Assembly: GCA_017397695.1 (NCBI GenBank) | Contig: JAFQIF010000157.1 | Location: 1 to 36,099 of the forward strand | Direction of reading: 5' to 3' | DNA from: Clostridia bacterium | GTDB taxonomy: Bacteria; Bacillota_A; Clostridia; Christensenellales; Aristaeellaceae | Length of the DNA stretch: 36,099 nucleotides | In this document: positions 1 through 36,099 of the stretch, piece by piece | Layout of the letters: each line of letters begins with the position of its first letter | How positions within the stretch are numbered: the first letter of the stretch is position 1 | The notes under the pieces: model-generated | The model's database searches: none | What the model saw: only the letters and a program-made list of their open reading frames with translations | What the model was told of the DNA's origin: nothing | Program-made: the position numbers and the translations under genes

Positions 1-441
1 AGCGCCGTCGCCCACGACAGCAACAACATGATAGTCTTCATTCTGAAGATCGCGCGCACGCGCAAGGCCGAGCGCCATAGAGATCGCCGTCGAGGAATGG
101 CCCGTATCAAACAGGTCATGCTCGCTTTCCGCCCGGCAGGGGAAACCACTCATGCCATGATAGGACCTGAGTGAGGCAAACAGCTCCTGACGACCAGTGA
201 GGAGCTTATGGGTATATATCTGATGACCGACGTCAAAAAGCAGCTTATCCACCGGGCTGTTGAACGCACGATGCAGCGCAATTGTCAATTCCACATTGCC
301 CAGATTGGACGCCAGATGTCCACCCTGCCTGGATACGGTATCAATAATCGTCTGCCTGATCTCTCTGGCAAGCGCATTGCATTCTTCATTGGAGAGTTTC
401 TTTACATCATCAGGCCCATGAATTGTAGATAGTATCGCCAT
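1..441 (-). CDS. dxs: 1-deoxy-D-xylulose-5-phosphate synthase, N-terminal part (cut by window edge)
   Basis: DXS condenses pyruvate and glyceraldehyde 3-phosphate using thiamine diphosphate, the entry step of the cytoplasmic MEP isoprenoid pathway. The 147 codons present read [17 protein letters not shown], then [18 protein letters not shown] and [15 protein letters not shown], followed by [16 protein letters not shown] and the start of the GDGA diphosphate-binding motif where the window ends. These are hallmark N-terminal DXS motifs. The ATG directly follows the TGA of the upstream membrane-protein gene, and the ribosome site AAGGAGG lies inside that gene's end, so the two are translationally linked. 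The family is about 620 residues, so roughly three quarters of the protein lies left of the window. ispA is in the same cluster, which fits an isoprenoid operon. Confidence 0.95.
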
Positions 442-1029
442 TCACAGTGCCTCCTTACGTGTTTTCATTTTCTTCTTGGTTTTTCTCTTCTTTTTCAGCT
501 CAAACACAGCCATGAGCCTGCCGACGAACAGCACAATTCTGCCGCTGTATTCAATGGCAATACCCTTACCATATGCCTTGCCGCCAATCATAAAGGCGGA
601 CGTAAATGCCGTAATGAGCATCGACGCTACAGCGCTTTTAAGACCAAGCGATACCAGATACACCGCAATGACAGACCCCGCAGAACCGGAAATAATGCCC
701 ACAATATCGCCGACAACATCGTTGAGGATGCTGGAAACGCGCTCCGCCTTGCGAACAAGGCGCAGCGCCTGCTTCGCCCCCGGAATACGCTTGGAAGACA
801 TAGAGATAAACGGCTGATCATCGGCAGAGGTGACAGCCGTACCGATGACGTCCGTCATGATGCCAAGCAGAATCAGGATAATCAGGGACAAAAGCGCCAC
901 AAACAAGCCAGCCGACTCGACAAACGCACTCGTCACAAAGGACATGACAACAGAAAGACCAAAGGAAAGACAAACGACAATCAGAATCCATCTCTGCTTG
1001 CTTTGCCGCTCCTTCTTCTTTTTGCTCAC
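442..1029 (-). CDS. oapA: OapA-like integral membrane protein (OLE RNA-associated protein)
   Basis: The protein has 195 residues from the GTG at 1029, which has GGAG about 10 nt upstream; a TTG one codon earlier is an alternative. Seen in sequence: a lysine-rich N-terminus (SKKKKER), TM segments at about 14-34 and 42-58, a cytosolic stretch with DVIGTAVTSADDQPF (about 60-74) and a basic helix ending in NDVVGDI, two more TM segments at about 109-128 and 133-150, and a very basic C-terminus (KKKRKTKKKMKTRK). OapA is the membrane protein encoded next to OLE RNA; it binds the RNA and carries it to the membrane. Size, basic ends, the acidic DVIGTAVTSAD segment and the position between a 600-nt RNA and dxs all match. 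The segment at 59-100 also resembles DUF21/CNNM magnesium-transport proteins, a known likeness of OapA. The assignment is from memory of the family plus context. Confidence 0.85.
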   Translation of the reverse strand: MSKKKKERQSKQRWILIVVCLSFGLSVVMSFVTSAFVESAGLFVALLSLIILILLGIMTDVIGTAVTSADDQPFISMSSKRIPGAKQALRLVRKAERVSSILNDVVGDIVGIISGSAGSVIAVYLVSLGLKSAVASMLITAFTSAFMIGGKAYGKGIAIEYSGRIVLFVGRLMAVFELKKKRKTKKKMKTRKEAL

Positions 1030-1059
1030 CAAAGCTTCACTCCGAAAAACTCTAAATCT

Positions 1060-1087
1060 CAAAAAAGCTCACGTACTCGCGTGAGCT
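1060..1087 (-). terminator. Rho-independent terminator of the OLE RNA candidate
   Basis: On the minus strand an 8-bp perfect stem AGCTCACG/CGTGAGCT (1087-1080 with 1073-1066) closes a six-base loop and is followed by six T. It lies about 30 nt before the oapA start, so oapA and dxs are reached by read-through or by a further start site. Confidence 0.88.
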
Positions 1088-1661
1088 ATATTTTTCATAA
1101 TAGGTGGCGATACAACAAATAAACCTTGCGGCATAGGTTCGGTAGGCTTTCCCCGCCCGTTACTCCCTGTCGCCATAGGAGCGGTTTCCCTTGAAAACAG
1201 ACGTTGCGCCGTTTCCGGACGCAAGACCGAATTACCACTGAGCGCACACTGTAATCTCTGTCGTACCCTCATCGACAGTCTAGGAGCTTTCCTCGGCAGC
1301 GTCGGCTGTCTCCTAGCCTCTTTTGCAGTCCTGGTTTCACACAGCGATCGCAGCGGTTTCCGTGAGCCTTTGGTCACCGCACGTTGTTCCATGATCCGCC
1401 ACAACCACTCAAGGCAGGCTACACTGCAGGCAGCTTGGGTACCACCATGCAGGTTTTCATGATGCAAATGCATCATGCCTCCACGAAAAATGGGTCGAAC
1501 TCCGTCATGCCATTGACGGCCGCCCATAATTCTTACTTCCAGCACCGACCCCCGACTGGGCGTCAGCAGCCCGTGCCAGAAACTTCATCGATATGCCCTT
1601 TAACGGATTTTTAGCCCCGTCTTCAAAGACAACTCTGCTGACTAGAATACTGCACCACCTG
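1060..1661 (-). ncRNA. ole: Candidate OLE RNA (ornate large extremophilic RNA), about 600 nt
   Basis: No credible protein fills 1030-1766. The minus strand instead shows a complete RNA gene: an extended -10 promoter (1668-1696), an expected start near 1661, and a hairpin-T6 terminator at 1060-1087, giving about 602 nt. An 8-bp helix can join the ends: 1653-1660 (AGGUGGUG) pairs with 1102-1109 (CGCCACCU). Local hairpins include 1458-1465/1470-1477 (8 bp), 1502-1507/1514-1519 (6 bp), 1280-1286/1310-1316 (7 bp, enclosing CAGC-GUCG-GCUG) and 1204-1211/1216-1224, a GAAA tetraloop stem with one bulge. Known OLE RNAs are about 610 nt and sit between ispA and oapA-dxs, exactly as here. OLE forms an abundant membrane RNP. 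I identified it by locus, size and structure and have not matched it to a covariance model. Confidence 0.82.
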
Positions 1662-1667
1662 ACAGGC

Positions 1668-1696
1668 ATTATACCATATCTGTCAAGCCTCCGCAA
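1668..1696 (-). promoter_or_regulatory. Sigma-A promoter of the OLE RNA candidate
   Basis: On the minus strand TTGCGG (1696-1691) and a perfect TATAAT (1673-1668) are separated by exactly 17 nt, and TGG before the -10 gives an extended -10. The start would fall near 1661, one base before the strand of the closing helix. A second TTGACA lies inside the spacer at a wrong distance of 7 nt and is not the -35. Confidence 0.85.
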
Positions 1697-1766
1697 GTAG
1701 CCGGGCGCTCAAGCAGCCGGCAGTCAACGCGCAGCCCCGCACAACCCATATGGTTTTACATGCATT

Positions 1767-2213
1767 TTATGCCATCAATGTGCCGATCAGAATACCCAGC
1801 ATCGCGCCGGCAGCAACCTGAACCGGCGTATGACCGACAAGCTCCTTGAGATGCTCCTCGTCAAGATTAAGTCCGTCGCTGGTCAGCCTGTCCAGCAGGC
1901 GATTGAGCACGGCTGCATTCTTTCCTGTTGAGCGGCGAACGCCCGCCGCATCATACATCACGACGCCGGAAAAGCAGAACGCCAAAGCAAATACCGAGGA
2001 ACCGAATCCTTCAGTAAAGCCGATCATCATCAGCATGGCGCAAGTCATCGCAGAATGGGAACTGGGCATACCGCCGGAACCAAGCATGCGCGAACCGTCA
2101 AACTTTTTGCTGATCGCCAGCGTCAGAATGACCTTGAGTGCCTGCGCAGTCGCCCACGCAATCACTGCCGCCTGAATGATGCGGTTGCTCAGAATCTCAA
2201 GCACTACGCTCAC
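1767..2213 (-). CDS. Divergent PAP2 family (DUF212) membrane protein
   Basis: A 148-residue membrane protein of the DUF212 'divergent PAP2' family. Seen: PSSHSA (about 50-55) in the position of a PAP2 phosphatase motif, FSGVVMYDAAGVRRSTGKNAAVLN (about 81-104, quoted in parts: YDAAGVRR and AAVLN) and the C-terminal LKELVGHTPVQVAAGAMLG. TM segments lie at about 15-33, 55-75 and 130-147. The start is GTG with a GGGGG ribosome site 7 nt upstream. Family members are common between ispA and dxs in Clostridia. Catalytic function is unproven; a lipid-pyrophosphate phosphatase is only suggested by the motif and by the isoprenoid neighbours. It is separated from ispA by 40 bp, so it is probably cotranscribed, and is followed by the OLE promoter. 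Confidence 0.9.
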   Translation of the reverse strand: MSVVLEILSNRIIQAAVIAWATAQALKVILTLAISKKFDGSRMLGSGGMPSSHSAMTCAMLMMIGFTEGFGSSVFALAFCFSGVVMYDAAGVRRSTGKNAAVLNRLLDRLTSDGLNLDEEHLKELVGHTPVQVAAGAMLGILIGTLMA

Positions 2214-2253
2214 AAACGATCCCCCTGTATCTTATCTTCCATAGATTTCTATC

Positions 2254-3168
2254 TCAGCTCTTGCGCGTACGCATCTGCGCAGCAAAGCCATGCATGAAGG
2301 CCGCGCGCTCGCCAAAGATCTCCAGCGCCTTTTCTGCCTCATCCCACAGATGTGCAGAGCGCTCTTTTGCAGCCTGAACGCCCACCAGTGCCGGCCAGGT
2401 CATCTTGCCCCGCTGCGCATCCATACCAGTCTGCTTGCCCAGAACAGCAGCATCGCCTTCCACATCCAGCAGATCATCATCGATCTGAAACGCGATACCT
2501 ACGCAATAGCCAAAGCGGCGCAGCGCAGCGAGCTGCTCCTCGCTGGCACCGGCGATATGCGCAGCAGCCACGAGCGGCGCAGTCAGCAGATCCGCCGTTT
2601 TATGCGTATGAATATAAAGCAGACGATCCGCATCTGGCTCCATATGTTCGCTGGACAGATCCAGACTCTGACCCGCAATCATGCCGCTGACACCGGCACG
2701 ATTGGCAATTGCTTCCGCCGCCAGCACATGGCCCTGCAGATTATCGGAATGCGCGGCCGCATTGGCCAACAGACTCTCGTATGCGAAATTAAGCAAACCA
2801 TCACCAGCCAGAATGGCATGTCCCACACCGTACACCTTGTGGTTGGTCGGGCGGCCGCGGCGGTAATCGTCATCATCCATGCCCGGCAGATCGTCGTGGA
2901 TCAGCGAATAGGTATGGATCATCTCCAGCGCAACAGCCGGAACCTTCGCCTGCTCCAGATCGCCGCCCAGCATCTCGCAGGCAGCCAGCAGCAGCACGGG
3001 ACGAATGCGCTTTCCGCCAGCAAGCAGGCTGTAGCGCATGGACTGACACAGATACTGCGGGATCACGCCCTCTTCCTTCGGACAAACCTCACTGGTCTCA
3101 GGCATCAGACGCTCGATGGTTTCCTCCACCATGCCGACATATCGGCTGTACTGCTCAAGATACTCCAT
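2254..3168 (-). CDS. ispA: Polyprenyl (farnesyl/geranyl) diphosphate synthase
   Basis: Adds isopentenyl diphosphate units to dimethylallyl/geranyl diphosphate in the cytosol to give geranyl or farnesyl diphosphate, precursor of undecaprenyl carriers. The 304 residues show GGKRIRP (51-57), the first aspartate-rich motif DDLPGMD (92-98) preceded by LIH, the RRGRPTNH stretch, and the second aspartate motif FQIDDD (227-232), so both Mg2+ sites are intact. An open frame runs upstream to 3369, but that is the xseB shadow. The ATG at 3168 has GAGGGG seven bases upstream, and an ATG two codons earlier is too close to that site. It overlaps xseB by 14 bp, the standard xseA-xseB-ispA arrangement. Length is normal for the family. 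Confidence 0.95.
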   Translation of the reverse strand: MEYLEQYSRYVGMVEETIERLMPETSEVCPKEEGVIPQYLCQSMRYSLLAGGKRIRPVLLLAACEMLGGDLEQAKVPAVALEMIHTYSLIHDDLPGMDDDDYRRGRPTNHKVYGVGHAILAGDGLLNFAYESLLANAAAHSDNLQGHVLAAEAIANRAGVSGMIAGQSLDLSSEHMEPDADRLLYIHTHKTADLLTAPLVAAAHIAGASEEQLAALRRFGYCVGIAFQIDDDLLDVEGDAAVLGKQTGMDAQRGKMTWPALVGVQAAKERSAHLWDEAEKALEIFGERAAFMHGFAAQMRTRKS

Positions 3169-3400
3169 GTTCATTCCCCTCAAACGTTTCAATTTCTGCC
3201 GTGTCCGGATCGATGGTCTCAATCCGTTTTTTCTGCATGGCAAGGAGCTGCTCCAGCTGCGCATGCAGCGCAACACCCTGTTCGTACAGGGCGATGGATT
3301 CCTCGAGTGAAAGTTCGTTCCCGCTGAGTTTCTCCACCAGAATGCCAAGTTCCTGCATTCCTTCCTCAAAGGAAATCGGCTTTTTCTTCTTAGCAGCCAT
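3155..3400 (-). CDS. xseB: Exodeoxyribonuclease VII small subunit
   Basis: An 81-residue helical protein that binds the XseA C-terminal region in multiple copies. Exonuclease VII degrades single-stranded DNA in both directions to acid-soluble oligonucleotides. Seen: lysine-rich N-terminus, then ISFEEGMQELGILVEKLSG and LSLEESIALYEQGVAL, the signature of the XseB family (FE..L..LE.IV..LE.....LEESL.LYE.G). Its ATG overlaps the TAA of xseA in a TAATG junction, and the end overlaps ispA by 14 bp, so it is tightly coupled to both. Length is typical. Confidence 0.96.
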   Translation of the reverse strand: MAAKKKKPISFEEGMQELGILVEKLSGNELSLEESIALYEQGVALHAQLEQLLAMQKKRIETIDPDTAEIETFEGNEHGVS

Positions 3401-4629
3401 TACCCGTCCTCCCTTCCCAGCGTGCCCGTCACTTCAGCGCCGATCACGCCGTCAGCAAAGCGGAGCGAAAGCAGATCACCTGCAGCAATCTGTGCTGCTG
3501 ATTGAACCGGAGCGCCTCCTTTGGTCACGATCGCATAGCCGCGCGAAAGCACGCGATACGGACTGAGCATTTCCAGTTCACGTCTGTACTGCATAAGTCG
3601 TTGCTCTCTTTGAATCATGCCACGCTCATACGCAGCATCCAGCTGCGCACGCAGCAGCGACAATTTCTGCGCCTCCGCCTCAAAGCGCTTTCGCGGCGCA
3701 CAAGCATACAACCGCGCAGCCTGCAATGCAAGCGCCGTTTCCTTCTGACCAATCTGCCAGAGAACCGACGATTTGAGCGCTGCCTCCATCTGTGCCAGAT
3801 CATGCAGCATTTCGCTTCGCATGGGTACAACACACTCCGCCGCGGCGGATGGCGTCGGTGCGCGAAGATCCGCCGCCAAATCGCATAGCGTCACATCCGT
3901 CTCATGCCCAACAGCAGATACCACCGGCTTGGAACATGCAGCGACAGCGCGAACAACAGTTTCTTCATTGAACATCCACAGATCTTCCATAGAGCCGCCG
4001 CCGCGCGCAACGACGATCACGCTGACGCTGTCAATTCTCTCGAGCAATTCGATGGCCCGCACAACCTCATCCGAAGCGCCAATCCCCTGCACACGAACGG
4101 GACAAAGCAGAATACGCGCACACGGATCGCGACGCAGCGATACATTCATGATATCATGAATGACTGCGCCGGTCGGCGAGGATACCACGCCAATCGTATC
4201 GGGATAGGCCGGAAGCGGTTTTTTTCGCTCTCTGTCAAACAAGCCTTCCTGGGCCAGCTGCGTTTTGAGCATAATCAGGCGTTCATAAAGCACGCCGATA
4301 CCCTCGGCGCGCAGGGTGCTCGCATAAAACTGCATCTGACCGCCCTTGACATACAAGCCGACGCTGCCCGTCACCACGGCACGCATTCCCTCAAAAGGCG
4401 CTGCCTGCAGCCTGGCTGCGTCTGACGCATACATCACGCAGGAAATGGCCGACTGCTCGTCCTTGAGCGTAAAGAAGACCGTTCCCGTCTGATGGAATTT
4501 CAGGTTGCTGATCTCGCCCTTCAGCTCCACACCGTGCAGCATCGGATCGAGCTGCAGCATGCGGCGAATGTATTCATTCAGCTGAGAAACGGTCAGCGTC
4601 AGTTTACCGGCCACGCTTAGCTGCTGCAT
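3400..4629 (-). CDS. xseA: Exodeoxyribonuclease VII large subunit
   Basis: Catalytic subunit of exonuclease VII. The protein opens with [18 protein letters not shown] and [11 protein letters not shown] (OB-fold, single-strand DNA binding), continues with the signature stretch of the central domain ([66 protein letters not shown], given here in separate parts), and ends with a helical region and the [11 protein letters not shown] segment. The start is uncertain: ATG at 4629 is used, while GTG at 4614 would give a more typical N-terminus; neither has a clear ribosome site, and both overlap the end of folD, which suggests translational coupling. The length of about 410 residues is usual. Confidence 0.94.
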
Positions 4630-5452
4630 CCAGCGTATTGGCAAGCAGCATCGCAATGGTCATCTGGCCTACGCCGCCGGGCACAGGCGTAATATAGCCC
4701 GCCACCTCGCTGACTGCGTCAAAGTCCACATCACCGACAATCCTGCCATCTACACGATTGATACCTACGTCGATCACAACGGCACCGGGCTTAACCATAT
4801 CCGCCGTCACGAAATTGGCACGGCCAACAGCCGCCACCAGAATATCCGCCTGCTTCGTCATCTCAGAAAGATTCTGTGTGCGGGAATGGCACACGGTCAC
4901 CGTAGCATTCGCACCGAGAAGCAGCATGGCCATCGGCTTGCCGACGATATTGCTGCGGCCGATTACCACGGCATGCTTACCGCAGGGATCGATCCCATAC
5001 TGCTCCAGCAGCTTCATGACACCCAGCGGCGTGCAAGGCACAAAGCCCGGCTGACCGTTCATCAGCCTGCCGGAATTCATCGCATGGAAGCCGTCGACAT
5101 CCTTATCCGGATCAATCAGGCGCAGCACGCGCGCTTCGTCCAAATGCTTGGGCAGCGGAAGCTGAACAAGAATACCATGGACGGACTCATCCTCATTGAG
5201 CGAAACGACCGTCTTTTCCAGTTCCTCCTGCGTGCAGCTTTCTTCCAGACGGATGACCGTAGAGCGAATCCCCGCCTTGATACATCCGTTTTCCTTATTG
5301 CGCACATAGACCTGACTTGCCGGATTCTCGCCCACCAGCACAACAGCCAGGTGGGGCGTGACGCCTGAGGAGATCATCGCCTGCGTTCTGAGGGCAATCT
5401 CTTCCTTAAAAGCCTTTGCAACAGCACGGCCGTCGATCAAAGTTGCTGCCAT
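4604..5452 (-). CDS. folD: Bifunctional methylenetetrahydrofolate dehydrogenase/cyclohydrolase
   Basis: Interconverts 5,10-methylene-, methenyl- and 10-formyl-tetrahydrofolate with NADP+, supplying one-carbon units in the cytosol. The 282 residues carry [12 protein letters not shown] (about 46-57, with the catalytic lysine), [25 protein letters not shown], the nucleotide-binding [14 protein letters not shown], and [19 protein letters not shown] near the C-terminus, all diagnostic of FolD. It begins four bases after the TsaD-like gene ends and overlaps xseA at the other end. The folD-xseA-xseB-ispA order is conserved widely in Bacillota. Confidence 0.96.
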
Positions 5453-5455
5453 CGC

Positions 5456-6421
5456 TTATTCCTCCTTACTCTTTCGGAGCATTCCAGCGCCCAGAAGCGC
5501 TACCCCGACTGCATTATCGCCGGAGAGTTCCGGCCTGGCAAAGCAGAGTCGGCAATTCAGTCTGCGCTTTTTCGCGCGCTTTTCCAGCATTTCGCGCAGC
5601 AGCGTGGAAGAAGCCACGCCGCCAGCGAGCAGAGCCTGACGGCAGTGCGTCTTTTCACAGGCCGCCTCGATCTGGCGCTCAATTGTTCTGCACAGGAAAT
5701 CGAAGACTTCCGCCGCAATTTCCTCATTGCTCATGCTGCCCTCGTCCATCCAGCGCATGATCTTATTCTCCGCACCAGCCATGCAGCAATCCACACCCTT
5801 GATTGACACGCCGATCAGGCCGCGCACTTTTTCTTCCTTCACACCTGCCATTGCCAATTTCTCCAGCGACGGGCCTGCAGGAAACGCCAGATTCATGCGC
5901 ACACCTGTGCGATCCACCAGCTGACCCGCATGCAGATCAAGACTGCCGCCCAGCAGCGTCAGATTTCCCTGCTCACTGAGCAGGATTTCCGTTGTACCGC
6001 CGGATAGATGCAGCGCCAGAAACGGCGCATGGGGATCGATGTTTGAATCCACCATTGCTGCACGCACATGCCCTTCCTGATGGCTGACAGGATAAAAAGG
6101 CACGCGCAGCAATGCTGCAGCTGCGCGCGCCTGACTTTCTCCTGCCCTGAAAACGGGCATATACGAATCCTGTGCCGGTCGTGGACGCGTGCTTGCACAA
6201 ACCGCAGCAATCTCAGCCTGCGGCGCTTTCGACATCACATCCGTAATCATATCCGGCAGATTTTTGACATGCTGAAACAAGCCCTGAGACTGCATCAGCC
6301 CGCGTTCGCCGGCTTCCACGGTCAGCAGACGGCGCGAAGACGCAATCAGCCTGCCAGAGGTGGACACAAGCGCAGCGGAAGTCGTATAGCAGCTGGTGTC
6401 AATACCCAGTACCGCCCTCAT
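5456..6421 (-). CDS. TsaD/Kae1-family paralogue (peptidase M22 fold)
   Basis: A 321-residue protein of the ASKHA/Kae1 fold. Seen: GIDTSCYTTSAALV at the N-terminus (phosphate-binding loop), SHQEGHVRAA with H114 and H118 in the place of the metal-binding H-x3-H of TsaD, LHLSGGTTEILL (second phosphate loop, TsaD usually has VSGGHT), FPAGPSLEKLA, and LLAGGVASSTLLREML. TsaD proper makes the threonylcarbamoyl adenosine of tRNA with TsaB and TsaE; those partners are not nearby. A paralogue of this sort is often seen between nusB and folD in Clostridia, and its job is not known. ATG overlaps the nusB stop by 4 bp. It could be the only TsaD of the genome, but differences in the motifs argue for a paralogue. 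Confidence 0.82.
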   Translation of the reverse strand: MRAVLGIDTSCYTTSAALVSTSGRLIASSRRLLTVEAGERGLMQSQGLFQHVKNLPDMITDVMSKAPQAEIAAVCASTRPRPAQDSYMPVFRAGESQARAAAALLRVPFYPVSHQEGHVRAAMVDSNIDPHAPFLALHLSGGTTEILLSEQGNLTLLGGSLDLHAGQLVDRTGVRMNLAFPAGPSLEKLAMAGVKEEKVRGLIGVSIKGVDCCMAGAENKIMRWMDEGSMSNEEIAAEVFDFLCRTIERQIEAACEKTHCRQALLAGGVASSTLLREMLEKRAKKRRLNCRLCFARPELSGDNAVGVALLGAGMLRKSKEE

Positions 6422-6822
6422 GCCTTTGCCGCCAGCTTTCTGCTAATGGTACCCAGCACGCCGTTGACAAAAGAACAGGACGACTCGTTGGAATACTTGC
6501 GGGTCAATTCCACTGCTTCATTGATAGAAACAGCCACCGGCAGGGATGCATACTTCATCTCATACACAGCTAGACGCAGGATCGCCAGATCTACGCGGGA
6601 CAGACGTGCAATCGTCCATCCGCGCAGGCAGGCAGAAATCTCCACATCCAGATCCGCGGCGTGCTCTTTCACGCCGGCGACGACCATGTCGATATACTGG
6701 CGATCATTCTCGCCGGGAACGTAGTCGATCAGGTCGACGAGAGTTTCCGTTTCTCCCTCGCCGCCAAAGATTTGCTCAAAAACAAGCTGCATCGCAGCCT
6801 CACGTGCAATAGGACGTGCCAT
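6418..6822 (-). CDS. nusB: Transcription antitermination factor NusB
   Basis: NusB binds boxA RNA together with NusE (ribosomal protein S10) and supports antitermination of rRNA transcription. The 134 residues show ARPIAREAAMQLVFEQIFG at the N-terminus (all-helical RNA-binding side), then the family core LSRVDLAILRLAVYEM, PVAVSINEAVELTRKY and SFVNGVLGTISRKL. The length is typical. A GGAG site lies about 10 nt before ATG. The gene follows DUF2273 after 54 bp with no evident terminator, and its stop overlaps the following TsaD-like gene, so it heads the nusB-folD-xse-ispA run. Confidence 0.96.
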   Translation of the reverse strand: MARPIAREAAMQLVFEQIFGGEGETETLVDLIDYVPGENDRQYIDMVVAGVKEHAADLDVEISACLRGWTIARLSRVDLAILRLAVYEMKYASLPVAVSINEAVELTRKYSNESSCSFVNGVLGTISRKLAAKA

Positions 6823-6876
6823 GTTGATTATGCTCCGATCCGAATTTAATTGGATATGATTTCGTTAGTAAAACAA

Positions 6877-7110
6877 TCAGTTTTCCCCGCGATGGAAAAA
6901 CAGAATCACCTTGCGGACAAAACCTGCCTTATCCTTCACGCCGCCCACAAAAGCGCCAACCAGACAGAACAGGCCGATCAGCAGCGTCTTGCCTACGCCC
7001 AGCGTAAGGCAAAGCACCGCAAATACAAGGCCGATCGCCATACCGAACAGCGCACACGGCACAGTTCCCGGCGTCATCATCTGAGAAAAGAAGTTCTTCT
7101 TATCCATCAT
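6877..7110 (-). CDS. DUF2273 small membrane protein
   Basis: A 77-residue protein with two hydrophobic helices (about 16-35 and 38-55) joined by a short glycine-rich turn, then a basic tail (KDKAGFVRKVILFFHRG). These traits match the DUF2273 small membrane proteins that accompany amaP and asp23. The ATG at 7110 has AGAGG seven bases upstream; a GTG at 7116 overlaps the amaP stop as GTGA and is an alternative start. The likely role is in anchoring or modulating the Asp23 envelope complex, inferred from gene order only. Confidence 0.85.
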   Translation of the reverse strand: MMDKKNFFSQMMTPGTVPCALFGMAIGLVFAVLCLTLGVGKTLLIGLFCLVGAFVGGVKDKAGFVRKVILFFHRGEN

Positions 7111-7112
7111 GC

Positions 7113-7943
7113 TCACGCCTCTTCCTGAACGATCGCCTCTTCAGTCGCAGCCTCTTCCTGAACGATCGCCTCTTCAGTCGCAGCCTCTTCCTCAATAGCT
7201 TCCAGCGCGGTCTCTTCCTGCACCGGCGCTTCCTGTTCAGCCGGCTCGCACGCAGTTTCTTCGGCAGGAGCCTCTTCCTGTGCCGGCTCATCCTTGGCTT
7301 CTTCAACGACGAGAACCTGCTCGCCCTCATTGGCCTCGGACAAAGATTCATGGCCCAGCATGGAAGCCGGAATAGCAAACGGAGAATCAGCAGTCTTGGC
7401 ATTGGCCGGGGTCGCACCGTCGACAAAGACGCGCACTTCCTTGACCTTCACACCGGAGCAGGCCTCCAGATAGCGCTTGATCTGCTTCTGCAGGGAAGAG
7501 ATCGCCAGCGGCATGCTGATGTCGGACTGCAGGGCAATGTGCACATCCACGCGTACCGTCTCCTCATCGCTGAACAGCGAAGAAGAAACAACCTTGATCT
7601 CAGGATGCTGATTCAAGCAGCGCTGTACAAGCGCCTCCAGCGCCTTCACGGAGATACGAACCATGCCGTTCTCATTATGCTGGATAGCGAAGCTGCTGGA
7701 ATGCTTGCGCTTCTTGGGCAGGATGATACAGAACAAACGCAGCGCAAAGAGCACCATCACTGCAGCACCGCCAAGCAAAGCGCCCTTGACCTTCAGGGTC
7801 ATATTGGAAATGCGGCCCAGCAGCACAACCGCCGGATCGACGGTAATCTTGTCATACACAAGCGCCACAGCGACAGCGGCGACGCAAAGCGCGCACAGAG
7901 AACAGAACAAAATCCAGAAACGGTCTCTCACGGGATGCTTCAT
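7113..7943 (-). CDS. amaP: AmaP-type alkaline shock membrane anchor protein
   Basis: AmaP anchors Asp23 at the membrane. The 276-residue protein has TM segments at about 10-30 and 53-75, then a soluble Asp23-like domain (MVRISVKALEALVQRCL, VRVDVHIAL, LQKQIKRYLEACSGVKVKEVRVFV), and from about residue 205 a low-complexity tail of glutamate, alanine, proline and glutamine ending in 11-residue repeats (EEAIVQEEAAT). ATG at 7943 has a GAGGAGG site; a TTG six codons earlier lies before this site and is not used. It is followed by DUF2273 with a near overlap and preceded by asp23. The acidic tail is longer than in the staphylococcal protein, as far as I recall. Confidence 0.88.
   Translation of the reverse strand: MKHPVRDRFWILFCSLCALCVAAVAVALVYDKITVDPAVVLLGRISNMTLKVKGALLGGAAVMVLFALRLFCIILPKKRKHSSSFAIQHNENGMVRISVKALEALVQRCLNQHPEIKVVSSSLFSDEETVRVDVHIALQSDISMPLAISSLQKQIKRYLEACSGVKVKEVRVFVDGATPANAKTADSPFAIPASMLGHESLSEANEGEQVLVVEEAKDEPAQEEAPAEETACEPAEQEAPVQEETALEAIEEEAATEEAIVQEEAATEEAIVQEEA
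7117..7193 (-). repeat. 33-bp tandem repeat in the 3' end of amaP
   Basis: Two identical 33-bp units (7117-7149 and 7150-7182) and an 11-bp partial third unit encode EEAIVQEEAAT repeats. Exact DNA identity suggests recent slippage duplication and possible length variation between strains. Confidence 0.9.
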
Positions 7944-7988
7944 TGCGTATTTCCTCCTCAAATCTTGCGGTCAGCAGGCGCAACGCCT

Positions 7989-8498
7989 TTATTCCTGATC
8001 CTGCTTTTCTTCCTGCTCGTCGTCTTCGGTTTCAACGATCTCCACAGGCGCCTGTTCAGTCTCAATCACGTGCTCTTCATCCTCGTCAGGCGCAGCCATC
8101 GCGGCCTTTTGGCTGAGCTGCATCTCCTGATTTTCCTTCTCGAAGCTCACGCCCACCACATGCAGATCAACCTTTTCCACATGCAGACCGGTCATGGACT
8201 CGATGGACTTACGCACATTCTCCTGCGCATTGCGGCCCACCTTCTGAATCGGCATACCGTAATCGACGGTCACGCTGACGTCGACATTGACGTCGCCGTT
8301 TTCCATATCCACACGAACGCCACGCGGGGTTCTTCCCTTGCCGATAATACCGGACATCGACGTTCCGCCGACAATACCGGAAATGCCTTCGACCTCTGTC
8401 GTCGCTACGCTGACGATGGTAGAAATGACTTCGTTGGCGTATGTGATCTGACCCTTGTCCTGATCTTTTTCCATATCAATGGTCATGTTTTCGCTCAT
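7989..8498 (-). CDS. asp23: Asp23/Gls24 family envelope stress protein
   Basis: Asp23/Gls24 proteins are abundant cytosolic proteins that form a layer under the membrane through AmaP. The 169 residues show GQITYANEVISTIVSVATTEVEGI (in parts: YANEVISTI and TEVEGI), GVRVDMENGDVNVDVSVTVDYG, PIQKVGRNAQENVRKSIESMTG and VEKVDLHVVGV, the full Asp23 domain. From about residue 130 the tail is strongly acidic (EDEEH, ETEDDEQEEK), like the AmaP tail. ATG at 8498 has a GGGAGGTG site; an open frame upstream is not used. A good promoter sits 29-57 bp upstream, so this starts a new transcription unit after spoIIIA. Confidence 0.93.
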   Translation of the reverse strand: MSENMTIDMEKDQDKGQITYANEVISTIVSVATTEVEGISGIVGGTSMSGIIGKGRTPRGVRVDMENGDVNVDVSVTVDYGMPIQKVGRNAQENVRKSIESMTGLHVEKVDLHVVGVSFEKENQEMQLSQKAAMAAPDEDEEHVIETEQAPVEIVETEDDEQEEKQDQE

Positions 8499-8526
8499 AT
8501 CAAGCACCTCCCTATGGTTATTCATT

Positions 8527-8555
8527 AGTATAACAGATTTTTGTCCACTGCACAA
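8527..8555 (-). promoter_or_regulatory. Sigma-A promoter before asp23
   Basis: On the minus strand TTGTGC (8555-8550) and TATACT (8532-8527) are 17 nt apart, in the 66-bp gap between spoIIIAH and asp23. It would allow asp23-amaP-DUF2273-nusB and the following genes to be expressed in vegetative cells independently of the sporulation operon. Confidence 0.7.
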
Positions 8556-8564
8556 TCTTCTCAT

Positions 8565-9074
8565 TCATTTTTTTGCAAGAATGATTTTGACCGCATCCGG
8601 TGAAACACCTGCATGAGAAGCCACTGCATCCATGATCCTCAGGCGATTTTTCTCGTTTTCAGCAATCTGCCAGGGTACAATGACGCTCAGAATCCTTTCC
8701 TCGCTAAGAATTGCAACCACATCCGAAAAGCCCATGCTGCACAGCAGCGTGCAAACGGACGCTTCTGTTTCCATGCGCTGGACAAGCGCTGCCATTTGTC
8801 TGAGTGCCTGATTGATCGTTTCGCTGTCGGCGCCCGGTTGATCAGCAATACTCTGAAGCTGCGCAAGCAGCGCTTCCCTCTTTTTCGCAAGGGCGTCTGC
8901 AGACTCGGCCAGCGACTGCGCAGAAAGCGCCTCCTGCGATATTGTCTGAACCGTCACCGGTACGCTCACCGCCTGAACTTCAGGCTTCGCCGCACCTGAA
9001 TATGCACTGAGCGTCAGCAATAGCAGCAGCGCCGCACAGCCAAAGCGGCGCATTTTTCTTTCCAGTTTTGTCAT
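8565..9074 (-). CDS. spoIIIAH: Stage III sporulation protein AH
   Basis: SpoIIIAH is a mother-cell membrane protein whose outer domain binds forespore SpoIIQ and forms a ring of the feeding-tube channel. The 169 residues have one N-terminal TM (about 10-27) and a soluble domain that begins with an alanine/glutamate-rich coiled segment (ESADALAKKREALLAQLQ) and ends with the ring-building fold: ASVCTLLCSMGFSDVVAIL and VSPDAVKIILAKK, matching SpoIIIAH endings. ATG at 9074 overlaps the spoIIIAG stop as ATGA, with GGAGGGTGGAA just upstream. It is the last gene of the operon. Shorter than the B. subtilis protein (about 218). Confidence 0.9.
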   Translation of the reverse strand: MTKLERKMRRFGCAALLLLLTLSAYSGAAKPEVQAVSVPVTVQTISQEALSAQSLAESADALAKKREALLAQLQSIADQPGADSETINQALRQMAALVQRMETEASVCTLLCSMGFSDVVAILSEERILSVIVPWQIAENEKNRLRIMDAVASHAGVSPDAVKIILAKK

Positions 9075-9460
9075 TTCCACCCTCCCACCGCTATGCTTAC
9101 GGACGCAGGAGCAACCCCCAGCAGCGCGCACAGCGCTTCACGCAGCTGCATTTCGACCAACGGATCGTCCGCCCCCTGCGCTACGGCAATCGCGCCGCAG
9201 GGAATCTCCTGGATCCTTTCCGCGGCGAAGCTTCCGCCGGATACCGCAACTTCACGCATCCGGATCGTTACCTCCACCCGCCCCGCACCTTCCATGGCCG
9301 ACAGCGTCCTACTCACCCTTCCCTCCAGCGGAAGCACCGGTTTTGCTCGCACCATACTCATGCATGCAGCAAGCAGCAGGCAGGCGGCAGCAAGCAGAAC
9401 CGGAGGCGTCAGCACGGCGCGCAGCCTCGAAAGGAAATCCCGCAAGCGCTCACCTTCCAT
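9071..9460 (-). CDS. spoIIIAG: Stage III sporulation protein AG (short form)
   Basis: SpoIIIAG forms a large ring in the intermembrane space between mother cell and forespore. Here it has only 129 residues (229 in B. subtilis). Seen: a TM at about 18-36, then LEGRVSRTLSAMEGAGRVEVTIRM (in parts LEGRVSRTL and GAGRVEVTI), a short linker, and GAIAVAQGADDPLVEMQL, REALCALLGVAPASVSI, the typical C-terminal SpoIIIAG core (V.AEGG.DP.V...I..A...LLG....I.V). The missing part corresponds to the insertion that makes the beta-triangle barrel in longer members. It lies 3 bp after spoIIIAF and overlaps spoIIIAH by 4 bp. Confidence 0.88.
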   Translation of the reverse strand: MEGERLRDFLSRLRAVLTPPVLLAAACLLLAACMSMVRAKPVLPLEGRVSRTLSAMEGAGRVEVTIRMREVAVSGGSFAAERIQEIPCGAIAVAQGADDPLVEMQLREALCALLGVAPASVSIAVGGWK

Positions 9461-9463
9461 CTT

Positions 9464-9673
9464 TTATTTCATCAGCGTCTGCAATATGCCATGGAGGTCC
9501 TGCTGCCCAGCAAGCGCCTGCACCAGGCCTTGACATCCATCAATCACCAGGTGCAGCATCAGCAGTCCGCCAACCATGCGCAGACCATCCGCCATGCGGT
9601 GATCGCCCATCGCCAGCTGCACAAGCGCGCACACAGCACACAGCGCACACAGCCGCGCAGTCAGCGTCATCAT
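9464..9673 (-). CDS. spoIIIAF: Minimal SpoIIIAF-like protein (two TM segments only)
   Basis: A 69-residue protein exactly in the spoIIIAF slot between spoIIIAE and spoIIIAG. Seen: a first hydrophobic helix (LTARLCALCAVCALVQLAMG) and a second (GLRMVGGLLMLHLVIDG), separated by DHRMAD. This fits the N-terminal hairpin of SpoIIIAF (helix, short turn, then a FV..ITGLLLI-like helix), but the outer soluble domain of about 130 residues is absent. The start ATG (9673) has GAGGGGG about 10 nt upstream, and the stop is followed three bases later by spoIIIAG, so the gene looks intact, not a fragment. Assignment depends on position and helix pattern. Confidence 0.72.
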   Translation of the reverse strand: MMTLTARLCALCAVCALVQLAMGDHRMADGLRMVGGLLMLHLVIDGCQGLVQALAGQQDLHGILQTLMK

Positions 9674-9688
9674 CTGGTTATTTCCCCC

Positions 9689-10840
9689 TCACCTGAGCAT
9701 CACAGTCAGATTGCCAACGAGCAGAATCTGTACGATGAGCAGAAAATACATCGTACCCACACAGAGCATCGTAATCAGAAAGAGCACAATCGTACGCGAA
9801 AAATCACCGATAGCCCGGATGATCTCTCCATCAGCGACGGGCTCGAGCAGCGCAGCGCTGAGCTTAAGGACAAAGACCGCACATAGTGTACGCATCATTG
9901 GTCCAAGAATGGCGCCGAGCAAGACGAGCACCGCCGTCACGCCAAGCGCGTTCTTTACGATCAACGTACATCCGACCAGCGTGTCCATGGTATCTGAAAA
10001 CATGCCGCCGACAACAGGCACGAAATTGTCTACTGCATATTTTGCCGCGCGAATCACCACGCCATCCAAGGACGCACTGCATACCCCCTGCAGCGACATT
10101 GCCCCCAAGAATACCGTAAAGCTGACGCCCAGAAGCCAGCAGACAATAGACCGCAGCAATTGCGCCATGCGCGTGAGATGTGCTCTGTCGGACAGGTGAT
10201 TGACCGCAGTGACCGCACAGGTACACATGACCAGGCGCAAAATCACTTCCCGCGAGAGAAACACCATGCTGCCCGACGCAGCAACAACCACCGGATGCAA
10301 AAATGCCGACGACGCATTTCCCCCCAACGCGGTAAGAAGCGTGAGCAGAATGGGCAGCAGCTTGTCCATACGCTGTGTCATGGTGGTAATCGTTTGCCTT
10401 GCATGCTCCAACTCGGAAAAGACCAATAGGAGCACCGGAATCAGAATCAAAACAAAGCATACGCTGCGCGAAAGGGATGCCAGATTCGCTCTGCTGGATG
10501 AAAGCATATGGACAAGCAGACTGGAAAGCAGAACCGGCAGCATGATCGAAAGCATCAGAACGCCTAAGCCAGAAAGCGCATCAAAAAAAGCGCTCAACAC
10601 ACCGGCAACCGCATCTTCCGCGGAAACCATCTCACCTGAGGCAAACCTGCGTACTACGGCTTCGATATCAAGCGGCTGCGCATAGCCGGGAATGCTCAAA
10701 TCGCCCATCCCGGAAAAATCCAGCCCGGCAATCACCTCATCGACGGCCGCCTGCAGCTTCTCATCCACATAGTCCTGCGCATGCCCAGTTGCAGGCCAGA
10801 AAAGCAGCAGCGCAAACAGCGCGAGCCACATGCGCATCAT
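9689..10840 (-). CDS. spoIIIAE: Stage III sporulation protein AE
   Basis: A polytopic membrane component of the SpoIIIA-SpoIIQ channel. The 383 residues begin with a signal peptide (MMRMWLALFALLLFW, likely cleavage near GHA-Q) and a short outer segment (DYVDEKLQAAVDEVIAGLDF), followed by about seven to eight TM segments. Family marks include SVCFVLILIPVLLLVFSE, LLPILLTLLTALGGNASSAF, LLGVSFTVFLGAMSLQGV, AAKYAVDNFVPVVGGMFSDTMDT and LKLSAALLEPVADGEI. The ATG at 10840 overlaps the spoIIIAD stop (ATGA). An upstream open frame to 10963 is a shadow. Length fits the family (about 400). Confidence 0.93.
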   Translation of the reverse strand: MMRMWLALFALLLFWPATGHAQDYVDEKLQAAVDEVIAGLDFSGMGDLSIPGYAQPLDIEAVVRRFASGEMVSAEDAVAGVLSAFFDALSGLGVLMLSIMLPVLLSSLLVHMLSSSRANLASLSRSVCFVLILIPVLLLVFSELEHARQTITTMTQRMDKLLPILLTLLTALGGNASSAFLHPVVVAASGSMVFLSREVILRLVMCTCAVTAVNHLSDRAHLTRMAQLLRSIVCWLLGVSFTVFLGAMSLQGVCSASLDGVVIRAAKYAVDNFVPVVGGMFSDTMDTLVGCTLIVKNALGVTAVLVLLGAILGPMMRTLCAVFVLKLSAALLEPVADGEIIRAIGDFSRTIVLFLITMLCVGTMYFLLIVQILLVGNLTVMLR

Positions 10841-11223
10841 TGCAGCACTTCCACTGCCATCTGCGTCAGCTCCATAAAGATCGGAACAGCAACCCCAAGA
10901 AGCGCAAGCCTTCCCAGAAACTCCGCTCGCGCCGCAATCGAAGGCGCATCCATATCCTGACATACCTGAACAGCCAATTGCGTAATGAGCACAATGCCCA
11001 CCGCCTTGAGCATAACCCGGTAGTACCTTGCCTCAAGCCCGAGCGCAGAAAGAAATGAACGAATGGTCTGCACGTATGCGCCCAGCTGCGGCAGCACTGC
11101 GCCCACCACCATGACACCGAACGCCACGGACAAAAGCCCCGCCGACTGCGGATGCATCTGTCTGAGCACCATGACCAGCACAGCCGCCAGCAGGCAAACG
11201 CCGATCAGACGAAGCCATTCCAC
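10837..11223 (-). CDS. spoIIIAD: Stage III sporulation protein AD
   Basis: A small membrane protein of the SpoIIIA complex. The 128 residues have four hydrophobic helices and the family marks AAVLVMVLRQMHPQSAGLLS, YYRVMLKAVGIVLITQLAVQVCQDM, RAEFLGRLALLGVAVPIFM. The start is the GTG at 11223, with GAGGTG six bases upstream; an ATG frame to 11280 would run into spoIIIAC and is not needed. Typical SpoIIIAD is about 130 residues. It starts 10 bp after the end of spoIIIAC and overlaps spoIIIAE by 4 bp. Confidence 0.93.
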   Translation of the reverse strand: MEWLRLIGVCLLAAVLVMVLRQMHPQSAGLLSVAFGVMVVGAVLPQLGAYVQTIRSFLSALGLEARYYRVMLKAVGIVLITQLAVQVCQDMDAPSIAARAEFLGRLALLGVAVPIFMELTQMAVEVLQ

Positions 11224-11233
11224 AGCAGCCACC

Positions 11234-11431
11234 TCAATATAAGCCGAATATGCTCTTGACGTTGTTGAGCAGCTGGGCAATCAGATCCACCACCAGAAAC
11301 ATGACCACTGCCAGACCGGCCACTGAAGAAAGGACGGCAATATCATCCCGCCCAGCCCTTTGCAGCACCTGATTGACAGCAAAGATGAGAATGCCCACGC
11401 CTGCAATCTGAAACAGCAGATCAATATTCAT
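11234..11431 (-). CDS. spoIIIAC: Stage III sporulation protein AC
   Basis: A 65-residue protein with two TM segments (about 5-22 and 32-52). MNIDLLFQIAGVGILIFAVN, the polar turn QRAGRDDIAVLSSVAG and VVDLIAQLLNNVKSIF match SpoIIIAC almost end to end. It is a short membrane subunit of the engulfment channel. ATG has AGGAG nine bases upstream. It lies 15 bp after spoIIIAB and 10 bp before spoIIIAD. Confidence 0.96.
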   Translation of the reverse strand: MNIDLLFQIAGVGILIFAVNQVLQRAGRDDIAVLSSVAGLAVVMFLVVDLIAQLLNNVKSIFGLY

Positions 11432-11446
11432 ACAAGCCGACTCCTA

Positions 11447-11968
11447 CTAAATCAGAATGAGAAATACCGACGCACCAGCTGCCAGGCCGAGCGTGCGCAT
11501 CAGACAGACACGCCTGGAGCATTCCCTGGCAAGTTCTTCCTCCCGCATGCGCAGGCGCTCGTCTGCGCTGTCGATCAGACGAATCTGCTCCGGCAGGCCA
11601 GAACGTCCCAGTTCTGAAATCACGCCCTCAAACGCAGACCTGTCCTCCTCACTGAGCACGCCATAACCGGGAAAGTACGCACACTCGCCGGCAAACAGCA
11701 GCATCAGCTGTGGATTGGCACTCACGCGCAGCCGCTTTGCACAGCGATGCAGCAGGCGAGTCAGTTCCCTCTCTTGCGACGTCGCCCTCAGATCAATCCG
11801 CTCAAGCAAATCAGGCAGACCAGGCTGCTCATAGCGGATGATGCCGTTCATGCGCAGCAGGCATCTGCGCATAGCGCGAATCCAACGCACGCGCTGCTTC
11901 TCCCCGTCTGAAAGCAGAAATCCGATCGCGCTGACCGCAATCATTGCCATCATCGCCACATCCCACAT
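11447..11968 (-). CDS. spoIIIAB: Stage III sporulation protein AB
   Basis: A mother-cell membrane protein of the SpoIIIA complex with a fold like type II secretion protein GspF. The 173 residues start with a TM (VAMMAMIAVSAIGFLLS), continue with RWIRAMRRCLLRMNGIIRYEQPGLPDLLERI (in parts), a helical cytosolic domain with LFAGECAYFPGYGVLSEED, and end with a second TM (TLGLAAGASVFLILI), as in the family. The ATG at 11968 has GGGAGGGAG six bases upstream. A longer open frame to 12421 is a shadow of spoIIIAA. Its first 140 bp overlap spoIIIAA in another frame. Confidence 0.92.
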   Translation of the reverse strand: MWDVAMMAMIAVSAIGFLLSDGEKQRVRWIRAMRRCLLRMNGIIRYEQPGLPDLLERIDLRATSQERELTRLLHRCAKRLRVSANPQLMLLFAGECAYFPGYGVLSEEDRSAFEGVISELGRSGLPEQIRLIDSADERLRMREEELARECSRRVCLMRTLGLAAGASVFLILI

Positions 11969-12839
11969 GCTGCTCTCCCTCCCATTTTCTTCCCGCCGCA
12001 TCACACACACACTGCACGCAGCCGTGTCTGCCAAGCAAAACAATCCAATCGAATGTACCCGCTTCCAGCAACCTGCGAATCGGAGGTCGCCCCACCGCCT
12101 CAGACATGCTGCCTGCATGTGCCGTAAGCACCATTCCCACGCCGCAGCGCGCGGCATCGAGCACCGCATCCACATCCTCTGGCCTGCCAATCTCGTCAGC
12201 AGCGAGCACCTGCGGCGCCATTGAGCGCAAAAGCATGGGAAATGCCCACGCTTTTTCCACTCCGGCAAGCACATCCGCTGCACAGCGTGCACCACCAGCA
12301 AGCAGTTCCTCCCGCTCATCGGCAACGGCAACATGCAGTCCCCTTTCCTGCACAAGCCAGATGATCGCGTCTCGCAGGGCAGTCGTCTTCCCGCAGCCTG
12401 GTGCACCCAGCAGCAGCACACGTGAGGGCTTTCCTGTCTGATCGATCAAAAAAGAGCGAAAGCTGCGCGACGCATCGGGAACATGGCGCGAAATGCGGAT
12501 GCATACCGAAGAGACGGCGCCCATATGCATCCGCCCATCATCCCCACGGGCCATCCTGCCGCACACGCCTGCCCGATGTCCCTCCGGCAAAGGGATATAA
12601 CCCTCTGCCATCTGTGTTTCACAGCTATAAAGCGCATATGCGCTGAGCGCCGCAAGCACATCTTCCATATTCAATACGCAGGCAATTTGCTTTTTCTTTC
12701 CGCAGATGATCAATTCTACCGCCAGTCCGGCATATATTCGGATTTCCTCCAGCTGGCGCGCATCTTCCTCGTCCAGCTCTAGCAGCTTTTCTGCAAGCGC
12801 CTGCGGCAGTCTTCTGCAAAGCAAAGCCCGGTAAGACAT
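11829..12839 (-). CDS. spoIIIAA: Stage III sporulation protein AA (ATPase), with a C-terminal extension
   Basis: SpoIIIAA is a secretion-type ATPase thought to drive the SpoIIIA channel from the mother-cell cytosol. Seen: an N-terminal part with EGYIPLPEGHRAGVCGR (about 79-94), Walker A GAPGCGKT (145-152), VADEREELL, the Walker B-like VLAADEIGRPEDVDAV, and LTAHAGSMSEAVGRPPIRRLLEAGTFDWIVLL (in parts), all SpoIIIAA marks. The family usually ends around residue 300. Here residues 291-336 run on across the start of spoIIIAB and look like out-of-frame translation. Either the overlap is real or the natural stop was lost by a frameshift. The gene follows a strong terminator, and no sigma-E promoter could be fitted in the 35 bp left. 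Confidence 0.93.
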   Translation of the reverse strand: MSYRALLCRRLPQALAEKLLELDEEDARQLEEIRIYAGLAVELIICGKKKQIACVLNMEDVLAALSAYALYSCETQMAEGYIPLPEGHRAGVCGRMARGDDGRMHMGAVSSVCIRISRHVPDASRSFRSFLIDQTGKPSRVLLLGAPGCGKTTALRDAIIWLVQERGLHVAVADEREELLAGGARCAADVLAGVEKAWAFPMLLRSMAPQVLAADEIGRPEDVDAVLDAARCGVGMVLTAHAGSMSEAVGRPPIRRLLEAGTFDWIVLLGRHGCVQCVCDAAGRKWEGEQHVGCGDDGNDCGQRDRISAFRRGEAARALDSRYAQMPAAHERHHPL

Positions 12840-12862
12840 CGTGCATCACTTCCCATCAACAG

Positions 12863-12891
12863 AAAAAACGCAGAGCTTTATCGCTCTGCGT
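12863..12891 (-). terminator. Terminator after thiI
   Basis: On the minus strand a perfect 9-bp stem ACGCAGAGC/GCTCTGCGT with a GATAAA loop is followed by six T. It separates thiI from spoIIIAA. Confidence 0.93.
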
Positions 12892-12926
12892 TCATGATAT
12901 GTTTGATCGTCCTGTTTTAGCCCTGA

Positions 12927-14075
12927 TCAGCCAACTTCCACGATTTCCGTACCCTCGACTGCGGCAGCAATAAGCGCCTCAGAATCGAGCTTCTCCTCCG
13001 CTTTGCGAACCAGCTCTTTGCGCGGATGGGTTGCCGGATGCTTGGGCGTAAAGACGGTACAGCAATCTTCATACGGCAGGGACGAGGTTTCCATCGTGCC
13101 GATCCTCTCGGCGCGCTCGATAATCTCGCTCTTATCCATGCCTACACACGGACGGAAAACCGGCATACTCACCACTTCGTCCGTACAGCCCAGCGCCTCC
13201 ATCGTCTGGCTGGCAACCTGGCCGATGGATTCGCCGGTAATAAGCGCCTGTGCGCCATCCTTTCGGGCAAGGATTTCTGCAATACGCATCATATAACGGC
13301 GCATGATCAGCGTGGTAAAGTTCTCAGGACACTTCTCGTGAATCTGCATCTGGATTTCGGTAAACGGCACGACATACACGCGCATCTTGCCGCAATACTC
13401 GCTGAGAATCCGGGCCAGCTCCAGCACCTTTTCCCTGGCACGCTCGCTGGTATACGGGAAGGAATGATAATGCACGCAGCACAGCTCGACGCCGCGCTTG
13501 GCAATCATAAATCCGGCCACCGGGCTGTCAATGCCGCCGGAAAGCAGCAGGCAAGCCTTGCCGTTGGTGCCCATGGGCATGCCGCTGACGGCCATCGTGC
13601 GATCCACCGACAGGTAAGCCATGCCGCGGATTTCAATGGTGATCTCGTGATCCGGGTTATTGACATCAACAGACAGATGCGGCACGTGCTCCAGAATATA
13701 GCCGCCGGCCTCGCGCATAATCGCCGGAGAATCCAGCGGATAACGCTTATCGGAACGCTTGGCCAGCACCTTGAACGTGCCGGTCTTGACCTCCATCATC
13801 CTGGCGGCCTGCGCGCAGATCGCCTCGAAATTGTCCTTTTCCATTTCCACAGCCGGGCTGACGGAATGCACACCGAACACGCGGCTCACGCGGCGGATCG
13901 CTTCATCCTGATCGGTATAGTCAGACACGTAAATGCGGCCGTCACTCAGCCACACATGACCGTGCACTTCCTGCACTACCAGCTTGACATGATCCACCAG
14001 CTTGCGCAGGAAAAACGGACGATTCTGTCCCTTGAGAAACACCTCGCCGTAGCGAACCAGCAGAATCTCCCTCAC
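12927..14075 (-). CDS. thiI: tRNA 4-thiouridine synthase ThiI
   Basis: ThiI adenylates uridine 8 of tRNA and inserts sulfur taken from a cysteine desulfurase. The 382 residues start with MREILLVRYGEVFLKGQN (N-terminal ferredoxin-like domain), continue with a THUMP domain (about 60-165), the PP-loop LLLSGGIDSPVAGFMIAKRG (about 175-194), the ITGESIGQVASQTMEAL stretch, and PYEDCCTVFTPKHP, which holds the conserved cysteine. No rhodanese domain is present, the short form common in Bacillota. The partner desulfurase gene ends two bases upstream. A few bases of spacing plus a terminator mark a two-gene operon. Confidence 0.96.
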   Translation of the reverse strand: MREILLVRYGEVFLKGQNRPFFLRKLVDHVKLVVQEVHGHVWLSDGRIYVSDYTDQDEAIRRVSRVFGVHSVSPAVEMEKDNFEAICAQAARMMEVKTGTFKVLAKRSDKRYPLDSPAIMREAGGYILEHVPHLSVDVNNPDHEITIEIRGMAYLSVDRTMAVSGMPMGTNGKACLLLSGGIDSPVAGFMIAKRGVELCCVHYHSFPYTSERAREKVLELARILSEYCGKMRVYVVPFTEIQMQIHEKCPENFTTLIMRRYMMRIAEILARKDGAQALITGESIGQVASQTMEALGCTDEVVSMPVFRPCVGMDKSEIIERAERIGTMETSSLPYEDCCTVFTPKHPATHPRKELVRKAEEKLDSEALIAAAVEGTEIVEVG

Positions 14076-14077
14076 AA

Positions 14078-15229
14078 TTATCTCCTCCTGTATTTGGCAA
14101 GCAGCGCGGCCATTTGTGCCATCTGCGCCGCCGTTTCGTTCATCTCTTCCATCGTATTAAACAGGCCCATGCTGATACGGACCGTTCCATCCGCCTGTTC
14201 ACCCGTCAGGCCCATGGCGCGCAGCGTAGCGCTCACCTTCTGCTTATGCGAAGCGCACGCAGAGCCGGTAGACACCAGGATACCCACTCCCTCGAGCGCG
14301 TTACGCATCACCTCGCCGCGCACGCCATCGAACGACACGCTGAGGATATGCGGCGCGCTGTCTGCCTCATCGGGCAAGGGACCATTCACACGAATGCCGT
14401 CAATCGCAGAGAGCGCATTCCACAGATGAGCCTTAACAGAACGCATCTTGGCAAGCGCTTCCTTCCGGGCCGCCATTTCCTCAACAGCCTTGCCAAGGCC
14501 GAGAATTGCAGGGGCATTATACGTACCCGAACGCAGATTCCGCTCCTGTCCGCCGCCCGTTGCCTGCGCCGCAAGCCGTACGCCTTTCCTTACCACCAGC
14601 GCACCCACGCCCTTTGGGCCATGAATCTTATGACCGCTGAGCGCATACATGTCCACGCCCATTTTTCCCATATGCATCGGCACGCGCATAAAGCCCTGCA
14701 CGCCATCGACATGAACGACAACTTTCGGATTCTTTTCGTGCGCCAGACGTGAAAGCCGCTCAATGGGCTGAATTGCGCCGGTCTCATTGCTCACCTGCAT
14801 GCAGGATACCAATGCGGTATTTTCATCAATGATATTCCGCGCCGCATCCAGATCGATCACGCCTCGGCTGTCAATGGGCAGCACGCGCACCTCATGACCG
14901 AGCTTCTCCACGCGGCGGATCGTATCGGATACCGCCGGATGCTCAATCGCGCTGCAGACAAAATTCGCTTTGCCATGCAATGTTTCGGCATAACCCAGAA
15001 TCGCAAGATTATCGCTCTCCGTACCGCCGCCGGTAAAGATGACTTCATCCTCCCTGGCGCCAAGCTGAGCGGCGATCACCTTGCGGCATGCGCGCATATC
15101 ACGATCCACATCCACCGCCGGCTTGTATGCGGCGGAAGGATTGAACCAGTTTTCCCGCATGCAGTTGGTCATCACATCGATGACGCTGTCAAACGGTCGC
15201 GTCGTCGCGCTGTTATCCAGATAAATCAA
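14078..15229 (-). CDS. Cysteine desulfurase (NifS/IscS-like, ThiI partner)
   Basis: Removes sulfur from cysteine with pyridoxal phosphate and passes the persulfide to a carrier. The 383 residues show YLDNSATTRP at the start, TGGGTESDNLAI (67-78), SAIEHPAV with the PLP-stacking histidine (97), ALSGHKIHGPKG with the PLP lysine K201, and STGSACAS with active cysteine C325 in the short group-II-like loop. The start is TTG at 15229, with GAGGGG eight bases upstream. Placement directly before thiI suggests a dedicated role in 4-thiouridine synthesis (NifZ type), not general Fe-S assembly; no iscU or suf gene is nearby. Confidence 0.94.
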   Translation of the reverse strand: MIYLDNSATTRPFDSVIDVMTNCMRENWFNPSAAYKPAVDVDRDMRACRKVIAAQLGAREDEVIFTGGGTESDNLAILGYAETLHGKANFVCSAIEHPAVSDTIRRVEKLGHEVRVLPIDSRGVIDLDAARNIIDENTALVSCMQVSNETGAIQPIERLSRLAHEKNPKVVVHVDGVQGFMRVPMHMGKMGVDMYALSGHKIHGPKGVGALVVRKGVRLAAQATGGGQERNLRSGTYNAPAILGLGKAVEEMAARKEALAKMRSVKAHLWNALSAIDGIRVNGPLPDEADSAPHILSVSFDGVRGEVMRNALEGVGILVSTGSACASHKQKVSATLRAMGLTGEQADGTVRISMGLFNTMEEMNETAAQMAQMAALLAKYRRR

Positions 15230-15244
15230 GCTGTTTTCCCCTCA

Positions 15245-15282
15245 CAAAAAGAATCTCCAGTACGGCCAGGCCATGCTGGAGA
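15245..15282 (-). terminator. Terminator after the two-TM protein gene
   Basis: On the minus strand a 7-bp stem TCTCCAG/CTGGAGA encloses a GGCC-rich inner hairpin and is followed by TTCTTTTT. It ends the 15293-15823 gene just before the desulfurase gene. Confidence 0.75.
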
Positions 15283-15292
15283 GAATACTTCG

Positions 15293-15823
15293 TCAGCCCT
15301 GATACACGCCAACCGGCAGATAACGGCGGATCATCTCCACCATTTCCTCACTCGGCTCGATGACGATCATGTTCTTCTTGTTTTCCTTTACATAGTAGAA
15401 GTAAAACAGATTGCCGTCGCGATTGAGGAACCAGTTGCGCTTATTCACGTCCTTCATCGCCAGGAACTTATGGAAGCTATCATGCGCCACATGGCCGCAG
15501 GCGGAAACGTTCGCAACATTCATGCTGCCCAGTTCCTTACGCTTGGCGCTACGCAGAACCTTTGCAAAGTCAAGCGTACCATTGGTGAATGTATACTCAA
15601 ACTCCACCTTGAAGTTATCCTTGGCGAAAAAGAGGAAAATCGCTGCCGCGATGCACAGCACCGTCAGCACAATCGTAACTACATTGAAAGAGAACATCAG
15701 CACTTGAAGCGACATAAAGCCATACAGGCCGAAAACGACGACAAGCACCCAACTGAACGCATACAGAATGTTGCTCACAAGGGGGTGGCGATTAATGACG
15801 ACTTCTTCCTTAAAATTATCCAT
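15293..15823 (-). CDS. Uncharacterised membrane protein with two TM segments
   Basis: A 176-residue protein I do not assign to a known function. Seen: a polar start with VVINRHPLVSN, TM helices at about 19-40 and 44-66, then a soluble domain rich in aromatic and basic residues (DNFKVEFEYTFTNGTLDFAKV, SAKRKELGSMNVANV, NVKRNWF-like turns, LFYFYYVKENKKNMIVIEP, EEMVEMIRRYLP). The soluble part looks like a small beta-rich PH-type domain and is probably cytosolic. It may belong to one of the clostridial DUF families with this layout (DUF6106 is a possibility from memory). It has its own promoter, a good AAGGAG site and its own terminator, so it is a single-gene unit, divergent from the zinc-ribbon gene. 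Confidence 0.8.
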   Translation of the reverse strand: MDNFKEEVVINRHPLVSNILYAFSWVLVVVFGLYGFMSLQVLMFSFNVVTIVLTVLCIAAAIFLFFAKDNFKVEFEYTFTNGTLDFAKVLRSAKRKELGSMNVANVSACGHVAHDSFHKFLAMKDVNKRNWFLNRDGNLFYFYYVKENKKNMIVIEPSEEMVEMIRRYLPVGVYQG

Positions 15824-15856
15824 AGCGTCAATACTCCTTATTGATCATGTTTATCT

Positions 15857-15886
15857 ATTATACCATCAAACCGTGCAAAAGAACAA
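15857..15886 (-). promoter_or_regulatory. Promoter of the two-TM protein gene
   Basis: On the minus strand TTGTTC (15886-15881), 18 nt, and a perfect TATAAT (15862-15857), preceded by TGG (extended -10). Confidence 0.78.
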
Positions 15887-15911
15887 GACCCTGTAAGGCA
15901 GAACTGCTTTC

Positions 15912-15928
15912 TTTTGACGCGGTCAAAA
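15912..15928. repeat. Perfect inverted repeat in the divergent intergenic region
   Basis: TTTTGAC-GCG-GTCAAAA, 7-3-7, without mismatch. It lies between the two divergent promoters, upstream of the zinc-ribbon gene, where a regulator operator could be. No run of T follows on either strand that would make it a strong terminator. Confidence 0.6.
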
Positions 15929-15934
15929 AAGGAC

Positions 15935-15963
15935 TTTTTCGCATGGAGCGCGAATGATATATT
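15935..15963 (+). promoter_or_regulatory. Weak promoter candidate for the zinc-ribbon gene
   Basis: TTTTTC (15935-15940), 17 nt, then TGA-TATATT (-10 at 15958-15963) on the plus strand; the ribosome site GGAGG follows at about 15979. The -35 is poor, so this is only a candidate, perhaps needing an activator. Confidence 0.3.
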
Positions 15964-15995
15964 GTTACACTATGCTTCGGAGGTTGTTTGCCAAC

Positions 15996-18014
15996 ATGAA
16001 ATGTCCCAAGTGCGGCGCATGGAACACAGCGTACCTGCCCAAGTGCAGCCGCTGCGGCTCGCCGCTCCCTTCCAATACACAAAAGCAGCTCTCCTGGGAA
16101 GAGGCTATGCACAAAAAGAAGCCCTCCCTTACCGTGATGCAGTTTGATCCCGAGGACGAAAGCCCGAAGATGCCCGAAAAAGCGCAGGACGACGCTTTTG
16201 ATCCGGAGGATCTGGACCGCGCAGAGCTGACGGACGAGCTGGAAGCGCTCAAGGCGCGCCGCGAAGAGGGCAGCCGCCGCATCGCACAGATGAAGGATCA
16301 GGCGCAGCGCGTGCGCCGCTCGCTGCAGGAGGCCCAGGTTGTGCGTCCTGTGCCGGAGGCCGGTGATTCCCCCGCGTACGACGGCGACAGCGTCGTTATC
16401 CGCCGCCGCCAGCAATCCCGTCAGGCGCAGTATACCGCCGAGCTCTATGACGAGGAGCAGGACAGTGTATACGACGAGGATGACAGCGGCTTTAACAACT
16501 ACGGCTATTTCGGCGATCCGCAGGAGCGCCCGCTGACCTACGTGGACGACGATGACAGCGCGCCGATTTACTACGACGGCTACACGCCCGATTCCGGCGA
16601 TCAGGGGGCGCTGACAGACAAAGAATACATGCCCCGCCGCATCCAGACGCGCGCTGCCCGCGATGATGATTATGTAAGCTTCAATTCCGGCAAGCGAAAG
16701 AAGAATCGAATCGGGATAATCGTGCTGAGAATTGCCGTCGTTTTGCTGTGCTGCATCGCAGCAAGCGTCAGCGCCATCTTCGCAGCGCGCTGGTATGTGA
16801 ACAAAAACAACCTGCAGGCGCGACAGGAACACGAGACCAACGTTATTGTGACGAAGACTACCGTTGAAGGCATGCCCGCGCACACGCTGACCATCTACGG
16901 AAAGGAAAACGCTACCGTATACCTGCGTGAAATGCAGTCTTCCTACGTCATTGCAGACGGCAAGGTAGAAGTAACCGTGCCGGACTATATGTGGTACGAT
17001 ACAGAATCCTCTACCTATGCTACAGCTGTTGAAACTGACACGATGGACGTATCCATTACGCCGTTCATCCGTTACTCACAGGAAGGCGATCAGTATCAGC
17101 TTGATCCCATCGAATTCACCATTGATGTACCGCTTTCCCCGATTTACCTGCTCAATCCCTCTACCATCCGCGCTGAGGTCGGCGTTTCGATCTTTGAGGT
17201 GCGCATCAACGTACAGCCCGGCTCCACCGTCATCATCGACGGTACGAACGTATCTACGCTGATCCGCGAAACCGGCAACGTATCCAAGAACGTCCAGGTT
17301 CTTCCCGTAGGTGACAACACCATCTCCATCTCTGTCAAGAGCAAATACTGCCGCGAAAACAAGATGGAAGTGACGCTCCACCGAGCGCAGCAGGAAATTC
17401 CGCTGGAGCTGGACGCGACGGTGCTGGTCGAATGGAACTATGAACCGATCACCAATGCCCAGTATGCTGCGGCAGATGATGAGACGCGCGCCAAGATGCA
17501 GCGCCCCTCCATTGGCGGCACCACCCTGCCCGGTGCGAACATCACCGTCGAATTCCCGCACGAGAACCTGGAAGTGGACATGGCGACCGGCGATTTCAGT
17601 TTCACGCCGCTGTTCTCTGCGCTGGGCAACAACGACGTAGTGATCCGCGCCTCCTATGAAGGAAAAAGAGATTCCGTGATCACGCATACCGTATACTATA
17701 TGCCCAACGCGGACATCTACACCCGCCGCGCATGGGATCTGGATTCTCAGTATACCGATCTGATCAACTACATCAACATCCGCAAAGGAACGATCTACAC
17801 CGGTACCGGTACAGTTACCCGCGTCATCAGCACAGCGCCGCAGATGGCCATCATGAACATCGGCTCGGACACCTTCCCCAAGGAGGTCATGATTGAAAAC
17901 AGCTCCAAGACTACCTGGGAAGTCGGCACCAAGTACAAGATCTACGGCGACGCCTACGGCCTGTACGATACCATGCCGCGCTTGACCGTACGCTACACGT
18001 ATCTCGCCGAATAA
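15996..18014 (+). CDS. Large zinc-ribbon, single-TM protein with extracytoplasmic domains
   Basis: A 672-residue protein of unknown function. Seen: a zinc ribbon (CPKC at 3-6 and CSRC at 17-20), a charged, probably disordered region (about 40-235) with a helical stretch (LTDELEALKARREEGSRR) and acidic Tyr/Asp clusters, a basic patch (GKRKKNR), one TM at about 239-265, and about 400 outer residues that look like repeated beta-sandwich domains (GKENATVYLREM, VQPGSTVIIDGTNV, TLPGANITVEFP) and end in a small beta fold (GTVTRVISTAPQMAIMN). Topology would put the zinc ribbon in the cytosol. ATG at 15996 is chosen because the protein then begins with the ribbon; GGAGG is 12 nt upstream, a bit far. 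It is a monocistronic unit ending in a shared terminator. Confidence 0.85.
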   Translation: MKCPKCGAWNTAYLPKCSRCGSPLPSNTQKQLSWEEAMHKKKPSLTVMQFDPEDESPKMPEKAQDDAFDPEDLDRAELTDELEALKARREEGSRRIAQMKDQAQRVRRSLQEAQVVRPVPEAGDSPAYDGDSVVIRRRQQSRQAQYTAELYDEEQDSVYDEDDSGFNNYGYFGDPQERPLTYVDDDDSAPIYYDGYTPDSGDQGALTDKEYMPRRIQTRAARDDDYVSFNSGKRKKNRIGIIVLRIAVVLLCCIAASVSAIFAARWYVNKNNLQARQEHETNVIVTKTTVEGMPAHTLTIYGKENATVYLREMQSSYVIADGKVEVTVPDYMWYDTESSTYATAVETDTMDVSITPFIRYSQEGDQYQLDPIEFTIDVPLSPIYLLNPSTIRAEVGVSIFEVRINVQPGSTVIIDGTNVSTLIRETGNVSKNVQVLPVGDNTISISVKSKYCRENKMEVTLHRAQQEIPLELDATVLVEWNYEPITNAQYAAADDETRAKMQRPSIGGTTLPGANITVEFPHENLEVDMATGDFSFTPLFSALGNNDVVIRASYEGKRDSVITHTVYYMPNADIYTRRAWDLDSQYTDLINYINIRKGTIYTGTGTVTRVISTAPQMAIMNIGSDTFPKEVMIENSSKTTWEVGTKYKIYGDAYGLYDTMPRLTVRYTYLAE

Positions 18015-18026
18015 ATCCAGACAGAC

Positions 18027-18055
18027 AAAAAGGACTTCTGCGTGAAGTCCTTTTT
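18027..18055. terminator. Bidirectional terminator between the zinc-ribbon gene and ogt
   Basis: AAAAAGGACTTC-TGCGT-GAAGTCCTTTTT is a 12-bp perfect stem with T runs on both strands. It serves the plus-strand gene ending at 18014 and the minus-strand ogt, whose stop codon lies in its edge. Confidence 0.95.
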
Positions 18056-18542
18056 ACTTATTCAGAGCCAGCGCATCTTGATGAATTGTCCATCCCTCAT
18101 GGACAAGCAGCGTACGCTTGGCTGCCATGCCTGCAGCAAAGCCGGTCAACTTGCCCGTACCCGCAACCACGCGATGACACGGTACAGCAATGAGCACAGG
18201 ATTTCGCGAACAAGCTGCACCAACAGCACGAGCAGCCTTCGGCCTACCCATCATCGCAGCCACCTGCCCGTACGTACGCACTTGCGCAAATCCAATCATA
18301 CACAGCTGCTGCCAGACAGCACAATCAAACGCAGAACCGTGCAGGCTCAGCGGCAGATCAAACGACGTACGCGTTCCGGCAAAGTACGCCTCAAGCTGTC
18401 TGCACGCCTCATGAAGCACGGCATCCGGTTCGTCCGGCGGGCAGACTGTCGTCTGCTCCATCAGCGCAATTTCGCAGATTCCCCTTTCATCCGACATGAG
18501 ACACAGCCTGCCGATCGGTGAATCCATTGTAATCCTGCCCAT
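18054..18542 (-). CDS. ogt: Methylated-DNA--[protein]-cysteine S-methyltransferase
   Basis: A suicide repair protein that moves a methyl or alkyl group from O6-guanine to its own cysteine. The 162 residues carry the N-terminal part ITMDSPIGRLCLMSDERGI (in parts), YFAGTRTSFDLPL, the helix-turn-helix-like VRTYGQVAAMMGRPKAARAVG, and the active site VPCHRVV with C122, followed by GFAAGMAAKRTLL. The start is taken at ATG 18542, preceded by AAGGGAAAGAGAG; the ATG at 18587 has no ribosome site. It is a single gene between two plus-strand genes, ending in a bidirectional terminator. Confidence 0.94.
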   Translation of the reverse strand: MGRITMDSPIGRLCLMSDERGICEIALMEQTTVCPPDEPDAVLHEACRQLEAYFAGTRTSFDLPLSLHGSAFDCAVWQQLCMIGFAQVRTYGQVAAMMGRPKAARAVGAACSRNPVLIAVPCHRVVAGTGKLTGFAAGMAAKRTLLVHEGWTIHQDALALNK

Positions 18543-18561
18543 CCGTTTTTCTCTCTTTCCC

Positions 18562-18590
18562 TTGACGCGTAATCTCTGCGCATGCATAAT
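18562..18590 (+). promoter_or_regulatory. Promoter of the serine hydrolase gene
   Basis: TTGACG (18562-18567), 17 nt, CATAAT (18585-18590) on the plus strand, about 30 bp before the ATG at 18620. It overlaps the 5' end region of the divergent ogt gene. Confidence 0.65.
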
Positions 18591-18619
18591 GAATATACCA
18601 ATTTCATGGAGGCATTCCC

Positions 18620-19843
18620 ATGCAGAAGCTTCTAAGCAACATGCGCTTTCTGTGCGACGAAACGCGCATGCTCACCGGCCTGACCGTCGCCTACGGCACC
18701 AGCACGCACAGCGAATCCCTAACCCATGGCCGCGCACAAGAGGTCGTGCTCGAAGACGGCATGTTCATGCCCTTTGTTCGCTTTCTGGCCGAGGACAGCA
18801 TCTTTGATCTGGCTTCGCTGACCAAGCTGTTCACCTCGGTGATGACCATGCTCCTTGTGGAACGCGGTATGCTTTCGCTGGACGAGCGTATCGGTGAAAT
18901 TGATCCTCGGTTTGAAAACCTGCGGGATGTGACAGTATTTGACACACTGTGTTACCGTGTATGCCTGCAGACCCCCGGGCGTATCGACGATGCGCCGGAT
19001 CGCGAGGAAGGGCTGCGCCGGCTTTTTGGCGTGAAGACCGCGCCCTCTCCCGCCGTGCGAATCTATTCGGACATCAACGCCATGGTGATCAAATATGTGA
19101 TCGAAGCGAAGGCCGGCATGGCGTATTTCGACGCGCTGAAAGCCTTCATTCTGAATCCTGCAGGGATGTACAATACATATGCAGCGCTGCCGTCCAGTGC
19201 ATTGGAGCGCTGCGTATGCTACAATTACGAGCACCGCATCGTGCGCGACCGCTATATCCTGCGCACAGATACGCCGACCGGCAGCGCGCATGATCCCAAA
19301 GCACTGCTGCTTTCAGACCAAGGGCGCGATCTGTGCGGACATGCCGGTCTGTTTTCCACACGCGCAGATATGGTACGCTTCGCACAGGCGCTGCTGCGCG
19401 GTACATTGATTTCCCGTAGCACACTGATGGAAATCGCGACCAATCGAACAGGGCAATACAACGACGACGGCACATACCGCCAGCCGCTGGGCTTCCTATG
19501 CTTTACCAAGCATCCCAACCAGCGCTTGAGCGAAGTCCCCGCGCATATGGGTACGCACGCGCTGGGCATCAGCGGATTCACAGGCAATCATCTGGTGCTG
19601 GATCCGCAGCAGGATTGCTTTGAGATATTCTTGGGCAACCGCTGCCATGCACGCGTATCGCACATCACGCCGCCGGACTGCGCTTCCCTGAGCGACTATG
19701 GTTTAAGTGAAATCGGCGCAGGTCTTGTTCCCTGGCCGGACGGACGGCATGTTCCTTCTTCTGCTAAATATGTATATTTAAAAGATGCATGCCTGCACGA
19801 ACCCATTGTGCAGCGCATGCATCGGCTTGGCTGGCTCGCGTAA
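18620..19843 (+). CDS. Serine hydrolase, class C beta-lactamase/penicillin-binding-protein family
   Basis: A 407-residue protein of the beta-lactamase-like serine hydrolases. Seen: FDLASLTKLFTSVMTMLLVE, with catalytic S66-x-x-K69, followed by ERGMLSLDERI; YSDINAMVI in the place of the Y-x-N motif; CGHAGLFSTRADMVRFAQALL; and ISGFTGNHLVLDP near the C-terminus in the place of the H/K-x-G motif. No signal peptide or TM is visible, so the enzyme appears cytosolic, closer to esterases or D-amino peptidases than to secreted beta-lactamases. No resistance role can be inferred. GGAGG precedes the ATG by 7 nt. It has its own promoter and terminator. Confidence 0.88.
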   Translation: MQKLLSNMRFLCDETRMLTGLTVAYGTSTHSESLTHGRAQEVVLEDGMFMPFVRFLAEDSIFDLASLTKLFTSVMTMLLVERGMLSLDERIGEIDPRFENLRDVTVFDTLCYRVCLQTPGRIDDAPDREEGLRRLFGVKTAPSPAVRIYSDINAMVIKYVIEAKAGMAYFDALKAFILNPAGMYNTYAALPSSALERCVCYNYEHRIVRDRYILRTDTPTGSAHDPKALLLSDQGRDLCGHAGLFSTRADMVRFAQALLRGTLISRSTLMEIATNRTGQYNDDGTYRQPLGFLCFTKHPNQRLSEVPAHMGTHALGISGFTGNHLVLDPQQDCFEIFLGNRCHARVSHITPPDCASLSDYGLSEIGAGLVPWPDGRHVPSSAKYVYLKDACLHEPIVQRMHRLGWLA

Positions 19844-19860
19844 TGCGGGCCAGCTTTTTT
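19830..19860 (+). terminator. Terminator of the serine hydrolase gene
   Basis: GCTGGCTCGC-GTAAT-GCGGGCCAGC, a 10-bp stem with one G-T pair, is followed by six T. The stop codon lies in the loop. Confidence 0.9.
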
Positions 19861-19942
19861 GTGGCATACGACAGGCTCTGCCCGTATCCGGCAGGGTCAA
19901 TATCCCTGCACTCCTCTCTGCTTCGCAGCAGTCTACAGAAAC

Positions 19943-21202
19943 TCAGAACTTGAGATCGGTAAAATCGAAGGTTGCAAAATAATCAGCCGGGGTTTCAGCA
20001 CGGCGGATCATCCTGACGCTTCCATCCGCCTGAAGCAGGATTTCGGCGCTGCGCAGTTTGCCGTTATAGTTATAGCCCATGGAGAATCCATGTGCACCGG
20101 CATCGTGGATATAGAGAATGTCTCCGCGGTCGATCTTCGGCAGCCTTCGATCGATAGCAAACTTATCGTTGTTTTCACACAGGCTGCCGACCACATCATA
20201 GATGTGATCGCTTGGCACATTCTCCTTGCCCAGCACAGTAATATGATGATATGCGCCGTACATGGCCGGACGCATCAGGTTGCATGCGCAGGCATCAACG
20301 CCGATATATTCCTTATAGGTATGCTTCTCATGGCGTGCAGTCGTCACCAGTGCACCGTTGGGCGCGAGCATGAAGCGGCCCAGCTCCGTGCAGATGCGCA
20401 CATCGCCCATACCCGCAGGCACAAGCACCTCTTCATAGGCCTTGCGCACGCCTTCGCCGATAACCATGATGTCGTTCTCTTCGTCCTCCGGGCGATATGC
20501 GATACCCACGCCGCCGGAGAGATTGATGAACGCGATATGCGCGCCGGTTTCGCGCTGGAGCTCGACCGCACTCTCAAACAAGATACGCGCCAGCGTCGGA
20601 TAATACGCATTGGTAAGCGTATTGGAAGCCAGGAAGGCATGCAGTCCGAAGTGACGGGCGCCCTTTTGCATCAGAACACGATAGGCCTGCGCCAGCTGCT
20701 CACGGGTCATGCCGTACTTGGCGTCCTTGGGTTGATCCATAATTTCATTGCCGATGGCAAACTCTCCGCCGGGATTGAAACGGCAGGACACGGTTTCCGG
20801 AATGCCGCAGGCCTCCTCCATCGTCTCGATGAGCGTATAGTCATCCAGATTGATGATGCCACCCATGCTGTTTGCCATGGCAAATTCGCAGCCCTCCGTC
20901 TCATTGGAAGAGAACATGATTTCATGACCTTCAAAACCGCAGGCACGGCTGAGCATCAGTTCGGTCTCTGACGAGCAATCCACGCCGCAGCCTTCCTCGC
21001 GCAGAATCTTGAGAATAAACGGATTGGGCGTCGCCTTGACGGCAAAGTATTCCTTAAAGCCCTTATTCCAGGCAAAAGCGCGATTCAGCGCACGCGCCGT
21101 GCGGCGAATACCCGCTTCGTCATAGATATGAAACGGCGTAGGATAAACCTTCGTGATTTCCTTCGCCTGATCAAGCGTAATAAACGGTCTCTTCTCGCTC
21201 AT
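19943..21202 (-). CDS. lysA: Diaminopimelate decarboxylase
   Basis: Converts meso-diaminopimelate to lysine with pyridoxal phosphate, the last step of lysine synthesis. The 419 residues show TPFHIYDEAGIRRTARAL, YFAVKATPNPFIL with the PLP lysine K56, GVDCSSETELMLS, the histidine stretch FGLHAFLASNT, INLSGGVGIAY, ICTELGRFMLAP, VGSLCENNDKFA with the active cysteine, and GAHGFSMGYNYNGKLR. This is a fold-III decarboxylase. The slightly unusual CENNDKFA (more often CESSD) places it in the variant seen in several Clostridia. The ATG at 21202 has AGAGG upstream, whereas the frame to 21295 includes the promoter region and is not used. It has its own strong promoter. Confidence 0.9.
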   Translation of the reverse strand: MSEKRPFITLDQAKEITKVYPTPFHIYDEAGIRRTARALNRAFAWNKGFKEYFAVKATPNPFILKILREEGCGVDCSSETELMLSRACGFEGHEIMFSSNETEGCEFAMANSMGGIINLDDYTLIETMEEACGIPETVSCRFNPGGEFAIGNEIMDQPKDAKYGMTREQLAQAYRVLMQKGARHFGLHAFLASNTLTNAYYPTLARILFESAVELQRETGAHIAFINLSGGVGIAYRPEDEENDIMVIGEGVRKAYEEVLVPAGMGDVRICTELGRFMLAPNGALVTTARHEKHTYKEYIGVDACACNLMRPAMYGAYHHITVLGKENVPSDHIYDVVGSLCENNDKFAIDRRLPKIDRGDILYIHDAGAHGFSMGYNYNGKLRSAEILLQADGSVRMIRRAETPADYFATFDFTDLKF

Positions 21203-21260
21203 ATGTATGCCTCTTTCCCCGCATCCGTACATGACGGGTGCTATGAAAATTCTATTCCTC

Positions 21261-21289
21261 ACTATACATGCGCATATGCGCCTTGTCAA
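21261..21289 (-). promoter_or_regulatory. Promoter of lysA with a palindromic spacer
   Basis: On the minus strand a perfect TTGACA (21289-21284), 17 nt, TATAGT (21266-21261). The spacer contains GCGCATATGCGC (21270-21281), a perfect 12-bp palindrome that could be bound by a repressor. Confidence 0.85.
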
Positions 21290-21303
21290 GATCAAAGGAA
21301 GCG

Positions 21304-21336
21304 GAAAATAAAGAGAGACGCATCACGCGCGCCTCT
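21304..21336 (-). terminator. Terminator overlapping the end of tadA
   Basis: On the minus strand AGAGGCGC-GCGTGAT-GCGTCTCT (8 bp with one G-T pair) is followed by TTTATTTT. The tadA stop lies in the stem-loop. Confidence 0.78.
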
Positions 21337-21769
21337 CCTCAAAAAAGTCATCCAGAATCTGCTTGCATTCTGTCTGCATCAATCCGCCCGTACAGGGAAT
21401 CTTCCGCCCAAAGGCGGGGTCTTCGGGCAAAGCATATATGCTGCCCGCGCAGCCAGCCGTTTTATCCGCCGCGCCGTAATACACGCTGCCTACATCCGCC
21501 ATCACAATCGCACCGGCGCACATCGGGCATGGCTCCAAGGTGACATAGAGCGTACAGTCTGACAGCCTGCGACGGCCAAGCCGCCCGGCTGCCAAGCGCA
21601 GCGCCGTCACCTCGGCATGGGCTGTGGGATCGACGAGCGCCTCGCGTTCGTTATGCGCGGCAGCAATCACCTCGCCGCCGCACACCACCACCGCGCCTAC
21701 CGGCACTTCGCCCGCATCCAGCGCAGCTTTGGCCTGCTCCAGCGCCGCATGCATATACCGCTCATGCAT
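21323..21769 (-). CDS. tadA: tRNA-specific adenosine deaminase
   Basis: Deaminates adenosine 34 to inosine in the anticodon of tRNA-Arg. The 148 residues carry the zinc deaminase motifs HAEVTAL (H51, catalytic E53) and EPCPMCAGAIV (C81 and C84), plus YGAADKTAGCAGSIYAL and the C-terminal GGLMQTECKQILDDFFEERR, which matches the TadA tail (GGVLE.EC...L..FF...R). Length is typical. It begins 2 bp after the degV stop and ends in a terminator. Guanine or cytosine deaminases share the motifs, but the tail favours TadA. Confidence 0.94.
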   Translation of the reverse strand: MHERYMHAALEQAKAALDAGEVPVGAVVVCGGEVIAAAHNEREALVDPTAHAEVTALRLAAGRLGRRRLSDCTLYVTLEPCPMCAGAIVMADVGSVYYGAADKTAGCAGSIYALPEDPAFGRKIPCTGGLMQTECKQILDDFFEERRA

Positions 21770-21771
21770 GC

Positions 21772-22644
21772 TCAGCCACGATCCCTTCCGCGGAAGAAGA
21801 GCGCCACAGTACCCGGGCCCGAATGGCTGCCGATAACCGGACCGACCACACTGAGCGTAATGTTCTCCGGATCAACGCCATAGAGCTCTACAATCGTATC
21901 CTTCACAAACTGCGCGTCTTCCATACAGTCGCCATGGCTGATGAAGATGCTGCGATCCTTGACGCCGTCCAGCTCACCAACCTTCTGCGCCAGCGCCTTG
22001 AGCGCCTGGCGGCGTCCGCGAACCTTCGCGCGCGCGATCAGCTTGCCGTTTTCATCGACATGCAACACAGGTTTGATGCTGAGCATGGAGCCAAAGAATG
22101 CGGCAGACGGCGAGCAGCGGCCGCCGCGCTTGAGGAAATGCAGGTCATCCACAGTAAACCAGTGTACATAATGCTGAATGTTCTCCCGGATCCACTGCGC
22201 ATTCTCGTGCAAATCCATACCTGCGCTGCGGTTATCCAGCGCGTCGCAGACCATCAGGCCCTGACCCGCGCTGGCGGAAAGTGTATCGATCACCTCGATC
22301 TTCGCCTCCGGCATCTCCTCCAGCACCATGTCGCGCGCAATGCACGCAGAACCATATGTGCCGGACAGCGCAGACGAAAACACCAGACAGAGCACGCCCT
22401 CGCCGTTCTTCACATGCGCCATGAACGCCTCCTGCCAAACGGCAGGCGGAATCTGGGACGTGGTGCTCGTCTCGCCTGCACGAAGACGATCGTAATAGGG
22501 CTTAGCAGTTTCCTCGTCATACAGCGCATTGGCATGCGTTTCCCCGGACATGGTATAGCTCAGCGGAATAATCTCAAAATGCTCATAGGCATGGGCAATC
22601 TTCGGATTCAGATCACAGCAGGAATCCGTCAGAATGGTATACAT
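21772..22644 (-). CDS. DegV family fatty-acid-binding protein
   Basis: DegV (FakB-like) proteins bind a fatty acid and present it to a kinase. The 290 residues show ILTDSCCDL at the start, the lid segment STTSQIPPAVWQEAF, VFSSALSGTYGSACIA, DTLSASAGQGLMV, FLKRGGRCSPSAAFFGSMLSIKPVL (in parts), FISHGDC and VGPVIGSHSGPGTVALFFRG, all DegV marks. GGGGAGG lies before the ATG. The gene is probably cotranscribed with tadA (2 bp apart). The kinase FakA is not in this window. Confidence 0.94.
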   Translation of the reverse strand: MYTILTDSCCDLNPKIAHAYEHFEIIPLSYTMSGETHANALYDEETAKPYYDRLRAGETSTTSQIPPAVWQEAFMAHVKNGEGVLCLVFSSALSGTYGSACIARDMVLEEMPEAKIEVIDTLSASAGQGLMVCDALDNRSAGMDLHENAQWIRENIQHYVHWFTVDDLHFLKRGGRCSPSAAFFGSMLSIKPVLHVDENGKLIARAKVRGRRQALKALAQKVGELDGVKDRSIFISHGDCMEDAQFVKDTIVELYGVDPENITLSVVGPVIGSHSGPGTVALFFRGRDRG

Positions 22645-22717
22645 GTTTGTTCCTCCCCTTGGGTATATCTGCAGCGGCCCTATATAATTCAGTAATTAAA
22701 CTAATAAGCCGCTGCGT

Positions 22718-23554
22718 TCATTTATTCGCGCAATGATTCGAAAATCCTGCTGGTTTTCGATTTTCTCCATGCTCAAATAGAATCTGCATGCGCAATCCAT
22801 CCTCCTGCGTATGCAAGCTGACTTTAGCGCGGATCCCCTGGCGGCGCAGCCGCATCGCAATCTCCGAAATCTCCTCCATGGCTGCACGGACCGCCCGTCG
22901 TTTCCCGCTCATGCACGGCAGACTGTTTTTCGGCGGTCCATAGACCAGGCGCTCCACCTGACGCGGCGAAAGCGCACGCTCGGCGATTATCGTCGCAGCC
23001 TCCAACTGTCGCTCTGGTGAGGAAACGCCAAGCAGAGGACAAAGCTGATCCGCTGACAGGTGTTTTTCTTTCGCCAAACGGCGCACGCTTTCGGGCAGGG
23101 TAAGCAGCTCCTGCCGCTTATCAATCTGACTCTGACAAAAAGCGCCGGATGCCTTGATCACCGGATCGCCGGCCAGCGCAATCGCCTCCGCCTCGCTGAT
23201 CCCATCACACATACACCTTGTGGCATGCTCTTCCAGGAAGCAAACAACAGCCTTTTCCCGACTGCCCGTCAGCAAGACTGCGTCGATCTCCCGTCTACCC
23301 AACAGCCTGCACGCCGCCAGCCTGCGCACGCCGCAGACCAGCTCAAACTGTCCCTCTTCCCCACGCCGCACGATAATCGGCTGCAAAAGACCAAAGCGCG
23401 CAATAGACGCCGCAAGATGATTGAGCTGCGGATCCTGCTGATACCGTTGCGGAATCATGCCGCCGACAATGCTTGCTGTACTGATCCGGATCATGCGTAT
23501 TCCCATTTCCGGTTTTGCCTGCGCGCTTCTTCTCTTTTTCTGCATGTCTGCCAT
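22718..23554 (-). CDS. ParB/Noc-like CTPase-type DNA-binding protein, divergent
   Basis: A 278-residue protein of the ParB fold. Seen: VGGMIPQRYQQDPQLNHLAASIARFGLLQPIIVRR (in parts), then FELVCGVRRLAACRLLG, which corresponds to the ParB GERRxRA CTP-binding box; LEEHATRCMCDGISEAEAI in the place of ENIQREDLSPIEEA; a helix-turn-helix region (KEKHLSADQLCPLLGVSSPERQL); and a C-terminal part with a basic patch. The EN-Q-R box reads EEHATR here, so CTP hydrolysis may be altered. Typical parAB lies near the origin; this copy sits alone between degV and comEC without parA. It could be a Noc-like or plasmid-derived member. Confidence 0.82.
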   Translation of the reverse strand: MADMQKKRRSAQAKPEMGIRMIRISTASIVGGMIPQRYQQDPQLNHLAASIARFGLLQPIIVRRGEEGQFELVCGVRRLAACRLLGRREIDAVLLTGSREKAVVCFLEEHATRCMCDGISEAEAIALAGDPVIKASGAFCQSQIDKRQELLTLPESVRRLAKEKHLSADQLCPLLGVSSPERQLEAATIIAERALSPRQVERLVYGPPKNSLPCMSGKRRAVRAAMEEISEIAMRLRRQGIRAKVSLHTQEDGLRMQILFEHGENRKPAGFSNHCANK

Positions 23555-23618
23555 TCACTCCCGCAAGATGCTGTCCGGGACAATATATGCCCCATATGCA
23601 TCCTCTATGCACAGAGCG

Positions 23619-25937
23619 TCAATCTGGCGGGAAAAAGCAGGATGCGCGGTACGAACCATCCTTCAGCCAAAGCGTAATACACCCGCGTTCATCCGTTCGC
23701 AGCGCCTGGACACCGCAGTGCGCAAGCGTACGCAATACGCGATCAGAGGGATGACCGTATCTGTTGCCCTCGCCCACGCTGATGAGCGCCAGCGACGGCG
23801 ACGCAAGCTGCACAAGACGTTCGCTGGTAGCATCCGCACTGCCATGATGCGCAGCCTTGAGCACATCCACATCCGGAACGAATGCCGGTTCGCAGTCCTT
23901 TGGCAAATCACCGGTCAACAGAAAGGATACGCCTGCCAGATCGGCATACAGCAGCAGCGAACGCTCGTTGCTGCCCTGCAGTGTGCCATACGGAGAGAGC
24001 ACATCAAAGGACATGCCGTTTGTATCAAGACGCATGCCCTGTTCCACCTCGTGTACGGGAATCTGCCGTCGGCTGATCTGATCCAGGACCGCCTGTACAT
24101 CCGGCGATACCTTTTCCCGCAGCGCACCGCGGGCCGCGACGATGGCAGGAACGTTCACCTCGGAGGTAAGCAGCACGCCGAGGCCACCCGCGTGGTCTGC
24201 ATCCGGATGGGAAAGCACAACCGCATCGACATACAAACCTTCATGCCTGAGATAGCGAAGCGCATCATAGCTGTCTGCCGGACCGGCATCAATGAGCACA
24301 GCCCTTCGCCCGCTGCGCACGACAGCCGCATCGCCCTGCCCTACATCCAGCTGCACATAACGCGCGCAAGGATTAAAGCGCGGCAGATAACTGAGCGCAA
24401 GCACAATGCTCAGCGCCAGAGCCATGCGCCTTCGTACGCTGCCCAGCAGAATCCTGCGGGACAGAAGCAGCATCAATCCCATCGTTAACAGAATAGAGAT
24501 TCCATACGGCGCGGGCAAGCGCAGGATGGCATACCGGCTTGCTGCAACGGTCACGTTGATTGACTCAAACACGCGAGCCAGACACCCCAGCATCTGTGCC
24601 GCGTATACAGATACAGGAAAAACGAGACAACTCAGCAGCGTAACGCCCCATCCGCCCAGCAATAGCAGCGGCATAACCATACCGCAAAGCATGTTCATCG
24701 GCAGCGACAGAACGGGAACAAAGCCATAAAGCAGCAGCTGCATCGGTATCGAGCCGATCTGTGCACTGACGCTCAACACCGCCAGATTCGCCAGAAAGCC
24801 CGGGACGCCAAAGCCGGACGCCCTCCTGCTGGCCAGTCGGGCAAAGCTGACAGAGAACAACTGAATACTCAACACCACAAAGAAGGAAAACTGGAACGAA
24901 GCGCTGAGCAGCCAAAGTGGATTGACCATCGTCATACACAGCGCCGCAAAGGAAAGCGCCGTCAGAGGCTCATATTTCCTGCCGCGCAGCACAGCGTATT
25001 CACGCAGGAGCGCCATGATCAGCGCGCGCACCGTGCCGGCCGCTGCGCCTGTCAGACAGGAAAAGCAGGAAAGGATCACGCCCAGAAGCGCAAAACGGGT
25101 TCTTCTTCGTACCGGAAGACGATCCAGGAGCAGGCTTAACACCTGAGCAATCATGCCCATGTGCAGACCTGATACGGTCAGAATATGCGCAATGCCTGTA
25201 AGGCGCATAGCAGCGGTCACGTCGGCATCCAGTGCAGAGCGATCACCAAGCATAATCCCCTGAAACAGAGCCGCATCTTCGCCAAAGAGCCGCTCCACAC
25301 GAGCAAGAATCCGGTTACGTAAGAGCCTGAAGCTCTCGGCAAAAGAGAAGACGGCAGTTCCTTCCGCCTTCCATCCGTTAAGCAGATAACCGGAAAGCTC
25401 GTATCCGTCGCAAAGAGCCTGAATACGCCGATCCACACCGCCTGGGTTGCGCTTTTCCTCCGGAGAAAAGAGCCTGCCTCTGCCGGCTACAAACTGACCA
25501 ACAAACGGATGTGCAGGCAGTTCCCCTTCTTCATCTGTCATGAGAGTCACCACGACATCATGCGCATAGTCCATATTTTTTCCATCCACCGATACATCGG
25601 TAAGGCGCACACGATACGGCTTGAGAACCTCTTCAATCCGCCCCTCGATCCATGCGCCTGGCATGGTGGGCATATCCTTGACACTCAGAACAGCACCCGC
25701 ACGGAGATTACCCAGAAGCAGCATGAGCATCGCCAAGCAAAAAAGCGCGCTTCTGCGCCGTGCCATCCGCAATGCAGAAAGCACAAGCAAAGAAGCGCAC
25801 AGAATTCCTATAATTTTTGTAGGAAATATAGCGATCGTTGCGAGGAGGATACCGCACAGATACGCGGCTGTTGCCGTCATCAGCCTGCGTCTGATGGGAA
25901 ACACCAGAAGGCTGCGTTCCTGCTTCGATACTTTCAT
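23619..25937 (-). CDS. comEC: ComEC/Rec2 DNA uptake channel protein
   Basis: ComEC moves single-stranded DNA across the membrane during natural transformation. The 772 residues have a first TM pair and a DUF4131 domain (about 1-180, with WIEGRIEEVLKPYRV and GQFVAGRGRLFSPEE), the Competence domain with many TM helices (about 215-500: MRLTGIAHILTVSGLHMGMIAQ is the hallmark, given here as one 22-residue region in two parts, TGIAHILTVSGLH and MGMIAQ), and a C-terminal metallo-beta-lactamase domain with LDVGQGDAAVV, LSHPDADHAGGLGV and LKAAHHGSADATS. The set is complete. comEA, the DNA receptor, is not adjacent. The start is uncertain because no clear ribosome site is seen. The gene lies 11 bp after the MATE gene. 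Confidence 0.93.
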   Translation of the reverse strand: MKVSKQERSLLVFPIRRRLMTATAAYLCGILLATIAIFPTKIIGILCASLLVLSALRMARRRSALFCLAMLMLLLGNLRAGAVLSVKDMPTMPGAWIEGRIEEVLKPYRVRLTDVSVDGKNMDYAHDVVVTLMTDEEGELPAHPFVGQFVAGRGRLFSPEEKRNPGGVDRRIQALCDGYELSGYLLNGWKAEGTAVFSFAESFRLLRNRILARVERLFGEDAALFQGIMLGDRSALDADVTAAMRLTGIAHILTVSGLHMGMIAQVLSLLLDRLPVRRRTRFALLGVILSCFSCLTGAAAGTVRALIMALLREYAVLRGRKYEPLTALSFAALCMTMVNPLWLLSASFQFSFFVVLSIQLFSVSFARLASRRASGFGVPGFLANLAVLSVSAQIGSIPMQLLLYGFVPVLSLPMNMLCGMVMPLLLLGGWGVTLLSCLVFPVSVYAAQMLGCLARVFESINVTVAASRYAILRLPAPYGISILLTMGLMLLLSRRILLGSVRRRMALALSIVLALSYLPRFNPCARYVQLDVGQGDAAVVRSGRRAVLIDAGPADSYDALRYLRHEGLYVDAVVLSHPDADHAGGLGVLLTSEVNVPAIVAARGALREKVSPDVQAVLDQISRRQIPVHEVEQGMRLDTNGMSFDVLSPYGTLQGSNERSLLLYADLAGVSFLLTGDLPKDCEPAFVPDVDVLKAAHHGSADATSERLVQLASPSLALISVGEGNRYGHPSDRVLRTLAHCGVQALRTDERGCITLWLKDGSYRASCFFPPD

Positions 25938-25948
25938 GCAAAAAAGCG

Positions 25949-27331
25949 TCAGACCGCCCGATTCTGTTTAGCGATGCAGCGATTCAGCCACTTGCCCCGC
26001 CTGTAGTAGAGAACGAACATGACAGATGTAATAACCCAAGTAATCGGGTAGCTCATCAGCAGCACGGAAAGCTCATGCTTCATCGGCACGACGACAGAGA
26101 CCCAGAACACGCGCATGATGCATACGCCCACAAGCGTCATCAGCGTAGGCATCAGCGAATCGCCCGCGCCACGCATGGCGCCCGCCAGGATTTCGATACA
26201 CAGATACGCAATCCAGGTCGGCACGATCAGGCGGATGATCGAGATGCCAATCTCCAACACATACGGATCATCCGTGAACATACTCAGCATCGGACGGCCG
26301 ATAACCAGGATAAGCGCGCTCATGAACACCGTAGCACCGGCAGCAATGCCCAGACAGACGCGAATGCTTCGCTTCATCCTGTCATACTGATGCGCGCCGA
26401 AATTCTGTCCGGCAAACGTGGTGATGGACACGCCAAAGGCGCTGATCACCATCCAGAAAAGGCCGTCCACCTTGCCATACGCCGTCCAGGCAGCCATGAC
26501 ATCCGTACCAAAGCCATTGACACTGGCCTGGATGATGATATTGGAGAGCGAATACATGACGGACTGCAGACCCGCAGGCAAACCGATAAAGACGATGCGC
26601 TTGAGCATATCGCCATGGAAGCGAATCTTATGGATATGCAGGCGATAAACCGGCATGGCATTATGCAGGCTGCCCAGGATCATCAGCGCGCTGACAAGCT
26701 GAGAGGTAATCGTGGCATACGCAGCGCCGCGAACACCCATATCCAGGCCGAGCACGAAGATGATATCCAGAATGATATTGGTCATTGCTGCGCAGATGAG
26801 AAAGAGCATCGGGCGGCGGGAATCACCCACCGCGCGCAGGATACCAGAACCAATGTTGTAAATCAGTTGCGGAATCATGCCCAGGAAATAGATGCTCAGG
26901 TACGGCACTGCATAGGACATGACTTCCTGCGGCGTGCCCATCAGTTGGAGGATGTTTTCAGAGAAAAGCAGGCCAACCACTGTAAGCAGCGCGCCGGAGG
27001 CTAAAGCCAGGGCAATCGTCGTATGTACCGCACGGGAGACGTCCTCCCCTTTGCGCGCGCCGAAGAGCTGCGCAATGATGACTGACGCGCCGGAAGCCAC
27101 GCCCACAAAAAAGCCAACCAGAAGATTGATCAGCGTGCCTGTGGAGCCGCCAACAGCCGCAAGCGCTTCCTTGCCGACAACCTTGCCGACGATGATGGCA
27201 TCCGCTGTATTATACAATTGCTGAAAAAACGTGCCGAAAACAATCGGAAAAAAGAACAGAAGCAGCTGCTTCCAGATGACTCCCTCCGTAATGCCGTTGA
27301 CATCCGGTCTCTGCCTGATCAGTCTTCTCAT
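25949..27331 (-). CDS. MATE family multidrug/flippase-type exporter
   Basis: A 460-residue integral membrane protein of the MATE family within the MOP superfamily. Seen: WKQLLLFFFPIVFGTFFQQLYNTADAIIVGKVVG (in parts), AVGGSTGTLINLLVGFFVGVASGASVIIAQLFGA, twelve TM segments, and ILAGAMRGAGDSLMPTLMTLVG in the second half, which is the usual MATE pattern. Start ATG 27331 has GAGG upstream; an open frame to 27475 is not supported. MATE proteins exchange Na+ or H+ for drugs or metabolites. Its place between comEC and a glycan cassette leaves open a role as lipid-glycan flippase, because MOP relatives (Wzx) do that, but no direct evidence exists. A short GCCGC-TTA-GCGGC hairpin at 27350-27362 lies upstream. 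Confidence 0.9.
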   Translation of the reverse strand: MRRLIRQRPDVNGITEGVIWKQLLLFFFPIVFGTFFQQLYNTADAIIVGKVVGKEALAAVGGSTGTLINLLVGFFVGVASGASVIIAQLFGARKGEDVSRAVHTTIALALASGALLTVVGLLFSENILQLMGTPQEVMSYAVPYLSIYFLGMIPQLIYNIGSGILRAVGDSRRPMLFLICAAMTNIILDIIFVLGLDMGVRGAAYATITSQLVSALMILGSLHNAMPVYRLHIHKIRFHGDMLKRIVFIGLPAGLQSVMYSLSNIIIQASVNGFGTDVMAAWTAYGKVDGLFWMVISAFGVSITTFAGQNFGAHQYDRMKRSIRVCLGIAAGATVFMSALILVIGRPMLSMFTDDPYVLEIGISIIRLIVPTWIAYLCIEILAGAMRGAGDSLMPTLMTLVGVCIMRVFWVSVVVPMKHELSVLLMSYPITWVITSVMFVLYYRRGKWLNRCIAKQNRAV

Positions 27332-27380
27332 ATGCTTTTCCTCAATGTGGCCGCTTAGCGGCAGATTATGCCACAATACT

Positions 27381-28571
27381 TTATTTTCCCAGGAGTACGC
27401 CAATACGCCTTGCAAGGCCTTTGGGCAGATGCGCAATGCGCCGGACGATGCGCTCCAGCGCACCAGGACCGGCAAGCAGCTTCATGACATACTCGCTGTC
27501 GAAGCCATGCTTCTGATACCAACTGAAAAACGCCCTGCGCTTTTCATGCGCCTTCGCCGGAACTTCGATGCTCGGATTAACCCGAAGCAGCTTATCCGTA
27601 TCAGAAAACGGGAATATGGTCAGCTGTGCGCCCGCATTTTCCAGCGCCTGACGGCCTTTCTTCGTATTGACAAACACGAGCGAAAGGCCGGTGTCATCAT
27701 CGCGCTGGGGGCAGAGCGTCTGCGCGCCCCAGAGATCGGCAATGGTAATATCCGACATATGATGGCTGCCGCGAAGCGACGTGCACTGCATGCAGGACGG
27801 ACGTAAGTACAGATTCTGCAAAAAGCCGTACAGGAATGGCTCTGTGGTCTGCTGGCCGACATGTTCCGTATCGTCAGCAAACGTGGCGACAGCGGAAAAA
27901 TCCTTCCATCCCTTTCGCTTATCGCGGAAGGTGTAGCTTACCACGCGCTGACCATGCTTACGCTCAAGCTCCTGCAGATAGGATGCGAACACCCCCGGAG
28001 ACGGCACGCCATGGCAGACAAAATCCACGGTAAGCAGCTTATCCTCATGCTTCTTGCCCACGCGTGCCTTCAAACCGGAAACCTGGCAGGGCGTACCGGA
28101 GAAAAGCACCGGAATGCCGCGCTCGAGCAGAGACGCCGCATTGGCCACTGCATCGGCAGCATCGCTCTGCACATATTTTGAGCCGCGCATCGCCGCAAGC
28201 TCTGCTTCGTCAAAGGCGCCGATATGCTCCACACGCAGCGCCTCGTCAAACGCGGCGCCAAAAACTACACCGCCGCTTTGCAGCATGCCCCTTGCAAGCG
28301 CTGTAAACACACCGCCGGAAGATGATCTGCTCCGGATCGCTTCATCCTTGTGCTGCGCGCCGTACACGGAGGGCTTGTTTTCCTGCAACACCCGGCCTGC
28401 CGGGCAGCGCTTTTCACACAGATCACACTGCACGCACTTACTGCCGTCTACAACGGGATAGAGAAATCCTTCCTCATCCGGCTGCATGGCAATCGCACCC
28501 TTCGGACAGATGCTCACGCACGCGCTGCAGCCGGTGCACTCCGCTTTATTCTGCCTGACTGTCTGTCTCAT
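27381..28571 (-). CDS. F420 hydrogenase/dehydrogenase beta-subunit-like Fe-S protein of the glycan cassette
   Basis: A 396-residue protein with two [4Fe-4S] clusters at the N-terminus (C12, C15, C18, C22 in ECTGCSACVSICPKG; C46, C49, C52, C56 in KCVQCDLCEKRCPAG), followed by a FrhB-type domain (SSGGVFTALARGMLQSGGVVFGAAF, in parts; FSGTPCQVSGLKARVGK; VDFVCHGVPSPGVFASYL; SDITIADLWG). F420 is not expected in this organism. Members with this layout commonly sit beside polysaccharide pyruvyl transferases in surface-polysaccharide loci and are thought to perform a redox step on a sugar or flavin donor. The ATG at 28571 is chosen because AGGAGAG lies six bases before it; ATG 28589 overlaps the previous stop but has no such site. 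Confidence 0.86.
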   Translation of the reverse strand: MRQTVRQNKAECTGCSACVSICPKGAIAMQPDEEGFLYPVVDGSKCVQCDLCEKRCPAGRVLQENKPSVYGAQHKDEAIRSRSSSGGVFTALARGMLQSGGVVFGAAFDEALRVEHIGAFDEAELAAMRGSKYVQSDAADAVANAASLLERGIPVLFSGTPCQVSGLKARVGKKHEDKLLTVDFVCHGVPSPGVFASYLQELERKHGQRVVSYTFRDKRKGWKDFSAVATFADDTEHVGQQTTEPFLYGFLQNLYLRPSCMQCTSLRGSHHMSDITIADLWGAQTLCPQRDDDTGLSLVFVNTKKGRQALENAGAQLTIFPFSDTDKLLRVNPSIEVPAKAHEKRRAFFSWYQKHGFDSEYVMKLLAGPGALERIVRRIAHLPKGLARRIGVLLGK

Positions 28572-28585
28572 TTGCGTCTCTCCTG

Positions 28586-29755
28586 TCACTTCGCAAGGCT
28601 CAGTACTGCCGCCAGCGTCTCTTCCCTGCCTGCCGTATACGCAGGCAGGCGCATTCTGAGGAATTCGCGCTCTTCCTGCGCCCGGTTCAGCAGCGCATCA
28701 AAGGCGGCAATGAGTTCCTTTTCTCCACTGAGCTCCTGCACTGGGATCAGATGTCCCGCCTCGTCGCCGTACAGATCGCGCGCGATGCCCTTGGCCTTGA
28801 CCGAATAACCAATAACCAGCGTGGGAACAGCAGTAGAATACGCCGCAACAGAGGCATGCGTACGCGCCGTCACCAGCAAGCTGAGGTGGCTGATATAGCC
28901 CTTGAGCTGCGGCGCGGTCAGCTTCTGCGCATCGGGCAGGATAAACACGCGCTTCTCATCGCTGAATCGTTCTTTGATTCTGCCCAGCGCATTCATATCG
29001 TTATCATGTTCCCAGAAGACATGCGGAACCAGCGCAACCGCGAAATCCGTCGTATCCAGAATATGGCGCACCAGAAAAACAAACGCCTCCAGCGCTTTGC
29101 CGCCGTCCTTTGCCTTATCCAGCACCAGAGGGCTGACATTGAGGCCTACTGTTTTCCCTTCGCGCCAGCCATCGGGCAGCGCAAGCGCTTCGCTTCTCAT
29201 GGTGAACGCAGGATCACACCATCGAATCACCGGAAGCCCTGCCGCCTTCATCGCCTGCTCTGTGATCGATTCGCGCGCTACGATCAGATCATAAGCGCGA
29301 AGATCCTCCAGCGTTTCGCCGGCAAGCAAATCCGGCTCCACCGAGCAGCCCCAGAGCACCATGGGCTTCTTCGCCCGACGCAGACGGCCGTTGATCACCT
29401 GCAGGTGCTCCTGATGATTATAGCAATACGTATCGCCGCCGATGGACAGGCAGATATCGCTGCGCTTGCCCTGATCAATGATGGTGGAATGCTTGCGCGC
29501 CACTTCCTGCTCCCGCGGAATGCCCAGCCTGAAGCCGATGGAATTGATAAAACGCCGGATGCTGTAAGGCGCAATCTCGCTGTGAATGATTCTTTCAATA
29601 TGCTCCAAACCGGCTTGACGGTCAAACTCGGACTGATCCGAGGCAAGCGACAGCTTTGCCTGATCGGCAAACAGCGCGCTTGTTGAGCGCACAATCGCCT
29701 CACAGCCCCGATTCTCACAGCCACCATGATTATAGAGCATGATCTTCTTTTTCAT
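28586..29755 (-). CDS. Polysaccharide pyruvyl transferase family protein
   Basis: Transfers pyruvyl from phosphoenolpyruvate to a sugar, making an acidic ketal on surface polysaccharide. The 389 residues begin MKKKIMLYNHGGCENRGCEA (a Rossmann-like start with the G-C-N-R-G motif), carry SIGGDTYCYNHQEHL, PMVLWGCSVEPDLLAG, YDLIVARESITEQAMKAAG, WCDPAFTM, VALVPHVFWEHDND and LLVTARTHASVAAYSTAVPTLVIGYSVKAKGIARDLYG (in parts), the family signature. The ATG at 29755 overlaps the previous stop as ATGA and has GGGG nine bases upstream; an ATG five codons earlier has no proper spacing. It is cotranscribed with the glycosyltransferases. Confidence 0.9.
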   Translation of the reverse strand: MKKKIMLYNHGGCENRGCEAIVRSTSALFADQAKLSLASDQSEFDRQAGLEHIERIIHSEIAPYSIRRFINSIGFRLGIPREQEVARKHSTIIDQGKRSDICLSIGGDTYCYNHQEHLQVINGRLRRAKKPMVLWGCSVEPDLLAGETLEDLRAYDLIVARESITEQAMKAAGLPVIRWCDPAFTMRSEALALPDGWREGKTVGLNVSPLVLDKAKDGGKALEAFVFLVRHILDTTDFAVALVPHVFWEHDNDMNALGRIKERFSDEKRVFILPDAQKLTAPQLKGYISHLSLLVTARTHASVAAYSTAVPTLVIGYSVKAKGIARDLYGDEAGHLIPVQELSGEKELIAAFDALLNRAQEEREFLRMRLPAYTAGREETLAAVLSLAK

Positions 29756-30744
29756 CGCCGGATTCCCCATTTCCTTCCCGTGAGTTTCTCCCTGATACGC
29801 ATGAGCACATAAAACGCCGGAAACATTCCCCTGCTGATCAGATCAAACAGACGCTGGTTTTCTTCGCCCAGCTTTTCCCGCTGTACGCCCTCCATTGCCA
29901 GAGGACGTACGCGCTGATCGAATGTGCGCATGCACGCGCGAATGCCGCGCTGCTTCTCATCTATCCAGATACAGGTCTGCAAAAAATCCTTGAAATAACG
30001 CTCTTTTACGCCCGCCTCAAGCAGAATCCGGCTCATGCTGCGCAGCATCGGCTGATGTGCCTCGCTATGATTCTTCACGCCTGCCATTGCAGACGCGCTG
30101 TGAATCCGGTAAACATACGTAAACTCCGGCAAATGCGCAATTTTCTCGGCGCGAAGATACAGCTGAATATTCAGCAGCGCATCCTCGCCAATGCGCACCT
30201 CCTCATCCAAACGAAGACCATCAAAGAGCGGGCGGGCATAGAGCTTATTCCAGATATTATTGAAAATGCGGTCCATATGAATAATCTGCTGGACAAGACG
30301 ATATGGCTCGCACTCAATGAGGCTTATCAGCCCGTCTTCTGTCACACGCAGCGTCAGATGATGATCCAGATCGTAAACCAGATGATCGGCAGATACAATC
30401 TGCGCTCCGCTGCTTACCGCCAGCGCATAGAGCATCTCAAGCGCGTCTTTCTCCAATGTATCGTCAGCGTCCAAGAAGGCGATATACCGGCCAGTCGCCA
30501 TATCCAGCCCGCGATTGCGCGCAGCAGACACGCCGCCATTGGGAATATGAACAACGCTTGCGCGCGGATCTCCGGCGGCGAAATCATCCAGAATGCGCCC
30601 CGTCGCATCCACAGAGCCATCGTCGATGAAGATCATCTCGATGCACGGCCCGCGCTGCGCCTTCAGGCTTGCAAGGCAATCGGGAAGATGCTTTTCAGCA
30701 TTATAACAAGGCACGATGATGCTGATATCGGCCTGCTCGTTCAT
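29752..30744 (-). CDS. Glycosyltransferase family 2 (fourth of the cassette in transcription order)
   Basis: A 330-residue inverting GT-A glycosyltransferase of family GT2. Seen: ISIIVPCYNAEKHLPDCLAS at the N-terminus, FIDDGSVDATG, GVSAARNRGLDMATG, and FLDADDTLEKDAL, which contains the metal-binding D-x-D. The central part (VQQIIHMDRIFNNIWNKLYA, IGEDALLNIQLYLRAEKI) is like the other GT2 genes here. The acceptor and donor cannot be read from sequence. There is no TM. The gene has its own GGGAGG site after a 23-bp gap. Confidence 0.92.
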   Translation of the reverse strand: MNEQADISIIVPCYNAEKHLPDCLASLKAQRGPCIEMIFIDDGSVDATGRILDDFAAGDPRASVVHIPNGGVSAARNRGLDMATGRYIAFLDADDTLEKDALEMLYALAVSSGAQIVSADHLVYDLDHHLTLRVTEDGLISLIECEPYRLVQQIIHMDRIFNNIWNKLYARPLFDGLRLDEEVRIGEDALLNIQLYLRAEKIAHLPEFTYVYRIHSASAMAGVKNHSEAHQPMLRSMSRILLEAGVKERYFKDFLQTCIWIDEKQRGIRACMRTFDQRVRPLAMEGVQREKLGEENQRLFDLISRGMFPAFYVLMRIREKLTGRKWGIRR

Positions 30745-30767
30745 GTTTGTTCCTCCCTTTGGGAAAA

Positions 30768-31700
30768 TCAGGGCAGCAGGAAACTCGAAAGCGGAAGCGC
30801 CCTGAGCGCGAAGTAATACAGCTTCTGCTTAGCGGGCAGCCGCGCTGGCTCGACGCCATCCGTCATGGCGGCCACCATTGCGCGGCTGAGCGCCAACGCA
30901 GCACCGAACCGCCCGCGCGCTGCACGCAGCGTTCGCACATAGATATCGATATGCGCTCGGAAAAGCGCTGTCTGCAGGCTATGCTGCCTGACAAAGCTGC
31001 CGATTCCTTCGATCATCGGCACGCTGACGCCATATACATCCGTACGGGCGCGGGTCATAGCGGAATCTCCACCGAACTCATAGATATAAATGGTCTCTCC
31101 GCTCATACGCCAAGCCCTGGCTGCGATAAACGCATCCAGATTGAACAGTACATCTTCGCCAACCTTGATCCCTTTGGGCGCGCGGACGGCATGATCGCGC
31201 AGCAGCTGCGCACGATACAGTCGCGCGCACATGCTGTTGAGCGCACTGTCGCCGCGGACCAGGCTTTCCAGCACTGTCTGCAGATCGCCGCTCGCACAAG
31301 CATGCTTTTCAATGCGGCCGCCCTCGTCGCGGAAATGCATCTCATATGCGCCGCAGATGATATCTGTCCGATCATCCACCATGGCCAACAGATGCTCCAG
31401 CGCATGCTTCAGCAGATGATCATCCGCATCGACAAACGATATCCACTGCCCCTGCGCAGCGTCCATGCCTGCATTGCGCGCAGCAGATACGCCGCCGTTT
31501 TCCTGATGGATCACGCGCATGCGCGGCTCCGCCGCAGCCAAACGAGTCAGCACGGCCAGCGTATCGTCCTTTGAACCATCATCGACCGCAATGAGCTCCC
31601 AATCCTCAAACGTCTGCGCCTGAATGCTCTGCACGGTGCGCGCAAGCGTCATGCTATTCTGGTAGCACGGCATCACAATGGACACAAGCGGCTTATTCAT
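30768..31700 (-). CDS. Glycosyltransferase family 2 (third of the cassette)
   Basis: A 310-residue GT2 enzyme. Seen: VSIVMPCYQNSMTLARTVQS, AVDDGSKDDTLAVL, HQENGGVSAARNAGMDAAQG, FVDADDHLLKHALE and VGEDVLFNLDAFIAARAW. ATG overlaps the preceding stop (ATGA), so it is coupled to its upstream paralogue. The protein is shorter than the others, and its C-terminus (ALPLSSFLLP) is hydrophobic. Donor and acceptor unknown. Confidence 0.92.
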   Translation of the reverse strand: MNKPLVSIVMPCYQNSMTLARTVQSIQAQTFEDWELIAVDDGSKDDTLAVLTRLAAAEPRMRVIHQENGGVSAARNAGMDAAQGQWISFVDADDHLLKHALEHLLAMVDDRTDIICGAYEMHFRDEGGRIEKHACASGDLQTVLESLVRGDSALNSMCARLYRAQLLRDHAVRAPKGIKVGEDVLFNLDAFIAARAWRMSGETIYIYEFGGDSAMTRARTDVYGVSVPMIEGIGSFVRQHSLQTALFRAHIDIYVRTLRAARGRFGAALALSRAMVAAMTDGVEPARLPAKQKLYYFALRALPLSSFLLP

Positions 31701-32719
31701 TGCGGCATCTCCTTTTGGGCACGCAGGGCAAACACAGCCTCGCCAAACTTTCGGCGAATCACCTGCACGGGATAAATCAGCGGATACAGAGCAGGATACA
31801 GGCCTTTTTCACAGATGAACGCAAGCAGCCTGCCCGAAACAGACAATCTACTCCGATCCAGCGCATCCAGCGCCAGCAGCGGCAGAACATCCGCATCAAA
31901 GCGCTTCAGAATATGCATCACACCGCCATCCTTGTACAGCCGCAGCACAGCGGTATCCAGATACGCAGGAAAATACGCTTCCATCTGTTCCATATTGTCA
32001 AGCAGCTCTTGCATAGCGATCAGCCACGGGCGATGCCGCTGCATTTCGTTCTGCGTCTGCGTATGCATAGCAGACCCGCTGTGCGTGCGATAGCGATATG
32101 CCACACGATTGACATAGGCAATGCCCCTGCCGCGCAAAACAGCTTCCAGATTGAACAGCGCATCCTCCGCAATACGTACTCCAACCTTCAGGCGGATACC
32201 ATGGCTTTCCAGCAATGCACGGCGATGCAGCTTGTTGCACATGATATTGAGCACGCTGTCGCCCTCGATCAGGCGCAGCGCAGCAGCGCGTCTTTGCGCT
32301 TCGCCGCGCATGTCCATCCATCGCGTTTGCGGAATCACGGTTTCACGGGTTCCGTTTTCATCAAATGTTTCATGCGCGCCAACCACCATATCCACGTGCG
32401 CATTGACGCCGGAAAGCAGCGTTTCCAGCGCATCAGCGGGCAGCAGATCGTCGCTGTCCACGAAGGTGATCCACTCGCCCTGTGCGCAGTCCAATCCCTG
32501 ATTTCGGGCAGCCGCAACGCCGCCGTTCTCTTTGGCCAACACACGCACACGCGCATCCGATTCAGCATAGCGCTTAGCAACCGCCAGTGTACCATCCAAC
32601 GATCCGTCATCGACGAGGATCACTTCAAAATCTGAAAACGTCTGCTTCAGGACGCTATCCATACAGGCGTCAAGGTATTTCTCGCTGTTATAGCAGGGAA
32701 TGATGATACTGATCTTCAC
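31697..32719 (-). CDS. Glycosyltransferase family 2 (second of the cassette)
   Basis: A 340-residue GT2 enzyme. Seen: ISIIIPCYNSEKYLDACMDS, LVDDGSLDGTLAVA, NGGVAAARNQGLDCAQG, FVDSDDLLPADALE, NIMCNKLHRRALL and IAEDALFNLEAVLRGRGI. The start is GTG in a GTGA overlap with the first glycosyltransferase, with GGGAGG nearby. The central IAEDALFNLE and NKLHR blocks are shared with the genes downstream, which points to a tandem duplication. Confidence 0.92.
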   Translation of the reverse strand: MKISIIIPCYNSEKYLDACMDSVLKQTFSDFEVILVDDGSLDGTLAVAKRYAESDARVRVLAKENGGVAAARNQGLDCAQGEWITFVDSDDLLPADALETLLSGVNAHVDMVVGAHETFDENGTRETVIPQTRWMDMRGEAQRRAAALRLIEGDSVLNIMCNKLHRRALLESHGIRLKVGVRIAEDALFNLEAVLRGRGIAYVNRVAYRYRTHSGSAMHTQTQNEMQRHRPWLIAMQELLDNMEQMEAYFPAYLDTAVLRLYKDGGVMHILKRFDADVLPLLALDALDRSRLSVSGRLLAFICEKGLYPALYPLIYPVQVIRRKFGEAVFALRAQKEMPQ

Positions 32720-33759
32720 GGCATATCCTCCCTGCCCTGCACAAGCGCAGCAGCGTCTTTCACATTGCCGCGCAGCCAGCGAAGCGCAAACACACGCGCG
32801 CGCAGCTGCGTGCGGATTCCCTTATGCGTTTTGAGCGTATACATCAGCAGCGGCATCGGCGAAATGAGCGCAAGAAGGAGCTGTTTCATCGATACGCTGT
32901 CTCGATACTCCTCCATCGCGCGATACACATCGCCAAGATCCGGGTCAAGTCGGATGCCCTTGGTGATCAGCTTATCATAGCAAAGCACAGGCAGTACGTT
33001 TTTGATCTCGCCAAACCTGCCGCAGGCCTTTGCATAATCCCACAGCCGAACAGACAGCGTCATCAGGCGCCAAGCAAGACGCGGCTTCTTCATGCCCATG
33101 AGCGAGTCTCCGCGCTGCACATAATACACATACGGCGTATTTAGGGCGGCGATTGTATGGGTATGCATGAGATACAGCGCAGAAAAATGCGTGTCCTCTG
33201 CGAAGACCTCTTTATTGGGCGCAAAACGCAGGCCATTTGCCTCGATCACGCTGCGGCGATAGAGCTTACTCCAGGCCTCCTGTCCATGCTTATAGGGCAT
33301 CCAATACCGATAGAAATAATTCGCCAAACCAAGGCGGTCCACATCGATCGTCTCGGTTTCAAACTGCAGATAGGCTTCCTGCTCGGCGCCATCGACAACC
33401 AGGCAATAATTATAGAGCACCTGCTGTGCACCCGTTTCATCCGCTGCGCGGACAATATCCGCCAGCCAATTCGGCGCGGCATAATCGTCTGAATCCAGAA
33501 AGGCGACATACTCGCCCTGCGCAACATCCAGACCAGCATTGCGCGCGGAGGACAGGCCGCCGTTTTCTTTATGCACAAGGCGGATACGGCTGTCTCGGTC
33601 GGCATAAGCCTGCATGATCTGAGGACACCCGTCCTTTGTGCCGTCATTGACAAGAATCAGCTCATAATCCGTAAACGTCTGGGCCAGAATGCTGTCCAGG
33701 CACTTGGGAAGATACGCCTCAACCTGATAAATCGGCACGATCACACTGACACGGCACAT
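32716..33759 (-). CDS. Glycosyltransferase family 2 (first of the cassette)
   Basis: A 347-residue GT2 enzyme and the most diverged of the four. Seen: VSVIVPIYQVEAYLPKCLDS, LVNDGTKDGCPQIM, HKENGGLSSARNAGLDVAQG, FLDSDDYAAPNWLAD, and EAWSKLYRRSVIEANGLRF with FAEDTHFSALYLM in place of the GED block. The ATG at 33759 has AAGGAGGGG right upstream; an ATG nine codons earlier lies before that site and is not used. It is the first gene after the cassette promoter. Similar proteins decorate teichoic acid-like or capsular polymers; the specificity is unknown. Confidence 0.92.
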   Translation of the reverse strand: MCRVSVIVPIYQVEAYLPKCLDSILAQTFTDYELILVNDGTKDGCPQIMQAYADRDSRIRLVHKENGGLSSARNAGLDVAQGEYVAFLDSDDYAAPNWLADIVRAADETGAQQVLYNYCLVVDGAEQEAYLQFETETIDVDRLGLANYFYRYWMPYKHGQEAWSKLYRRSVIEANGLRFAPNKEVFAEDTHFSALYLMHTHTIAALNTPYVYYVQRGDSLMGMKKPRLAWRLMTLSVRLWDYAKACGRFGEIKNVLPVLCYDKLITKGIRLDPDLGDVYRAMEEYRDSVSMKQLLLALISPMPLLMYTLKTHKGIRTQLRARVFALRWLRGNVKDAAALVQGREDMP

Positions 33760-33802
33760 AGGCGTCCCCTCCTTCTTCGGATGCACATAATCATACAGAT
33801 TG

Positions 33803-33832
33803 ATTATACCATATGGCCCAAGAACATGACAA
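33803..33832 (-). promoter_or_regulatory. Promoter of the glycan cassette
   Basis: On the minus strand TTGTCA (33832-33827), 18 nt, a perfect TATAAT (33808-33803) with TGG before it (extended -10). The -35 touches the foot of the S41 gene's terminator hairpin. Confidence 0.85.
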
Positions 33833-33859
33833 GGGCCTCCCCGTTTCCGGGAAGGCCCT
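33832..33859 (-). terminator. Hairpin after the S41 protease gene
   Basis: AGGGCCTTCCC/GGGGAGGCCCT is an 11-bp stem with one G-T pair and a six-base loop. On the minus strand the tail is only TTGTCATGTTCTT, a poor T run, so termination may be partial; on the plus strand GTGCGTTTTA follows. Confidence 0.65.
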
Positions 33860-33866
33860 GTGCGTT

Positions 33867-35093
33867 TTATTTCACTTCGCCGTTTTGGATCAATTCGATT
33901 GCCATTTGGAGCTGCGCATCCTGATCATGCGGTAGATTATTGATACCGTAACGGGTTACAGCGTCCTCGTCCAGCTCGACGGTCACATGCGGCTCAATAC
34001 CCACCTCATGAATACACTCGCCACTGGGCGTGTAATAACGGGCGGTAGTCACCTTCAGGCCGCTGCCGTCCGGGAAATCCACCACGCTCTGCACGACGCC
34101 CTTGCCAAACGTTGTCGTGCCGACGAGCGTGCCTTCTCCATAATCCCGGATTGCGCCGGAAAGAATCTCCGAAGCGCTGGCGCTGTACTCGTTGACCAGC
34201 ACAACCATCGGAATATCGTAATACTCGTTATCGATTTCGAAGGCCTCTTCGTTGCCAAGCTTATCGCGCATGGACACCACGATGCCTTCCGGCAGGATCA
34301 TATCTGCCATCATGACGCTCGCATCCAGCAGACCGCCGCCATTATTTCGAAGATCAATAATCATGCCCTTAACGCCCGCCTGCCGGAAGGTCTCCAGCGC
34401 AGCGGCAAAGCCTTTTACAGCGTCGCCCAGGAAATCGAAGACCATTACATAGCCGATATTGCCATTGAGAATCTGGTGCTCAACATAATTGATATTGACC
34501 ACCTTACGGGTGATATCAAAATCAATCGTCTCCAGCCCACGCATGACGGTCACTTTCACATTCTCGCCGGGCGTACCGCGCATGACATCTACTGCAGCAT
34601 CCATCTCATAAGCGGAATAGTACACGTCATTAACATAGACAATCTTATCGCCCGTGCGCATGCCGACCTCTTCAGCCGGACTGCCCTTGAAGACACGCGT
34701 GATGGTGATCAGCTGATCGCTGGGATCCGCCAGAAGCTGGCAGCCAATGCCCGCGTACTCGCCTTCCGTTTCTTCGTTGAAGGCGTCCATGTCTTCCTTG
34801 CTGTAATACGTACTGTATACATCGCCAACGCCAGCAACCAGGCCATACGCCGCGCTCTCGAGCATCTCATCGGTATCGACGTCTTCATAATAGTACATCT
34901 GAACCAGCTGCAGGAGCATATCCAGTTTTTCATATTGCCGGAGGCGGTCATATTCCTCACGAGAGATCGTCACATTTCCCTGCTGCTTGAACATGGGCAG
35001 CATCGCGCTTGCGCCGGCAGACATGCACAGCGAGATAAGCAGCAAAACAGCAAGCAAGGCGGCGATAATATGATTCCGTTTCAATGTAGCCAT
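33867..35093 (-). CDS. S41 family C-terminal processing peptidase (CtpA/CtpB-like)
   Basis: A serine protease that cleaves proteins outside the membrane. The 408 residues have an N-terminal TM or signal anchor (about 9-30), a helical segment with TISREEYDRLRQYEKLDMLLQL, a PDZ domain (about 115-195: EYAGIGCQLLADP, VFKGSPAEEVGMRTGDKIVYVND) and the S41 domain, with GMIIDLRNNGGGLL, VLVNEYSASASEILSGAI (catalytic serine) and GTTTFGKGVVQS (catalytic lysine). CtpB of B. subtilis processes SpoIVFA in sporulation, a possible role here. Start: ATG 35093 is used; its AAAGGA is too near, so a TTG three codons later (AAGGA, 9 nt) may be the real start. Confidence 0.92.
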   Translation of the reverse strand: MATLKRNHIIAALLAVLLLISLCMSAGASAMLPMFKQQGNVTISREEYDRLRQYEKLDMLLQLVQMYYYEDVDTDEMLESAAYGLVAGVGDVYSTYYSKEDMDAFNEETEGEYAGIGCQLLADPSDQLITITRVFKGSPAEEVGMRTGDKIVYVNDVYYSAYEMDAAVDVMRGTPGENVKVTVMRGLETIDFDITRKVVNINYVEHQILNGNIGYVMVFDFLGDAVKGFAAALETFRQAGVKGMIIDLRNNGGGLLDASVMMADMILPEGIVVSMRDKLGNEEAFEIDNEYYDIPMVVLVNEYSASASEILSGAIRDYGEGTLVGTTTFGKGVVQSVVDFPDGSGLKVTTARYYTPSGECIHEVGIEPHVTVELDEDAVTRYGINNLPHDQDAQLQMAIELIQNGEVK

Positions 35094-35102
35094 TCCTTTC
35101 TA

Positions 35103-35134
35103 TGAAAACAGCCGACGCATACTACGCCGGCTGT
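35103..35134 (-). terminator. Terminator after the CdaR-like regulator gene
   Basis: On the minus strand ACAGCCGGCG-TAGTATG-CGTCGGCTGT (10 bp, one mismatch or wobble) is followed by TTTTC. It lies 11 bp after the regulator stop and directly before the S41 gene. Confidence 0.8.
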
Positions 35135-35144
35135 CTTTTGCAAA

Positions 35145-36099
35145 TCAATACACGGGACGCGGCTTATCCTTGCCGCTCTTGCCAAGGAGCATCATCATCT
35201 TAAACGTCACCGCGTCATCGAACTTGCGCAGGTCCAGACCGGTCTGGCGCTGCACCTTATCCAGACGATACACAAGCGTGTTGCGGTGGATATAGAGCTG
35301 ACGCGCGGTATCGGACAGATTCAGATCCTTCGCAAAGAACATCTCGATGGTGTGGAGCATTTCGTCATTGAACAGACGAGCAGTCTTCCTGTTGAACAGG
35401 ATACCATGATAACGGGTACCCATCTCGCGCGGAATATCCATCAGGAAGCGCTCCAGAACGAGGCTGCGATAGATATAAATGTGCTGATCATTCAGGAAGA
35501 TACGGCCCACCTCAACGGCGCGGCGGGATTCACGATAGCTCTCGCCGATCTCCGGGAAGGTCTTCTTCGGCTCGCCAATACCTACAACGCAGCCCTTGCC
35601 CACTTCGTCAAGCAGCGTCTGTTCGATGGCCTCGGCCAGCTGATACAGTTCGTCGAAAGACTCGACGTTGTCCATGCTCTTGAGGAAAACAACGGTATGT
35701 CGATCCATCTCCACGAGCAGGTCACCACCTGCACGCGGAACGAGCTCCTCGAGCATGTTGAATGCGGTTTCCGTTTCGGTCTGCAGGATCTGGAAGGTGA
35801 TCACGCAGCGCTCACGGTTCATTTCGATCTGATGCTCATGCGCCAAGGCCTCCAGCTCGGAGCCGGACAGCTCCTCGCGCAGGACGCGGCGATACACATC
35901 GTAACGGCTCTGGATCGGCGCTTCTCCGCGGCCCATAGACTGAATCATCGCGCCGGCAAGCACAATGCAGTCATGCGTAGCGGCGCCCTGCGCATCGGCG
36001 CACAGAATAAGCTCCGGCGTAATGCCGATCATCAGGAAGGTTTTTCCTTCAAAGGCAACCGGCATGCCAGGCTCCATAAACTCCGGCAGGCTGATCTTG
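35145..36099 (-). CDS. CdaR/PucR-type transcriptional regulator (cut at its 5' end by window edge)
   Basis: A regulator with C-terminal PucR-type helix-turn-helix. Seen in about 317 codons: a central region with GIGEPKKTFPEIGESYRESRRAVEVGRIF (GGDEF-like, CdaR family), then the end MFFAKDLNLSDTARQLYIHRNTLVYRLDKVQRQTGLDLRKFDDA (in parts), where LNLSDTARQLYIHRNTLVYRLDKV is the HTH_30 signature. The frame is open to the window edge (KISLPEF before the first Met at 36077), so the true start is probably outside; family members have about 360-380 residues. CdaR relatives sense sugar diacids or related ligands, and the ligand here is unknown. It ends in a strong terminator. Confidence 0.85.
   Translation of the reverse strand, partial: KISLPEFMEPGMPVAFEGKTFLMIGITPELILCADAQGAATHDCIVLAGAMIQSMGRGEAPIQSRYDVYRRVLREELSGSELEALAHEHQIEMNRERCVITFQILQTETETAFNMLEELVPRAGGDLLVEMDRHTVVFLKSMDNVESFDELYQLAEAIEQTLLDEVGKGCVVGIGEPKKTFPEIGESYRESRRAVEVGRIFLNDQHIYIYRSLVLERFLMDIPREMGTRYHGILFNRKTARLFNDEMLHTIEMFFAKDLNLSDTARQLYIHRNTLVYRLDKVQRQTGLDLRKFDDAVTFKMMMLLGKSGKDKPRPVY

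Follow-up and report, generated by a model that had tools for sequence, protein, structure and literature searches.

The window analysed here, a 36,099-nt stretch of DNA from a Clostridia bacterium, carries on its minus strand the genes folD, xseA, xseB, ispA, a DUF212 gene, ole, oapA, and dxs, in that order (Table 1). An earlier sequence-only reading had described 737 bp without a protein, and this interval was recovered at positions 1030-1766, between the predicted start of oapA (1029) and the end of the DUF212 gene (1767). The same reading had located the RNA and its partner gene between ispA and dxs; this is correct for dxs, which lies downstream of oapA, and not for ispA, which is separated from ole by the DUF212 gene. 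The open frame of the ispA-type gene probably contains an internal true start.

Table 1. Features of the ole-oapA region, in window coordinates
Feature	Position	Strand	Basis
dxs, N-terminal part, extends past window edge	2..441	-	PF13292, 224.5 bits
oapA, 195 aa, predicted GTG start at 1029, CNNM-like membrane protein	442..1029	-	
Intrinsic terminator between ole and oapA	1061..1087	-	8-bp stem, 6-nt loop, T run
ole gene, predicted OLE RNA transcript, ~600 nt	1061..1661	-	Ends predicted from the -10 box and the terminator
P3/P3.1 3' strands, 1313-1306 and 1300-1297	1297..1313	-	Covariation counts
Short hairpin (probably P7); the stem in its place is ~20 nt longer in most of the order's other OLE RNAs	1458..1477	-	Segment lengths
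P3/P3.1 5' strands, 1640-1637 and 1632-1625	1625..1640	-	Covariation with 1313-1306 and 1300-1297
ole promoter: TTGCGG 1696-1691, 17-nt spacer with CTTGACA 1687-1681, extended -10 TGGTATAAT	1668..1696	-	
Gene of the DUF212 (divergent PAP2) family, upstream of ole	1767..2213	-	PF02681, 161.9 bits
ispA-type farnesyl diphosphate synthase, open frame	2254..3369	-	NF045485, 323.4 bits (cut-off 275)

OLE is a large bacterial non-coding RNA, and the proposed identification of the RNA gene as OLE was borne out when the Rfam OLE model was run. RF01071 matched positions 1674-1088 of the minus strand at 458.8 bits (E-value 1e-131; cut-off 50 bits) over model positions 1-616 of 616, and was the sole Rfam family above its cut-off in the 36-kb window. 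The transcript would start near 1661, as judged from the TATAAT at 1673-1668, and would end near 1061, as judged from the terminator stem at 1087-1066 and its T run; the resulting length of about 600 nt agrees with the roughly 602 nt proposed at the outset. The full-length covariance match and the adjoining oapA are features that the window shares with the type system of Halalkalibacterium halodurans, as are the P3/P3.1 stem and an A-rich P4 loop. The covariance model and the covariation described below show that the predicted RNA has the known OLE architecture.

An alignment of 45 OLE RNAs was assembled from (i) the window; (ii) 15 of the 16 loci found through the window OapA; and (iii) 29 of the 30 loci sampled from the order. 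Two loci were left out: L004, where the locus ends within OLE, and L077, which duplicates L001. The alignment included the region near P5 in which OLE RNA has the kink turn that binds OapC. The 15 close sequences, the window counted, are referred to as the clade. Stem names were assigned from the text of PMC12265935. According to passages of that source, P3 and P3.1, about 12 bp together, may cross the membrane; the columns of this stem are unpaired in the Rfam structure line. The alignment provided an independent comparative test of the stem, whose pairing was drawn by eye from the window, where 12 of 12 pairs were formed, and then counted over the 45 RNAs. The paired state was found in 94.0% of 536 cells, compared with a mean of 71.5% in shuffles, which ignore relatedness, and with at most 55.8% after sliding by 1-3 columns, a control that keeps relatedness but favours a structure drawn from one sequence. 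Cells changed on both sides numbered 138 (shuffled mean 41.8; 0 of 500 shuffles reached 138), while the weakest measure, the number of pairs with both-side change, was 10 compared with 8.2, and 28 of 500 shuffles attained it. These counts support P3/P3.1 as a conserved helix and bear on its pairing, not on membrane crossing.

Two other parts of the RNA were found to differ between the clade and much of the order. In the clade, the segments corresponding to the putative P7 measured 31-33 nt in all but one of the 15 sequences; elsewhere, 25 of 30 sequences had segments of 49-60 nt. The segment of L014 had been cut by the script at an earlier GGAG, and the alignment displays the same short hairpin there; of the remaining five among the other loci, one (L080) is truly short, and the script ended the other four too early. 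The symmetrical P9 loop of OLE RNA is the reported dimer contact. Its tip read GGCC in 23 of 45 segments and in none of the 15 from the clade, where RGCU was present in 14 sequences and L013 had neither. The window tip (about 1360-1371, minus strand) is GGCU, whose self-complementarity depends on G-U pairs. Among the 22 non-GGCC tips, 10 had a Watson-Crick self-complementary stretch of at least 4 (shuffle mean 9.1, reached by 210 of 500), and when G-U pairs were allowed the count rose to 20 of 22 (shuffle mean 13.5, reached by 0 of 500) in what are related sequences. P9 folded alone gave inconsistent structures. The shorter hairpin and the non-GGCC P9 tip, together with the CTTGACA in the promoter spacer, distinguish the window from the OLE of H. 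halodurans.

The 195-residue membrane protein described from the letters, with basic ends and DVIGTAVTSADDQPF, is present downstream of the RNA, and its assignment to OapA was upheld by a DxxxD motif and a predicted CNNM/CorB-like fold. Residues D104 and D108 were invariant in 34 aligned sequences and, from their spacing, would correspond to the PM1 residues D100/D104 of H. halodurans. The DxxxD motif separates OapA from CNNM domains, which are said in passages of PMC11332333 to be without it. Similarity to the CNNM family PF01595 was below the cut-off (24.2 compared with 28.4 bits). This sub-cut-off CNNM was the only domain detected, with no CBS or CorC domain found by Pfam (E-value 0.001) or by fold comparison; likewise, there was no NCBIfam family at an E-value of 0.001 and no PDB match by sequence up to an E-value of 1. 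The AlphaFold2 model, built from 34 sequences (pLDDT 85.8), had as its best PDB fold matches the CNNM proteins 7m1t, 7m1u, and 7cff (CNNM/CorB Mg2+ transporters). The same CNNM-like fold is in print for H. halodurans OapA in PMC11332333, and the match of the predicted fold repeats this known result. By tblastn, an OapA relative adjoined OLE in 44 of 45 loci (L004 counted, the window not), and oapA is in tandem with ole in the window as well; the sole OLE locus without an OapA match was L080, whose sequence stops 123 nt past OLE. Of the outcomes named in advance as contrary to the proposal, two were tested, a missing match to the OLE model and a protein grouping away from OapA, and neither occurred.

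The search for other partner proteins covered the 16 related genomes. Ten of these genomes yielded OapB, which was recovered by its position between map and infA and by protein search; it lies beside infA and after map in the loci read, and in the remaining 6 genomes infA was absent or cut at the contig start. The best solved relative of OapB was 7k9b (OLE-associated protein B; E-value 1.2e-9). A search with the KOW model PF00467, which gave 10 matches in 9 of the 16 genomes (a single match in eight of the nine), was useless for OapB, because most of the frames were of a length that presumably suits ribosomal protein L24. L7Ae-family (OapC family) proteins were detected in 15 of 16 genomes and bS21 in all 16; in OapB, L7Ae-type, and bS21 proteins the relatives of the window thus resemble H. 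halodurans. These data also bear on whether the RNA is a decayed or reduced OLE, of the variant 1 or variant 2 type in the literature, that no longer forms a full ribonucleoprotein. Such a state would fit the length of 587 nt, a hairpin some 20 nt short of its counterpart in most of the order, and the missing P9-tip GGCC of all 15 clade sequences. We consider it extremely unlikely, since (i) the model is covered in full at the score given above; (ii) conserved segments are common to the window and its relatives; and (iii) OapB was present in all 10 genomes with a whole infA locus, whereas the variant clades are largely without OapB and OapC according to passages of PMC11332333. The 390-bit cut-off given there belongs to the authors' own model and is not exactly transferable to RF01071 bits.

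The promoter claimed for the RNA gene was supported by the close sequences, all 15 of which have TATAAT before the RNA, at an identical distance in 14 and one base closer in the remaining one. Across these 15 promoters, the window included, the extended TG was found in 15, TTGC in 13, and TTGACA within the spacer in 14, while the flanks were variable. In full, CTTGACA lies 7 nt upstream of TATAAT in 14 of 15 clade sequences (the window and 13 relatives), and the exact spacer heptamer occurred only in the clade. A generic promoter scan found 2 promoters in comparison to a shuffle mean of 2.0 and missed that of ole because it fails the -35 rule of the scan. Among the other 30 loci there was no exact TTGACA at the same promoter position, as set by a -10 anchor that is uncertain in several; the nearest were L073 (1 difference) and L066, L068, and L081 (2 each), and a TTG was located 17 nt from a -10-like box in 20 of the 30. 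The H. halodurans ole, like that of the window, has its own promoter according to excerpts of PMC9723947.

The exact motif CTTGACANNNNTGNTATAAT, which includes the -10 box, matched only once, at ole, in each of 13 of the 16 related genomes. It was absent from G004, where the contig ends within ole, from G011, whose box has diverged, and from the distant G016, and its reversed control had zero matches in the same 16 genomes. Within the window, the exact motif occurred only at ole, with one additional site at up to 3 mismatches. The looser TTGCNNNNNCTTGACANNNNTG matched 13 sites in 12 of 16 genomes; 11 of these sites were at ole, and the 2 that were not are about the number estimated by chance. 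A regulon for the exact spacer motif was not found: the 16 genomes had no exact CTTGACANNNNTGNTATAAT site away from ole, in a search that weaker sites would escape.

The terminator that had been claimed was found directly by a terminator scan. A folding test placed a terminator-like hairpin in the ole-oapA interval of all 15 clade loci, compared with 5 of 29 loci outside the clade, the latter figure being generous since the L082 hairpin falls in the coding part. A stricter perfect-stem test of the same interval gave 14 of 15 and 3 of 30, respectively; L005 fails this test because its hairpin is farther downstream. About 250 extra bases lie between the OLE end and the terminator of L005 compared with other clade members. 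As the clade is closely related, its terminator may represent a single event. With oapA downstream of ole on the same strand and a terminator in between, the non-coding stretch could be read as a control element of oapA, a riboswitch or long 5' leader, and not as a free RNA; such a layout occurs in terminator-type riboswitches. This is very unlikely, as OLE is a free ribonucleoprotein component in H. halodurans (passages of PMC9723947) and the folding test showed no terminator before oapA in 24 of the 29 loci outside the clade, which argues against termination as a conserved switch. The intrinsic terminator differs from H. halodurans, for which PMC11332333 describes a processed 3' end; the terminator passages of PMC10898510 concern genes other than the ole-oapA interval.

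The clade promoter can be written CTTGC-N5-CTTGACA-N4-TGGTATAAT, in which a second CTTG follows the first at a distance of one helical turn. Judged by this geometry, a dedicated ole regulator would perhaps be an OmpR/PhoB-like response regulator. We tentatively raise, and regard as doubtful, that ole in the clade is an insulated gene under its own switch, in which the terminator splits the RNA from oapA and a dedicated regulator controls OLE RNA levels separately from OapA. The conserved promoter box is nonetheless a possible, if modest, lead to whatever regulates OLE.

Overall, the results point with high confidence to a complete OLE ribonucleoprotein locus, with a predicted sigma-A-type promoter and terminator of its own, the known RNA architecture, and OapA as the partner membrane protein. 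In such a locus, conserved sequence suggests that ole would be read from its sigma-A-type promoter and end at its own intrinsic terminator. As known for the family, the RNA would work with the adjacently encoded OapA at the cell membrane, where assembly, dimerisation, and a role in Mg2+, cold, and alcohol stress may follow by analogy. In the family, the RNA is characteristically abundant and membrane-bound, and an OapA dimer binds it. OapA resembles the MpfA/CorB/CorC (CNNM family) Mg2+ transporters in its predicted membrane fold and weak PF01595 similarity; however, compared with MpfA (CNNM-CBS-CorC), the 195-aa protein is without the tandem CBS and HlyC/CorC domains. Following the published MpfA hypothesis, OLE RNA may stand in for these missing regulatory domains. 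Because OapA has the predicted CNNM/CorC/MpfA membrane fold, and neither CBS nor CorC was found in it, OLE RNA is plausibly the regulatory part of a divalent-cation/stress-response device. CNNM proteins above the Pfam cut-off were detected in 6 of the 16 related genomes and are MpfA-like by length only; MpfA is depleted, not absent, in OLE species according to passages of PMC11332333.

OLE was found in all 16 genomes reached via the window OapA (a partial match in G004) and in 59 of 101 genomes sampled from the order of G001, which is also that of the window. The 16 loci belong to uncultured Clostridia, Clostridiales or (L016) Bacillota, and an animal rectum or caecum is named for 5 of them. 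Among the best 120 of 2027 OapA matches, the named relatives were Candidatus Spyradocola, Candidatus Ventricola, and Clostridia or Clostridiales bacterium, and the closest had 99% identity over 95% of the query. Passages of PMC11332333 count 2,822 OLE-bearing Bacillota genomes and map OLE across the classes of this phylum, Negativicutes excepted. Negativicutes had initially been entertained as the host class and was discarded, given that the named relatives are Clostridia or, in the case of L016, Bacillota. The suggestion that the locus widens the range of OLE was therefore dropped, being unsupported in view of the Clostridia relatives, the order sample, and this published distribution. The locus is a further member of the well-described OLE family, which is common in this order.

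Farther along the minus strand (7113-12839), genes for SpoIIIAA, AB, AE, and AH are followed by two genes of the Asp23 family, to which yqhY presumably belongs. The SpoIIIAA, AB, AE, and AH genes suggest a host capable of sporulation. A correlation of sporulation genes with OLE is described in passages of PMC11332333, and yqhY is among the genes linked to OLE in those of PMC12265935. Beside folD, at 5456-6421 (minus strand), a TsaD-like protein scored 140.1 bits compared with the 296.1 cut-off of the TsaD equivalog model and is perhaps a divergent paralogue.
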